This document shows, piece by piece, positions 1 through 44,289 of a stretch of 44,289 nucleotides of DNA (positions are counted from its first letter, which is position 1; the number at the start of each line of letters is the position of its first letter). The notes under the pieces were generated by a model. It was not told where the DNA came from. It worked only from the letters and a program-made list of their open reading frames with translations, and ran no database searches. The position numbers and the translations under genes were made by a program. Source of the DNA: a virus. The stretch covers positions 1 to 44,289 of IMG/VR virus record IMGVR_UViG_3300032282_002962. The stretch is one strand, 5' to 3'.

Positions 1-2
1 AC

Positions 3-278
3 GTTGAACGTCTTAAAGCAGAACTATTGAGACTTAAAAGCAATGAAGACACTTCTAAAGGAACTGCATCCGTTGACTTCAGGAAGATTAAATGCTTCTC
101 TATAGAACGTAATGAATCTTGCGGTAGACCATGCACTATCTTAGGTTATAACTTACTTACTGATGCAGAAAACATTGTTCCTCGTGAATGGACGCTTTAT
201 TGCTCAGTCGAACAACATGAAAGACTTGTTAAAGAATTTAACGAGCAAAAAGGAAAGGCAAATAATGGAACTAAGTAA
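3..278 (+). CDS. Hypothetical protein, 5' end outside window
   Basis: The reading frame is open from the first complete codon (position 3) and stops at 276-278, so the gene probably begins upstream; a TTG at 27 is not needed as a start. The visible part is about 91 residues, with a charged helical beginning and two Cys near NESCGRPC. It sits directly before the sliding clamp gene and overlaps it by 14 bases, so the two are probably co-transcribed and perhaps translationally coupled. I do not recognise the family and assign no function. Confidence 0.6.
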   Translation, partial: VERLKAELLRLKSNEDTSKGTASVDFRKIKCFSIERNESCGRPCTILGYNLLTDAENIVPREWTLYCSVEQHERLVKEFNEQKGKANNGTK

Positions 279-924
279 AGAAACTCTTGCACTCATCAAG
301 AATTTTGCTGGTGTTAATAACAGTTTGATGCTTAAAGCAGGAACTAAACTAGCAACTATTTCTGAAGGCAAGAACGTGATGGCAGAAGTCACCATCGCTG
401 AAACCCTCCCAATTGACTTTGGTATTTATGATTTAAGTGAGTTCTTAAATGTTATATCTCTGTTCTCGACAACCAACCTTGACTTCCAAGAAAAATATGT
501 ATTGGTTTCAGATGGTGGAACAAGTAAGATTAAATACTTCGCAGCCGGTGAAGGTGTCGTTAAAGCAGCACCAGCGACAATCAAATTCCCGCAACCAGAT
601 GTCGAATTCACGCTCACAGCCACTCAGTTGGCTATGATTCAACGTACTTCATCAGTGCTTAAAGCAAGTGATGTATCAATCGTTGGTGATGGAACTAACC
701 TTAAGGTTCTAGTTTCTGATAAGAAGAATGATACGTCCAATGCTTATGAAGTTACTATTGGTGAAACATCCGAAGAATTCAAAGCAAACATCAAGGTTGA
801 AAACTTAAAGATGTTACCAAATGATTATGAAGTATCTATCTCTAAGAAGAAGATCTCTCGCTTTAAACATACCGCATCTGATCTAACATACTACGTTGCA
901 ATCGAAGCTGACTCGGAGTTCTAA
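265..924 (+). CDS. 45: DNA polymerase sliding clamp (gp45)
   Basis: Processivity clamp: in T4 a gp45 trimer encircles DNA, tethers polymerase gp43 and activates late transcription. The product is 219 aa (T4 about 228). The start at 265 has AGGAAAGG at 251-258 and gives the typical beginning MELSKETLALIKNFAGVN; a longer upstream extension in the same frame reads into the preceding gene and is not expected. Its stop overlaps the gp44 start by one base (TAATG), the classic T4 order 45-44-62-regA-43. In T4 late transcription gp45 works with gp33/gp55 at TATAAATA promoters, and such promoters occur in this window. Confidence 0.95.
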   Translation: MELSKETLALIKNFAGVNNSLMLKAGTKLATISEGKNVMAEVTIAETLPIDFGIYDLSEFLNVISLFSTTNLDFQEKYVLVSDGGTSKIKYFAAGEGVVKAAPATIKFPQPDVEFTLTATQLAMIQRTSSVLKASDVSIVGDGTNLKVLVSDKKNDTSNAYEVTIGETSEEFKANIKVENLKMLPNDYEVSISKKKISRFKHTASDLTYYVAIEADSEF

Positions 925-1859
925 TGGCACAATATTTGTGGGTTGAAAAGTATCGTCCTCAAACTATCGACGAATGTATTCTTCCCGACTCAATGAAGAA
1001 TACATTCAAGGAGTTCATCAACTCAGGTGAGCTTCCTAATTTCTTGTTCTGCGGCGGAGCAGGTGTAGGTAAGACTACAGTTGCAAAAGCTCTATGCAAT
1101 GAGATTGGTGCTGAGTATCTTTTCATTAATGGTTCAGAAGAATCTGGTATCGATATTCTTCGTCATAAGATTAAGAACTTTGCCTCATCTGTTTCACTGA
1201 CCGATGCAAAGAAAGTTGTTATCCTTGACGAGGCTGATTATCTTAATGCTAATTCTACTCAGCCAGCTCTTCGTGGATTCATTGAAGAGTTCAGTAATAA
1301 TTGTCGCTTCATCTTTACATGTAACTTTAAGAATCGTATCATCGAACCTCTTCACTCACGTTGTGCTGTGATCGAATTTAAGATTGACAATTCTGAAAAG
1401 CAAAAGATTGCAGCACTCTTCTTTAAGCGAGTAGTAAATATTCTTAAAGAAGAAGATGTTAAGTATGATGGTGCAGTTGTTGCAGAACTAATTACTAAAT
1501 ACTTTCCCGATTATCGTCGTGTATTAAATGAACTCCAACGTTACTCCGTTTCTGGTACTATTGATTCTGGTATACTTGTTAATCTCGGTGATGAGTCCTA
1601 CATAGAACTTGTCAAGTATATGAAGGCAAAGAACTTCACAGAAGCACGTAAGTGGGTTGGAAAGAATAGTGATATAGAATCTACAGAACTATTTCGCAAG
1701 CTCTATGATAAAGCAATTGACATTGTCGAACAAGCTTCTATCCCTCAACTCGTTTTAATCCTTGCAGAATATCAATATAAAGCTGCATTCGTTGCAGATC
1801 GTGAAATCAATACGATGGCGGCTTTAACTGAATGCATGGCTCAACTAAAGTTTAAGTAA
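924..1859 (+). CDS. 44: Clamp loader large subunit (gp44), AAA+ ATPase
   Basis: ATPase subunit of the T4-type clamp loader (gp44 tetramer plus gp62), which opens gp45 and loads it at primer-template junctions. It is 311 aa (T4 319). Visible motifs are Walker A GGAGVGKTT (about residues 44-52), Walker B VVILDEAD (about 98-105), and the arginine-finger region SRC in LHSRCAVIEF. The start overlaps the gp45 stop by one base, and the stop overlaps the next start in the same way, which implies translational coupling. Confidence 0.96.
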   Translation: MAQYLWVEKYRPQTIDECILPDSMKNTFKEFINSGELPNFLFCGGAGVGKTTVAKALCNEIGAEYLFINGSEESGIDILRHKIKNFASSVSLTDAKKVVILDEADYLNANSTQPALRGFIEEFSNNCRFIFTCNFKNRIIEPLHSRCAVIEFKIDNSEKQKIAALFFKRVVNILKEEDVKYDGAVVAELITKYFPDYRRVLNELQRYSVSGTIDSGILVNLGDESYIELVKYMKAKNFTEARKWVGKNSDIESTELFRKLYDKAIDIVEQASIPQLVLILAEYQYKAAFVADREINTMAALTECMAQLKFK

Positions 1860-2161
1860 TGGAAATTATATTTCTTTGTGTTTTCTTTGCTTGGTTAGGA
1901 TGGTATGCACGTGAGCGCTGGGCTATAAACCAATTAAAGAATTTAATTGACGACATGGAAGATAGCGAAGATGAGAAGATTCATATCATTGTAGACATAA
2001 GCGATAACCAAATATTTGTATATGAAAAGAATACGTTGCAATATCTTGCTCACGGAAAGACCGAAAGCGATATTACTAATATTCTTAAACAACGTTTTCC
2101 TGGAAAAACATTTGCTGCTTCATCAGAAGATATGCTTAAACTAACGTCGTTTACCAAATGA
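1859..2161 (+). CDS. Small protein with N-terminal membrane segment
   Basis: 100 aa. Residues about 3-16 (IIFLCVFFAWLGWY) form a single short hydrophobic segment followed by a charged, partly acidic soluble domain. The gene lies between gp44 and gp62, overlapping the first by one base and the second by four, so it is part of the replication operon. I do not recognise a functional family. A membrane-anchored accessory of the replisome is possible but is only inference from position. Confidence 0.75.
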   Translation: MEIIFLCVFFAWLGWYARERWAINQLKNLIDDMEDSEDEKIHIIVDISDNQIFVYEKNTLQYLAHGKTESDITNILKQRFPGKTFAASSEDMLKLTSFTK

Positions 2162-2538
2162 GTTTCTTTGATTTTTTAAATTCAATCAATGACAATAAGA
2201 AAGATCTTCTTAAAGAAGATCCTCTTACTGAAAAAGATTACATTCCGTTCATGATCAATCGAGGATTGTCTTACTTTCCCGATACGATTATGTTTGCTAA
2301 TGAAATGAATCAACATGCCGGTGCTCCAAAGAATTGGCAATACGACTTCTATCGTATAGGTATTACGAAGAAGAAAAGATTCTCTAAGTGGCATAAGCGT
2401 GATCAGAATTCTGAAGAGCTTGAGCTAGTCATGAAAGAGTATAGTTACTCTTCTGAAAAGGCAGCTAAAGCTTTACAGCTTTTAACTGAAGATCAGATAC
2501 ACAAACTTAAGGAAAAACACTCTATTGGAGGAAAATAA
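2158..2538 (+). CDS. 62: Clamp loader small subunit (gp62)
   Basis: Non-ATPase subunit that completes the gp44/gp62 clamp loader. 126 aa, shorter than T4 gp62 (187) but typical of the aquatic T4-like form. The stretch YIPFMINRGLSYFPDT followed by MFANEMN is the recognisable core of this family. It overlaps the preceding gene by four bases (ATGA) and lies at the expected place between gp44 and RegA. Late promoter TATAAATA follows directly after the stop. Confidence 0.87.
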   Translation: MSFFDFLNSINDNKKDLLKEDPLTEKDYIPFMINRGLSYFPDTIMFANEMNQHAGAPKNWQYDFYRIGITKKKRFSKWHKRDQNSEELELVMKEYSYSSEKAAKALQLLTEDQIHKLKEKHSIGGK

Positions 2539-2540
2539 CG

Positions 2541-2548
2541 TATAAATA
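2541..2548 (+). promoter_or_regulatory. T4-type late promoter (TATAAATA)
   Basis: Exact match to the T4 late promoter -10 consensus TATAAATA, located just after the gp62 stop and about 50 bases before regA. T4-type late promoters have no -35 element. It would give late transcription of regA and possibly the small genes after it, in addition to read-through from the gp45 operon. Confidence 0.65.
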
Positions 2549-2595
2549 TTTACAGTCTGCATATATAGTATGACATAACAAAAAGGAATTGTGAA

Positions 2596-3021
2596 ATGAC
2601 TGTAGAATTAATATATTACGATTGGTCCCCGGATTCAATGCTTGAGGTGATTTTACCTGAACCAGATAACTTTCTTAAGGTTCGTGAAACTCTCACTCGT
2701 ATCGGAGTGGCTTCCAGAAAAGATAAAACACTGTATCAGTCTTGCCATATTTTACATAAGCAAGGTAGATACTTTATCGTTCACTTCAAAGAGTTGTTTG
2801 CTCTAGATGGTAAAGAGTCAAACATTACTGCTGGAGATATTGAACGTAGAAATACAATCGCTGGTCTATTGTCAGACTGGGGATTGCTAAAGATCGTTGT
2901 TCCGGCGAAAGCAGAACAGCGTGTTTCGTTGTCGCAGATCAAGGTTGTATCCTTTAAGGAGAAAGCCGACTGGACATTAACCGCCAAATATAACATTGGC
3001 AAAAAACCTAGTACTAAGTAA
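2596..3021 (+). CDS. regA: RegA translational repressor
   Basis: RNA-binding repressor that in T4 blocks ribosome binding on many early mRNAs. It is 141 aa. The region from residue 15 (MLEVILPEPDNFLKVRETL) and YQSCHILHKQG, YFIVHFKE match T4 RegA closely (122 aa). The T4 N terminus aligns with an internal ATG at 2638, but only the ATG at 2596 has a ribosome site (AAGGA about 8 bases upstream), so I keep the longer start, which adds about 14 residues. Preceded by a late promoter. Confidence 0.93.
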   Translation: MTVELIYYDWSPDSMLEVILPEPDNFLKVRETLTRIGVASRKDKTLYQSCHILHKQGRYFIVHFKELFALDGKESNITAGDIERRNTIAGLLSDWGLLKIVVPAKAEQRVSLSQIKVVSFKEKADWTLTAKYNIGKKPSTK

Positions 3022-3034
3022 ATGGAGAAATTAT

Positions 3035-3211
3035 ATGTTGAAATTTGAATTGACGATTGATGATGCTAACCTTATTCTTGCCGCTCTTGGCAAGGCGCCT
3101 TTTGAACAGGTAGCAGGTTTGATCGGTAAGTTGCGTGAACAGGCTCAACCGCAATTAGCTGGTTTAGAAGCTGAAGCTGCAGCACAAGCCGCACCAGAAG
3201 CAGTACAGTAA
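3035..3211 (+). CDS. Small conserved phage protein, Ala/Gln-rich tail
   Basis: 58 aa, beginning MLKFELTIDDANLILAALGK, with an Ala-rich acidic tail. The start at 3035 has GGAG nine bases upstream. The N-terminal pattern (FELTxDxANLILxALG) looks like a small protein seen in other aquatic T4-like phages, function unknown. It is probably expressed with regA. A late promoter begins one base past its stop codon. Confidence 0.7.
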   Translation: MLKFELTIDDANLILAALGKAPFEQVAGLIGKLREQAQPQLAGLEAEAAAQAAPEAVQ

Positions 3212-3219
3212 TATAAATA
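3212..3219 (+). promoter_or_regulatory. T4-type late promoter (TATAAATA)
   Basis: Exact TATAAATA directly after a stop codon. Transcription should start near 3226-3230, at the first base-paired element of the structured RNA that fills the following 170 bases. The position suggests this promoter drives that RNA, and the next gene by read-through. Confidence 0.75.
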
Positions 3220-3222
3220 ATT

Positions 3223-3394
3223 CAGTCCCTTCGGGATGGGAACAAGGTAGGAGGTAACCTTGTTAAACACCTTCAAGAATTGTCCCACTACCTTGGGAAC
3301 CGTTTGACGTACACGGTATAAGGCGTCAACCAGCAGCCTTGGCTCTGGATAAACAAACCAAGGATTTTGATACGCCTTCGGGGTATCGTTTTTT
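3223..3394 (+). ncRNA. Structured RNA of unknown family, late-expressed
   Basis: About 170 bases without a conventional gene, between a late promoter and an intrinsic terminator, with many helices. 3241-3248 pairs with 3257-3264 (8 bp), or alternatively 3243-3250 pairs with 3288-3295 (8 bp); these two cannot form together. 3304-3309 pairs with 3324-3329, 3337-3342 with 3358-3363, and 3369-3373 with 3383-3387 (terminator). The first hairpin loop exposes AGGAGG (3249-3254), five bases before a TTG that opens a 15-codon frame (3260-3307). It could be a small regulatory RNA, a leader controlling the next gene, or a structured mRNA for a tiny peptide. Confidence 0.6.
3369..3394 (+). terminator. 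Intrinsic terminator with UUCG loop
   Basis: GATAC...GTATC stem (3369-3373 with 3383-3387) continued by CC/GG closed by a TTCG tetraloop, followed by TTTTTT at 3389-3394. It lies 24 bases before the next gene, so it should end or attenuate the structured RNA. Confidence 0.8.
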
Positions 3395-3417
3395 AACTCG
3401 CTTAATAGGAGAAAACT

Positions 3418-3642
3418 ATGTTGCAAAACATTAACACCGCTATCGACACTTTCCAAGGTGTCAAATCTCAATTCGTTAAGACTTTCGTCAACAACGAAGA
3501 ACTACAAAAACCTCTCAACCAATTTATTGAAGCTCAAACTTCTTTTGCAAAGAATGTTGCTAAATCTACTGTAGATTTTTACACTACACTAGGTATGTCA
3601 GCATATATGTTTGATGCTAAAAAAGCTTTTGCTAAGAAATAA
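3418..3642 (+). CDS. Small helical protein, weakly phasin-like
   Basis: 74 aa beginning MLQNINTAIDTFQGVKSQFV. It is almost entirely amphipathic helix, with no Cys and a Lys-rich end. The ribosome site TAGGAG lies at 3406-3411. The pattern of QF, FxEAQTSFAKNVAKSTVDFY resembles phasin (granule-associated) proteins, but the likeness is faint and unproved. It lies between a structured RNA and Hsp20; both neighbours suggest stress or late expression, which is inference only. Confidence 0.65.
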   Translation: MLQNINTAIDTFQGVKSQFVKTFVNNEELQKPLNQFIEAQTSFAKNVAKSTVDFYTTLGMSAYMFDAKKAFAKK

Positions 3643-3652
3643 GGAGAGAGAT

Positions 3653-4153
3653 ATGACACAACTTTCATCTATTTTTGGTCAACAATACAAAGATCTTGAC
3701 AAATTTTTTGTAGGATTTGACGATCAGTTTAATCGTCTACAAAAATTACATGATGACTTGACTAAGAACATCCCTAACTATCCTCCATATAATATCCGTA
3801 AGACCGGAGACAATACTTACACTATCGAACTAGCAGTTGCTGGTTTTGGTCAGAGTGAGATTGATATTGAAATAGACGGTGGCAAATTAATCATTCGTGG
3901 AAATGTTGGTAACGACACTGAAGCTAATGACTATTTGTTTAAGGGTATTGCTACACGAGCTTTCACTCGTTCCTTTGCTATTGACGATCAAGTCGAAGTT
4001 AAAGGCGCAGAACTTTTCAACGGTATGCTTAAGATTGCTCTAGAGCGTATGATTCCAGAAGAAAAGAAACCAAAGAAAGTTCAGATCAAAGCTAAAGGTC
4101 AAAAACAACTTTTAACAGAAGAGGATAAAGATGAAATTAGTTCAAGGCTTTAA
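3653..4153 (+). CDS. hsp20: Small heat shock protein, Hsp20 family
   Basis: ATP-independent chaperone with an alpha-crystallin domain that holds unfolding proteins; common in aquatic T4-like phages. 166 aa. The central domain runs about 45-140 (NIRKTGDNTYTIELAVAGFG, then IEIDGGKLIIRG, and FNGMLKIALER). The start at 3653 has GGAGAGAG directly upstream; an upstream ATG in frame at 3611 overlaps the previous gene and lacks such a site. Probably helps fold structural proteins late in infection, by analogy. Confidence 0.92.
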   Translation: MTQLSSIFGQQYKDLDKFFVGFDDQFNRLQKLHDDLTKNIPNYPPYNIRKTGDNTYTIELAVAGFGQSEIDIEIDGGKLIIRGNVGNDTEANDYLFKGIATRAFTRSFAIDDQVEVKGAELFNGMLKIALERMIPEEKKPKKVQIKAKGQKQLLTEEDKDEISSRL

Positions 4154-4223
4154 AAAGTTATTAGGTGTATTCCAAAATTACTTGCACGATTTTAAAGCGT
4201 ACAAAGCAGGTAAAGTAAGATAA
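4131..4223 (+). CDS. Tiny basic protein (30 aa)
   Basis: ATG at 4131 to TAA at 4221-4223, with GAGG at 4121-4124 upstream. It encodes 30 residues, MKLVQGFKKLLGVFQNYLHD and so on, a basic amphipathic helix ending KVR. It overlaps the end of the Hsp20 gene by 23 bases. Its support is the ribosome site, the fit between two genes and the lack of other coding use after 4153. Function unknown; it could be chance. Confidence 0.4.
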   Translation: MKLVQGFKKLLGVFQNYLHDFKAYKAGKVR

Positions 4224-4239
4224 TTTAACAGGAGATATT

Positions 4240-4548
4240 ATGACAGTAAAAGTGTACAGACTTTTGAGTGGAGAAGAAGTCATTGGTGATGTAGAAATAA
4301 ATCACGAAGGATATCACTTCACAAACCCTGCTGCAATCGTAGTGCAGCAACAACATGATGGAAGAGTCGGTGCAGCTTTTGTGCCATTTGCTCCATATGC
4401 TAAGGACAATAAAGTTCTAATCTATAAATCAGCGATTGCTGGTGAAATAGAAGTTGATGTTAAATTGTCAAATCAGTATAACAGTATCTTTGGATCAGGC
4501 ATTGTAGTTGCGGGAGCAAATGAAATGCCTTCAATTCTTACACAATAA
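4240..4548 (+). CDS. Conserved phage protein, possible Sm-like barrel
   Basis: 102 aa starting MTVKVYRLLSGEEVIGDVE, preceded by AGGAG. The pattern of a short beta-strand with GEEVIGDV, then a hydrophobic strand and PFAPYAKD, is common in T4-like phages and suggests a small beta-barrel of the Sm/LSM type, but I cannot show RNA binding. It stands between Hsp20 and the polymerase gene, and the polymerase promoter begins just after its stop. Confidence 0.75.
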   Translation: MTVKVYRLLSGEEVIGDVEINHEGYHFTNPAAIVVQQQHDGRVGAAFVPFAPYAKDNKVLIYKSAIAGEIEVDVKLSNQYNSIFGSGIVVAGANEMPSILTQ

Positions 4549-4551
4549 CTG

Positions 4552-4580
4552 TTTACTTTAAAACATAAATGGGATATAAT
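4552..4580 (+). promoter_or_regulatory. Sigma70-type promoter for DNA polymerase
   Basis: TTTACT (4552-4557), 17-base spacer, TATAAT (4575-4580). The start would be near 4587, about 20 bases before the gp43 ATG. The -10 box lies inside a perfect inverted repeat, GGGATATA (4571-4578) and TATATCCC (4584-4591), which is followed by ATTTTTATTT. Confidence 0.75.
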
Positions 4581-4597
4581 TACTATATCCCATTTTT
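4571..4597 (+). terminator. Palindrome over the gp43 promoter, possible terminator
   Basis: 8-bp perfect stem (4571-4578 with 4584-4591) with loop ATTAC, then A and TTTTT. Transcripts arriving from upstream would contain this hairpin plus U tract and could terminate; transcripts from the overlapping promoter would begin inside its 3' arm and escape. It may equally be a DNA operator. Confidence 0.45.
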
Positions 4598-4606
4598 ATT
4601 TCTACT

Positions 4607-7120
4607 ATGCGCTTTTATACCTCAGTTAATCGTTATGGCAACAATCTTCTTTATAGAGGTTACGAAGACGGGCGCCGAATCAAAAGAAAGATTCCATTCA
4701 AGCCAACTCTATATGTGAAGGGCAAGGGTAACTCTAAGTTCAACGCACTTGATGGAACTAATGTAGATGCAGTTGAATTTGCTTCAATGCGAGAAGCAAA
4801 AGAATTCATTGAAAAATATGATGACGTAAAAAACTTTACGATCTATGGAAACACCAACTACATCTCTCAATTTATCGCACAAGAATTTCCTGGTGAAATT
4901 AAATTCGAACGCAACAGAATTCGTATCCATAACATCGATATCGAAGTTGCTTCTGATGCAGGATTCCCAGAACCAGATCAAGCACTCCATACAGTAACAT
5001 CTATTTGTATTAAGGATAGTGTCCTTGATACGTATTTCGTTTGGGCACTTGGTGACTATGATGTTGAGAAGTCTATTATGAAAACTTCTCAAGTTCGTTA
5101 TACCAAGTGTGTAGATGAAGTACATCTATTAAAGTGTTTCATTGATTTTTGGAATGATGATATCACAGGTCCAGACGCAGTGACTGGTTGGAATATTCGT
5201 ACATTCGATATTCCATATCTTGTAAACCGTATCAATAGATTGCTAGGTGGTGATGAAGTTAAGAAGCTTTCGCCTTGGGGTATGGTTGAAGAAAAGATGG
5301 TCTCTATGCGTAAAGGCCAAGTGCAAATCTATGACATCAGTGGAGTAGCTCAACTCGACTACATGGATCTATTCATGAAGTTTGGCTATTCATTTGGTGC
5401 TCAGGAATCGTATCGTCTTGATCATATTGCACACGTAGTTCTAGGTGAACGTAAGCTTGCTTATGATGGAACACTACATTCGCTGTACCAAACTGATCAC
5501 CAAAAGTTTATTGACTATAACATTAAAGACGTAGATCTTGTTGACCGTATGGAAGATAAGATTGCTATGATTACGTTGACAATGACTATGGCTTACAAAG
5601 CTGGTGTTAACTATTCTGATACGATGGGTACTGTAGCAATATGGGATTCATTCATTCATAGAACTCTAATGTCACAGAACATTATTGTACCACCTAATAA
5701 AGAAAGCTTTAAGTCTGATTATGAAGGTGGCTATGTAAAAGATCCTCAGTGTGGAGTGCACGATTGGGTTTGTTCTTTTGACGTTAACTCACTTTATCCT
5801 AACATCATTGTTCAATGGAACATGTCACCGGAAACTATTCTGAAAGGAAAGGTTCAACCCGGTGTTACAGTAGATAAATGTTTGGCCGGTCTAACTAATG
5901 ATACTGATATGTCTATGGCTGCAACTGGTCAATACTTCTCTAAGGAGAAGCAAGGCTTCATGCCAAAGATAATTGAAGAAATGTATGATGAACGTACAGT
6001 CATTAAGAAGAAAATGCTTGAGTCAAAGAAAGAACTTGAAGCATGTGATAAGAACAATAAAGCAGAAGTGTATCGCATTGAACGTGATATTGCGCACTTT
6101 GAAAATCAGCAGTTGGCAATTAAGATTCTTTTGAACTCTCTTTATGGTGCCCTTGGAAATAAATACTTTAGATACTTCACGATGGAAATCGCTGAGGGTA
6201 TTACAATCTCTGGACAGCTCATTATTAAGTGGGCCGAGAAGCATGTAAACGAGTACTTAAACAAGACCCTTAAAACAGAAAAAGACTATGTCATTGCTAT
6301 TGATACTGATTCTGTTTACGTTGGCCTTTCTTCTCTCGTTGACGCCGTTATTCATAGTGATGATAGTACTAAGAAAGTCGACTTCCTCGACAAAGCATGC
6401 AAAAGAATTGAAACTGATGTCCTCGACAAAGCCTTCAAAGAACTCGGGGAAAATCTAAACGTTTATAAACAACGTATCAGTATGAAGCGTGAAGGTATCG
6501 CTAATCGTGGTATCTGGACAGCAAAGAAACGCTATATCTTAAATGTATTTGATAATGAAGGAGTTCGTTATGCGAAACCAAAGCTCAAAGTTATGGGCAT
6601 TGAGGCAATCAAATCGTCTACTCCAGCAGCGTGTAGAGAAGCTATGGAAGAACTCTTCCAGATTCTCATTAATGGTACTGAGCTTGAAACTCAATCCTTT
6701 ATACGAGACTTTAGGAATACCTTTGATGCTTTACCCGTCGAAGAAAAAGCATTCCCACGTGGTGTATCCTCGCTCAAGCAGTATGCGGATTCCAAACTCA
6801 TATACAAAAAAGGCACGCCTATCAATTCCAGAGCAGCGCTCCTCTACAACCACCTACTGAAACAACATGGACTTGATAAGAAGTATGAAGTTATCAAGGA
6901 AGGCGAAAAGATCAAGTATATTTACTTGAATCCTCGAAATCCTATGCGTGAAGATGTTATTGCATTCAGCCAGATCTTACCTCCTGAATTTGGTCTTCAT
7001 AAGTTTGTGGATAATGATACACAATTTGAAAAATCATTCCTTGATCCTGCTAAAATTATTCTAACCTCGATCGGTTGGAAGGCAGAAGAGGAAGCTTCCT
7101 TAGAGGACTTTTTTGGATGA
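4607..7120 (+). CDS. 43: Family B DNA polymerase (gp43)
   Basis: Replicative polymerase with 3'-5' proofreading, 837 aa (T4 898). Exonuclease motifs: ExoI DIE at 111-113, ExoII N196...FD 200-201, ExoIII Y304...D308. Polymerase motifs: A FDVNSLYP (391-398), B K506...NSLYG (510-514), C DTDS (566-569). All catalytic acids are present. No clear ribosome site precedes the ATG (upstream is T-rich), which together with the short leader and overlapping palindrome suggests special expression control. T4 gp43 represses its own translation through an RNA hairpin; an equivalent is not evident. Confidence 0.97.
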   Translation: MRFYTSVNRYGNNLLYRGYEDGRRIKRKIPFKPTLYVKGKGNSKFNALDGTNVDAVEFASMREAKEFIEKYDDVKNFTIYGNTNYISQFIAQEFPGEIKFERNRIRIHNIDIEVASDAGFPEPDQALHTVTSICIKDSVLDTYFVWALGDYDVEKSIMKTSQVRYTKCVDEVHLLKCFIDFWNDDITGPDAVTGWNIRTFDIPYLVNRINRLLGGDEVKKLSPWGMVEEKMVSMRKGQVQIYDISGVAQLDYMDLFMKFGYSFGAQESYRLDHIAHVVLGERKLAYDGTLHSLYQTDHQKFIDYNIKDVDLVDRMEDKIAMITLTMTMAYKAGVNYSDTMGTVAIWDSFIHRTLMSQNIIVPPNKESFKSDYEGGYVKDPQCGVHDWVCSFDVNSLYPNIIVQWNMSPETILKGKVQPGVTVDKCLAGLTNDTDMSMAATGQYFSKEKQGFMPKIIEEMYDERTVIKKKMLESKKELEACDKNNKAEVYRIERDIAHFENQQLAIKILLNSLYGALGNKYFRYFTMEIAEGITISGQLIIKWAEKHVNEYLNKTLKTEKDYVIAIDTDSVYVGLSSLVDAVIHSDDSTKKVDFLDKACKRIETDVLDKAFKELGENLNVYKQRISMKREGIANRGIWTAKKRYILNVFDNEGVRYAKPKLKVMGIEAIKSSTPAACREAMEELFQILINGTELETQSFIRDFRNTFDALPVEEKAFPRGVSSLKQYADSKLIYKKGTPINSRAALLYNHLLKQHGLDKKYEVIKEGEKIKYIYLNPRNPMREDVIAFSQILPPEFGLHKFVDNDTQFEKSFLDPAKIILTSIGWKAEEEASLEDFFG

Positions 7121-7686
7121 ACAACTTAGCTTATTATGTTCGAGTATATGATGATGTATTCGAACCTGAATTTTGTAATAATTTAATTAAGACATATGAT
7201 GCTTTAGAAAATTCTGACTATATGAGAAAGTCAGATCATAGTTGGGATCGAGACTATAGAAGCTTTATGGAAGTAGACATTTGTAAGGAACCGGCTTTTA
7301 AAGACTTCGTCAGTCCTTACTATTCTCGAGTTGATGAAGTCTATAAACACTATAAGAGTGTAGTAAAGAATTCTTTCTATCCAAATCAATACGCATTTGA
7401 AGATGGAAGAATGAAGAAGTATGAAGCAAATGATTATGATCAGTTTGGCTGGCACGTCGATGTAGGTGATAAATACTCAGCTGAACGGTTCCTTGTAATG
7501 TTCTGTTATTTGAACGACGTTGCGGTAGGTGGTGAAACTGAATTTGAATCAGATTCAGAGTTTACTGTCGAACCAAAATGTGGTAGAATAGTAGTATTCC
7601 CTCCTATGTGGATGTGGCCTCATCGAGGCAAGAAGCCGATCAGTAATTCAAAATACATACTATCGACATATCTACACTACGTTTAA
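7117..7686 (+). CDS. 2OG-Fe(II) oxygenase, prolyl-hydroxylase-like
   Basis: 189 aa, a non-haem iron dioxygenase that couples 2-oxoglutarate decarboxylation to substrate hydroxylation. Iron ligands are visible as HVD in FGWHVDVGD and the distal His in MWPHRGKKP, with a basic residue after it for 2OG. The ATG at 7117 overlaps the polymerase stop (ATGA); a longer in-frame start at 7075 lies inside gp43. The same neighbour is found beside gp43/uvsX in aquatic T4-like phages. Substrate unknown; proteins or DNA bases are both possible. Confidence 0.88.
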   Translation: MNNLAYYVRVYDDVFEPEFCNNLIKTYDALENSDYMRKSDHSWDRDYRSFMEVDICKEPAFKDFVSPYYSRVDEVYKHYKSVVKNSFYPNQYAFEDGRMKKYEANDYDQFGWHVDVGDKYSAERFLVMFCYLNDVAVGGETEFESDSEFTVEPKCGRIVVFPPMWMWPHRGKKPISNSKYILSTYLHYV

Positions 7687-7697
7687 TAAGGAAATAT

Positions 7698-8780
7698 ATG
7701 AGCATACTAGACAAAATTAAAAAGAATACTACGATTAAAGAATCTGCAATCCTTGCGCAATCAAAGTTCTTCGTTAAGAAGGACATGATTCCAACGTCAA
7801 TTCCCGTCATCAACGTCGCACTAAGCGGTCGTCTTGATGGTGGTCTAACTCCTGGTCTTACAATGTGGGCCGGTCCTTCCAAACACTTTAAAACTGCTTT
7901 CAGTTTGCTGATGGCACGTTCTTACTTGGACAAATACCCAGATGCAGCGCTCTTATTCTATGATTCTGAATTCGGTACTCCGCAGTCTTATTTCGATAGC
8001 TTTGGTATTGACACTGAGCGGGTGCTCCATACTCCTATTACAGATCTTGAACAACTCAAGTTCGACGTAATGCAACAGATTAATAATATCGATCGCGGTG
8101 ATCGTATTATGATTGTGATTGATTCTATCGGTAACCTTGCTTCTAAGAAAGAAGTAGAGGATGCATTGGAAGGTAAGTCTGTTGCTGATATGTCCCGTGC
8201 AAAGCAAATTAAATCTTTGTTCCGTATGGTAACACCTCACTTAACAATCAAAGACATTCCTATGGTCGTGGTGAATCACACTTACATGGAACAAGGAATG
8301 TTTCCAAAGGCTATTGTTTCTGGCGGAACAGGTCCTTATTACTCAGCAGACAACATCTTTATTCTTGGCCGTCAGCAAGATAAAGAAGGAACAGAAATCG
8401 TTGGTTATCATTACATTATCAACGTAGAAAAATCACGTTATGTTAAAGAAAAATCTAAAATACCTGTGTCTGTATCTTTTGATGGCGGCATTAGCAAATG
8501 GTCTGGCTTACTTGATATTGCTCTCGAATCCGGACATGTTATCAAGCCTAGCAATGGTTGGTATTCAAAAGTAGACAAAGAAACCGGTGAGGTTGATGAT
8601 AAGAAGTATCGCATTAAAGATACAGACACTCGAGATTTTTGGATGTCTATCGTTACTTCTAAATCTTTTAATGAATTCGTTCAAGACAAATACGCACTTG
8701 CCCACGGATCAATTATTAAAGATGAAGAAATTCTAGATCAAATGGAAGCATATGAAGACGACACCGCTGAGACCGCATAA
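7698..8780 (+). CDS. uvsX: RecA-like recombinase UvsX
   Basis: Strand-exchange ATPase for recombination-dependent replication and repair. 360 aa (T4 391). Walker A is GPSKHFKT at 59-66, matching the unusual T4 UvsX form; Walker B is the hydrophobic stretch MIVIDSIGNL. The ribosome site is AAGGAAAT. It lies between the 2OG oxygenase and gp41, as in relatives. UvsY is not seen in this window. Confidence 0.95.
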   Translation: MSILDKIKKNTTIKESAILAQSKFFVKKDMIPTSIPVINVALSGRLDGGLTPGLTMWAGPSKHFKTAFSLLMARSYLDKYPDAALLFYDSEFGTPQSYFDSFGIDTERVLHTPITDLEQLKFDVMQQINNIDRGDRIMIVIDSIGNLASKKEVEDALEGKSVADMSRAKQIKSLFRMVTPHLTIKDIPMVVVNHTYMEQGMFPKAIVSGGTGPYYSADNIFILGRQQDKEGTEIVGYHYIINVEKSRYVKEKSKIPVSVSFDGGISKWSGLLDIALESGHVIKPSNGWYSKVDKETGEVDDKKYRIKDTDTRDFWMSIVTSKSFNEFVQDKYALAHGSIIKDEEILDQMEAYEDDTAETA

Positions 8781-9111
8781 GGTATTAGGTACTAGTACAG
8801 CAGATGGAGATCTTCATGCTCTCACTCTGCTGACTGGACCATTTGCCGGAATTATATTTTCTTATACTGACGTAAAGTTTTCAGAAGATAAAGCGAATGA
8901 TAAGTTAAAAGTATCATTTGAATATTTTATACATGATGTTCCTGAAGATAAAGAAGGTTATAGTACTTCTCAATTTGAGAATGAACTAGGCGACTTTCTT
9001 ATGGAGTTAGTTTTTTATGGACTTGAGCGAGACAACTTAGGATTTATTGATGAGCAGAATAGAGAAGACTATCCTTTCGAATCTACTACACAACGAGGAG
9101 TATTGTCGTAA
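8752..9111 (+). CDS. Conserved protein between uvsX and gp41
   Basis: 119 aa. It overlaps the uvsX end by 29 bases and the gp41 start by 62 bases, a deep overlap on both sides. The core LTGPFAGIIFSYTDVKF followed by a strand and acidic segment, with a carboxy-terminal helix (FENELGDFLMELVF), is typical of a protein found between uvsX and gp41 in aquatic T4-like phages. Function unknown. The true start could be a little downstream because no strong ribosome site precedes 8752. Confidence 0.75.
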   Translation: MKTTPLRPHKVLGTSTADGDLHALTLLTGPFAGIIFSYTDVKFSEDKANDKLKVSFEYFIHDVPEDKEGYSTSQFENELGDFLMELVFYGLERDNLGFIDEQNREDYPFESTTQRGVLS

Positions 9112-10435
9112 AGTAGTACCTTTCATAAAGACTGAGTACTTCACCGATCAATATGAACGTATCGTATCTGAAGAACTGCTTAAGTTCTTTACAGAATACA
9201 ACAAACCAGCATCACTAGAAATTCTTGCAATCCAAATTGGAAAGCGTAAACTACATCGAGATCAGATTGATGGTATTGAAAAATACATCAATGAACTAAA
9301 CTTTAGAACTGATAATGACGAATGGTTGCTTAAGAATACAGAATCATTCTGTAAGAAGCAAGCAGTTTATAATGCGATTGTAGAATCTTTTGAAATCATC
9401 GAAGGTAAACATAAGCAATTCACCGAAGATGCAATCCCATCAATGCTATCAGATGCACTAGCTGTATCATTCGATAGTTCAATTGGCCATGATTATCTTG
9501 AAGACTTTGCCGATCGATACGAATTTTATAATCGCAAAGAAGAAAAGCTTTCATTCGATCTTGAGCTATTCAATAAGATTACCAAAGGTGGTCTACCGCG
9601 TAAAACTCTGAATATGATTCTTGCCGGCACTGGTGTTGGTAAGTCATTATTCATGTGTCACTATGCGGCATCTGTTCTTATGCAAGGTAAGAATGTTTTG
9701 TATATCACTATGGAAATGGCAGAAGAACGTATTGCAGAACGTATCGATGCAAACTTACTTAACATGACGATGGAAGAATTAAGTAAGGTTGATAAAGACA
9801 TCTATGAAACCCGTGTTGGTAAAGTTATTAAGAAGACTACGGGTAAGCTAATCGTAAAGGAATACCCAACAGCTGCAGCTCATGCTGGACACTTTAAAGC
9901 TTTGCTTGAAGAACTTAAGATGAAGCGTAACTTCACGCCTGATGCAATCGTTATTGATTACCTAAACATTTGTTCTTCATCTCGTATGAAACATGGAGCT
10001 GGTGTTAATTCCTATACGTATATTAAATCTATTGCCGAAGAACTTCGTGGTCTTGCTGTAGAATATAATGTGCCAGTGCTTTCAGCAACACAAACAACTC
10101 GAGGTGGCTATGATAATACCGATGTGGATCTTACCGATACTTCCGAGTCTTTTGGCTTGCCTGCTACTGTGGATTTTATGTTCGCCCTTATTTCAACTGA
10201 AGAGCTTGAAAATCTTAACCAGATTATGGTTAAACAGCTTAAGAATCGCTACAACGATCCTTCTTATTACAAGCGTTTCGTTATTGGGGTCGATCGTGCT
10301 AGGATGAGACTATACGATGTTGAAGATTCTGCACAATCAAATATTGCAGACTCTGGACAAGATGATGGACCAGCATTTGATAAATCTTCGTTTGGAAAAA
10401 GAATGAAACAAGCCGGTGATGGATTTACATTTTAA
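9050..10435 (+). CDS. 41: Replicative DNA helicase (gp41), DnaB family
   Basis: Hexameric 5'-3' helicase of the replisome. 461 aa (T4 475). The start at 9050 (ATG AGC AGA) lies inside the preceding gene. Walker A is LAGTGVGKS, Walker B region AIVIDYLNIC, and PVLSATQTTRGGYDNTD fits motif H3/H4 of DnaB-type RecA cores. The C terminus is Phe/Gly-rich (GDGFTF). The next promoter's -35 box lies inside its last codons. Confidence 0.95.
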   Translation: MSRIEKTILSNLLHNEEYCRKVVPFIKTEYFTDQYERIVSEELLKFFTEYNKPASLEILAIQIGKRKLHRDQIDGIEKYINELNFRTDNDEWLLKNTESFCKKQAVYNAIVESFEIIEGKHKQFTEDAIPSMLSDALAVSFDSSIGHDYLEDFADRYEFYNRKEEKLSFDLELFNKITKGGLPRKTLNMILAGTGVGKSLFMCHYAASVLMQGKNVLYITMEMAEERIAERIDANLLNMTMEELSKVDKDIYETRVGKVIKKTTGKLIVKEYPTAAAHAGHFKALLEELKMKRNFTPDAIVIDYLNICSSSRMKHGAGVNSYTYIKSIAEELRGLAVEYNVPVLSATQTTRGGYDNTDVDLTDTSESFGLPATVDFMFALISTEELENLNQIMVKQLKNRYNDPSYYKRFVIGVDRARMRLYDVEDSAQSNIADSGQDDGPAFDKSSFGKRMKQAGDGFTF

Positions 10436-10453
10436 TCGTAAATGTGGTATAAT
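10424..10453 (+). promoter_or_regulatory. Sigma70-type promoter before MazG-like gene
   Basis: TTTACA (10424-10429), 18-base spacer containing TTTAATCGTA, then TATAAT (10448-10453). A ribosome site AAAGGGGA follows. It shares the AATCGTA spacer word with promoters at 11868, 41322, 43261 and 43520. Confidence 0.75.
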
Positions 10454-10473
10454 ATTAGTAAAGGGGAATTATT

Positions 10474-10887
10474 ATGAGTATGAATTGGGTAGCAGATATT
10501 CAAGCAATGCACCAAAAGTTTGGTGTCAATCCTGTAGTACGTGACTTCGATCAACATAAGTTACGTTCTTTTCTTAAGTTCAGAATTGATTTTCTACAAG
10601 AAGAACTAAACGAACTTATGTTGGCGTATGATCAAGGTGGTCCTACTGCCGATGATGATACAGTCGATGCATTGATCGATCTATGTGTGGTTGCTATTGG
10701 AACACTTGATGCTTTTGATGTTAATGCATACACAGCTTGGGATCGTGTACATGCAGCAAATATGGCTAAGGAAGTTGGAGTGAAAGCATCACGTCCTAAT
10801 CCACTTGGTCTACCAGATTTGATTAAACCCGAGGGTTGGACTGCTCCAACTCATGCCGATAACGTAGGATTACTTAAGGGAATCTAA
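10474..10887 (+). CDS. MazG-like nucleotide pyrophosphohydrolase
   Basis: 137 aa, all-helical NTP pyrophosphatase fold. The metal-binding pattern is visible as QEELNEL and, 30 residues on, DDTVDALIDL. Such enzymes cleave NTP or dNTP to the monophosphate. In a phage that makes hydroxymethyl-dCMP, an activity removing dCTP or dUTP is needed (gp56 in T4), and this gene starts the nucleotide block, so a dCTPase/dUTPase-like role is a reasonable inference, not shown. Confidence 0.75.
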   Translation: MSMNWVADIQAMHQKFGVNPVVRDFDQHKLRSFLKFRIDFLQEELNELMLAYDQGGPTADDDTVDALIDLCVVAIGTLDAFDVNAYTAWDRVHAANMAKEVGVKASRPNPLGLPDLIKPEGWTAPTHADNVGLLKGI

Positions 10888-11852
10888 TGTATAGTCTTAC
10901 CGTCTTTACGTCAATCTTTGACAACAAGACTGATACGCGTGTTGACTTCGATACTTTCGAAAAATTCGAAAAGTCGTTGTATCACCTATCAACGCTGCCA
11001 GGATATAAGGCTAAGCGTGGTGAGTATACTAAGAAAGCTTCACCGTTAATTTCTCCAGCGATATATAAAGCAGATACAACACGAGCTAATGCTAACGTGA
11101 TTGAATGGGCAGGTTGGGCTGCCCTTGATGTAGATAATGCAACCTATGATGGAGATCTTGAAAGTGAATTGGCTAGGCTTTACCCTGATACTTATTTTAT
11201 TTGTTATTCAACTGCTAGCAGCAGTCGCAGCGCGCCGAAGTTTAGATTGGTGTTCCCACTTGGAAGATCTATTAGGAATGAAGAGATCAAACACTTCTGG
11301 TTTGCACTCAACACAGAATTTGGCATGGTGGGAGATACCCAGACTAAAGACTTGTCTCGCATGTATTACGTCCCTGCGCAATATCCTAATGCTTACAATT
11401 TTATCTTTACTCATCGTGCAGATAGGTATCTTGACGTTGATGCTCTTTTAAGAAAGCACGAATACAATGACAAATCTTCTTCTTCTAATTTTATTGATAG
11501 GCTTCCTCTTGAGAGTCAAAAGAAAATCATTGAGCAACGACAGCAAAGACTTGAGGAAATAAAGAAAGAGTTTGAGTGGACGTCTTATAATGATTGTCCG
11601 TTCGTCAATCAAAGACTCATAAAAGATTATAAGTCTATCTCGGGTGTTGATGGATCTGGTCGTTACTCTATGATCTACAAGATCATGACTTCTATCGCAT
11701 GTAATGCTATAAAGAAGAACTATCCAATCAGTGAGTATGAGATCGTGAACCTCATACGTGATCTTGATAGGGATACCTCCAACAGGTACGCCAAAAGACC
11801 TCTCAACACCGAGGCGTCTAGGGCCATAGAATTCGCCTACCGGAACGTGTAG
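10887..11852 (+). CDS. Putative primase, archaeo-eukaryotic primase-like
   Basis: 321 aa, begins one base inside the previous stop (TAATG). The first domain has ALDVDNATYDG (metal-binding D81 and D83) and then CYSTASS followed by K118/R120 in KFRLVFPLGR; this spacing resembles the catalytic core of PrimPol-type (AEP) primases. The second half is helical and basic. It is encoded two genes after helicase gp41. T4 uses a TOPRIM primase gp61, which is not seen here; this may replace it. Family assignment is by eye and moderate. Confidence 0.55.
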   Translation: MYSLTVFTSIFDNKTDTRVDFDTFEKFEKSLYHLSTLPGYKAKRGEYTKKASPLISPAIYKADTTRANANVIEWAGWAALDVDNATYDGDLESELARLYPDTYFICYSTASSSRSAPKFRLVFPLGRSIRNEEIKHFWFALNTEFGMVGDTQTKDLSRMYYVPAQYPNAYNFIFTHRADRYLDVDALLRKHEYNDKSSSSNFIDRLPLESQKKIIEQRQQRLEEIKKEFEWTSYNDCPFVNQRLIKDYKSISGVDGSGRYSMIYKIMTSIACNAIKKNYPISEYEIVNLIRDLDRDTSNRYAKRPLNTEASRAIEFAYRNV

Positions 11853-11867
11853 TACAAAAGTATACAG

Positions 11868-11896
11868 TTTACATTAATTCGTATTTGTGGTATAAT
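11868..11896 (+). promoter_or_regulatory. Sigma70-type promoter of the modification block
   Basis: TTTACA (11868-11873), 17-base spacer TTAATTCGTATTTGTGG, TATAAT (11891-11896). The word TGTAGTACAAAAGTAT lies just upstream (11848-11863) and recurs exactly before the promoter at 43261. This promoter should drive the run of overlapping genes to the terminator at 17.7 kb. Confidence 0.85.
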
Positions 11897-11920
11897 ACTA
11901 CTACAAACTGGAGATTTGAT

Positions 11921-12139
11921 ATGAATGATCATGACCGCGATAATCTTAATTTTCTTTTGACCGTTAGCCAAGAAGTTTTTGAAGATTGGTTTGACCAAGC
12001 TGATCAAGACGACGTTGACTATGCACTAGAACTTTTAGCAAAACGTAAAGCAGAACTCACTCTTCAAGAACTTGAGTTTAGTGATGTCGTAGAAGACATT
12101 ACTCAAGCTAACCAAGTGTTGAGAAAGTTCATGCTGTGA
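11921..12139 (+). CDS. Small acidic protein, paralogue of gene at 40715
   Basis: 72 aa, strongly acidic, helical: MNDHDRDNLNFLLTVSQ onward. The start at 11921 is the first ATG after the promoter with GGAG upstream. Line-up with the protein at 40715-40939 shows shared NL..L/VIL...Q/QE....W......D.V/I.YV/A...L and VLRKF/VLEKF endings, so the two look like paralogues. First gene of the modification operon. Function unknown; small acidic first-gene products are often host takeover factors, which is only a suggestion. Confidence 0.75.
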   Translation: MNDHDRDNLNFLLTVSQEVFEDWFDQADQDDVDYALELLAKRKAELTLQELEFSDVVEDITQANQVLRKFML

Positions 12140-12630
12140 AAATTTTTATTCCAACAAAATACAAAACCAATAAAGCAAAACTTGGATATATTGGTGAAGT
12201 TTTAGTCAAGGGTCACTTTGGCGGTGTTTTATCAACATGGATGTTTGATCCTAAAAAAGATCTTACTTTTCCAGATGGTAAACACGGAGAAGTCAAAGCA
12301 CAAAATAGAAATGCTAAACTAAATGTCTTTAGTATTAGAGCTCCAACTGAAACAAAATATAAGAATCAGATTGTCAAATGTCAAGAAGTGGAAAAGTTAT
12401 ATTTTGTAGAATATAATCTATCAGATAAATTTAGAATTTATGAATGCCACGATCGAAATGATGTGATTGAATATACCGCATATATGGGCGAAGATCTTGG
12501 TGACGTAAATATGATTGGATGGCCAATAGACAAAATGACAATGTTAATAGAAATTGAAGACGCTGAGTTGTGTGCTCAAATGCGTAGTTATTCCCAAGCA
12601 AAAACCCTTATGAAAGATTTTCCAAAATGA
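12136..12630 (+). CDS. Possible PD-(D/E)XK nuclease-like protein
   Basis: 164 aa, starts with GTG at 12136 overlapping the previous TGA (GTGA). The region KLGYIGEVLVKGHFGG gives a helix with Glu, then KKDLTF with Asp and HGEVKAQ with E-x-K, the order expected for a PD-(D/E)XK nuclease core. It lies in an operon that makes modified cytosine, so a nuclease attacking unmodified host DNA (as T4 endonucleases do) would fit. Assignment is tentative. Confidence 0.55.
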   Translation: MKIFIPTKYKTNKAKLGYIGEVLVKGHFGGVLSTWMFDPKKDLTFPDGKHGEVKAQNRNAKLNVFSIRAPTETKYKNQIVKCQEVEKLYFVEYNLSDKFRIYECHDRNDVIEYTAYMGEDLGDVNMIGWPIDKMTMLIEIEDAELCAQMRSYSQAKTLMKDFPK

Positions 12631-13133
12631 AAGAAGGCAAACAATTTACCCGTGAATCAGCAAACATCCTATTGGAGGCTGCCGCACTTCAAGAACGCAA
12701 AGGTCAGGATTATCAGAATCCTCTAAGCCGTGTACGTCAAGCAGATCACTATCCTCGTGGTGTTTATACTATCCTTGACACCATCAATGGTAAGATGCTT
12801 CGTATGTATTCCGTATTGGAAACTATGGAAGCAGGTGGTAATGTTAACTTTGAATCGGTTGAAGATTCTGCGATTGACATGATTAATTATGCATCATTCC
12901 TTGTTGCATATATGCGTGGCGAAATCGATGGTCAAGAAATGGGTAAGGATATCTTTAATCGTCGTACAAGCAAAGCAACTCATCCGACAACTGCATTGTA
13001 TCCTACTAAGTTTCGTATAGCTGAAATACGACCAACTATGAATGACCGTGGTCCATTTGAAAACGTAGTAGCACAAGAAGATACATTCGGTACAATTGGC
13101 ACATATATTCCAAGAGGACGATTCGAAGAATGA
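12627..13133 (+). CDS. Nucleotide-modification-associated protein (Nmad1/DUF1599-like)
   Basis: 168 aa, overlaps its neighbours by four bases on each side. The block KGQDYQNPLSRVRQAD, then DTINGKMLRM, then FESVEDSAIDMINYASF matches the pattern of DUF1599 (nucleotide modification associated domain 1), a helical domain found with base-modification genes. Exact chemistry is unknown. Here it directly precedes dCMP hydroxymethylase, which supports the link. Confidence 0.7.
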   Translation: MKEGKQFTRESANILLEAAALQERKGQDYQNPLSRVRQADHYPRGVYTILDTINGKMLRMYSVLETMEAGGNVNFESVEDSAIDMINYASFLVAYMRGEIDGQEMGKDIFNRRTSKATHPTTALYPTKFRIAEIRPTMNDRGPFENVVAQEDTFGTIGTYIPRGRFEE

Positions 13134-13873
13134 TGAATACTGTACACGAAATTCGCCAAGAGTTTGCTCGTCTGTATCGTACGCAAAAGTTTGTAACCGA
13201 TAAGTCAGGTGTAAAGACTCTTGAAATTATGGGTGCAAGCTTCTGGGCTAACTCACCTCTGATCTTTGGCGCAGTGAATGAAGACTATGTTCAGCGTGAA
13301 CTCGATTGGTATAAGTCTCAATCATTGAATGTCAATGATATTCCCGGCGGACCTCCAGCAATTTGGAAACAAGTCGCCGATAAAGATGGCTACATCAATT
13401 CTAATTATGGTTGGTGTGTATATTCACCTGAGAATAACGATCAGTTCTATCATGTTATAACTGAACTTGAAGATCGTCCAGACTCACGCCGTGCTACTAT
13501 GATTTACACACGTCCTTCAATGTGGGGTGATCATAATAAGAATGGTCGTTCAGATTTTATGTGTACTAATACAGTACAATATATGATCAGAAATGGTAGA
13601 GTCAATGCTATCGTAAGTATGCGTAGTAATGATGCTTGGGCTGGTTATCGTAATGATTATGCTTGGCAACAACATATACTAGAAGAAGTTGTACAAGAAC
13701 TTCGCTATCGTGGAAAAACCTATGATCGTGGTGAGATCTATTGGAATGCAGGATCACTTCACATCTATGAACGTCAATTCTATCTTGTAGAACATTACTT
13801 AAATACACGTGAACTTACTATTACTAAAGAAGAGTATGACAAACGTTACGGTATGGCAACAGCGGTATCTTGA
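13130..13873 (+). CDS. 42: dCMP hydroxymethylase (gp42)
   Basis: Thymidylate-synthase-fold enzyme that adds a hydroxymethyl group from methylene-THF to dCMP. 247 aa (T4 246). Near-continuous likeness to T4 gp42: IMGASFWANSPLIFGAVN, INSNYGWCVYS, IYTRPSM, with the nucleophile Cys145 in DFMCTNTVQY and Asp176 in GYRNDYAW, the residue that favours cytosine over uracil. The gene overlaps Nmad1-like and dCMP deaminase. It predicts 5-hydroxymethylcytosine in phage DNA. Confidence 0.96.
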   Translation: MMNTVHEIRQEFARLYRTQKFVTDKSGVKTLEIMGASFWANSPLIFGAVNEDYVQRELDWYKSQSLNVNDIPGGPPAIWKQVADKDGYINSNYGWCVYSPENNDQFYHVITELEDRPDSRRATMIYTRPSMWGDHNKNGRSDFMCTNTVQYMIRNGRVNAIVSMRSNDAWAGYRNDYAWQQHILEEVVQELRYRGKTYDRGEIYWNAGSLHIYERQFYLVEHYLNTRELTITKEEYDKRYGMATAVS

Positions 13874-14288
13874 TCTTGCAAAGCAAGTTTCTACTTGGAG
13901 TAAAGATCCAAGTAGAAAGATTGGTGCAGTTGCTGTAGGATCTAAAGGTCAAATTTTATCTCAGGGATTCAACGGATTCCCTCGTGGAATTCTTGATAGC
14001 GCTGATCGTTACAATGATCGTCCTACGAAATATAAGTTAGTAGTTCATGCTGAAATGAACGTCATCTATAATGCTACATTTAATGGTGTATCATTGGATG
14101 GCGCATCGTTGTATGTGTATGGTCTTCCAGTATGTTCTGAATGTGCTAAAGGTATTATTCAAGTTGGTATCAAAAATGTTTTCATATATACAGATGATGC
14201 AGTACCTGCAGTTTGGACAGAAGCATTTGAGTTAACGTGGGATATGTTTAAAGAAGCTGGGATATATTGCGAATGGATTCAATCTTAA
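13836..14288 (+). CDS. cd: dCMP deaminase
   Basis: Zinc enzyme converting dCMP to dUMP for thymidylate synthesis; 150 aa (T4 193). Zinc and proton-shuttle residues: HAE in VVHAEMNVIYNA, and Cys pair in PVCSECAKG. The start at 13836 (MTNVTVWQQRYLDLAKQ) lies 38 bases inside gp42; a more upstream start adds no conserved sequence. Together with gp42 it splits dCMP between dTTP and hydroxymethyl-dCTP supply; ThyX at 30.4 kb would use the dUMP. Confidence 0.94.
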   Translation: MTNVTVWQQRYLDLAKQVSTWSKDPSRKIGAVAVGSKGQILSQGFNGFPRGILDSADRYNDRPTKYKLVVHAEMNVIYNATFNGVSLDGASLYVYGLPVCSECAKGIIQVGIKNVFIYTDDAVPAVWTEAFELTWDMFKEAGIYCEWIQS

Positions 14289-14638
14289 TAGTTGGAATGT
14301 GTCCATCCGATAAGCCAACGCTTGGTATGAAACGAAATGCTACGTTTCGTAATCTTGAATCGTGGATGGATCGCCTAAATATACGTCACTTTTCTTTCAT
14401 AAATACATTTGACTTTCCAGGAAAAGCTCAGATTAAGAATGTAGACTTTGACTCGCTAGAAAAAGCATGCCAAGGTTACGGTAAAGTTTTAGCTCTTGGA
14501 AATTTTGTATCCACTGCATTATGTAAGATAGATGTGAGACATTATGTTATGCCTCATCCATCTCCTTTGAATAGAAATCTAAATCATAAGTGGTGGGTTG
14601 ATTTAATGATTGAAGATTGTAAGGATTATTTAAAATGA
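14273..14638 (+). CDS. Uracil-DNA-glycosylase-superfamily protein
   Basis: 121 aa. The N terminus ILIVGMCPSD resembles the G-x-x-P-S loop of the UDG fold, and MPHPSPLNRNLN near the end matches the HPSPxN loop. The domain is short for a full glycosylase (usually about 200 aa). It overlaps dCMP deaminase by 16 bases. In an operon for hydroxymethylcytosine, it could remove misincorporated uracil or act in base modification; neither is shown. The catalytic Asp/Asn of classic UDGs is not obvious. Confidence 0.7.
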   Translation: MDSILIVGMCPSDKPTLGMKRNATFRNLESWMDRLNIRHFSFINTFDFPGKAQIKNVDFDSLEKACQGYGKVLALGNFVSTALCKIDVRHYVMPHPSPLNRNLNHKWWVDLMIEDCKDYLK

Positions 14639-15144
14639 GTATATTATCACACGCAGAACGTGAGTTAGACTGTATTGGTATGACGGAAGACTCTCCAGAT
14701 GAAATGAATCGTATGATGCGTAAACACATATTACATATGATACAAGAATTTGCCAATGAAGGTCATTCTGGTTTCTCTGCAAGTTATGCAATAGGCATTC
14801 TAACTAAGTTGTTTGATTTTAAACCGCTGTCACCATTGACTGGTAAAGATGATGAATGGCATGATGTTAGTGAATATAGTGGAACCATATCATTTCAAAA
14901 CAAACGTTGTTCATCTATTTTTAAGGAAGGTAAAGATGGTGAAGCATATAATATCGACGGCAAAGTGTTTTGGGATTGGTTCAAAGATGAAGATGGTAAT
15001 GCAGTAAAAACATATTACACTTGCCGGGAATCTCGTGTGCCTGTAACTTTTCCATACGAAGTACCAGATAAAGCAATCTATGAGTACCGATATTCGGATG
15101 CAGAACCAAAATCACCACCACAGAATGAAGAAGGCTTCTTATAA
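14635..15144 (+). CDS. Widespread phage protein of unknown function
   Basis: 169 aa, start overlaps the previous stop. Conserved blocks AERELDCIGM, HILHMIQEFANEGHSGFSAS, PLSPLTGKDDEW and FQNKRCSSIF are familiar from proteins in many unrelated phages. Its function is unknown to me. The C terminus is acidic and Pro-rich. Confidence 0.8.
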   Translation: MSILSHAERELDCIGMTEDSPDEMNRMMRKHILHMIQEFANEGHSGFSASYAIGILTKLFDFKPLSPLTGKDDEWHDVSEYSGTISFQNKRCSSIFKEGKDGEAYNIDGKVFWDWFKDEDGNAVKTYYTCRESRVPVTFPYEVPDKAIYEYRYSDAEPKSPPQNEEGFL

Positions 15145-15332
15145 TGACATACAAGTGTTGGTGTTATAACTGCTTAGATCAAATTAAAGATGATCGCGGT
15201 TGGCCAGTGACAATGTACACATTTATCGTATGTCCAGGTTGTGGTAATAAGCGTTGTCCAAAGTCAACTAATCACGAACTACAGTGTACTAATAGTAATG
15301 AACCGGGGCAGGAAGGAAGTAGATATAAATGA
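15144..15332 (+). CDS. Small zinc-ribbon-like protein
   Basis: 62 aa with Cys pairs CWCYNC and CPGCGNKRCP, and the ending CTNSNEPGQEGSRY, a pattern common in small phage proteins. Starts in a TAATG overlap and stops four bases into the glucosyltransferase gene. Probably binds one zinc; partner unknown. Confidence 0.75.
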   Translation: MTYKCWCYNCLDQIKDDRGWPVTMYTFIVCPGCGNKRCPKSTNHELQCTNSNEPGQEGSRYK

Positions 15333-16534
15333 AGATAGCAATTATTATGGGACGCGGCATTGAAGGATGCGGTGTTACCAAGTTTACAGTAGAACAAACA
15401 AAATGGCTCGATAAACACGGGCATGATTTTGTTGTATACTCGTCAAAAGATAAATCATGGACACGTAAGAATGCCCACGATGTATCTAACGTCGTTCAAT
15501 TGAAGTTTGCTAAACCAGAAGAAACTAATAAGATGATTGAAGGCTGTAACAACGCCGATGTAGTTATTATTAATAGTCTTCCTTCAGTTGGACATCCTGA
15601 AAAATGTATTAATGAATTTAAGCGAGCACTAAATGAAATTACCAAACCAATCGTCCTCATCCAACACGACCACTCATCCCTCTCGATTAAGCGCAATGCT
15701 GCAATCGATGACGCTGTTAGAAAAGCTAGCATTCTTTTTGGCCATAGTTCTAGCAACGATTTCGCTAAGTACGTATCTTCAGTAACTGAAGGTGGAGGTC
15801 TTGCGGGATTCTTCGATGAAGATAAATCTAAGACCATCTTAAACTTTCAACCCGGAATGGACTTTGATGCAGTACGTAAGAAGTACTGGAAAGACATTTA
15901 TTACACTGATCCTAATATGCATAAGTGGATTGGCCGTACCACAAGTTGGAAAGGCTATGTTCAGATGTTTAAGTTTCATAATGAATTTCTTCGTCCTAAT
16001 GGTTACATTACTACGTTTGAAGGTATTGAAAAGTCTCCAGCATATCTTGGATTCCGTGAACTATCAGAGTTCCACGGTATGATTGATAAGAACATTGCCT
16101 CAACTAATCTTGAAAATAATCAACCAGCATATGTGTTTGGCCCATTCATCAATGATGAAATGCTTGAACGTATGTCACGCGTTGGATTTGGTTATCAATT
16201 ATCCGTGTTAGATGAACGATTTATTCAACGCTCTATTGAATATACTCATTGTGAAGTAGCATGCACCGGTGTAGTACCTGTCTTCCGGAAGACATATGGT
16301 GAACGCTGTACTCATCGTAAGTTTGGCGATAAGCTAATTGATTGTAAAGATACCGGTACTATTTGGCTTGATGATAATGACATGCAACCGGCCTTTGATT
16401 TGGTAGATAAATTATCTAAGGACTGCGGAATGCGGAATGAATACCGTGAAATGGCATTCCAATTTTATAAACAACATCAAGACTCAGAGCATACCTTTGC
16501 TGAGATGATGAAACAGATTGAAGATAATTTATGA
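15329..16534 (+). CDS. agt: DNA alpha-glucosyltransferase (T4 Agt-like)
   Basis: 401 aa (T4 Agt 400). It transfers glucose from UDP-glucose to 5-hydroxymethylcytosine in DNA, in alpha linkage, shielding phage DNA from nucleases. Likeness to T4 Agt runs through the whole protein: GIEGCGVTKFTVEQ at the N terminus, QHDHSSLSIKRN, YWKDI, WIGRTTSWKGYVQMF, MLERMSRVGFGYQLS and RSIEYTHCEVACTG. Encoded with gp42, which makes the acceptor base. This is the strongest evidence that the phage has glucosylated DNA. Confidence 0.94.
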   Translation: MKIAIIMGRGIEGCGVTKFTVEQTKWLDKHGHDFVVYSSKDKSWTRKNAHDVSNVVQLKFAKPEETNKMIEGCNNADVVIINSLPSVGHPEKCINEFKRALNEITKPIVLIQHDHSSLSIKRNAAIDDAVRKASILFGHSSSNDFAKYVSSVTEGGGLAGFFDEDKSKTILNFQPGMDFDAVRKKYWKDIYYTDPNMHKWIGRTTSWKGYVQMFKFHNEFLRPNGYITTFEGIEKSPAYLGFRELSEFHGMIDKNIASTNLENNQPAYVFGPFINDEMLERMSRVGFGYQLSVLDERFIQRSIEYTHCEVACTGVVPVFRKTYGERCTHRKFGDKLIDCKDTGTIWLDDNDMQPAFDLVDKLSKDCGMRNEYREMAFQFYKQHQDSEHTFAEMMKQIEDNL

Positions 16535-17721
16535 CATTTAAACATGCATCTATCGTTCCATTAATTGGAGGAGAAACTCTTGGTCAAATTAATGCATTCG
16601 GTACGAAACCTGATTACTTACTTTCGTACACTCCATTTAGTAACAACGATTCGCACTTGGTTAATTACCTTAAAGACGTTCCTTACATCTTACTCGACCA
16701 AGGGGGAAAACATCCTGGGTATGTTGATATTGTTAATGCTGTGTGCCCTTGTGCTGGTCTCAGCTCTCTTTCTCCAAGCGCGAACTCAGAAGCTGCTGTT
16801 AATGATTGGATGACTACTACTGCAAAGTATGTACTTGAAGAAATGAAACCTCAAGTATTTTGGGGTGAGAATGCTCCACGATTTGCAGGTGAGATGGGTA
16901 AACCTATTGTTGCTAAGTTACATAAGCTTGCACAAGACAATGGTTATACAATGTCTGTATATAGAACTAAATCATTGCTGCATGGACTTTCGCAAGTTCG
17001 TGAAAGAAGTTTCTACTTCTTCTGGAAAGGTGATAAAGTTCCAGTGTTTAAATACTTTGACGAGTATAGAGTTAGCATTGAAGATCAAATTAATCTTGCA
17101 AAGCCTGAGTCTACTCAACAGGAAGTAACTAATAAGAAGATTCCAAGTAAGGATGATCCGTACTATCGTTATGTTCTTGAGGTTATGCATGGAGGTATTT
17201 CACATGCTGAATTCCAAAAGACATTGAAGAAGTCTGCCGATGCAATGCATTACATTGAAGAGAATGGCCACAACTATCGAATGGTGAAGTCTTTCTTTGA
17301 AAAGGAAGGTTATACCAAACTTGCAGGTAAGATGGATGCTATTCAAGATAAACTTGATGCAGGTGGAAACATTATGAGACGTGCCTCATATATTCCTAAG
17401 GATTATATTGGAGCATTTGTTGGACACCTTCCAGTGTCTATGACTCATCATACCGAAGATAGATACCTTACATACCGTGAGTGTATGACTATTATGGGTT
17501 TGCCTCAAGACTTTGAACTCTTGAATCCAGCAAGAAATCTAAATCACGTATGCCAGAATGTTCCAGTTCATACTGCAACTGATATGGCATTTGAAATTAA
17601 AGCTGTTCTAGAAGGTAAACGAGATATGAAGAATGGTACTTTAATGTATCAGTTTAATCCTCAGAAAACTCATGAGCTTAGAGACCCAGAGCCAATAAGT
17701 AGCTTAGAATCCTTCCTATAA
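16531..17721 (+). CDS. Divergent C5-cytosine methyltransferase-like protein
   Basis: 396 aa, overlaps agt by four bases. Recognisable C5-MTase motifs: IV PC (73-74) in VCPCAGLS, VI ENA (113-115) instead of ENV, VIII QVRERS (155-160), and TYRECMTIMGLPQDF near the end (motifs IX-X). Motif I, the SAM site, is degenerate: PLIGGETLG near residues 10-18 replaces the usual FxGxGG, and the motif II acid is not evident. In a hydroxymethylcytosine phage ordinary C5 methylation would be blocked, so its substrate is an open question. The operon ends here at a terminator. Confidence 0.8.
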   Translation: MTFKHASIVPLIGGETLGQINAFGTKPDYLLSYTPFSNNDSHLVNYLKDVPYILLDQGGKHPGYVDIVNAVCPCAGLSSLSPSANSEAAVNDWMTTTAKYVLEEMKPQVFWGENAPRFAGEMGKPIVAKLHKLAQDNGYTMSVYRTKSLLHGLSQVRERSFYFFWKGDKVPVFKYFDEYRVSIEDQINLAKPESTQQEVTNKKIPSKDDPYYRYVLEVMHGGISHAEFQKTLKKSADAMHYIEENGHNYRMVKSFFEKEGYTKLAGKMDAIQDKLDAGGNIMRRASYIPKDYIGAFVGHLPVSMTHHTEDRYLTYRECMTIMGLPQDFELLNPARNLNHVCQNVPVHTATDMAFEIKAVLEGKRDMKNGTLMYQFNPQKTHELRDPEPISSLESFL

Positions 17722-17723
17722 AG

Positions 17724-17750
17724 ATCGCCCTTCGGGGCGATTCTAGTTTT
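17724..17750 (+). terminator. Intrinsic terminator closing the modification operon
   Basis: ATCGCCC (17724-17730), TTCG loop, GGGCGAT (17735-17741): 7 bp with a stable tetraloop, then TCTAGTTTT. Two bases after the stop of the methyltransferase gene. Confidence 0.75.
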
Positions 17751-17757
17751 ATAAATA
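17750..17757 (+). promoter_or_regulatory. T4-type late promoter for the head-protein region
   Basis: Exact TATAAATA overlapping the end of the terminator, 28 bases before the next ATG. It marks the switch from the early/middle modification operon to the late structural block running to about 27 kb. Confidence 0.82.
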
Positions 17758-17784
17758 GTTCTATTACATAGCTTTTAGAACTAA

Positions 17785-18930
17785 ATGGCCACAATCACGT
17801 TAGCTAAGAAACAACTTACGCCCAATCAATTTGGACTTGGTATGTCGCCCGAAGATTCTGCTTCCCTTTTTAGAAAAGTTACAGCAGGTTTAAAGTCTAT
17901 GCATACCTCTAAGAAGCTTTCTACAGGTGTATTTAATATATGTACAGAGATCTTAGCACATTCTCAAAAAGGTAAGAAGACTTTTGATGTAGACTTCTCG
18001 TCTTGGGTTACTCCACAGGAAGTAGGTATTATTGTATCAGACTTTGGTGAAGTTACAGGTGCTCTGTATATGCTTAAACATTCGGGCACAAAGTTTGTTA
18101 AGGTTAAATTCCCAACACTAGCAAATGAAAAGCTTGTGGATTATTATCTTATAGATGGAGAGGGTATTGAATATCCATTCTCTGCTAAAGCGGGTGCTGG
18201 AGGTAAACCATCTATCACTGCTGTTACTCCTATCATCACGAAGATGAAAGGTCTTAAAGGTAAGACTAAATTAGCAGCAGAAGTTATATTGGCTATTGGT
18301 ATTGAAGAAAAGACTGCAACAGGTAAGAGTACCGGTACAGACTTGTTTAAAGGTCCATTGCTTGCAGCAGAGATTTTAAGTAAGGATATTCCTGCTTATC
18401 CAGCTTTAATTAAAGTTCTTCAAGATAAGAAGTTGAAGACTGGATATACAGGTGGAACTCCTACATCGGAGCATCTTGATAACGCTATGGCAAATGCAGG
18501 AATGTATCCAGCTTGTGTTGAAACATTCTTTAAACCATTTATGGATGCAGCAAAGTCTAAGGGCTTTGAACTTAAAGATGAAACATCTGTGAAGAGAGCA
18601 GTTAATCTTTCGCCTTATGGACTACCTGGAGGTAAACCACACCGCGATAAGAGATGGGGATTATTACATTATCCTCTTACAGCTAATCTTATAAGTTGGC
18701 TAAATAATCCAGACAATGGCGCAACAGACTTGTTATCGAAGGCTGCAAAGACTCTTACAGTAACACAGATTTACTTAGATGTTTCACCAGCAAAAAATCC
18801 AAAGACATGTGTGTATACGTTTAAAGAATTCTCGGATGCTCAATTCCAATTTGGATCTCCATCGAGTACACCTAATCCAATTGGAAATAGAATTGGTTTG
18901 ACAATGATAAAGACGCCTAAGAAAAAATAA
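17785..18930 (+). CDS. Late protein of unknown function
   Basis: 381 aa, first gene after a late promoter. Begins MATITLAKKQLTPNQFGL. No transmembrane segment or signal. The segment YYLIDGEGIEYPFSAKAGAG has a D...E...S-x-K arrangement that faintly recalls a nuclease core, not enough for a call. The product is likely made late and might be virion-associated by position. There is no obvious ribosome site in the short A/T-rich leader. Confidence 0.75.
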   Translation: MATITLAKKQLTPNQFGLGMSPEDSASLFRKVTAGLKSMHTSKKLSTGVFNICTEILAHSQKGKKTFDVDFSSWVTPQEVGIIVSDFGEVTGALYMLKHSGTKFVKVKFPTLANEKLVDYYLIDGEGIEYPFSAKAGAGGKPSITAVTPIITKMKGLKGKTKLAAEVILAIGIEEKTATGKSTGTDLFKGPLLAAEILSKDIPAYPALIKVLQDKKLKTGYTGGTPTSEHLDNAMANAGMYPACVETFFKPFMDAAKSKGFELKDETSVKRAVNLSPYGLPGGKPHRDKRWGLLHYPLTANLISWLNNPDNGATDLLSKAAKTLTVTQIYLDVSPAKNPKTCVYTFKEFSDAQFQFGSPSSTPNPIGNRIGLTMIKTPKKK

Positions 18931-18938
18931 GGATAGTT

Positions 18939-20165
18939 ATGTTACAGTTTAAAAGTTTCCTAAAAGAGGAAGAAGATCCACAACAGTTAAAGCATATTCA
19001 TCATGCTGAAGACCGTCCTTTGATGCACGGTCATGAAGGTTTTGAACATGCGCATGGAGCTTTAACGCAAGCTCATGAACACATGAAAGCTGGTAAACAT
19101 AATACCAATCTTACTATGAAGTATGATGGTTCTCCTTCAGTAGTGTTTGGTCATCATCCAAAGACCGGAAAATTCTTTGTAGCCTCTAAGTCTGCATTCA
19201 ATAAGAATCCAAAGATTAATCATACAGAAGCAGACATTGACAAGAATCATGGACACGCTCCAGGTCTTGCAGATAAATTAAAAGCAGCACTTCATCACCT
19301 ACCAAAGGTTACCCCAAAGCATGGAGTATATCAAGGTGACTTAATGCATTCTGGTGGATCTAAAGGTGATGTACATCACGATCCAAAAACTGGAACTGCA
19401 AAGTTTACACCTAACACAATCACTTATACTGCTCACGGCGATGAAGCTAAGAAAGCAGCTCAATCAAAAGTAGGTGTAGTTGTTCATCAGAAGTATGAAC
19501 ACACCGGTGCTAGTAAAGAGCTACACCATATGAGTGCAACACCACATCCAGACACGCATAACTTTAAGCAACATAAAGATGTACATTTGAAGTCTGCAGA
19601 GCACGATACAAGTAAGATTAATTACTCACATCAATCACAAGAACAATTCCATAAGCATATGAATGCAGCTAAAGACATTCATGATACACATGGATCTAAG
19701 ATGTATAAAGCTATTCATCCACAGCACAGCGGTGAAGGTGGACATATGGCTACGTATATTAACTCAACTGTACGTACAGATAGTGTACCAACTGCTAAAG
19801 GATTCCAAGCTCATATGAAATCGCACTTTGATAAAGCTGCGAGTAAACTTAAGTCTGAAACAGGTCAGGCTAAGAAGCATGCCGAAGGTGCATCCCATAT
19901 TCAACATATTGAACAGAATAAGTCTCACTATGATCACTTATTTACAATGCATCAACACTTACAAAAAGCTAAGGATACTTTAGTTCATAATCTAAATCAA
20001 CATACTGGTGGATTAGAACATCACATTGATCATGCTAAAACAGATCCAGAAGGATTTGTTGTTAACCATACACATAATGGAAGAACAGAACCTACTAAAC
20101 TAGTTAATAGAGCTGAGTTTAGTAAAGCCAATCTTTTAAAGATTAAGAAATGGAAACAAGAATGA
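18939..20165 (+). CDS. Ligase-like nucleotidyltransferase (DUF6267-like) with capsid-targeting peptide
   Basis: 408 aa, very His-rich. Residues 1-10, MLQFKSFLKE, resemble the T4 capsid targeting sequence and end in LxE, the prohead protease consensus. The body shows K61 in MKYDGSPS (the KxDG nucleotidyl-lysine motif of ATP-dependent ligases), YQGDLM (about 131-136), and GVVVHQKY (179-186), in ligase order. The region ASKSAFNKNPKI is typical of a family known from T4-like phages (DUF6267). An adenylating or ligase-type enzyme packed in the head is inferred, not shown. Confidence 0.8.
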   Translation: MLQFKSFLKEEEDPQQLKHIHHAEDRPLMHGHEGFEHAHGALTQAHEHMKAGKHNTNLTMKYDGSPSVVFGHHPKTGKFFVASKSAFNKNPKINHTEADIDKNHGHAPGLADKLKAALHHLPKVTPKHGVYQGDLMHSGGSKGDVHHDPKTGTAKFTPNTITYTAHGDEAKKAAQSKVGVVVHQKYEHTGASKELHHMSATPHPDTHNFKQHKDVHLKSAEHDTSKINYSHQSQEQFHKHMNAAKDIHDTHGSKMYKAIHPQHSGEGGHMATYINSTVRTDSVPTAKGFQAHMKSHFDKAASKLKSETGQAKKHAEGASHIQHIEQNKSHYDHLFTMHQHLQKAKDTLVHNLNQHTGGLEHHIDHAKTDPEGFVVNHTHNGRTEPTKLVNRAEFSKANLLKIKKWKQE

Positions 20166-20770
20166 TATCGTTTACCGAATACCTAGAAGAAGGTGCTGGT
20201 GATAAGCATGGAGTTATTGCAGTTGGACGTATGAATCCTCCAACTACAGGACATATGCAAGTCATTAATAAAGTGCATACACTCGCTCAAAAGCATAATG
20301 CAGAACACAAAGTAGTTGTTACTCATAGCCAAGATGCTAAGAAGAATCCTTTAAGTGCAGCTCAAAAGATTAAGCACTTAAAGCGTTATAGTAAAGAGAC
20401 TAATGTAGTTGCAGGTTCTAAAGAGAAGCCAAACGTATTAGCTCATGCTTCTGATATGCATAAGTCTGGAGTTACTCACCTTCATGTAGTAGCAGGTTCA
20501 GATAGAGTTGAAGCAACTAAGAAATTACTACACGATTATAACGGTAAGGAAGCTGCTCACGGTCACTATAACTTTAAGAAGATTACTGTACATTCTTCTG
20601 GTAAAAGAGATGCTGACTCTGAAGGTACATCTGGTATGTCAGGCACTAAGATGAGAGAGCATGCTAAGAATAATAACTTTAAGGAATTCCGTAAAGGAGT
20701 TCCATCACATGTATCAGATGCTCATGCGCATGAGTTAATGCACGACGTACAGCAAGGACAACTAAAATGA
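20162..20770 (+). CDS. HIGH-superfamily nucleotidyltransferase with capsid-targeting peptide
   Basis: 202 aa. Starts MISFTEYLEE, again a targeting-like peptide ending in LxE. Then the nucleotidyltransferase fold: GRMNPPTTGH (22-31, the HxGH motif with Thr for the first His, common in phage forms) and SGMSGTKMRE near residue 162-171 (the SSTxxR counterpart). Such enzymes transfer NMP groups, as in NAD or CTP-choline synthesis. ATG at 20162 overlaps the previous stop. May be injected to act on host NAD or another cofactor; inference. Confidence 0.85.
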   Translation: MISFTEYLEEGAGDKHGVIAVGRMNPPTTGHMQVINKVHTLAQKHNAEHKVVVTHSQDAKKNPLSAAQKIKHLKRYSKETNVVAGSKEKPNVLAHASDMHKSGVTHLHVVAGSDRVEATKKLLHDYNGKEAAHGHYNFKKITVHSSGKRDADSEGTSGMSGTKMREHAKNNNFKEFRKGVPSHVSDAHAHELMHDVQQGQLK

Positions 20771-21315
20771 TATCATTTAAAGAGTACTTAGAAGAGAAGC
20801 GTGGATTGTGGGATAACATTCATGCTAAGCGTAAACGCATTAAAGCTGGTTCTGGCGAACATATGCGTAAGCCTGGAGAAAAAGGTCGACCAACTGCATC
20901 CGACTTTAAAGCTGCGGCTGAATCAGTTGAGTTAACTGCTGATGAGCAATTTGATATTATTGAAGAAGTAGTAATTGAATTAGCTCAGCAACATAATTTA
21001 GATCCAGAAATTGTATGGGAAAAGTTTGAAGATATTGAAGATGACAAACTGTTTGAATATGCTATTGATGCTAAAGGATATAAGTCTTCAACTGGAGGTC
21101 TAACCCAAAAAGGTGTTGACGCTTACAACCGTAAGACCGGCGGTCACTTACAAACTGCAGTAACTACTAAACCTTCAAAGCTAAAGCCTGGAAGTAAAGC
21201 TGCTAATCGTCGTAAGTCATTCTGTGCTCGTATGGGTGGAGTTAAAGGTCCTATGAAAGACGAAAAGGGTCGTCCAACTCGTAAGGCATTAGCACTAAGA
21301 AAGTGGAATTGCTAA
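20767..21315 (+). CDS. Basic late protein with capsid-targeting peptide (DUF6321-like)
   Basis: 182 aa. Starts MISFKEYLEEKRG with LxE at the targeting boundary. Then LWDNIHAKRKRIKAGSGE, a motif frequent in phage and giant-virus proteins, an acidic helical part, and a basic C-terminal domain GYKSSTGGLTQKGVDAYN to SFCARMGGVKGP, of the DUF6321 type. The basic tail suggests nucleic-acid contact inside the head. ATGA overlap with the gene before. Confidence 0.8.
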   Translation: MISFKEYLEEKRGLWDNIHAKRKRIKAGSGEHMRKPGEKGRPTASDFKAAAESVELTADEQFDIIEEVVIELAQQHNLDPEIVWEKFEDIEDDKLFEYAIDAKGYKSSTGGLTQKGVDAYNRKTGGHLQTAVTTKPSKLKPGSKAANRRKSFCARMGGVKGPMKDEKGRPTRKALALRKWNC

Positions 21316-21479
21316 TGCTAAAGTTTAAAGATTTTATCCAAGAAGAGAATACCCAAGGCGATATTGGAACGGATAAACTTACCAAGCATCGTAAGAAATT
21401 AACACCTGGAGAAAAGCCAGAAACTCCAGATATGTTACCAGATTATTGCGAATGTGAAAATATACAAAAGAATAAATAA
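21315..21479 (+). CDS. Short protein with capsid-targeting peptide (54 aa)
   Basis: ATG at 21315 overlaps the previous stop by one base (TAATG) and the frame closes at 21477-21479. It encodes 54 residues starting MLKFKDFIQEENTQGD, with IxE at the same place as its neighbours' LxE sites. After cleavage only about 44 residues remain, rich in Lys and Pro. In T4 such small cleaved internal peptides and proteins fill the mature head. Easily missed by size cut-offs. Confidence 0.75.
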   Translation: MLKFKDFIQEENTQGDIGTDKLTKHRKKLTPGEKPETPDMLPDYCECENIQKNK

Positions 21480-21509
21480 GATATAACGTTTACTTATCGA
21501 TGGAATTAC

Positions 21510-22835
21510 ATGAAAAAATACAGACAGTTAGTTACTCAACTGCCATCTAAAAAAGTTGTCTTAGGATTTAATGAGTTTCAGTCACCTTCGGCTGTTCATG
21601 AAGTCTATATCAACTCTATCAAAAAGTTAGCTTCTTCTCAGAAAGCTGATCATGTCATTTTTGCTTCTTGCACAGAAGACAAAAAGATTCCACTTCCAGT
21701 AGATCGTAAAGTATATTTTTTGGAAAGAATGTTTCCAAAGACGAACTTTCTTGCGTGTAATGAAGTTGTAAATGATATAACAACTATCACCAAAGTTCTT
21801 TTTGAAAAATATAAGCATGTTACAATCGTAACTTCTCAAAGCCAAGTTGCTTCATACGAAAAGTTACTCGAGAATTTTAATGTACAGATTATTGGAGTAC
21901 AGGATTTTACTCCAAATGCTAAGATTGTTGAGAGTCTTAAAAAGGGAGATTTTGGTTCCTTTAAGAAGTCTCTTCCATTTACTATAACTGAACTTGATAG
22001 CAAGCGTCTTATGAATGAGATGCGTTTAGCTATGGGTCTTAAAGTTCTTAAAGAACAAGTTAAGTTTGAAACCAACGAATTAAGAGAAAAGTATTTCGCT
22101 GGAGAAATATTTAATGTTGGTGAGATAGTAGAGTCGGATGATACTGTATATGAAATCATTAAGCGTGGTTCAAATCACCTATTACTTCAAGATGAAAAGG
22201 GAAACCGTATAAGCAAGTTTCCTCAAGAGCTACAGTTATCTAATAAAGAATTCGTTTTAGAGGAATCTAATATGCCAACACCTCAACTAGAAGTTGAAAA
22301 AGTCAATGAAGCACAGGGTTTAGAAGGTGCAATGGACGGAGCGCAAGATACTTTAGAATCAGATCTAAATGATAAACAAATTGATGATATGGTTGGTGGA
22401 GTAACCGATGATCATATCATTAATCATTGTTACGATGATCACGAATTATGTATTATTGATGATGAAACCGGTGAGCATCTTCATGATTTACATGAAGAAG
22501 TGATTATGGAAGTTCTATCACGTATGGAACGTATCAAAGCAAAAATAAGATTTGCAAGATCAGAAACTAAGCGTGAAAGAAAAACACGTGTTGCTCTTAA
22601 GACACATTCCAATGTAAAGACTATTAATAATAGAGCACGTCGTTTAGCAATTCAAATGATGAAAGAAAGAATTGCAAAGCGTCCTCTTGATAAACTATCT
22701 GTATCGGATAAAGAAAGAATTGAAAGAATGATGGCAAAACGTAAAGTTGTTATCAATCGTCTTGCTATGAAACTCGTACCAAAGGTTAGAAAAATTGAAT
22801 CAGATCGCCTTTCGCATAAAAATTATACTAAATGA
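21510..22835 (+). CDS. Late protein: nucleotidyltransferase-like domain plus basic tail
   Basis: 441 aa with three parts. Residues 1-190 resemble a nucleotidyltransferase (VVLGFNEFQSPSAVHEVYIN, where the HxGH motif is degenerate). Residues about 205-250 form a small beta domain (FNVGEIVESDDTVYEI). The last 110 residues are highly basic and helical (SETKRERKTRVALK to MAKRKVVINRLAMK), a tail shared by head-associated proteins of T4-like phages. An acidic linker lies between. Probably structural, with a dead enzyme fold; this is inference. Confidence 0.72.
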   Translation: MKKYRQLVTQLPSKKVVLGFNEFQSPSAVHEVYINSIKKLASSQKADHVIFASCTEDKKIPLPVDRKVYFLERMFPKTNFLACNEVVNDITTITKVLFEKYKHVTIVTSQSQVASYEKLLENFNVQIIGVQDFTPNAKIVESLKKGDFGSFKKSLPFTITELDSKRLMNEMRLAMGLKVLKEQVKFETNELREKYFAGEIFNVGEIVESDDTVYEIIKRGSNHLLLQDEKGNRISKFPQELQLSNKEFVLEESNMPTPQLEVEKVNEAQGLEGAMDGAQDTLESDLNDKQIDDMVGGVTDDHIINHCYDDHELCIIDDETGEHLHDLHEEVIMEVLSRMERIKAKIRFARSETKRERKTRVALKTHSNVKTINNRARRLAIQMMKERIAKRPLDKLSVSDKERIERMMAKRKVVINRLAMKLVPKVRKIESDRLSHKNYTK

Positions 22836-22847
22836 AAGAGATAATAT

Positions 22848-23294
22848 ATGGATGAATTACAAGCATCACTGAAGGTATCATTGGCAAATACATTTGTCAT
22901 GTACTTCAAAACACACGGATATCACTGGAATGTTGAAGGAATTCACTTCAGCCAGTACCACGAATTCTTTGGAGATCTATATGAAGACCTATATGGCGCT
23001 GTAGATCCTCTTGCAGAAAACTTGAGAAAACTCGGTGTTTATGCACCAAAGAGTTTAACTGAACTATTTGATGCAACTACTATTAGAGAAAATCAATCTA
23101 TAGTAGGAGATAATCTAAAAGATATGCTAAATAGTTTAGAAGCTGATAATAAGGAAGTTATTAATTCTTTGAACAAGACATTTGTACTAGCAACAAAAGC
23201 TAATAAACAAGGTCTTGCAGATTACATCGCTGGAAGGATTGATACTCATGAAAAACACGCGTGGATGTTAACAGCATCTCTTAAAGGAGCATAA
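22848..23294 (+). CDS. dps: Dps/ferritin-like DNA-protection protein
   Basis: 148 aa, Dps family: dodecamers that oxidise and store iron and may coat DNA. The ferroxidase ligands H26 (YHWN), H38 (YHEFF), D53 and E57 (VDPLAE) keep exactly the spacing of E. coli Dps H51, H63, D78, E82. The C-terminal helix ends HEKHAWMLTASLKG. It sits inside the late cassette of head proteins, though it lacks the targeting peptide. Likely shields DNA from oxidative damage. Confidence 0.92.
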   Translation: MDELQASLKVSLANTFVMYFKTHGYHWNVEGIHFSQYHEFFGDLYEDLYGAVDPLAENLRKLGVYAPKSLTELFDATTIRENQSIVGDNLKDMLNSLEADNKEVINSLNKTFVLATKANKQGLADYIAGRIDTHEKHAWMLTASLKGA

Positions 23295-24566
23295 ATGAGA
23301 GTTATAGACAAGATTCTTGAAGCTAGAAAAGAACTTTCCGATAAACAGAAGAAGCTTGACAAGAATGATAATGGTAAAATCGATTCAGAAGATCTGAAGA
23401 TTGTTCGTACTAAAAGAGATGATGTGTATACATCTGACTATAAGTTAGATAAAAAAGGTCATAAAACTAAAGCTCATAAGATTAGTTTTAAAGCTGGAGA
23501 AGAAGAAGTTAAGGAAGAACATATGTCACCTGAACAGATGAAAAAGAAAGAAGATATCGTTAAAGGTATGAAGAAGTCCTATAAAGGATTCGTTCAGCGT
23601 TACGGTAAAGATCGTGCAAAGTCTGTGATGTATGCTACTGCAACTAAAAATGCTATGAAAGAAGAATCTGAAATGAATGAAGCATTACATCCAGAAGCGG
23701 ATAAGGTTCTAAAACATATTAAGCCTGAGCATCATGCTAAATATAAACCAGACCTAGCAAAGGGTGTTTATAAAGGTGATTTCGCAGATAGAACAGCAGT
23801 ATTGAAAGCAGCAAAAGCAGCTGGTCACTTAAATGAAGACGCTGTTGACGAATCTACTGTACCTGAGCATATGAAAGGTAAGCAAAAACCATACGTATCT
23901 TCTGATGGCAAAGGCAATCATGAAGTATTAGGTAATACTGGCCAAGTTAAAGCAACCTTCACGCAAAAAGAACATGGCAAAGATGCTAAAGCTAATGCAA
24001 TTGCTCATCTTAAGAAAAACTATGATGCTTATATGAAAGAAGAAATTGACGAATCTTTATGGCCAGGGACACCAGAATATAAAAAGAAATTTGATACTGA
24101 TCGTGTAACTGGTGCTGGTGCTCGTCATGATATCAAGAAAACTGCAACAGGCGTAATTGCAACACGCAGATTTGCAGATAACGATACAGCTGAAAAGCCA
24201 AAGGATGCACCAAAGCGCGGCAGAGGACGTCCAAAGAAAGATAAATTCGCAGAAGCTGTTGAGTTCTTAATTGGATTAGACGAAGAAACATTTGATTCTC
24301 TAATGGAAGAAGGTTTTGATTCTTTCATGGAACAATACGAGCAATTAGATGAGATAAGCAAATCTACTCTAGGATCTTACGTTAAAAAAGCTAGCAGAGA
24401 TGCAGTTGTTACACGTAAAATAGGAGCAGATTTTGAAAATATGGCTGATAAATCAAGAAAGCCTTCTTCGAAAGCTGCAGCAACTGAACTTGCAGATAAA
24501 TGGAAGGCAAAATCTTGGAAACGTTCAAATAACATCGAAAAAGCGGTAGACCGCTTAACAAAGTAA
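23295..24566 (+). CDS. Internal/head polyprotein-like protein with AT-hook
   Basis: 423 aa, strongly Lys/Glu-rich, low complexity, no membrane segment. It opens MRVIDKILEARKE with ILE near residue 9, a possible prohead-protease site. Recurrent phage modules are visible: YKGFVQRYGKDRAKSVMYAT (about 95-115), GRGRPKKD AT-hook (about 308-317), and DEISKSTLGSYVKKASRDA (about 357-375). Several further LxE or IxE sites occur. Suggests a DNA-binding internal protein or prohead core component that is cut during maturation. Confidence 0.7.
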   Translation: MRVIDKILEARKELSDKQKKLDKNDNGKIDSEDLKIVRTKRDDVYTSDYKLDKKGHKTKAHKISFKAGEEEVKEEHMSPEQMKKKEDIVKGMKKSYKGFVQRYGKDRAKSVMYATATKNAMKEESEMNEALHPEADKVLKHIKPEHHAKYKPDLAKGVYKGDFADRTAVLKAAKAAGHLNEDAVDESTVPEHMKGKQKPYVSSDGKGNHEVLGNTGQVKATFTQKEHGKDAKANAIAHLKKNYDAYMKEEIDESLWPGTPEYKKKFDTDRVTGAGARHDIKKTATGVIATRRFADNDTAEKPKDAPKRGRGRPKKDKFAEAVEFLIGLDEETFDSLMEEGFDSFMEQYEQLDEISKSTLGSYVKKASRDAVVTRKIGADFENMADKSRKPSSKAAATELADKWKAKSWKRSNNIEKAVDRLTK

Positions 24567-24582
24567 TTTTAAGGAGAAAACC

Positions 24583-25143
24583 ATGCCACTATGGGGAAAC
24601 ACAGACGCAACAGGTAGCAAACCAAAATACCTATCTACTGCGCAAAAAGCAAAAACATATTTCGTATCTAGAGAAGAAGCTCTTCTTGCTACAAACAAAG
24701 CTAAGGGTATTACCGGCGCTGGTTGGTGGTTAATTGACGAATATAAAGATTCAGGCGGACAATCACGTTATAAGGCTGAATGCCTTGTAGCTATGTCAGT
24801 TGCTAACGCAACATCTGGTGACGCAGCTGATGATGCTGTAGTTGCAGACGTTAACGTTACAATTACTATCTCTGGTCAACCAGCTAATCAGAACACTCTT
24901 TCTGGTGGAGCAACATTCGGTGTAACCGCAACTGCTTCTTCTGGTGCAGTAACATATCAATGGCAGAAAGCTCCATCAGGTTCTACACGCTTTGCTAACG
25001 TATCAGGTTCAACCAATGCTACTATCGTATTGACCGGTCAACTTGCTGCTAATACTGGCGACAAATATCGTTGCGTTATCAGCTCTTCATCTGGTGCAGT
25101 TAAGGTCAACTCTGACTCAGCTACACTAACATTTGTTAGTTAA
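24583..25143 (+). CDS. Virion protein with Ig-like domain, Hoc-type candidate
   Basis: 186 aa. N-terminal part starts MPLWGNTDATGSKPKYL, a form seen in virion proteins of T4-like phages. Residues about 95-186 are an Ig-like domain: ITISGQPANQ, VTYQWQKAPSGS, YRCVISSSSG, with the Trp and Cys of the Ig core. Ig domains often decorate heads and bind cell or mucus surfaces. Strong ribosome site AAGGAG. Ends at a perfect hairpin, so it closes a transcription unit. Confidence 0.8.
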   Translation: MPLWGNTDATGSKPKYLSTAQKAKTYFVSREEALLATNKAKGITGAGWWLIDEYKDSGGQSRYKAECLVAMSVANATSGDAADDAVVADVNVTITISGQPANQNTLSGGATFGVTATASSGAVTYQWQKAPSGSTRFANVSGSTNATIVLTGQLAANTGDKYRCVISSSSGAVKVNSDSATLTFVS

Positions 25144-25146
25144 TTA

Positions 25147-25164
25147 TAGGGACTTCGGTCCCTA
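25147..25164 (+). terminator. Hairpin with UUCG loop after Ig-domain gene
   Basis: TAGGGAC (25147-25153), TTCG, GTCCCTA (25158-25164): 7 bp perfect. No long T run follows, so it may be a weak terminator or an mRNA 3'-end stabiliser. Confidence 0.6.
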
Positions 25165-25170
25165 CTCGTT

Positions 25171-25542
25171 ATGATCTTGAATGATGATAATTTTCTTCTC
25201 TATGCTATGAATCACTATGATAATCCGCAGTGTCATAGTATAGATGAATTTGAAGACGATCTTAAAAGATTTTTATATATTAAGAAATTATTTTCTCGTT
25301 ATAAGAATAATGATGAACTTCGAGAGAGGTTAATCCTTAATCATATTATAGTCTTATATAACGTGTTTGGTGATGCAGTTACTAACATGTTATTTTTTAA
25401 GATTGAAAAAGAAGATTGGCCCCTATTAACTACATTCTTGGTTTACGTAAATCGTATGCCAGATATAATTGAACAATATGGAATTAAAACATCTGATATA
25501 ACTCTTGATCAAAAGGTTGTATCGGCTTTAAGGAAGATTTGA
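25171..25542 (+). CDS. Conserved late protein of T4-like phages
   Basis: 123 aa, mostly helical, beginning MILNDDNFLLYAMNHYDNPQC. The pattern of NHYDNPQC, DDLKRFLYIKKLF and ERLILNHIIVLYNVFGD is familiar from aquatic T4-like phages, function unknown. The start has little upstream ribosome site (CTCGTT only). It overlaps the next gene by one base. Confidence 0.75.
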   Translation: MILNDDNFLLYAMNHYDNPQCHSIDEFEDDLKRFLYIKKLFSRYKNNDELRERLILNHIIVLYNVFGDAVTNMLFFKIEKEDWPLLTTFLVYVNRMPDIIEQYGIKTSDITLDQKVVSALRKI

Positions 25543-26072
25543 TGTCTAGAACTATCGACAATGTAATAGCATTTAAAATTTTATATATGCTCGTTACACC
25601 GTTTGACGCAACAGATGCGTATAGACTTGGTATTATAGATGCCAATGGCACTGCTTTAAAGAAAATACGAAATCTAACTACGACTGAAGAAAAAGATGCT
25701 TATACATCTCTTCATCGTTTAGTGTTTTCTCTTAAGAGATTAATTCAAAAAATTCCAGGCGGTAAGAGTAAACTAGCTAGTTTAGTTGCTGCTTATTGGT
25801 TAGTTAAGGAATCTTATACTAATGGTACTAAGATAACCGAGAGTATGCTTATGCAATCAATTGATTTGATTGAAAGCAAGAAAATTACTTTAGTTGAAGA
25901 ACAATTAGTAATTGAAAAATTTATTAAATTAGTTGAAGATGGAGCAATTGCTAATACTGCAGGTGCTGCAACTGCAACTGATCAAGCTGCTATCAAAAAG
26001 AATAAAGACGGTATACTAGGTGCTCCTAAGTATATGTTTAAACGCAATAAGAAAAATGTGGAGATGGGTTGA
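25542..26072 (+). CDS. Conserved late protein of T4-like phages
   Basis: 176 aa. ATG 25542 overlaps the previous stop (GATG). Hallmark blocks: ILYMLVTPFDATDAYRLGI, DAYTSLHRLVFSLKRLIQKI and PGGKSKLASLVAA. The tail is Ala/Thr-rich and then basic. Widely present near head genes of T4-like phages, function unknown to me. Overlaps the next gene by one base. Confidence 0.75.
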   Translation: MSRTIDNVIAFKILYMLVTPFDATDAYRLGIIDANGTALKKIRNLTTTEEKDAYTSLHRLVFSLKRLIQKIPGGKSKLASLVAAYWLVKESYTNGTKITESMLMQSIDLIESKKITLVEEQLVIEKFIKLVEDGAIANTAGAATATDQAAIKKNKDGILGAPKYMFKRNKKNVEMG

Positions 26073-27124
26073 TGAAAACGTTTAAAGAAGCATATGGTCG
26101 TCGTCATGACGCTTACACCCGTGATTACCATAACTCCATAGCTGGAATGGGTAAACACCAATCAGCTGCTTATCATGCCGATGGAGGTGCTAATGATGAA
26201 GGCTGGGATCGTGAACCTCATCACAAACCTGCTGATCATCCACACTCTGTACACATTAATGGTAAGAAATGGAAAACGTTTGGATCTCAATCACATGCTT
26301 CTAACGTAGCTAAAAAGATTAAAGGTGCCACAGTTCATAAAGAAGAAGTTCAAATTGACGAAGCAGGTACGTCAGCAGCAATAAGAATGCAGAAAGCTTT
26401 AGAAAAAATTAAAGCTGATCGTGAGCGTAAAGAACGTTTAGCTGCGCCTTATGTTCCAGTTAAATCTGTGTTCAAACAAGAAAAGTCTATAAAAGAAAGC
26501 AATGAGCACTACGAAGAAGCTGAAGAGCATCTATCAAAGGCAAACGATGCTGAAGCTAAAGGTGATATGAAATCATTCCATGCTCATATGGCTGATCATC
26601 ATGATGCTATGTCAGAATGGCATGATTCAAAGGGGCGTTCTGCTTCGGCTGATAAGCATGCTGATAAAGCTGAATATCATCACGATAAATCTTTAACTGT
26701 TAAAGAATCTTTTAGACCTATGGATGAACCAAAATACGATCAATCTATTCAAGCTCGTCAAAAGAAAGCTGATGATGCTAAAAAGAAAGAAAAAAAGAAA
26801 GCTGTAGCAGAAGCCAAAGATCCTGGTGAATACGACCAAGAAGGTGATATGACTATGACTCAGTTGCGTAGTATCATTTATCACGCACAAGAATTACATG
26901 ATCAATTAGATAAGAATGACAATCTTCCTGAGTGGGTACAATCTAAGATTACTCTAGCACAAGATTATGTGCAAACTGCATGTGATTATATGTACTCACA
27001 AAAAGAAGTTAAAGAAGAATTAAGCGATCCTACTCGCAATGCAAAGCAAGAGAAAGATATTGCTACTGGTAAGAAGCCAATGCCAAAGCGTAAGTTATTA
27101 GGATTTAAACAACAGAGTTGTTAA
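26072..27124 (+). CDS. Late Lys/His/Glu-rich protein, possible internal head protein
   Basis: 350 aa. Starts MKTFKEAYGRRHDA; its first five residues nearly match T4 internal proteins (MKTYQEF), but no LxE or IxE site follows at once, so the targeting call is weak. Then a His-rich low-complexity section, LSKANDAEAKGDMKSFHAHM helices, a Lys-rich stretch and, near residue 285-315, LPEWVQSKITLAQDYVQTAC, a module common in such phage proteins. Probably structural or internal. Confidence 0.65.
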   Translation: MKTFKEAYGRRHDAYTRDYHNSIAGMGKHQSAAYHADGGANDEGWDREPHHKPADHPHSVHINGKKWKTFGSQSHASNVAKKIKGATVHKEEVQIDEAGTSAAIRMQKALEKIKADRERKERLAAPYVPVKSVFKQEKSIKESNEHYEEAEEHLSKANDAEAKGDMKSFHAHMADHHDAMSEWHDSKGRSASADKHADKAEYHHDKSLTVKESFRPMDEPKYDQSIQARQKKADDAKKKEKKKAVAEAKDPGEYDQEGDMTMTQLRSIIYHAQELHDQLDKNDNLPEWVQSKITLAQDYVQTACDYMYSQKEVKEELSDPTRNAKQEKDIATGKKPMPKRKLLGFKQQSC

Positions 27125-27135
27125 GGTGAATAATT

Positions 27136-27576
27136 ATGTGGATGTTGCAATTTATTCCTGACTGGTTTTTTTATGTTATATTCTTCCTAGGATTAGGAGG
27201 ATTAGTTATAACGTACTTCTTGAGATTAATTCCAATTCCAATGATTTACATGTACAAGACGCCAATTCAACTGGCGTCTATTGTAGCAATTGCATTTGGA
27301 ACTTTTATGTCAGGTGCAATCTATAATAATGATGCTTGGGTTGCAAAGCAGAAGCAACTTGAATTAGAATATGCGCAATCACAAGTAAAATCTGAAAAGG
27401 CTACTACAGAAGTAGTCACTAAATTTATTACTAAGAGAGAAGTTATAAAAGAAAAAGGTGCAGACGTAATTCAATATATTGATCGCGAAATTATAAAGTA
27501 TAATGAAGTATGTAAATTACCTAAAGAAGCAATTTCAGCTCATAACAAAGCTGTAAATATTGGAGATAGAAAATGA
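27136..27576 (+). CDS. Inner-membrane spanin (Rz-like)
   Basis: 146 aa. Two hydrophobic segments (about residues 10-30 and 44-62) are followed by a coiled coil and a conserved-looking end NEVCKLPKEAISAHNKAVNIG, typical of phage i-spanins. It overlaps the lipoprotein gene by four bases, the classic Rz/Rz1 arrangement. The pair fuses inner and outer membrane in the last step of Gram-negative lysis. Two membrane segments instead of one is slightly unusual. Confidence 0.75.
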   Translation: MWMLQFIPDWFFYVIFFLGLGGLVITYFLRLIPIPMIYMYKTPIQLASIVAIAFGTFMSGAIYNNDAWVAKQKQLELEYAQSQVKSEKATTEVVTKFITKREVIKEKGADVIQYIDREIIKYNEVCKLPKEAISAHNKAVNIGDRK

Positions 27577-27848
27577 AATACTTTGTAGTAGTACTGGCAT
27601 TTTTTCTATCAGGATGTTTGACTAATCCATCTATCAAACATAAATTTCCAGAGCCTCCAGTAAAGCTTTTAGAAAAATGTCCTCAGCTAAAGAAGTTGGC
27701 TGAGGACGAAGAAAGATTGAGTGAACTACTAAAAGTAGTAAGCGAAAATTATGGGACTTATTATGACTGTGCAGTGAAGAATGATGCACTAATCGAGTGG
27801 ATACAGAAACAAATTATAATCCACGATGATGTTTTTAATAAGGATTAA
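27573..27848 (+). CDS. Outer-membrane spanin lipoprotein (Rz1-like)
   Basis: 91 aa. Signal peptide residues 1-14 with lipobox FLSGC (Cys15), so an outer-membrane lipoprotein. After that a Pro-rich part (KFPEPPVKLLEKCPQL) and a helix with VVSENYGTYYDCAVK. Starts in the ATGA overlap with the i-spanin gene. This form of o-spanin is common in aquatic T4-like phages. Confidence 0.82.
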   Translation: MKYFVVVLAFFLSGCLTNPSIKHKFPEPPVKLLEKCPQLKKLAEDEERLSELLKVVSENYGTYYDCAVKNDALIEWIQKQIIIHDDVFNKD

Positions 27849-27850
27849 AC

Positions 27851-28474
27851 ATGGAATTAACAATACAACAACTGAAGCAATTGCTTCCGAAGAATCCATA
27901 CGTGGATCATTGGCACGAAGCTCTATCTCAACTCCTACCAGATTATGAGATCAATACTCCTCAGCGCATTGCTGCGTTCATCGCTCAATGTGCTCATGAA
28001 TCTGGTGGCTTTACAGCACTTAAAGAAAATCTAAACTATCGTCCTGCAACTCTCCGTAAAATATTTCCAAAGTATTTCCCAAATGATGAAATCGCTAATG
28101 ATTACTGCTCAAGACCGAATAAGCAAGAAGCAATTGCTAATAGGGTATATGCTAGCCGTATGGGCAATGGCGATGAACACAGCGGTGATGGTTACCGTTA
28201 TTGTGGCCGTGGTCTTATCCAGTTAACGGGTAAAGACAACTACACTTGGTTTGCAGCATCACTTGGTATTACACCAGATGAAGCATCAGAATATCTTGGA
28301 ACTTTTGAAGGTGCAGCGCAGTCTGCATGCTGGTTCTGGGAAACAAATAACTTAAATCAATGGGCCGATAAAGGCGACATTGTTACATTAACCAAGCGTA
28401 TCAATGGTGGTACTATTGGATTAGAAGATCGTATTAAGCATTATGAACATGCTTTACATGTATTAGGAGCTTAA
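27851..28474 (+). CDS. Endolysin, glycoside hydrolase family 19
   Basis: 207 aa. Chitinase-like GH19 fold; cuts the glycan backbone of peptidoglycan. Catalytic Glu50 lies in QCAHESGGF; YCGRGLIQLTGKDNY is the second family block, and INGGTIGLEDRI closes the domain. No signal peptide, so it needs the holin to reach the wall. Directly follows the spanin genes. Confidence 0.93.
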   Translation: MELTIQQLKQLLPKNPYVDHWHEALSQLLPDYEINTPQRIAAFIAQCAHESGGFTALKENLNYRPATLRKIFPKYFPNDEIANDYCSRPNKQEAIANRVYASRMGNGDEHSGDGYRYCGRGLIQLTGKDNYTWFAASLGITPDEASEYLGTFEGAAQSACWFWETNNLNQWADKGDIVTLTKRINGGTIGLEDRIKHYEHALHVLGA

Positions 28475-28475
28475 T

Positions 28476-28910
28476 ATGAAAAAGTTTTTAGTCTTATTAA
28501 TGTTATTGCCTTGTTTAGCAATAGCTCAAAAGCCAAAGGATGGTGTCACATACGATGTTATCCTTACTAGGGTCATCGATGGTGATACCGTAGCCTTTCA
28601 GGCAAACTGGTTGCCAGATCCCCTTAAGAAGGAATTGTCAATACGAGTTTTTGGAGTTGATACTCCCGAGAAAAGCTTTAGAGCTAAATGCCCTTCAGAA
28701 GCTCAGCGAGGAGAAGCAGCAACTGCTTTCACCAAGCAACTTATCAATCAAAGTCAGAAGAGACAAATGGTTCTTATGGACTGGGACAAGTACGGTGGTC
28801 GTGTACTTGGAGATGTCTTATTAGACGGTAAGAGTTTAAGACAACAATTAATTGCTAATGGTTTTGCTCGTGAATATTACGGTGAAGCAAAGCAAAGCTG
28901 GTGTCAATAA
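28476..28910 (+). CDS. Secreted thermonuclease-like nuclease
   Basis: 144 aa. Signal peptide MKKFLVLLMLLPCLAIAQ (cleavage near AIA-Q), then a staphylococcal-nuclease (TNase) fold: VIDGDTVAFQ (Ca-binding Asp), VFGVDTPEKSF (Arg/Glu), YGGRVLGDV (Arg) and ANGFAREYYG near the end. The catalytic set appears complete. It lies inside the lysis cassette. Exported nuclease could degrade DNA in the periplasm or released host DNA, or block superinfecting phages; these are inferences. Confidence 0.88.
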   Translation: MKKFLVLLMLLPCLAIAQKPKDGVTYDVILTRVIDGDTVAFQANWLPDPLKKELSIRVFGVDTPEKSFRAKCPSEAQRGEAATAFTKQLINQSQKRQMVLMDWDKYGGRVLGDVLLDGKSLRQQLIANGFAREYYGEAKQSWCQ

Positions 28911-28920
28911 GGAGAATAAT

Positions 28921-29256
28921 ATGGCTCAAGAAGAACAAGGCGCAAAAGGCGCATTCATAGAAAAATTATTATTTGCATTACTACCATTGATTATTGCAGG
29001 CGTTGGATACCTACTAAGTGCAGTAGGCACATTGGCACATCAAGTCACTATTTTAGAAAGTAAAGTAAGTTTAGTTGTTACTAGTGACAATAAACAAGCT
29101 CCTAATACTGGTGCTGAATTGGCTCGTGAAAGATTACGTCAAGATTTAACCGAAGCAATTCAGCGTAACCGTGATGCTATTCAATCAAATAGAGAAGCAA
29201 TCTCTATTCACGAAGAAAAGATTCGTCAACTACAAAAACAGGCGGGAGCAAAGTAA
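28921..29256 (+). CDS. Membrane protein with coiled-coil tail
   Basis: 111 aa. The start at 28921 (MAQEEQGAKG) follows AAGGAGAAT; a longer upstream start lies inside the nuclease gene. One strongly hydrophobic segment (about 14-40, LLFALLPLIIAGVGYLL) precedes a long charged coiled coil rich in Arg and Asn. Lies just before the holin. Could be a holin partner, antiholin or inner-membrane lysis accessory. Confidence 0.72.
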   Translation: MAQEEQGAKGAFIEKLLFALLPLIIAGVGYLLSAVGTLAHQVTILESKVSLVVTSDNKQAPNTGAELARERLRQDLTEAIQRNRDAIQSNREAISIHEEKIRQLQKQAGAK

Positions 29257-29753
29257 TGGCTAAAAAAGAAGTTGTAGAACAACCAAAGAAAAAAGACGAA
29301 GATTGGATGACTAAGAAATGGCGTCCAATGATGGCAATGATGTATATGGCATGCTGTCTTGCAGACTTTTTCCTATTCCCTATTATGTTCACGGTAGTTC
29401 AGTTCTGGGAAACAGCAGTACAGAATGATGCATTCCGTCAATGGGTTCCAATCACACTACAAGGTGGTGGATTATTTCACGTTGCAATGGGTGCAGTATT
29501 AGGTGTATCGGCTTATGGACGTACTCAAGAGAAAGTAGCAGGAGCGGCAAATGTATCAACAAGTCAACCAACCCAGTTACCTGCCGGCATGCCAACACCT
29601 AGCTTATCTCCGTCAATCCCAACCCCTCAACCCGCCGCGTATAATCAATACACAGCACCAGCACCAAGCTATGATACAACGCCAGCTCCAACAGTAGTTG
29701 CAGGTTTTGGTGGTAAAGCAGCACCTCCTCCAGCTCCACAGCCTCTTTTATAA
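29256..29753 (+). CDS. Holin, three-transmembrane type
   Basis: 165 aa. KKWRPMMAMMYMACCLADFF through LQGGGLFHVAMGAVLGVSAYGRTQEKV matches the pattern of the 3-TM holin family known from gene transfer agents and phages. It makes the inner-membrane hole that lets endolysin through. The long Pro/Ala/Gln-rich tail after about residue 95 is unusual for a holin. Starts in a TAATG overlap with the coiled-coil membrane protein. Confidence 0.82.
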   Translation: MAKKEVVEQPKKKDEDWMTKKWRPMMAMMYMACCLADFFLFPIMFTVVQFWETAVQNDAFRQWVPITLQGGGLFHVAMGAVLGVSAYGRTQEKVAGAANVSTSQPTQLPAGMPTPSLSPSIPTPQPAAYNQYTAPAPSYDTTPAPTVVAGFGGKAAPPPAPQPLL

Positions 29754-29763
29754 GGAAATTAAA

Positions 29764-29946
29764 ATGAAAACAGTTTTATTAGCACTTGCTTTAGCTTTTG
29801 GTGTTACTTCTGTAATGGCAGAAGCAGAGACTAAAAAAGTTTGCGTAATGCAAAAAGACCCTAAGACAAACAAAGAAAAAGAAGTTTGTAAACAGGTTAA
29901 GCAGCATAAAAAATTAGAAGGAACTAAAGTTCCAGAGAAGAAATAA
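29764..29946 (+). CDS. Small exported basic protein
   Basis: 60 aa. The start at 29764 has AAGGAAAT upstream and gives a clear signal peptide MKTVLLALALAFGVTSVMA (cleavage before EAE). The mature part is only about 41 residues, Lys-rich with two Cys (KVCVMQKDP, EVCKQV) that may form a disulphide in the periplasm. In the lysis cassette. Function unknown. Confidence 0.7.
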   Translation: MKTVLLALALAFGVTSVMAEAETKKVCVMQKDPKTNKEKEVCKQVKQHKKLEGTKVPEKK

Positions 29947-30332
29947 TGCATCCGGTGGGAATCGTTTATACGACTACCACTGTAGCTACGCCTCAGGAAA
30001 CCAAGTCTATGGATATGCCAGAAAGAATAGCAAAATTGGAAGCACAAGTAGAAGCAATCAAAGATGATGTCGCTGAATTAAAAAGTGACGTCAAGGAAAT
30101 CCATTCGCGCATTACTACTGGCAATCGTGAGATTATGCAGAAGATTGATGAAAAGATCGATCATCTTGCTAAATCGGATTCAGAACAACATTCGGCAATG
30201 GCAAAGTCCATTGACGATATGAAAGAAAGAGTTGATATTTTAGAACGCTGGCGCTATATGATTGTTGGTGGAGCTATAGCACTAGGATATCTAATCTCTC
30301 ACTTAGATCTTTTTAGCAGATTTGTAAAATGA
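29946..30332 (+). CDS. Coiled-coil protein with C-terminal membrane anchor
   Basis: 128 aa. Long heptad-rich coiled coil (about 26-98: AKLEAQVEAIKDDVAELKSD and on), then a single hydrophobic segment (about 105-120, MIVGGAIALGYLIS). This shape resembles XhlA-type haemolysin accessories that act with holins. It overlaps the previous stop by one base. An internal ATG at 30009 could be an alternative start. Confidence 0.7.
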   Translation: MHPVGIVYTTTTVATPQETKSMDMPERIAKLEAQVEAIKDDVAELKSDVKEIHSRITTGNREIMQKIDEKIDHLAKSDSEQHSAMAKSIDDMKERVDILERWRYMIVGGAIALGYLISHLDLFSRFVK

Positions 30333-30335
30333 TTT

Positions 30336-30364
30336 TGTACTAGTATTCTCCAATAATATATAAT
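30336..30364 (+). promoter_or_regulatory. Sigma70-type promoter for the dNTP block
   Basis: TGTACT (30336-30341), 17-base spacer, TATAAT (30359-30364), just after the last lysis gene. TTTTGTACTA at its -35 is the reverse complement of TAGTACAAAA, a word found upstream of promoters at 11868 and 43261. Confidence 0.75.
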
Positions 30365-30396
30365 GGTACCAGTGAACATCGTTATTGGAGAAAATA

Positions 30397-31086
30397 GTGC
30401 AAGTCAAATTAATTTCGTATTCTAAACCATCTCGAGAGCTCGTCAGTGACGGGCTCTATGACATTCAGGAACTCATTGCTTTCTGTGCAAGAGTTTCAAA
30501 TCCAGCGAATCAGTTTAATACGGAAACATCAGAAAAGCTTATCAATTATTTGGTAAAGCATCAACACTGGTCACCATTAGAGATGGTGTCAGCATGCATT
30601 GAAATAGTAACTACTCGTGATATTGCACGACAGATACTTCGTCATCGTTCCTTTTCATTCCAAGAATTCTCTCAACGATATGCAGATCCAACTGCTGAAT
30701 TGAGCGAAGCTTTTGTACTTCGCGAAGCAAGATTCCAGGATACTAAAAATCGTCAGAATTCTGTTGAGTTTGATACGACCGACGAAGAACAACGTCTTCT
30801 TGCAATTGAATGGGAACGTGCTCAAAAGCGTGTATTATTTGCAGTCGAGAAAGAATATAAATGGGCTATACAGAATGGAATTGCGAAAGAACAAGCCCGT
30901 GCAGTTTTACCTGAGGGACTAACAGTTAGCCGAATGTATATGAATGGAACGCTTCGTTCTTGGATCCATTTCATCCAATTAAGAAGTGGTAATGGCACAC
31001 AGAAAGAACACAGACTCATCGCACTTGAATGTGCAAAAGTCATCGCGGAGATCTTCCCTCTTGCGAATCAATACGTAACAGAATAA
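30397..31086 (+). CDS. thyX: Flavin-dependent thymidylate synthase ThyX
   Basis: FAD enzyme making dTMP from dUMP and methylene-THF. 229 aa from a GTG start at 30397 with GGAG seven bases upstream; a TTG at 30385 is the only further start. The ThyX signature RHRSFSFQEFSQRY is complete, and LRSWIHFIQLRSG near the end contains the second arginine block. With dCMP deaminase it gives the phage its own dTTP route, independent of host ThyA. Confidence 0.95.
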   Translation: MQVKLISYSKPSRELVSDGLYDIQELIAFCARVSNPANQFNTETSEKLINYLVKHQHWSPLEMVSACIEIVTTRDIARQILRHRSFSFQEFSQRYADPTAELSEAFVLREARFQDTKNRQNSVEFDTTDEEQRLLAIEWERAQKRVLFAVEKEYKWAIQNGIAKEQARAVLPEGLTVSRMYMNGTLRSWIHFIQLRSGNGTQKEHRLIALECAKVIAEIFPLANQYVTE

Positions 31087-31099
31087 AAAGGATAAGAAT

Positions 31100-32902
31100 A
31101 TGAATAATGTCGTTCACGGCATTGAGGTAGACTACTCTCGCGATAGTCTCTTTGATGAATTGGGTAAGATTAGACTTAAAGAAAGCTACATGAAAGATGA
31201 TGAACAATCTCCTCAAGAAAGATTCGCTTTTGTATCGACAATGTTTGGAAGTAATGCTGAACACTCTCAGCGCCTTTACGATTACTCCTCTAATCATTGG
31301 CTTAGTTATAGTACTCCAATTCTTAGCTTTGGGCGTTCTAAGCGTGGGTTACCTATTTCATGCTTTCTTAACTACATTGAAGATACTGCCGAGGGTCTAG
31401 TTGATAATCTTTCAGAAACTAATTGGCTTAGTATGCTTGGCGGTGGAGTGGGTATTGGCTTTGGTATTAGGTCTGCTGATGATAAGTCTACTGGTGTTAT
31501 GCCTCACCTTAAAATGTATGATGCATCTTCTTTGGCATATCGTCAAGGTCGTACTCGTCGTGGTAGCTATGCCGCTTATCTTGATATATCTCATCCTGAT
31601 ATTATCCCTTTCCTAGAAATGCGCAAGCCAACCGGCGATCAAAACATGCGTACTCTAAACCTTCATCATGGAATTAACATTCCAGATAAGTTTATGGAGA
31701 TTATTGAACGTTGTATGATCGACCCAGAAGCCAGTGATGATTGGGAATTGATTGATCCAGCAAGTAATGAAGTTCGTGAAGTAGTATCTGCTAAACACTT
31801 GTGGCAGCAATTGCTAGAACTACGAATGCAAACTGGTGAACCTTACCTTCACTTCATTGATGAATCTAATCGTAAGCTTCCACAGTGGCTTAAGGATAAG
31901 GGATTAAAGGTTCATCAATCAAATCTTTGTTCTGAAATCATTCTTCCAACGAATGAACAACGCACTGCAGTATGCTGTCTATCATCTCTAAATTTAGAGT
32001 ATTACGATGAATGGAAAGACCATCCTTTATTTCTTCGTGATATCGCTGAAATGCTTGACAATGTTCTTCAGTATTTTATTGATAATGCTCCTTCTGCCAT
32101 TGAGCGTGCAAGATATTCCGCCTTCCGTGAGCGCAGCATTGGTATCGGTGCTTTGGGTTGGCATGCTTATCTACAACGAAATAATGTTGCGTGGGAATCA
32201 GTTGTCGCAAAATCATTAAACAACAGAATATTTAAAAATGTAAGAGGTAAATTAGATGAGGCGAATAAAGCGTTGGGATTTGAACGAGGCGAAGCGCCTG
32301 ATGCTATGGGGACTGGGAACAGGTTTAGTCATCTTATGGCTATTGCTCCCAATGCTTCTTCTTCCATTCTTATGGGCAACACTAGTCCTAGTATTGAACC
32401 TTATCGTGCCAATGCTTATCGCCAAGATACTTTATCGGGTTCTCACCTAAATAAAAATCGCTACCTAGATAAAATCATCAAAGAAAAGTGTGATACAGAT
32501 GTTACTGCTACTTTAGATTACGATGACATCTGGCGTTCAATCATTGCAAATGATGGTTCAGTTCAACATCTTGATATTTTAGATGAATATCAAAAAGAAG
32601 TGTTTAAAACTTCTATGGAAATCGACCAACGTTGGGTCATTGAACACGCTGCTGATAGACAGGAATATATAGACCAAGCACAGTCTGTTAATTTATTCTT
32701 CCGTCCCGATAGTCATATCAAATATATTCACAGTGTGCACTTCCTAGCATGGAAGAAAAAACTAAAGACGCTTTACTATTGCCGCTCTGAAAAGCTTGCA
32801 AAAGCAGATAAAGTATCTAAGAGAATTGAACGTGAAGTAATTAAAGAATTGGATATGGCAGCAATTGCACAAGGGAATGATTGTATTGCCTGTGAGGGGT
32901 AA
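31100..32902 (+). CDS. nrdA: Ribonucleotide reductase large subunit, class Ia
   Basis: Reduces ribonucleoside diphosphates to deoxy forms with NrdB. 600 aa, shorter than the usual 750 because it lacks the N-terminal ATP cone, so it should escape dATP inhibition. Active-site residues: Cys in LPISCFLNY, NLCSEI (Asn, Cys, Glu), AVCCLSSLNL. Tyr pair YY in LKTLYYCRS serves radical transfer. C-terminal CIACEG carries the redox CxxC, to be reduced by the thioredoxin encoded downstream. Confidence 0.95.
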   Translation: MNNVVHGIEVDYSRDSLFDELGKIRLKESYMKDDEQSPQERFAFVSTMFGSNAEHSQRLYDYSSNHWLSYSTPILSFGRSKRGLPISCFLNYIEDTAEGLVDNLSETNWLSMLGGGVGIGFGIRSADDKSTGVMPHLKMYDASSLAYRQGRTRRGSYAAYLDISHPDIIPFLEMRKPTGDQNMRTLNLHHGINIPDKFMEIIERCMIDPEASDDWELIDPASNEVREVVSAKHLWQQLLELRMQTGEPYLHFIDESNRKLPQWLKDKGLKVHQSNLCSEIILPTNEQRTAVCCLSSLNLEYYDEWKDHPLFLRDIAEMLDNVLQYFIDNAPSAIERARYSAFRERSIGIGALGWHAYLQRNNVAWESVVAKSLNNRIFKNVRGKLDEANKALGFERGEAPDAMGTGNRFSHLMAIAPNASSSILMGNTSPSIEPYRANAYRQDTLSGSHLNKNRYLDKIIKEKCDTDVTATLDYDDIWRSIIANDGSVQHLDILDEYQKEVFKTSMEIDQRWVIEHAADRQEYIDQAQSVNLFFRPDSHIKYIHSVHFLAWKKKLKTLYYCRSEKLAKADKVSKRIEREVIKELDMAAIAQGNDCIACEG

Positions 32903-32904
32903 GC

Positions 32905-33057
32905 ATGTGGAGACTATGGGCTAAGGCTCTAGGCGAAAAGGCTAGTGAAGATAACGATGAAGCTGATAGAATTGCTATCATACGTAGTCTTATTGTCATT
33001 AGCTATTTCATTACAAATATGTTTATTATTGCAGGTGTAATTAGACATTGGAACTAA
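32905..33057 (+). CDS. Small conserved membrane protein between nrdA and nrdB
   Basis: ATG at 32905 to TAA at 33055-33057, 50 aa, starting MWRLWAKALGEK. The second half is a membrane segment (about 27-46). The opening MWRLWAKALG is characteristic of a small protein encoded in the same place in cyanophage-type T4 relatives. It lies between nrdA and the next small gene with only short gaps, so it is surely in the operon. Function unknown. Confidence 0.82.
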   Translation: MWRLWAKALGEKASEDNDEADRIAIIRSLIVISYFITNMFIIAGVIRHWN

Positions 33058-33058
33058 C

Positions 33059-33256
33059 ATGGACGCATACGATATATCAAATCAAATGAAAAACTTATGG
33101 GCTGAACATACTGATAAGAATAGTGGTTCAGGGAAGAAAAATTTTGGTTATGACATAGGCGTAGTTACATGGACAGATCAAGGTTATAGAGAAGTTATTG
33201 GACTTAGATATAACGAACAACTAAAAAAGATAGAACTAGAATTGGATAACGAATGA
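33059..33256 (+). CDS. Small hypothetical protein in RNR operon
   Basis: 65 aa, MDAYDISNQMKNLWAEHTDK onward, with a Gly/Ser/Lys turn and beta-rich C terminus. It begins one base after the previous stop and overlaps the thioredoxin gene by four bases. I do not recognise it. Confidence 0.7.
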   Translation: MDAYDISNQMKNLWAEHTDKNSGSGKKNFGYDIGVVTWTDQGYREVIGLRYNEQLKKIELELDNE

Positions 33257-33495
33257 AAGAATTAATTAAATTTCAAGCATCTTGGTGTGGGCCTTGTAAG
33301 GCCTTAAGCGAAACATTTAAAAAAGTAAATGTTCCATATAGATTTACAGAAGTAGACATTGACGAAGATCCAATATTAGCTGCTAAGTTTAATATTAGAT
33401 CCGTACCAACTATTATAATTTTAGAAGAAGGAAGTGAAGTGGCTCGCAAGGTTGGCAATATGTCAGTAGAACAATTAAAAGAATTTATTGAATAA
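33253..33495 (+). CDS. Thioredoxin
   Basis: 80 aa, short thioredoxin fold. Active site WCGPCK (residues 11-16) and the cis-Pro in RSVPTIII are both present. It lies between nrdA and nrdB, as expected for the electron donor of this phage's ribonucleotide reductase. ATGA overlap upstream, TAATG overlap downstream. Confidence 0.92.
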   Translation: MKELIKFQASWCGPCKALSETFKKVNVPYRFTEVDIDEDPILAAKFNIRSVPTIIILEEGSEVARKVGNMSVEQLKEFIE

Positions 33496-34484
33496 TGGTA
33501 AAATCTAAATCTAACCTACTATCTGAACGTAGCAACTTTAAGCCATTCAATTATCCTTGGGCTTATGACGCTTGGCTAAAACACGAACAAAGCCATTGGC
33601 TTCATACAGAAGTACCTATGGCTGAAGATGTTAAAGATTGGAAAAAGAAATTAACTGCTGAAGAAAAGCAATTCCTTACGCACATCTTCCGCTTCTTTAC
33701 TCAAGGCGATATTGACGTAGCTGGTGGTTATGTTAAAAACTATCTACCATACTTCCCACAACCAGAAGTACGTATGATGTTGATGGGGTTTGCAGCCCGT
33801 GAAGCTTTACATGTTGCCGCATACTCACACCTAATTGAAACGCTTGGTTTACCTGAAGCCCTATATAATCAATTCTTAGAATATCAAGCTATGAAAGATA
33901 AGCATGATTATGTGCTAGATCTTTCGAGTAAAAATGGTGATAAACAATCGACTGCAACTCACATCGCAGTATTCTCTGCCTTCACTGAAGGTATGCAACT
34001 GTTTAGCTCATTCATCATGTTATTGAATTTTCCACGCCACGGTAAGATGAAAGGTATGGGACAAATCGTTACTTGGTCTATTGTAGACGAAACAATGCAT
34101 GCTGAGTCTATGATCAAGTTATTCAAGGAATATATAAAAGAAAATCCAGAGATCTGGAACGATGAACTTAAGTCAAAGATTTATACAATTGCTGAAAGAA
34201 TGGTTTTACTCGAAGACGGGTTTATTGATTTGGCATTTGAGTTGGGCGGTATGGACGATCTTAACGCTGCTGACGTTAAACAGTATATCCGCTATATTAC
34301 TGATCGTCGCCTTATTAGTCTTGGTCTTAAGGGAATTATGAAGGTTAAGAAGAATCCTTTGCCTTGGGTTGAAGAAATGATTAATGCTCCAATTCATGGA
34401 AACTTCTTTGAGAATAGAGTGACTGATTACGCTAAAGGCGCATTAGGTGGATCTTGGAATGACGTTTGGGGAAAGGCGGCGTAA
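33495..34484 (+). CDS. nrdB: Ribonucleotide reductase small subunit, class Ia
   Basis: Di-iron tyrosyl-radical subunit; 329 aa. Ligands and radical visible: Asp in TQGDIDV, then E, H and Tyr in AREALHVAAYSHL (E-x-x-H and Tyr four residues after His), Glu in FTEGMQLF, and E, H in VDETMHAESM. So the radical Tyr is kept. Overlaps thioredoxin and the zinc-ribbon gene by one base each. Confidence 0.95.
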   Translation: MVKSKSNLLSERSNFKPFNYPWAYDAWLKHEQSHWLHTEVPMAEDVKDWKKKLTAEEKQFLTHIFRFFTQGDIDVAGGYVKNYLPYFPQPEVRMMLMGFAAREALHVAAYSHLIETLGLPEALYNQFLEYQAMKDKHDYVLDLSSKNGDKQSTATHIAVFSAFTEGMQLFSSFIMLLNFPRHGKMKGMGQIVTWSIVDETMHAESMIKLFKEYIKENPEIWNDELKSKIYTIAERMVLLEDGFIDLAFELGGMDDLNAADVKQYIRYITDRRLISLGLKGIMKVKKNPLPWVEEMINAPIHGNFFENRVTDYAKGALGGSWNDVWGKAA

Positions 34485-34642
34485 TGGCACTAAAACATTT
34501 TGATTGCGATTCATGTGGAGCACATGGAAAAATAACATTTAAGACGGATGATGAGTTTAGATTATCTGATGTAGCTTATTGTCCATTTTGTGGTGGTGAT
34601 ATCTTTGAAGAAGAGGAATATGATGACGAAGAAGATCAATAA
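34484..34642 (+). CDS. Small zinc-ribbon protein with acidic tail
   Basis: ATG at 34484 (TAATG overlap with nrdB) to TAA at 34640-34642; 52 aa. Two Cys pairs CDSC (8-11) and CPFC (33-36) form a zinc ribbon, and the tail is almost all Glu and Asp. Similar short zinc-ribbon proteins are frequent in phages. Function unknown. Confidence 0.75.
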   Translation: MALKHFDCDSCGAHGKITFKTDDEFRLSDVAYCPFCGGDIFEEEEYDDEEDQ

Positions 34643-34973
34643 GGTAATAGTCTATTATGACGATGGCACATACGAAGAAATTAAAACTAGCCCTGCTGAT
34701 ATACCGAATCAAACAGTTAAAGATTCTACTCGCCCGTCTTTCGTAGATCTGCGACCAGATTACTATAAGATTAAAGAGTACGATACTACGCCACCTGCAT
34801 ATTGGAAGCCACCATTCACAGTAACATGTGAAACTGGTAGTGTTCCACTTAATTACACAATGACAACAGAAGAGCCAAATAACTGGAAGTTCACTTCCAC
34901 AGGCAACTTTGCACCCGATAATAAATATTCCATTACATCAACTGGTAATGGGAATGTGGATTTATCAAAATAA
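34623..34973 (+). CDS. Hypothetical protein, Pro/Thr-rich
   Basis: 116 aa from ATG 34623, seven bases after GAGG; an ATG directly before it (34620) and further upstream codons are less well spaced. It overlaps the zinc-ribbon gene by 20 bases. Opening KVIVYYDDGTYEEIKTSP, then a Pro/Tyr/Thr-rich, beta-like segment. Resembles small proteins of aquatic T4-like phages, function unknown. Confidence 0.7.
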   Translation: MTKKINKVIVYYDDGTYEEIKTSPADIPNQTVKDSTRPSFVDLRPDYYKIKEYDTTPPAYWKPPFTVTCETGSVPLNYTMTTEEPNNWKFTSTGNFAPDNKYSITSTGNGNVDLSK

Positions 34974-35352
34974 AGAGTTTACTGAAGATCAGATAGAAAA
35001 GAATATTGGTTATGTTTATCTTATAACTAATAATATAACTGGTCGAAAATATATCGGAAAGAAACTTTTCTGGTTCTCAAAAACGAGAACACTTAAAGGT
35101 AAAAAGAAAAAAGAAAAGGTTCTATCCGATTGGAAGACATACTGGTCTTCTTCTGAAGAATTACAAAATCATGTGAAAGAACTCGGTGAAGGAAACTTTA
35201 CACGAGAAATTTTGTATTTGTGCTCTAATAAGGGCACGATGTCGTATCTAGAAGCAAGAGAACAATTCGCATGTGCAGTCTTAGAAAAACCAAATGAATG
35301 GTACAATGGTATTATTCAATGTAAAATACACAGAACACACGTTAAGTTATAA
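34954..35352 (+). CDS. GIY-YIG endonuclease-like protein
   Basis: 132 aa from ATG 34954 (another ATG at 34948). Overlaps the previous gene by 20 bases. NIGYVYLITNNITGRKYIGKK contains the GIY-YIG catalytic core in the form GYVY...KYIG, with a helix and SDWKTYWSSSEEL after it. May be a homing or DNA-processing nuclease. The second catalytic half (Arg and Glu) is less clear. Confidence 0.8.
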   Translation: MWIYQNKEFTEDQIEKNIGYVYLITNNITGRKYIGKKLFWFSKTRTLKGKKKKEKVLSDWKTYWSSSEELQNHVKELGEGNFTREILYLCSNKGTMSYLEAREQFACAVLEKPNEWYNGIIQCKIHRTHVKL

Positions 35353-36303
35353 ATGACATACCTGTTATTCTTTAATGCTTTTGCATTATCAGTTATAGCA
35401 GAATATTACGCCATTATGGGATTGATGGCTATATTCTCTGGTTCACCAATTTCTATTGCTGTGATGGGCGCAGTCTTAGGTCTTTCTAAGATCGTGATCA
35501 CATCTTGGCTATATAGAAATTGGAAACAAACGCCGATCATGATGAAATCATATTTCGTCACGGCTATTGGAATACTCATGCTCTTAACAAGTATGGGTAT
35601 ATTCGGGTACTTGTCAAAAGCACATCTTGAGCACGGAATATCTCTTGGGGATGTAGGTGCTGAAGTTGCGCTATTAGACGAGAAAATTAAAATACAAAAG
35701 GAAAATATAGATGCAGCTCGTAAAACGCTTAATCAATTGGATTCGCAAGTCTCCGCAGCCCTCGATCGCTCCACCACCGACGCCGGAGCCGATCGTTCAG
35801 CCTCCATTAGAAGAAGTCAAAGTCGAGAAAGAACCAGAGCAATTGAAGACATCGCCTCAGCCCAGCGCGAAATCTCCAAGCTCAACGAAGAGAGGGCGCC
35901 CAAAGCAACAAACCTCCGCAAAGTCGAAGCAGAAGTCGGTCCAATCAAATACATCGCAGCGCTCATCTACGAAGAAAGCGCCAGCCAAGACTCCCTCGAG
36001 AAAGCCGTCCGCTGGGTAATTATACTCATCGTCTTTGTATTTGATCCATTAGCGGTATTGATGTTCATTGCCGTTAATCAATCAATACGACCAAGAGAAC
36101 CTCCTCTGGAACCAGCTCCAACTCCTATAGTTGAAGAACCTCCAGAGGAGATAAAAGAAATTGAACCAGAACCAGAACCAGAAGTTGAAGAACCAAAGGT
36201 TGAACCTGTTGTTCACTTATATGTTGACGAACCTCAACATATCAAAATGTCGGGTAATGTACAAGTCACCGACGAATGTAAAATTGAAAGAATCGTAACT
36301 TAA
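35353..36303 (+). CDS. Membrane protein with coiled coil and Pro/Glu tail
   Basis: 316 aa. Three hydrophobic segments near residues 2-30, 35-52 and 66-88, a coiled coil (about 100-195), a fourth strong segment (about 220-242, WVIILIVFVFDPLAVLMFI), then a Pro/Glu-rich tail. Known in shape from aquatic T4-like phages, function unknown. Bases 35745-36010 inside it are much GC-richer than the rest and carry a second open frame (see 35711-36019), so its coiled-coil sequence is constrained by overlap. Confidence 0.82.
   Translation: MTYLLFFNAFALSVIAEYYAIMGLMAIFSGSPISIAVMGAVLGLSKIVITSWLYRNWKQTPIMMKSYFVTAIGILMLLTSMGIFGYLSKAHLEHGISLGDVGAEVALLDEKIKIQKENIDAARKTLNQLDSQVSAALDRSTTDAGADRSASIRRSQSRERTRAIEDIASAQREISKLNEERAPKATNLRKVEAEVGPIKYIAALIYEESASQDSLEKAVRWVIILIVFVFDPLAVLMFIAVNQSIRPREPPLEPAPTPIVEEPPEEIKEIEPEPEPEVEEPKVEPVVHLYVDEPQHIKMSGNVQVTDECKIERIVT
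35711..36019 (+). CDS. Nested overlapping gene: Pro-rich basic protein with AT-hook
   Basis: 102 aa in the +1 frame, fully inside the membrane-protein gene. Ribosome site AAGGA at 35698-35702, eight bases before ATG. The product has an amphipathic N terminus (MQLVKRLINWIRK), a Pro-rich part (PPPTPEPIVQPPLEE), an AT-hook KRGRPK (60-65) and a Lys/Ser/Ala-rich basic tail. The composition is protein-like, not random, and GC rises to 35 of 60 bases in 35761-35820 against 23 of 60 in 35641-35700. Could bind DNA. Not proved to be expressed. Confidence 0.6.
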   Translation: MQLVKRLINWIRKSPQPSIAPPPTPEPIVQPPLEEVKVEKEPEQLKTSPQPSAKSPSSTKRGRPKQQTSAKSKQKSVQSNTSQRSSTKKAPAKTPSRKPSAG

Positions 36304-36305
36304 AT

Positions 36306-36334
36306 TGTACAGAAATTCATAATGGTGGTATAAT
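36306..36334 (+). promoter_or_regulatory. Sigma70-type promoter
   Basis: TGTACA (36306-36311), 17-base spacer GAAATTCATAATGGTGG, TATAAT (36329-36334), just after the stop of the membrane protein gene. Start near 36341, about 20 bases before the next ATG. Confidence 0.8.
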
Positions 36335-36361
36335 GTATCTAAGGATACTCTATACACTATC

Positions 36362-36922
36362 ATGTTTACAGAATCAGATAAAACAAAACTAGTTACACTG
36401 CGCACAGCAGTACTTCAATACTATTCAAAAAAGCTTGGCGAATTAAACGATCCCAAGCTAACATCTCTATTCTTCAACCACTGTGTTATTTCTGGTGGTT
36501 GTATCTCTGCAATGTTCTGGGGAGAAACTCCCAAAGACATTGACATCTATGCTAAAGACACTAAAGACATCAAAGTAATCTCTGACTTCATAACAGATGT
36601 TAGCATCTATATTAAAAGTGCAGAAGCTTATGATTTGAATGATGCTTTAGTTCCTAATAAATTATGTGTTACTAATAACGCAATCACCCTCAAGAACGAT
36701 GTTCAATTTATCACACTTAGTGATATTGAAACTGCTCGTAAACAATTTGATTTTATTCACTGCATGCCTTGGATAGACATCAAAACTCAAAAGCTTTTCA
36801 TGTCAGAAGCTCAATTCGATTCTATTAAATCACGTAACATCATTTTGAATAAAAAAGGAGAACCTCCAAAGGAATATCGAGTTCAAAAATATGTTTCAAA
36901 AGGATGGAACTTTAATTCGTAA
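36362..36922 (+). CDS. Nucleotidyltransferase-fold protein (Pol beta-like)
   Basis: 186 aa. VISGGCISAMFWGETPKDIDIYAKD has the GG...DxD pattern of Pol beta-type nucleotidyltransferases, the superfamily of CCA-adding enzymes and MNT toxins. QFDFIHCMPWIDIKT is a second conserved block and the C terminus is basic (EYRVQKYVSKGWN). Substrate unknown. It has its own promoter and lies upstream of the tRNA region by 5 kb. No strong ribosome site precedes the ATG. Confidence 0.75.
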   Translation: MFTESDKTKLVTLRTAVLQYYSKKLGELNDPKLTSLFFNHCVISGGCISAMFWGETPKDIDIYAKDTKDIKVISDFITDVSIYIKSAEAYDLNDALVPNKLCVTNNAITLKNDVQFITLSDIETARKQFDFIHCMPWIDIKTQKLFMSEAQFDSIKSRNIILNKKGEPPKEYRVQKYVSKGWNFNS

Positions 36923-36960
36923 TTATATTATAATTAAGCTATCTTAACAAGGATTGTTAT

Positions 36961-37191
36961 ATGCAAGGAGTAAAACAAGTGCCAGCACTATTGAAAGCAA
37001 AGGTTAGTCTTGAAGATCAGGTATCTGTTACCAAAACGATTGGTATGAAGACTGGTTATATGGTTCTATCTGAATTCGAAACTGAATTGGGTTATGTTAC
37101 TGCAAAGGTTTTTCCTAAAGAATCTTCAGCAAAAGCATACGCCCAAGATCAACAAATTATTGAAGTAGACGTCATAAGGAAATTCAAATGA
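36961..37191 (+). CDS. Small hypothetical protein
   Basis: 76 aa, MQGVKQVPALLKAKVSLEDQ onward, beta/alpha mix. The -10-like TATAAT at about 36929 suggests an extra weak promoter, but its -35 is poor. Ribosome site AAGGA lies at 36950-36954. Overlaps the next start by four bases. Not recognised. Confidence 0.65.
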   Translation: MQGVKQVPALLKAKVSLEDQVSVTKTIGMKTGYMVLSEFETELGYVTAKVFPKESSAKAYAQDQQIIEVDVIRKFK

Positions 37192-37385
37192 TCATTGATT
37201 TTAACACATTTTTTCGTCTTAGAGTAGACGTTACTAAAGTAAAAGAAAATCTCTTCGAGCTACAAATGGAGAAAGTTGACCTAGAGTCTACATTTGTTAG
37301 CACTGTACAGAAATACTACTTTGAGCCGGAGCAACTCAAGCAATTTGTAGATTACATTAATGAGGCAACTCGTGATCACATCTAA
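37188..37385 (+). CDS. Small hypothetical protein
   Basis: 65 aa, MIIDFNTFFRLRVDVTKVKE onward. ATGA overlap with the gene before; overlaps the following gene as well. Acidic, alpha/beta. Not recognised. Confidence 0.65.
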   Translation: MIIDFNTFFRLRVDVTKVKENLFELQMEKVDLESTFVSTVQKYYFEPEQLKQFVDYINEATRDHI

Positions 37386-37692
37386 CTCACCTATTGATTG
37401 GACAAACTTTATGTCACCCGAAGATAAAGAAGATTATAAAAAGTCACAAGAATTTCGCGATTGGATTAACGAAATTCTTAGTACCACTGTAGTTAGTGTA
37501 ACCTTTACTAAGAAGGATGGCACTAAACGAGTTATGGAATGTACTCGAAACTTTGGTCTCATTCCTATGGATCAACACCCTAAGAATGGAACTGTAGAAT
37601 CATCTAATGCATGCCGCGCATATGATGTTGAAAAACGAGAGTGGCGCTCCTTTGTTTATGAAAACGTTGAAAGGTTTGAATATGTCATCTAA
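37360..37692 (+). CDS. Hypothetical protein, SH3-like barrel candidate
   Basis: 110 aa from ATG 37360; a GTG at 37372, six bases after GAGG, is an equally good or better start. The block VSVTFTKKDGTKRVMECTRN and the ending YDVEKREWRSFVYENVERFEY are common in small phage proteins with a beta-barrel fold. Function unknown. Overlaps both neighbours. Confidence 0.72.
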   Translation: MRQLVITSNSPIDWTNFMSPEDKEDYKKSQEFRDWINEILSTTVVSVTFTKKDGTKRVMECTRNFGLIPMDQHPKNGTVESSNACRAYDVEKREWRSFVYENVERFEYVI

Positions 37693-37867
37693 GATTATCC
37701 TTTGGCTAGGATTCATCATCTTCCTAGTCATCATTGCACCATTCCTAACGATCTGGTCTCTCAATACGCTCTTCCCAGCATTGGTTATCCCTTACACTCT
37801 TGAGACTTGGGCGGCATGTGTATTGCTTCAATTGGCCATCAAAGGCGACATTAGCCCTAAAAAGTAA
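37682..37867 (+). CDS. Small two-helix membrane protein
   Basis: 61 aa from ATG 37682, overlapping the previous gene by 11 bases. Hydrophobic segments about 5-27 and 32-55, with IPYTLETWAACVLL, a pattern seen in small membrane proteins of T4-like phages. An upstream ATG (37607) in the same frame lies deep in the preceding gene and is unlikely. Function unknown. Confidence 0.72.
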   Translation: MSSKIILWLGFIIFLVIIAPFLTIWSLNTLFPALVIPYTLETWAACVLLQLAIKGDISPKK

Positions 37868-37882
37868 TACTTTTGGATACGG

Positions 37883-37911
37883 TGTACATTAATTCGTGTT
37901 TGGTATATAAT
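37883..37911 (+). promoter_or_regulatory. Sigma70-type promoter with upstream palindrome
   Basis: TGTACA (37883-37888), 17-base spacer TTAATTCGTGTTTGGTA, TATAAT (37906-37911). The perfect inverted repeat AAAAGTA-A-TACTTTT lies just upstream (37860-37874), and its GTAATACTTTTG is the reverse complement of CAAAAGTATTAC before the 43261 promoter. Confidence 0.85.
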
Positions 37912-37933
37912 ACTAACATGAATTGGAGGAATT

Positions 37934-39085
37934 ATGGCTACTAAAGAAAAAGAACCTAAACTGACAGCTGGTGAAAAACGTGCTCAAAAGCGACGTGAAA
38001 CAGCTGCAAAAATGGACCAAGTTTTTGGCACTGGCAAAGGTAGTACTGAACCTACGCTAAATCCTCTTGACTACACCGCATCATTAATGCGTGCATTGAA
38101 CTACTATAACTCTGCCTTTGACAACAAAGACAAGCGTAAGTGGTTCATGTCTTACGTCGGTAAAAACACGAAAGAATTCGATAGCTTATCTGACTTCGAG
38201 TTTCGTTCGGTGGGTACACTCATTCGTATGAAACAACGAGGTCAACCTCTTCAAACTAAAGACGAAGAATTTATTGATGCACGCATTGAAGAACTTCGTC
38301 GTTTGGCAAAAGAAGACAAAACTTACTCATCTATCAAAGGTGAACCTAAAGTTAAAGAAGAAAAACCAGTAGTATCGATTCAAGATCGTATTGCTGATGC
38401 AGCGTCTACTCACATCGGTGAAATCAATGGTCTCATTGATGAATTTGTTATGAATGATGTCGACATCGATGTGGGTGCCTATTTGAAAGCCAATGAAGTA
38501 AGTCCTCAAGTCAGTAAACTTATTCCAAAGGCTTTTGCCAGCACTATCTTAGAACTAGAAGAAGCTCTTGAAGGTAGTGACAAACAATTGGTTGAAGGTT
38601 ATTCACACATTAAGAAAGTTAAGTTGAAACGACTAATTGCTCAACTTAAATCTATCGAAGATGCATGCCAACAACAAGTTGTTACTGCTAAAGCTGCTCG
38701 CAAACCACGAGCTCGTAAGGAAAAGCCTGCTAGCGTATTGGCAGCTAAAGTCAAGTTCTTAAAAGAATTTGCTGAATTGAAATTGACATCAGAAAAGCCT
38801 GAAAAGATTGTTGGTGCTTCAGAAGTATGGATTTATAATACTAAATATAAGAAGCTCCAGGTATATCGTTCATTAGGTGCTCTTTCAATTAAGGGTACAA
38901 CTATTCTTAACTATGATGTAGCAACATCTGGAGCTAAGACAATGCGTAAACCTGAACTCGTTACAGGTTATGCAACAATGACCAAGCGTACTTTGGCTGG
39001 TGAGTTCAAAGCTCTTAAGACAAAGGAAGCAGCAGTCAATGGACGAATTAACGAGGAATGTATCATCTTAAAGGTGTTCTCATGA
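37934..39085 (+). CDS. Large hypothetical protein, basic and helical
   Basis: 383 aa with its own promoter and a strong ribosome site GGAGGA. N-terminal part is Lys/Glu-rich; RKWFMSYVGKNTKEFDSLSD and FEFRSVGTLIRMKQRG are the most distinct blocks; then a helical stretch, a basic linker AARKPRARKEKPAS (about 255-268) and a beta-rich C-terminal domain (about 290-383) with YRSLGALSIKGTTILNYD. May bind nucleic acid. Not recognised by me. A 4-base overlap (ATGA) links it to the next gene. Confidence 0.75.
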   Translation: MATKEKEPKLTAGEKRAQKRRETAAKMDQVFGTGKGSTEPTLNPLDYTASLMRALNYYNSAFDNKDKRKWFMSYVGKNTKEFDSLSDFEFRSVGTLIRMKQRGQPLQTKDEEFIDARIEELRRLAKEDKTYSSIKGEPKVKEEKPVVSIQDRIADAASTHIGEINGLIDEFVMNDVDIDVGAYLKANEVSPQVSKLIPKAFASTILELEEALEGSDKQLVEGYSHIKKVKLKRLIAQLKSIEDACQQQVVTAKAARKPRARKEKPASVLAAKVKFLKEFAELKLTSEKPEKIVGASEVWIYNTKYKKLQVYRSLGALSIKGTTILNYDVATSGAKTMRKPELVTGYATMTKRTLAGEFKALKTKEAAVNGRINEECIILKVFS

Positions 39086-39426
39086 AAAAGTTAATCCTAT
39101 CTTTAATGCTAGCAGTTTCAGCTCCTGCTTTTGCCGGTGGAGGTCATTGGCACGGTCACGGCGGTGGACATGTAGGTGGATATGGCGTATGGCCTCTTGT
39201 AATTGGAGGTACCATTGGGTATATTGCTGCAAGGGAAATGAATCGACCTGTAATCGTTCAACCTCCAGTTGTAGTTCAACAGCCAGTGTACAATAATTCA
39301 CCTTCGGTATATAATCTACCTAATCCTCCGTACGTTGGAGCAACTCCGCTCTATGAAAAGCGTACGCAATTTGATAACAACTGCAATTGCTATGTTGTAG
39401 TATACAACCAGATCGGTTGGCAATAA
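39082..39426 (+). CDS. Exported Gly/His-rich protein
   Basis: 114 aa. Signal peptide MKKLILSLMLAVSAPAFA, cleaved before GGGHWHGHGGGH. The mature part starts with this metal-binding-like Gly/His stretch, then a possible membrane or glycine-zipper segment (VWPLVIGGTIGYIAA) and a Val/Pro-rich part; the end has CNCYVVVYNQ. Could act in the periplasm or outer membrane. Function unknown. Confidence 0.75.
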   Translation: MKKLILSLMLAVSAPAFAGGGHWHGHGGGHVGGYGVWPLVIGGTIGYIAAREMNRPVIVQPPVVVQQPVYNNSPSVYNLPNPPYVGATPLYEKRTQFDNNCNCYVVVYNQIGWQ

Positions 39427-39433
39427 GGAATTT

Positions 39434-40303
39434 ATGATTTTAATTGATTATTCGCAGGTGTGTGTTTCGGCAATTCTTGCATTTAGCGCTGACCTTAAAA
39501 AAGGTGGCGACAATGATAAAAAGAATTTGATTCGACACGTTGCATTGTCGTCTATCAAATCATACAAGAAAAAGTATGGTAAAGAATTCGGTGACATCGT
39601 TATTGCCTGTGATGGTCGTAACTATTGGCGTAAGGAGTTCTTTAAGAACTACAAAGGTATGCGTAAGAAAGCTCGTGAAGAATCAGATCTTGATTGGTCT
39701 GTAATCTTTGACACTCTTTCTGAAATCCGTGAAGATCTTAAGCAGCACTTTCCGTACAAAGTTATTCATGTTGATCGCTGTGAAGCCGATGATGTGATTG
39801 CAGTATTGGCTCAATCAACACAGGAATTCGGTCAGCATGAAAAGGTGATGATCGTATCTTCTGACAAAGATTTTAAACAACTACATCAATATGATAATGT
39901 TAAGCAGTTTAGTCCTATGCTTAAAAAGTTGATTGTAGTAAATAAGAAGGAACTGCATGCTTGGTTAACTGAGCATATAGTTAAAGGTGATGCTGGTGAC
40001 GGGATCCCAAACATCTTGTCTAACGACGATGTGTTTATGAATGGTGAACGTCAAAAGCCTGTTAGCTCTAAGCGTCTTCAAGAATTCATTGATAATGGAT
40101 TCATTGCATGTAAGAATGATGAAGAACGTAGGAACTATCATCGTAATGCAACCCTTGTAAAATTCGAACATATTCCCGAAGAAATCAAGGGTGTTATTAT
40201 GAATGAATTTGAAACACCAGTAAATGGTGATAAGAATTCTGTGATGAACTATTTGATTAAAAACAAGTGCAGGCATTTGCTTGACGAAGTTGAGGATTTT
40301 TAA
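39434..40303 (+). CDS. rnh: RNase H / 5' nuclease (T4 Rnh, FEN family)
   Basis: 289 aa (T4 305). Removes RNA primers and short DNA flaps from Okazaki fragments. FEN-family acidic motifs: ILIDYSQ, IACDGRNYWRKEFFKNYKG, CEADDVIAVLA, SSDKDFKQL and GDAGDGIPNI, all in order. Ribosome site AAGGA. Overlaps the following gene by one base, a linkage also seen in relatives. Confidence 0.93.
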   Translation: MILIDYSQVCVSAILAFSADLKKGGDNDKKNLIRHVALSSIKSYKKKYGKEFGDIVIACDGRNYWRKEFFKNYKGMRKKAREESDLDWSVIFDTLSEIREDLKQHFPYKVIHVDRCEADDVIAVLAQSTQEFGQHEKVMIVSSDKDFKQLHQYDNVKQFSPMLKKLIVVNKKELHAWLTEHIVKGDAGDGIPNILSNDDVFMNGERQKPVSSKRLQEFIDNGFIACKNDEERRNYHRNATLVKFEHIPEEIKGVIMNEFETPVNGDKNSVMNYLIKNKCRHLLDEVEDF

Positions 40304-40743
40304 TGGCAACGAAATATATTACTGAAATCTTAGAGGAAGTGAATAGAGATATTGCTAATCTCACGAAACATCGTGAGAACGCAGCGTTGAAGTTCTTATT
40401 CCAACATGCTTTCATACCTGAACAAAAGTTTGTGTTACCTGAAGGTGAGCCTCCATTCAAACAAGAATCGGCTCCTATTGGAATGACACCTGCAAACTTT
40501 ACGCAGGAAATGAAGAAGTTGTACATTTTCACGAAAGCTCGTGAATTGCCAAAGGTGAGACGTGAGCAATTGTTTATCCAATTGCTTGAGAGTATTCATC
40601 CATCAGAAGCAAAAGTTCTTATAGCCGTCAAAGATCAAACGCTAAATAAGTTGTACAAGAACATCACTGCAGATGTTGCAGCTGATTATGGATTCATTCC
40701 AAGACAGGCTAAAAATGAGGACTCGACATCAAAAAAATCTTAA
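40303..40743 (+). CDS. Conserved T4-like phage protein (DUF6433-like)
   Basis: 146 aa. MATKYITEILEEVNRDIANL, then NAALKFLFQHAFIPEQKFVL, MKKLYIFTKARELPKVRREQ and HPSEAKVLIAVKDQTLNKLY form a well-known family encoded beside rnh in aquatic T4-like phages. Function unknown. TAATG overlap with rnh. Confidence 0.8.
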   Translation: MATKYITEILEEVNRDIANLTKHRENAALKFLFQHAFIPEQKFVLPEGEPPFKQESAPIGMTPANFTQEMKKLYIFTKARELPKVRREQLFIQLLESIHPSEAKVLIAVKDQTLNKLYKNITADVAADYGFIPRQAKNEDSTSKKS

Positions 40744-40939
40744 AGTCATTCTCTCTATGGAGCAGGAAGAACTCGCACACTGGCTGGCACGTTTGCCAGA
40801 CGACGAAATCGAGTATGTTGAATGGCTTATTGAAGAAGTTGAAAGTGCTCTAGATAATATTGTGTTAGAGCAAAGTGGTCTTGAAGATGCCCAAAAAGTT
40901 TTGGAAAAGTTTACAAAGAAAAATGAAGACAAAAGTTAA
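40715..40939 (+). CDS. Small acidic protein, paralogue of gene at 11921
   Basis: 74 aa from ATG 40715, overlapping the previous gene by 29 bases; ATG 40757 is a possible shorter start. NLKVILSMEQEELAHWLARL and KVLEKFTKK parallel the protein at 11921-12139 (NLNFLLTVSQEVFEDWF, QVLRKFML), with similar spacing and an all-helical acidic body. Function unknown. Confidence 0.7.
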   Translation: MRTRHQKNLKVILSMEQEELAHWLARLPDDEIEYVEWLIEEVESALDNIVLEQSGLEDAQKVLEKFTKKNEDKS

Positions 40940-41126
40940 AGTGTTTAAGAATGGACAGGAAGTAGGTTGGTATAAAGACATCACTCCTGGCGCTAATGCT
41001 GTCATTGCAACATGTAAAAATCTTGGCTATGACATCACTCAATATCACTTCACCGAGTATGATAACACAGAAAATATTGTGTGGCGCGGTGAAAAAAGTA
41101 TGGTAGATGACCTACAATACGTATAA
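40923..41126 (+). CDS. Small hypothetical protein
   Basis: 67 aa from ATG 40923 (MKTKVKVFKNGQEVGWYKDI). An in-frame upstream ATG lies inside the preceding gene. Alpha/beta, with FKNGQEVGWY and VIATCKNLGYDITQYHF. Overlaps the previous gene by 17 bases. Its last codon contains the TAT of the following late promoter. Confidence 0.68.
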   Translation: MKTKVKVFKNGQEVGWYKDITPGANAVIATCKNLGYDITQYHFTEYDNTENIVWRGEKSMVDDLQYV

Positions 41127-41129
41127 ATA
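41122..41129 (+). promoter_or_regulatory. T4-type late promoter for a tiny gene
   Basis: Exact TATAAATA overlapping the stop of the previous gene. It is 25 bases before ATG 41154 and 150 bases before a strong terminator, so it defines a very short late transcript. Confidence 0.72.
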
Positions 41130-41153
41130 AATTATCGAAACAAGGAAAGTATA

Positions 41154-41252
41154 ATGCAACTCTGTCATATATCTTATAGTGCAAAAGCGAATGGTCTAAA
41201 TGATCAGGCGATTGTACGCTCATTTACACCTGAGTGGGGTATGAGGGTCTAA
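41154..41252 (+). CDS. Tiny late peptide (32 aa) or small RNA
   Basis: ATG 41154 to TAA 41250-41252; ribosome site AAGGAAAG upstream. It encodes MQLCHISYSAKANGLNDQAI and so on, 32 residues. Bounded by a late promoter and a strong terminator, it forms its own transcription unit of about 180 bases. The peptide does not resemble anything I know; the unit might instead act as a small RNA. Confidence 0.5.
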   Translation: MQLCHISYSAKANGLNDQAIVRSFTPEWGMRV

Positions 41253-41280
41253 GGTAAGACAGAAGTAAGTTCATCTAACC

Positions 41281-41317
41281 AAAGGCCCTAGTAAAAAAAC
41301 TAGGGCCTTTTTGTTTT
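41281..41317 (+). terminator. Strong intrinsic terminator
   Basis: AAAGGCCCTAG (41281-41291) pairs with CTAGGGCCTTT (41300-41310), 11 bp, A-rich loop of 8, then TTGTTTT. It separates the late region from the tRNA operon. Confidence 0.92.
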
Positions 41318-41321
41318 ATAG

Positions 41322-41350
41322 TGTACAATAAATCGTAGATGGTGTATAAT
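41322..41350 (+). promoter_or_regulatory. Sigma70-type promoter of first tRNA operon
   Basis: TGTACA (41322-41327), 17-base spacer ATAAATCGTAGATGGTG, TATAAT (41345-41350). The same promoter from TGTACA to TATAATACATCT is repeated at 43520. Confidence 0.92.
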
Positions 41351-41359
41351 ACATCTACA

Positions 41360-41374
41360 CGCTCTTTAAAAATT
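41360..41374 (+). promoter_or_regulatory. boxA-like antitermination site
   Basis: CGCTCTTTAAAAATT lies about 10 bases after the -10 box. It matches the boxA of bacterial rRNA leaders (GCTCTTTAACAATTT in E. coli) with one difference. A similar site follows the promoter at 43520. It probably recruits host NusB/S10 to keep polymerase running through the folded tRNA region. Confidence 0.65.
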
Positions 41375-41392
41375 CGTATTCTTTATAATTGA

Positions 41393-41466
41393 TCCGGAAT
41401 AGTGTAGTGGTAACACAACAGACTTTGACTCTGTCGTCCTAGGTTCGAACCCTAGTTCCGGTGCCA
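41393..41466 (+). tRNA. tRNA-Gln (TTG)
   Basis: 74 bases with encoded CCA. Acceptor TCCGGAA with TTCCGGT (the 1-72 pair is a T/T mismatch, in keeping with the weak first pair of glutamine tRNAs), anticodon stem ACAGA/TCTGT with loop CTTTGAC (anticodon TTG), T arm CTAGG TTCGAAC CCTAG. First gene of the operon. Its CCA is the beginning of a 15-bp perfect inverted repeat. Confidence 0.9.
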
Positions 41467-41520
41467 TATTAAAACGCATAGCCGAGCAGGCAAGTTAATG
41501 AGTTGTGCGTTTTAATATGG
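41464..41520 (+). repeat. Long perfect stem between tRNA-Gln and tRNA-Pro
   Basis: CCATATTAAAACGCA (41464-41478) and TGCGTTTTAATATGG (41506-41520) pair over 15 bp, extendable inward by four more pairs with G-T wobbles. The 5' arm starts at the CCA of tRNA-Gln. Loop of about 19 bases. It ends six bases before tRNA-Pro. Confidence 0.85.
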
Positions 41521-41526
41521 TTTCAT

Positions 41527-41604
41527 CTGGGTATAATGTCAATCAGGTAGACGGCGAGGTTTGGAACTTCGAGGCTGCAGGTTCGAATCCTGCTACCCAG
41601 ACCA
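41527..41604 (+). tRNA. tRNA-Pro (TGG)
   Basis: 78 bases with encoded CCA. Acceptor CTGGGTA/TACCCAG (7 bp), anticodon stem CGAGG/CTTCG with loop TTTGGAA (anticodon TGG), T arm GCAGG TTCGAAT CCTGC, discriminator A. Confidence 0.92.
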
Positions 41605-41612
41605 AAGATTTT

Positions 41613-41702
41613 GGAGTGGTCCTATAATGGTATTAGAGCGGATTGCTAATCCGTCGGTTTGCGAAAGCAGGCTTCTGGGTTCGAGTCCCAGTCACTCCGC
41701 CA
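41613..41702 (+). tRNA. tRNA-Ser (GCT)
   Basis: 90 bases with encoded CCA. Acceptor GGAGTGG/TCACTCC (last pair G-T), anticodon stem CGGA/TCCG with loop TTGCTAA (anticodon GCT), long variable arm with TTTGCGAAAGCAGG, T arm CTGGG TTCGAGT CCCAG, discriminator G. Confidence 0.93.
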
Positions 41703-41708
41703 AACAAT

Positions 41709-41800
41709 GCCAGTGAGACTTGGAAGTCAGGGAGTCCTTATAAGACTTTTAGCGCCAGATTAGCGTTCTTGAGAGGGTTCGATCCCCTCCACTGGTACCA
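41709..41800 (+). tRNA. Class II tRNA-like gene with anticodon TAT
   Basis: 92 bases with encoded CCA. Acceptor GCCAGTG/CACTGGT (first pair G-T), T arm GAGGG TTCGATC CCCTC, anticodon stem GAGTC/GACTT with loop CTTATAA (anticodon TAT), and a 24-base variable region with a 5-bp stem (AGCGC/GCGTT). The long arm means Leu, Ser or Tyr class, while TAT reads isoleucine ATA. D arm is short (GAC TTGGAA GTC) and base 8 is A. Identity is unclear; it could be non-functional. Confidence 0.62.
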
Positions 41801-41820
41801 ACATTATGAAAGGAGGCAAT

Positions 41821-42363
41821 ATGCCAAGTGTATTTTTAGTTAGCGATACGCACTTCGGTCACGCTGGTGTATGCCACTTCATGAGAAATGATGGTGTTAC
41901 TAAGTTAAGACCGTGGGATAGTCCAGAAGAAATGGACGAAGAAATGGTAAAGCGTTGGAACGAAACAGTTCGCCCAACGGATAAGGTATACCATTTAGGT
42001 GATGTAGTGATCAACCGCAAGGCATTGAGCATTATGCATCGCTTAAACGGTGATAAGGTTTTGATCAAAGGTAACCACGACATCTTTAAGCTTGAGGATT
42101 ACACTCAACACTTCAGAGACATTAGAGGTTATCATGTGATGAACAACTTCATTCTTTCTCATATTCCGGTTCATCCAGATGCTAAGGGAAGGTTTGCAGG
42201 TAACATCCACGGTCATACGCATTCGAACAACATTATGATGCAACCGGTTGGTAAGTATGGAGTTCCTATCATTGACCCGTGGTATCAATGTGTATGTGTA
42301 GAACAAACCGACTTCAGACCTATTTTGTTTGAAGAAGTTTTGAAACGGATTAAGGGCCTATAG
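41821..42363 (+). CDS. Calcineurin-like metallophosphoesterase
   Basis: 180 aa. Full metal-binding set: SDTHFGH (8-14), HLGDVV, KGNHD and HGHTH. Strong ribosome site AAAGGAGG. Hydrolyses phosphodiester or phosphomonoester bonds; a role in RNA end repair or cyclic phosphate removal would suit its location inside the tRNA array, but that is inference. The last 10 bases, including the stop, are also the first 10 bases of tRNA (CAT). Confidence 0.9.
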   Translation: MPSVFLVSDTHFGHAGVCHFMRNDGVTKLRPWDSPEEMDEEMVKRWNETVRPTDKVYHLGDVVINRKALSIMHRLNGDKVLIKGNHDIFKLEDYTQHFRDIRGYHVMNNFILSHIPVHPDAKGRFAGNIHGHTHSNNIMMQPVGKYGVPIIDPWYQCVCVEQTDFRPILFEEVLKRIKGL

Positions 42364-42428
42364 CTTAATGGTAAAGCAGTGGACTCATAATCCATTGAGT
42401 CTAGGTTCAATTCCTAGTGGGCCCACCA
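42354..42428 (+). tRNA. tRNA with CAT anticodon (Met or Ile2)
   Basis: 75 bases with encoded CCA. Acceptor GGGCCTA/TGGGCCC (one G-T pair), anticodon stem GTGGA/TCCAT with loop CTCATAA (anticodon CAT), T arm CTAGG TTCAATT CCTAG, discriminator A. It is an elongator-type tRNA; whether it is Met or lysidine-modified Ile cannot be settled by eye. It overlaps the end of the phosphoesterase gene. Confidence 0.9.
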
Positions 42429-42463
42429 ATATATACTTAAGGAAGTAAATGTAAGGAAGTATT

Positions 42464-43024
42464 ATGTCACAAATTTTAGCACTTGACGCATCAGGTTTAC
42501 CACGGAAGTGGATCAATTACGAAGATGCTATCACATATTTTGCAAAGGAAATGGTAGTCTGGTCACTTGGTGATACAGTAGCTACATTCCGTGGTGGTGT
42601 TCAAAATAGTGGCCTAATGTCTGTAATTGAAACCCCTTCAATCATAGCGGTTAAAGGTAAGGGATTCAACATCGAAAAGGCAGGTAAGGTGATCCTTTCA
42701 AACAAGACTTTGTTTGCTCGTGATCGTCATGTATGCGCGTACTGCGGTGGTAAGTTTACGAACAACCACCTATCACGTGATCATATATTACCAGTCTCAC
42801 GCGGTGGTGAAAACACTTGGATGAACTGTGTTACTGCTTGCATAAAGTGTAACACATCTAAGGGAGCACGTACTCCAAAAGAATTCGGGCACGAAATCTT
42901 GTACGTTCCTTATGCTCCTAACCACTATGAAAACATGATTTTGCAGAATAGAAACATTCTTGCAGATCAGATGGAGTACTTACTTGGAGGTGTGCCAAAG
43001 CACTCTCGTGTACTCCTGAACTAG
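42464..43024 (+). CDS. HNH endonuclease
   Basis: 186 aa. Zinc-type HNH core: HVCAYCGGKF (first Cys pair), LSRDHILPVSRGG (HNH His in DHI), NTWMNCVTACIKCNTSK (second Cys pair). The N terminus (MSQILALDASGLPRKWI) is a separate helical domain. Lies between two tRNA genes, a frequent site for mobile nucleases. Ribosome site GGAAG is doubled upstream (AAGGAAGT twice). Confidence 0.92.
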   Translation: MSQILALDASGLPRKWINYEDAITYFAKEMVVWSLGDTVATFRGGVQNSGLMSVIETPSIIAVKGKGFNIEKAGKVILSNKTLFARDRHVCAYCGGKFTNNHLSRDHILPVSRGGENTWMNCVTACIKCNTSKGARTPKEFGHEILYVPYAPNHYENMILQNRNILADQMEYLLGGVPKHSRVLLN

Positions 43025-43030
43025 GAATAT

Positions 43031-43106
43031 GTACGTGTGATCCGAATGGCTAGGAACGAGATTGCAACCCTCGATTATGCAGGTTCAAGTCCTGTCACGT
43101 ACTCCA
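43031..43106 (+). tRNA. tRNA-Cys (GCA)
   Basis: 76 bases with encoded CCA. Acceptor GTACGTG/CACGTAC (7 bp perfect), discriminator T as in cysteine tRNAs, anticodon loop TTGCAAC (anticodon GCA) on stem CGAG/CTCG with an A-C mismatch at the loop end, T arm GCAGG TTCAAGT CCTGT. Begins six bases after the HNH gene. Confidence 0.85.
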
Positions 43107-43111
43107 AATGG

Positions 43112-43230
43112 TCATATAGGGCATAAAACCCCTATATGAATCAACAACTTATGTGATCAAAATGCACCAGAATGAACGTATGTTCTCTCGAAGGGTATCT
43201 TACCACTTCATTCATCCTGATGCATTCTGG
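43112..43230 (+). repeat. Two hairpins after tRNA-Cys
   Basis: First: TCATATAGGG (43112-43121) with CCCTATATGA (43130-43139), 10 bp. Second: CCAGAATG (43167-43174) with CATTCTGG (43223-43230), 8 bp closing a 48-base region that includes GAACGTATGTTC. No open frame of note lies between 43107 and 43260. Probably the folded 3' end of the first tRNA transcript. Confidence 0.6.
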
Positions 43231-43231
43231 C

Positions 43232-43247
43232 TGTAGTACAAAAGTAT
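43232..43247 (+). promoter_or_regulatory. Upstream word shared with 11848 promoter
   Basis: TGTAGTACAAAAGTAT, exactly the same 16 bases as at 11848-11863, again just upstream of a TGTACA/TTTACA promoter (here 14 bases before -35). Possible operator or UP-type element. Confidence 0.5.
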
Positions 43248-43260
43248 TACAAAATAACGG

Positions 43261-43289
43261 TGTACAATAAATCGTAGTCGTGATATAAT
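43261..43289 (+). promoter_or_regulatory. Sigma70-type promoter of small gene
   Basis: TGTACA (43261-43266), 17-base spacer ATAAATCGTAGTCGTGA, TATAAT (43284-43289). Drives the small gene at 43320. Confidence 0.88.
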
Positions 43290-43319
43290 TATCCTATCAA
43301 ATCAAGAAAGGATAGTCAA

Positions 43320-43511
43320 ATGGCTAGGAAATCTAAAGATGTTGTAACCTATATCGATGGCGTAAAGTTCACTCAATGCGCTTATCGTGGACCTAAAAAA
43401 GGTCAAGGGACTTTCCCTATTGATAAGTCGAAGTATACGGTCTGGACTCAGACGGTTTCCAAGTATACACGTGGTACAAACGGTGTTCTTGGAACAGTCG
43501 AAAGAGTTTAA
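43320..43511 (+). CDS. Small basic hypothetical protein
   Basis: 63 aa, MARKSKDVVTYIDGVKFTQC onward, basic and beta-like, with a GPKKGQGTFPIDKSKY segment. Own promoter and AAGGAT ribosome site. Located between two tRNA operons. Not recognised. Confidence 0.75.
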   Translation: MARKSKDVVTYIDGVKFTQCAYRGPKKGQGTFPIDKSKYTVWTQTVSKYTRGTNGVLGTVERV

Positions 43512-43519
43512 AAAGATTG

Positions 43520-43548
43520 TGTACAATAAATCGTAGATGGTGTATAAT
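43520..43548 (+). promoter_or_regulatory. Sigma70-type promoter of second tRNA operon
   Basis: TGTACA (43520-43525), spacer ATAAATCGTAGATGGTG, TATAAT (43543-43548): identical in sequence to the promoter at 41322. Confidence 0.92.
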
Positions 43549-43574
43549 ACATCTCTACTGCTGATAAAGCAAAC

Positions 43575-43589
43575 GTTCTTTAAAAATTT
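43575..43589 (+). promoter_or_regulatory. boxA-like antitermination site
   Basis: GTTCTTTAAAAATTT, about 26 bases after the -10 box, close to the boxA of rRNA leaders and to the site at 41360. Followed by a folded leader (for example GAAATACT/AGTATTTC, 8 bp, at about 43639-43659) with no tRNA or gene until 43697. Confidence 0.58.
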
Positions 43590-43696
43590 CAAAAGTCCTC
43601 TCTAAGTCTACGGTAAATACGGAGCATGAGGCATTGGGGAAATACTTTAAGAGTATTTCACGTAGGATTGCGAGGTTGGGGCAATTCTGCAACTAT

Positions 43697-43771
43697 GCTG
43701 GGTTCGTCTATCGGTTAGGACACATGCCTTTCACGTATGTAAGACGGGTTCGATTCCCGTACCCAGTACCA
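43697..43771 (+). tRNA. tRNA-Glu (TTC)
   Basis: 75 bases with encoded CCA. Acceptor GCTGGGT/ACCCAGT (first pair G-T), anticodon stem CATGC/GTATG with loop CTTTCAC (anticodon TTC), T arm ACGGG TTCGATT CCCGT, discriminator A. Its ACCA begins a 19-bp perfect inverted repeat. Confidence 0.93.
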
Positions 43772-43893
43772 TTAGTTTAGCTGACGTAAGCCATGAGGTA
43801 AACGTCAACCTTGAGTAACTCTGTCGATAAACGGTAGTGTGGCCACCAATTCCGTTGAGGCTTAGCAAATAGTGCGTCAGCTAAACTAATGGT
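43768..43893 (+). ncRNA. Structured RNA closed by 19-bp perfect stem after tRNA-Glu
   Basis: ACCATTAGTTTAGCTGACG (43768-43786) pairs perfectly with 43875-43893, extendable at both ends. The 5' arm begins with the ACCA of tRNA-Glu. Inside lie further helices: TAAGCC (43787-43792) with GGCTTA (43859-43864), AGGT/ACCT, and AACGG/CCGTT around GTGGCCAC. No reading frame fits. Could be a stable ncRNA, a processing structure, or the remains of tRNA genes. Confidence 0.68.
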
Positions 43894-43904
43894 AGAATTT
43901 CCGC

Positions 43905-44009
43905 TCCTCAGCGTGGTAGAGGCGTTTGATTACACGATAAAGATCCGGTGTCCAGAAGACCGTTAGAGCAGACGTAAGCAGAATCTGGTATGCTGTACCA
44001 CGCAGAGGA
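43905..44009 (+). ncRNA. Second structured RNA between tRNA-Glu and tRNA-Asp
   Basis: TCCTC-A-GCGTGGTA (43905-43918) pairs with TACCACGC-A-GAGGA (43996-44009): 13 bp with one A/A mismatch. The 5' arm region CCTCAGCGTGGTAGAGG also reads like a tRNA D arm, but no full tRNA can be built from it. From 44010 to 44083 I see no gene, only minor folding. Confidence 0.58.
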
Positions 44010-44083
44010 ATTATGTAAATGTGGCGACAGGGTTGTAAACTCAAGTTGGGGCGATACGAAATACGTAGCCAACACCTAATTTA

Positions 44084-44158
44084 GGTCTCAAAGTGTTCAT
44101 GGACGCACGTAGCACTGTCACTGCTAAAGAAGGGGATCGTTACCCCTTGGGACCGCCA
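44084..44158 (+). tRNA. tRNA-Asp (GTC)
   Basis: 75 bases with encoded CCA. Acceptor GGTCTCA/TGGGACC (one G-T pair), D arm GTGT/GCAC with GG in the loop, anticodon stem TAGCA/TGCTA with loop CTGTCAC (anticodon GTC), T stem AGGGG/CCCCT, discriminator G as in aspartate tRNAs. The T loop is ATCGTTA instead of TTCGANN, and bases 8-9 are AA. Both are unusual. Confidence 0.8.
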
Positions 44159-44170
44159 AGTTTTTTTATT

Positions 44171-44247
44171 GCCCCGGTGACGGAATTGGTATACGTGTTG
44201 GTCTTAGAAGCCAAATTTTAGGAGTTCGAGTCTCCTCTGGGGCACCA
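44171..44247 (+). tRNA. tRNA-Leu (TAG) with short variable loop
   Basis: 77 bases with encoded CCA. Acceptor GCCCCGG/CTGGGGC, leucine-like D arm (GACGGAATTGGTATAC), anticodon stem TTGGT/GCCAA with loop CTTAGAA (anticodon TAG), T arm AGGAG TTCGAGT CTCCT. The variable loop is only about five bases (ATTTT), whereas bacterial leucine tRNAs have a long arm. Confidence 0.82.
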
Positions 44248-44253
44248 AGTTAT

Positions 44254-44289
44254 GGAAGTGTGGCAGAGTCCGGTTTATTGCACCAGTCT
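44254..44289 (+). tRNA. tRNA-Ser, cut by window end
   Basis: GGAAGTG acceptor, TGGCAGAGTCCGG D arm typical of serine tRNAs (E. coli GGAAGTGTGGCCGAG), then CACCAGTCT leading into the anticodon loop where the window ends. The anticodon is not visible; a loop starting after CCAGTCT suggests TGA or GGA. Confidence 0.68.

Follow-up and report, generated by a model that had tools for sequence, protein, structure and literature searches.

A leader peptide resembling the capsid-targeting sequence of phage T4 is shared by unrelated genes of an uncultivated aquatic T4-like phage

A common leader peptide in the window

In a viral genome fragment of 44,289 nucleotides (IMG/VR record IMGVR_UViG_3300032282_002962, hereafter the window), four overlapping genes on the plus strand, starting at positions 18939, 20162, 20767 and 21315, open with the motif M-x-x-F-x-x-[F/Y]-[L/I]-x-E. 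This leader is very probably a T4-type capsid-targeting sequence, which would be cut by the protease gp21 after L/I-x-E and would serve to package enzymes into the phage head for injection. The underlying principle is known from T4, while the spread of the leader and the cargo described here appear undescribed in the literature searched. An earlier note made from the DNA alone had proposed that these proteins are loaded into the head and delivered to the host, a reading that our analysis supports.

The near-identical peptides reported in that note are real and were confirmed at their respective starts, with MLQFKSFLKE encoded at 18939..18968, MISFTEYLEE at 20162..20191, MISFKEYLEE at 20767..20796 and MLKFKDFIQE at 21315..21344. 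The four start sites are well defined, as three of the genes overlap the stop codon of the preceding gene (ATGA at 20162 and 20767, TAATG at 21315), and an alternative in-frame ATG at 20150 is a weaker choice than that at 20162. For detection of the leader, a strict regular expression, which proved too narrow, was replaced by a position matrix (matrix 1) derived from 35 distinct leaders of DUF6267 proteins on other contigs, with the sequences of the window excluded. Among 510 candidate starts in the window, a score of at least 8 in matrix 1 was obtained only at 18939, 20162 and 20767. The leader at 21315 scored 7.35 in matrix 1 and 16.9 in a broader matrix trained on environmental leaders of uncultivated relatives.

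Two further N termini that had been listed as weaker members of the group were rejected. MRVIDKILE (gene 23295..24566) scores –18.8 in the broader matrix and MKTFKEAYG (26072..27124), which lacks the conserved positions 7, 8 and 10, scores –1.6; in neither case is the motif kept in homologues. Conversely, the earlier note had overlooked the start at 21510. The protein encoded at 21510..22835, a second cytidylyltransferase-like protein preceded by an ATAAATA sequence at 21472, begins with MKKYRQLVTQ, which we classify as a degenerate leader because its counterparts in relatives read MKDYKQFLKE, MKNYRELIKE and similar.

The block is headed by a gene of 381 codons without leader (17785..18930), whose product weakly matches S-SZBM1_142. 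An octamer resembling T4 late promoters, TATAAATA, is found at 17750..17757 on the plus strand, about 27 nucleotides before the ATG of this gene. It is one of only four on the plus strand of the window, and in a relative an equal octamer precedes a leader-bearing gene of the block; the window as a whole contains no more such octamers than expected by chance, and the position at the head of the block was noticed post hoc. Further downstream, a gene at 24583..25143, also without leader and, like all genes named here, on the plus strand, encodes an orthologue of S-SZBM1_136 (36.6% over 202 columns, 7e-29), a protein found in S-SZBM1 virions.

Proteins carrying the leader

Beyond their common N terminus, the four proteins are unrelated. 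The first (18939..20165) is a member of the DUF6267 family (PF19782, 1.6e-97), in which F4 and E10 of the leader are invariant among 29 aligned homologues and the leader is followed by a linker of variable length. The KxDG ligase-like enzyme that had been proposed at this locus is borne out by a predicted polynucleotide-ligase fold and by the motifs K61-Y-D-G64 and E371-G, which are invariant in the alignment. Structure alignment with VIA-align detected RNA ligases with Z-scores of 8.5–10.4, and the 50 matches listed were all nucleic-acid ligases, the best with a Z-score of 10.4. Foldseek alone returned no match at E≤0.001, and a sequence search of solved structures found none. Based on the VIA-align matches and the conserved motifs, we assign the protein to the covalent nucleotidyltransferase (RNA/DNA ligase) superfamily, with ligase activity as a predicted property.

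The second protein (20162..20770) is cytidylyltransferase-like (PF01467, phrog_3041) and was correctly recognized as a nucleotidyltransferase in the earlier note. In 18 homologues, F4 of its leader is invariant and E10 nearly so, and a PPTxGH motif (HxGH type) and an SGTKxR region (S/G-T-x-x-R type) are conserved. Its top structure matches are a mixture of NadD, NMNAT and FAD synthetase with TM-scores of about 0.5, and a sequence search of solved structures yielded only chance matches (E ~0.5). These motifs and structure matches point to a Rossmann nucleotidyltransferase resembling NMN/NaMN adenylyltransferases, with NMN or NaMN as candidate substrate. The third protein (20767..21315) contains a C-terminal DUF6321 (PF19846, 6.3e-24), and the fourth is a small ORF of 54 codons (21315..21479), separate from the gene at 21510, for which no known domain was matched.

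Once inside the head, such proteins might act there, in the condensation or packaging of DNA or as part of the scaffold, instead of being delivered as effectors. DUF6321 proteins are basic at their C terminus, and one relative (G009) encodes a fusion of the DUF6321 module with a prohead-core-like protein, as would suit a function in the head. We nevertheless consider this explanation unlikely, since the catalytic motifs are invariant both in the ligase-fold protein and in the nucleotidyltransferase, as fits enzymes better than packing material, and since Alt and the internal proteins of T4 are ejected (PMC9026906).

Relationship to the targeting peptide of T4

The resemblance to the capsid-targeting peptide of T4, previously noticed from the sequence alone, was borne out in a blind scan with the broader matrix, whose training had never included T4. 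Among 1429 candidate starts of T4, gene 61.1, ipIII, ipII and ipI ranked 1, 2, 3 and 5, which places all three internal proteins in the top five (P about 2e-8 for three internal proteins ranking so high) and identifies the leader with the tag of T4. The positions of highest information are 4, 7, 8 and 10, both in DUF6267 leaders and in all other leaders, followed closely by position 2 in the latter set. In genetic studies of T4 IPIII, residues 4 and 7 were assigned to capsid targeting and residues 8 and 10 to processing by gp21 (PMC9026906), and the coincidence of these residues with the conserved positions supports a T4-type tag.

Cleavage by gp21 would also be in line with the maturation region of gp23, where L/I-x-E is retained, with GSFLTE|A in T4 and GSFLAE|A, GLLTE|A, ILTE|A and ALFE|A or G in relatives. 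The gene for gp21 is absent from the 44-kb fragment and present in seven of ten related contigs and in all eight isolates searched.

Structure models predict the leader as a loose helix preceding the folded domain, and it might accordingly be thought of as an amphipathic helix that docks to a partner or to a membrane in the infected cell, with no role in the head. The top ranks of the T4 internal proteins in the blind scan and the enrichment of leader-bearing genes in virion proteomes, described below, make this very improbable.

Leader-bearing proteins in cyanophage virions

The assignment of the leader as a capsid-targeting sequence finds support in published mass spectrometry of cyanophage virions, which suggests that leader-bearing proteins are packaged. 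Among 4303 candidate starts in S-CREM2, the annotated starts scoring at least 3 are those of gp154, gp6, gp14, gp136 and gp13, and all five proteins, which include a SAM hydrolase, a kinase and a nucleotidyltransferase, are contained in the published virion list. The probability of this overlap by chance is 7.5e-4, or 7.5e-5 among non-structural genes. Orthologues of the nucleotidyltransferase at 20162 carry the leaders MKSFLQFLKE in S-SCSM1, MKNFSSFLTE in S-CREM2 and MRFRQFIIE in S-SZBM1, and were detected in the virions of all three phages.

The concordance between leader and detection is imperfect. The small leader-bearing proteins S-SZBM1_191 and S-SZBM1_192 are missing from the published list and S-SCSM1_30 carries no virion note, so that the tag does not guarantee detection. 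With these two S-SZBM1 proteins and one S-SCSM1 protein counted as undetected, the pooled chance probability is 0.002 to 0.008 (computed without the GTG-started gp14). Leaderless virion proteins are also found in the equivalent block (S-SZBM1_139, S-SCSM1_90).

The detection of these proteins could in principle reflect carry-over of abundant proteins from the lysate, in which case the link between leader and virion would be accidental. The possibility of contamination is raised by the authors of both cyanophage proteome papers, and gp154 of S-CREM2 is covered by only three peptides. We judge this account highly unlikely, as the five leader-bearing proteins of S-CREM2 were all detected although only a minority of non-structural proteins were, and as a motif that recovers the internal proteins of T4 as well would not be singled out by an accidental link. 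Moreover, the leaderless DUF6267 relatives are unreported in the same proteomes, being absent from the virion lists of S-SZBM1 and S-CREM2, while the relative in S-SCSM1 has no virion-protein note. No targeting signal is named in the consulted passages of the S-CREM2, S-SCSM1 and S-SZBM1 virion papers.

Distribution of the leader in relatives

A search of relatives for the shared leader on unrelated domains, which had been suggested as a check of the targeting hypothesis, found it on over ten protein clusters or families. In 81 loci, 140 of 8567 ATG candidates on the sense strand scored at least 12 in matrix 1, compared to none of 2451 on the antisense strand. At a score of at least 5, 78 matches belong to DUF6267 and 122 to other genes, 120 of the latter being located on the sense strand. 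Carriers include an ADP-ribosyltransferase (L036:2819; PF03496, 4e-12), and in one locus (L016) the linker following the leader is identical in 25 of 27 nucleotides between the DUF6267 and nucleotidyltransferase genes, indicating that the tag region was copied between genes. Among marine cyanophages, the DUF6267 proteins examined lack the leader, as does the nucleotidyltransferase of P-HM2, and in HTVC008M, P-HM2 and other cyanophages one or both enzymes show no clear leader. A cultured relative whose DUF6267 protein does carry the leader is phage C48C1.

That the motif reflects a feature of the nucleotide sequence, such as an effect of A/T-rich codons on translation initiation or as a downstream box, is scarcely credible even though the genes show translational coupling and many of their early codons are rich in A/T, since the fixed residues are encoded by varied codons (F4 by TTT or TTC, L8 by all six leucine codons, E10 by GAA or GAG), conservation peaks at the positions named above and not in the first codons, and the peptide is kept in a GTG-started kinase of S-CREM2 and as an internal copy in Cas9-like proteins.

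Discussion

With the leader acting as a T4-type tag, a newly synthesized protein would dock onto the scaffold core of the prohead through its aromatic residues at positions 4 and 7. After closure of the shell, gp21 would cleave behind [L/I]-x-E (residues 8–10) and free the enzyme in the head, where DNA would then be packed around it, and upon infection the cargo would leave with the DNA and be active in the host at once. In this phage, the cargo would comprise the DUF6267 ligase-fold enzyme, whose packaging is suggested by its leader, the NMNAT-fold nucleotidyltransferase, the DUF6321 protein and the 54-residue peptide, while the second nucleotidyltransferase (21510) appears to bear a decayed tag. 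The enzymes would likely act in the healing and sealing of ends and in nucleotide-cofactor repair against host defence.

In a broader perspective, aquatic T4-like phages in general could use the leader as a transferable address label by which varying sets of enzymes enter the head, among them ligase, phosphatase, nucleotidyltransferase, ADP-ribosyltransferase, SAM hydrolase, kinase and Cas9-like nuclease. These would be injected at the moment when infection begins and would serve chiefly as ready-made factors for counter-defence and repair. We see about equal chances of this generalization being right or wrong. If it is true, injected effectors could be predicted in thousands of phage genomes by scanning for the leader. 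Reports of enzymes in cyanophage virions have so far treated them either as puzzling or as a possible contamination, and a ten-residue tag offers a reason for their presence. Such a tag would indicate the proteins that should be present in the head, so that candidates for injection could be listed from a genome sequence and put to the test, and it would extend the internal-protein principle of T4 from small proteins of coliphages to enzymes of phages that are abundant in the sea and in fresh water.

The closest known counterparts are IPI, IPII and IPIII of T4, which share with the proteins described here a ten-residue N-terminal peptide (MKTYQEFIAE) with aromatic residues at positions 4 and 7, L/I at 8 and E at 10, preceding unrelated mature proteins. 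The T4 cargo is small and basic, whereas here it consists mainly of enzymes of about 200–900 residues, and the consensus, M[K/L]SFxx[F/Y]LKE, comes from phages of aquatic bacteria. The head-packaged ADP-ribosyltransferase Alt of T4 has no homologue in the window; its likeness to the leader-tagged ADP-ribosyltransferase of a relative lies in the class of enzyme. In phiKZ-like giant phages, a prohead protease cleaves head proteins behind a short motif that ends in E (PMC9026906), with propeptides that, as described, differ from the present leader. Finally, S-CREM2, S-SCSM1 and S-SZBM1 contain orthologous nucleotidyltransferases that carry the leader and are detected in virions, as predicted for the window, whereas their DUF6267 proteins, unlike that of the window, are leaderless.

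A shared leader on neighbouring genes of the window

A peptide of about ten residues, with aromatic residues at positions 4 and 7, Leu or Ile at 8 and Glu at 10, is a capsid-targeting leader of the T4 type that is used on enzymes in aquatic T4-like phages. By its sequence, the window is a 44.3-kb fragment of a T4-like virus. Its ORFs include replication genes like gp45, gp44, gp43, UvsX and gp41, and a gene block is flanked by the helicase region on one side and the ribonucleotide reductase genes on the other. Right after gene 17785 follow four leader-bearing genes, encoding a DUF6267 protein (start 18939, MLQFKSFLKE), a cytidylyltransferase-like protein (20162, MISFTEYLEE), a protein with C-terminal DUF6321 (20767, MISFKEYLEE) and a 54-residue ORF without known domain (21315, MLKFKDFIQE). 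The latter three starts each overlap the stop of the preceding gene, and the parts behind the leader are mutually unrelated. Two short motifs placed like T4 late promoters, which were spotted post hoc and whose total number of matches in the window is not above chance, are located shortly upstream of the genes that open the block's two parts (TATAAATA at 17750, before 17785, and AATAAATA at 21472, before 21510). The block also encodes a Dps/ferritin-like protein without leader that is kept in relatives (22848-23294, PF00210).

The common N-terminal peptide described in the earlier note proved to be real. A position matrix trained on 35 distinct DUF6267 leaders, all from other contigs, gave 15 matches with a score of at least 8 among 10,099 candidate starts of six related contigs and the window, comprising six DUF6267 genes, seven genes adjoining a DUF6267 gene and two strays. 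Across 81 loci, 140 of 8567 sense candidates, a count including the DUF6267 genes themselves, reached at least 12, compared to none of 2451 antisense candidates. Each of 29 DUF6267 homologues has F4 and E10 and, behind the leader, a linker that varies in length. For the unrelated nucleotidyltransferase, F4 occurs in every one of 18 homologues and E10 in almost all. Since codons differ at these fixed residues, selection acts on the peptide. Information is highest at positions 4, 7, 8 and 10 in DUF6267 leaders; in all others positions 4, 10 and 7 rank top, with position 8 on a par with position 2.

Leader-bearing proteins in cyanophage virions

Several leader-bearing enzymes are found in published virion proteomes. 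Orthologues of the 20162 protein occur in three T4-like cyanophages whose proteomes are of this kind; all three were detected in virions (PMC10665884; PMC9602691; PMC9146016) and all carry the leader: S-SCSM1_91 (MKSFLQFLKE), S-CREM2 gp154 (MKNFSSFLTE) and S-SZBM1_140 (MRFRQFIIE, shorter by one residue). The proposed packaging of the nucleotidyltransferase in the head is thus supported through relatives. Among 4303 ATG, GTG and TTG candidates of S-CREM2, five annotated starts score at least 3, namely gp154, gp6 (SAM hydrolase), gp14 (kinase, GTG start), gp136 and gp13, and all five appear in the published virion list. The chance of this is 7.5e-4, or 7.5e-5 when non-structural genes alone are counted, with the score limit set after seeing that list. 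The Cas9-like gp12 (L202:4705-7314), equally listed, contains the motif at about residues 18-26, behind a conserved MSxSRWSRW-type start; the gene starts that correspond to it in S-N03, S-H34, S-B68 and MA10 conserve this motif as well. The kinase of S-CRM01, cited as a virion protein (PMC10665884), starts with MISFDQFLSE. As internal control, the DUF6267 relatives of S-SCSM1, S-CREM2 and S-SZBM1 have no leader and are absent from the virion proteins reported. S-SZBM1_191, S-SZBM1_192 and S-SCSM1_30 are not reported either, yet bear the leader; virion detection is incomplete and a leader does not guarantee it. For the DUF6267 ligase of the window, its leader suggests packaging in the head. The window protein at 24583-25143 is an orthologue of the virion protein S-SZBM1_136 and starts with MPLWGNTDA, a beginning it shares with HTVC008M gp135 (MGLWGATDA).

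Spread of the leader over protein families

A search of relatives for the leader on unrelated domains, as proposed earlier, found it on protein clusters that include the nucleotidyltransferase (alone or as part of longer proteins), proteins with DUF6321, a phosphatase-like protein with a match to a polynucleotide kinase PHROG (L022:6839, 5e-10), an ADP-ribosyltransferase (L036:2819-3523, PF03496, 4e-12), which is a possible counterpart of T4 Alt, and several unknown families. In one related locus (L016), the linkers behind the leader of the DUF6267 and nucleotidyltransferase genes are identical at 25 of 27 nucleotides, suggesting that the tag region was copied between genes. Other block proteins have in common a different N-terminal pattern, EAYxxV or EALxEV near residues 10-16, as in HTVC008M gp132 (L139:14209), Melnitz (L143:5218) and S-SCSM1_89 (L140:36358). 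Because the latter is a virion protein, a second leader class may exist.

Possible links to the prohead protease and head core

The prohead protease gp21 was not found in the 44.3-kb window and is present in 7 of 10 related contigs and in all eight isolates searched. In T4, comparison of precursor and mature chains places the gp23 cut at GSFLTE|A, and L/I-x-E is kept in this region in relatives (S-SCSM1, GSFLAE|A; S-CREM2, GLLTE|A; S-SZBM1, ILTE|A; C48C1, FLTE|T; the contigs G001, G002 and G004, ALFE|A or G). The leader of the G001 nucleotidyltransferase ends in KELFE|A, resembling that contig's own gp23 site. From such sequences we infer that gp21 would cut the leader. In contig G009, a DUF6321 domain (1e-25) is fused to a prohead-core-like protein (phrog_1064, a weak match at 2.3e-5) between portal and gp21 (L114:10104-10556), which would fit a role of DUF6321 inside the head.

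Predicted function of the cargo

The DUF6267 model is of fair confidence (pLDDT 85). The best 50 VIA-align matches listed are nucleic-acid ligases, the nearest among them RNA ligases (Z-scores of 10.4 for Naegleria RNA ligase, 9.3 for T4 RNA ligase 2 and 8.6 for T4 RNA ligase 1), and the 20162 protein has a fold like NadD, NMNAT and FAD synthetases. As catalytic motifs are conserved, enzymes are expected rather than filler. If injected into the host, as analogy with T4 would suggest, the cargo might seal broken RNA or DNA and rebuild nucleotide cofactors straight after entry, and an end-healing set would be complete with the leader-tagged phosphatase-like protein seen in one of the relatives.

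Comparison with T4

The interpretation of the earlier note is largely right. That the tag allows packaging of varied proteins was already stated for T4-like phages (PMC9026906); for cyanophages and other aquatic T4-like phages, we found no report of it in our non-exhaustive literature search. The T4 gene 61.1 (NC_000866 18966-19130; 54 aa, hypothetical), which adjoins 61.2, starts with MKTFKEFIKEDM. A broader matrix from environmental leaders, with T4 and window sequences both left out of training, was run on the whole T4 genome, where the top five of 1429 ATG candidates are gene 61.1 (MKTFKEFIKE), whose leader scores best, ipIII, ipII, an ORF at 137955 and ipI. The gene 61.1 product may, by its leader, be an unrecognised internal protein. 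The placement of the three named internal protein genes within the top five (chance about 2e-8) bears out the match to the T4 capsid-targeting peptide. In T4 IPIII, residues 4 and 7 weigh most in targeting and 8 and 10 in processing (PMC9026906), and these are the most informative positions of the DUF6267 leaders.
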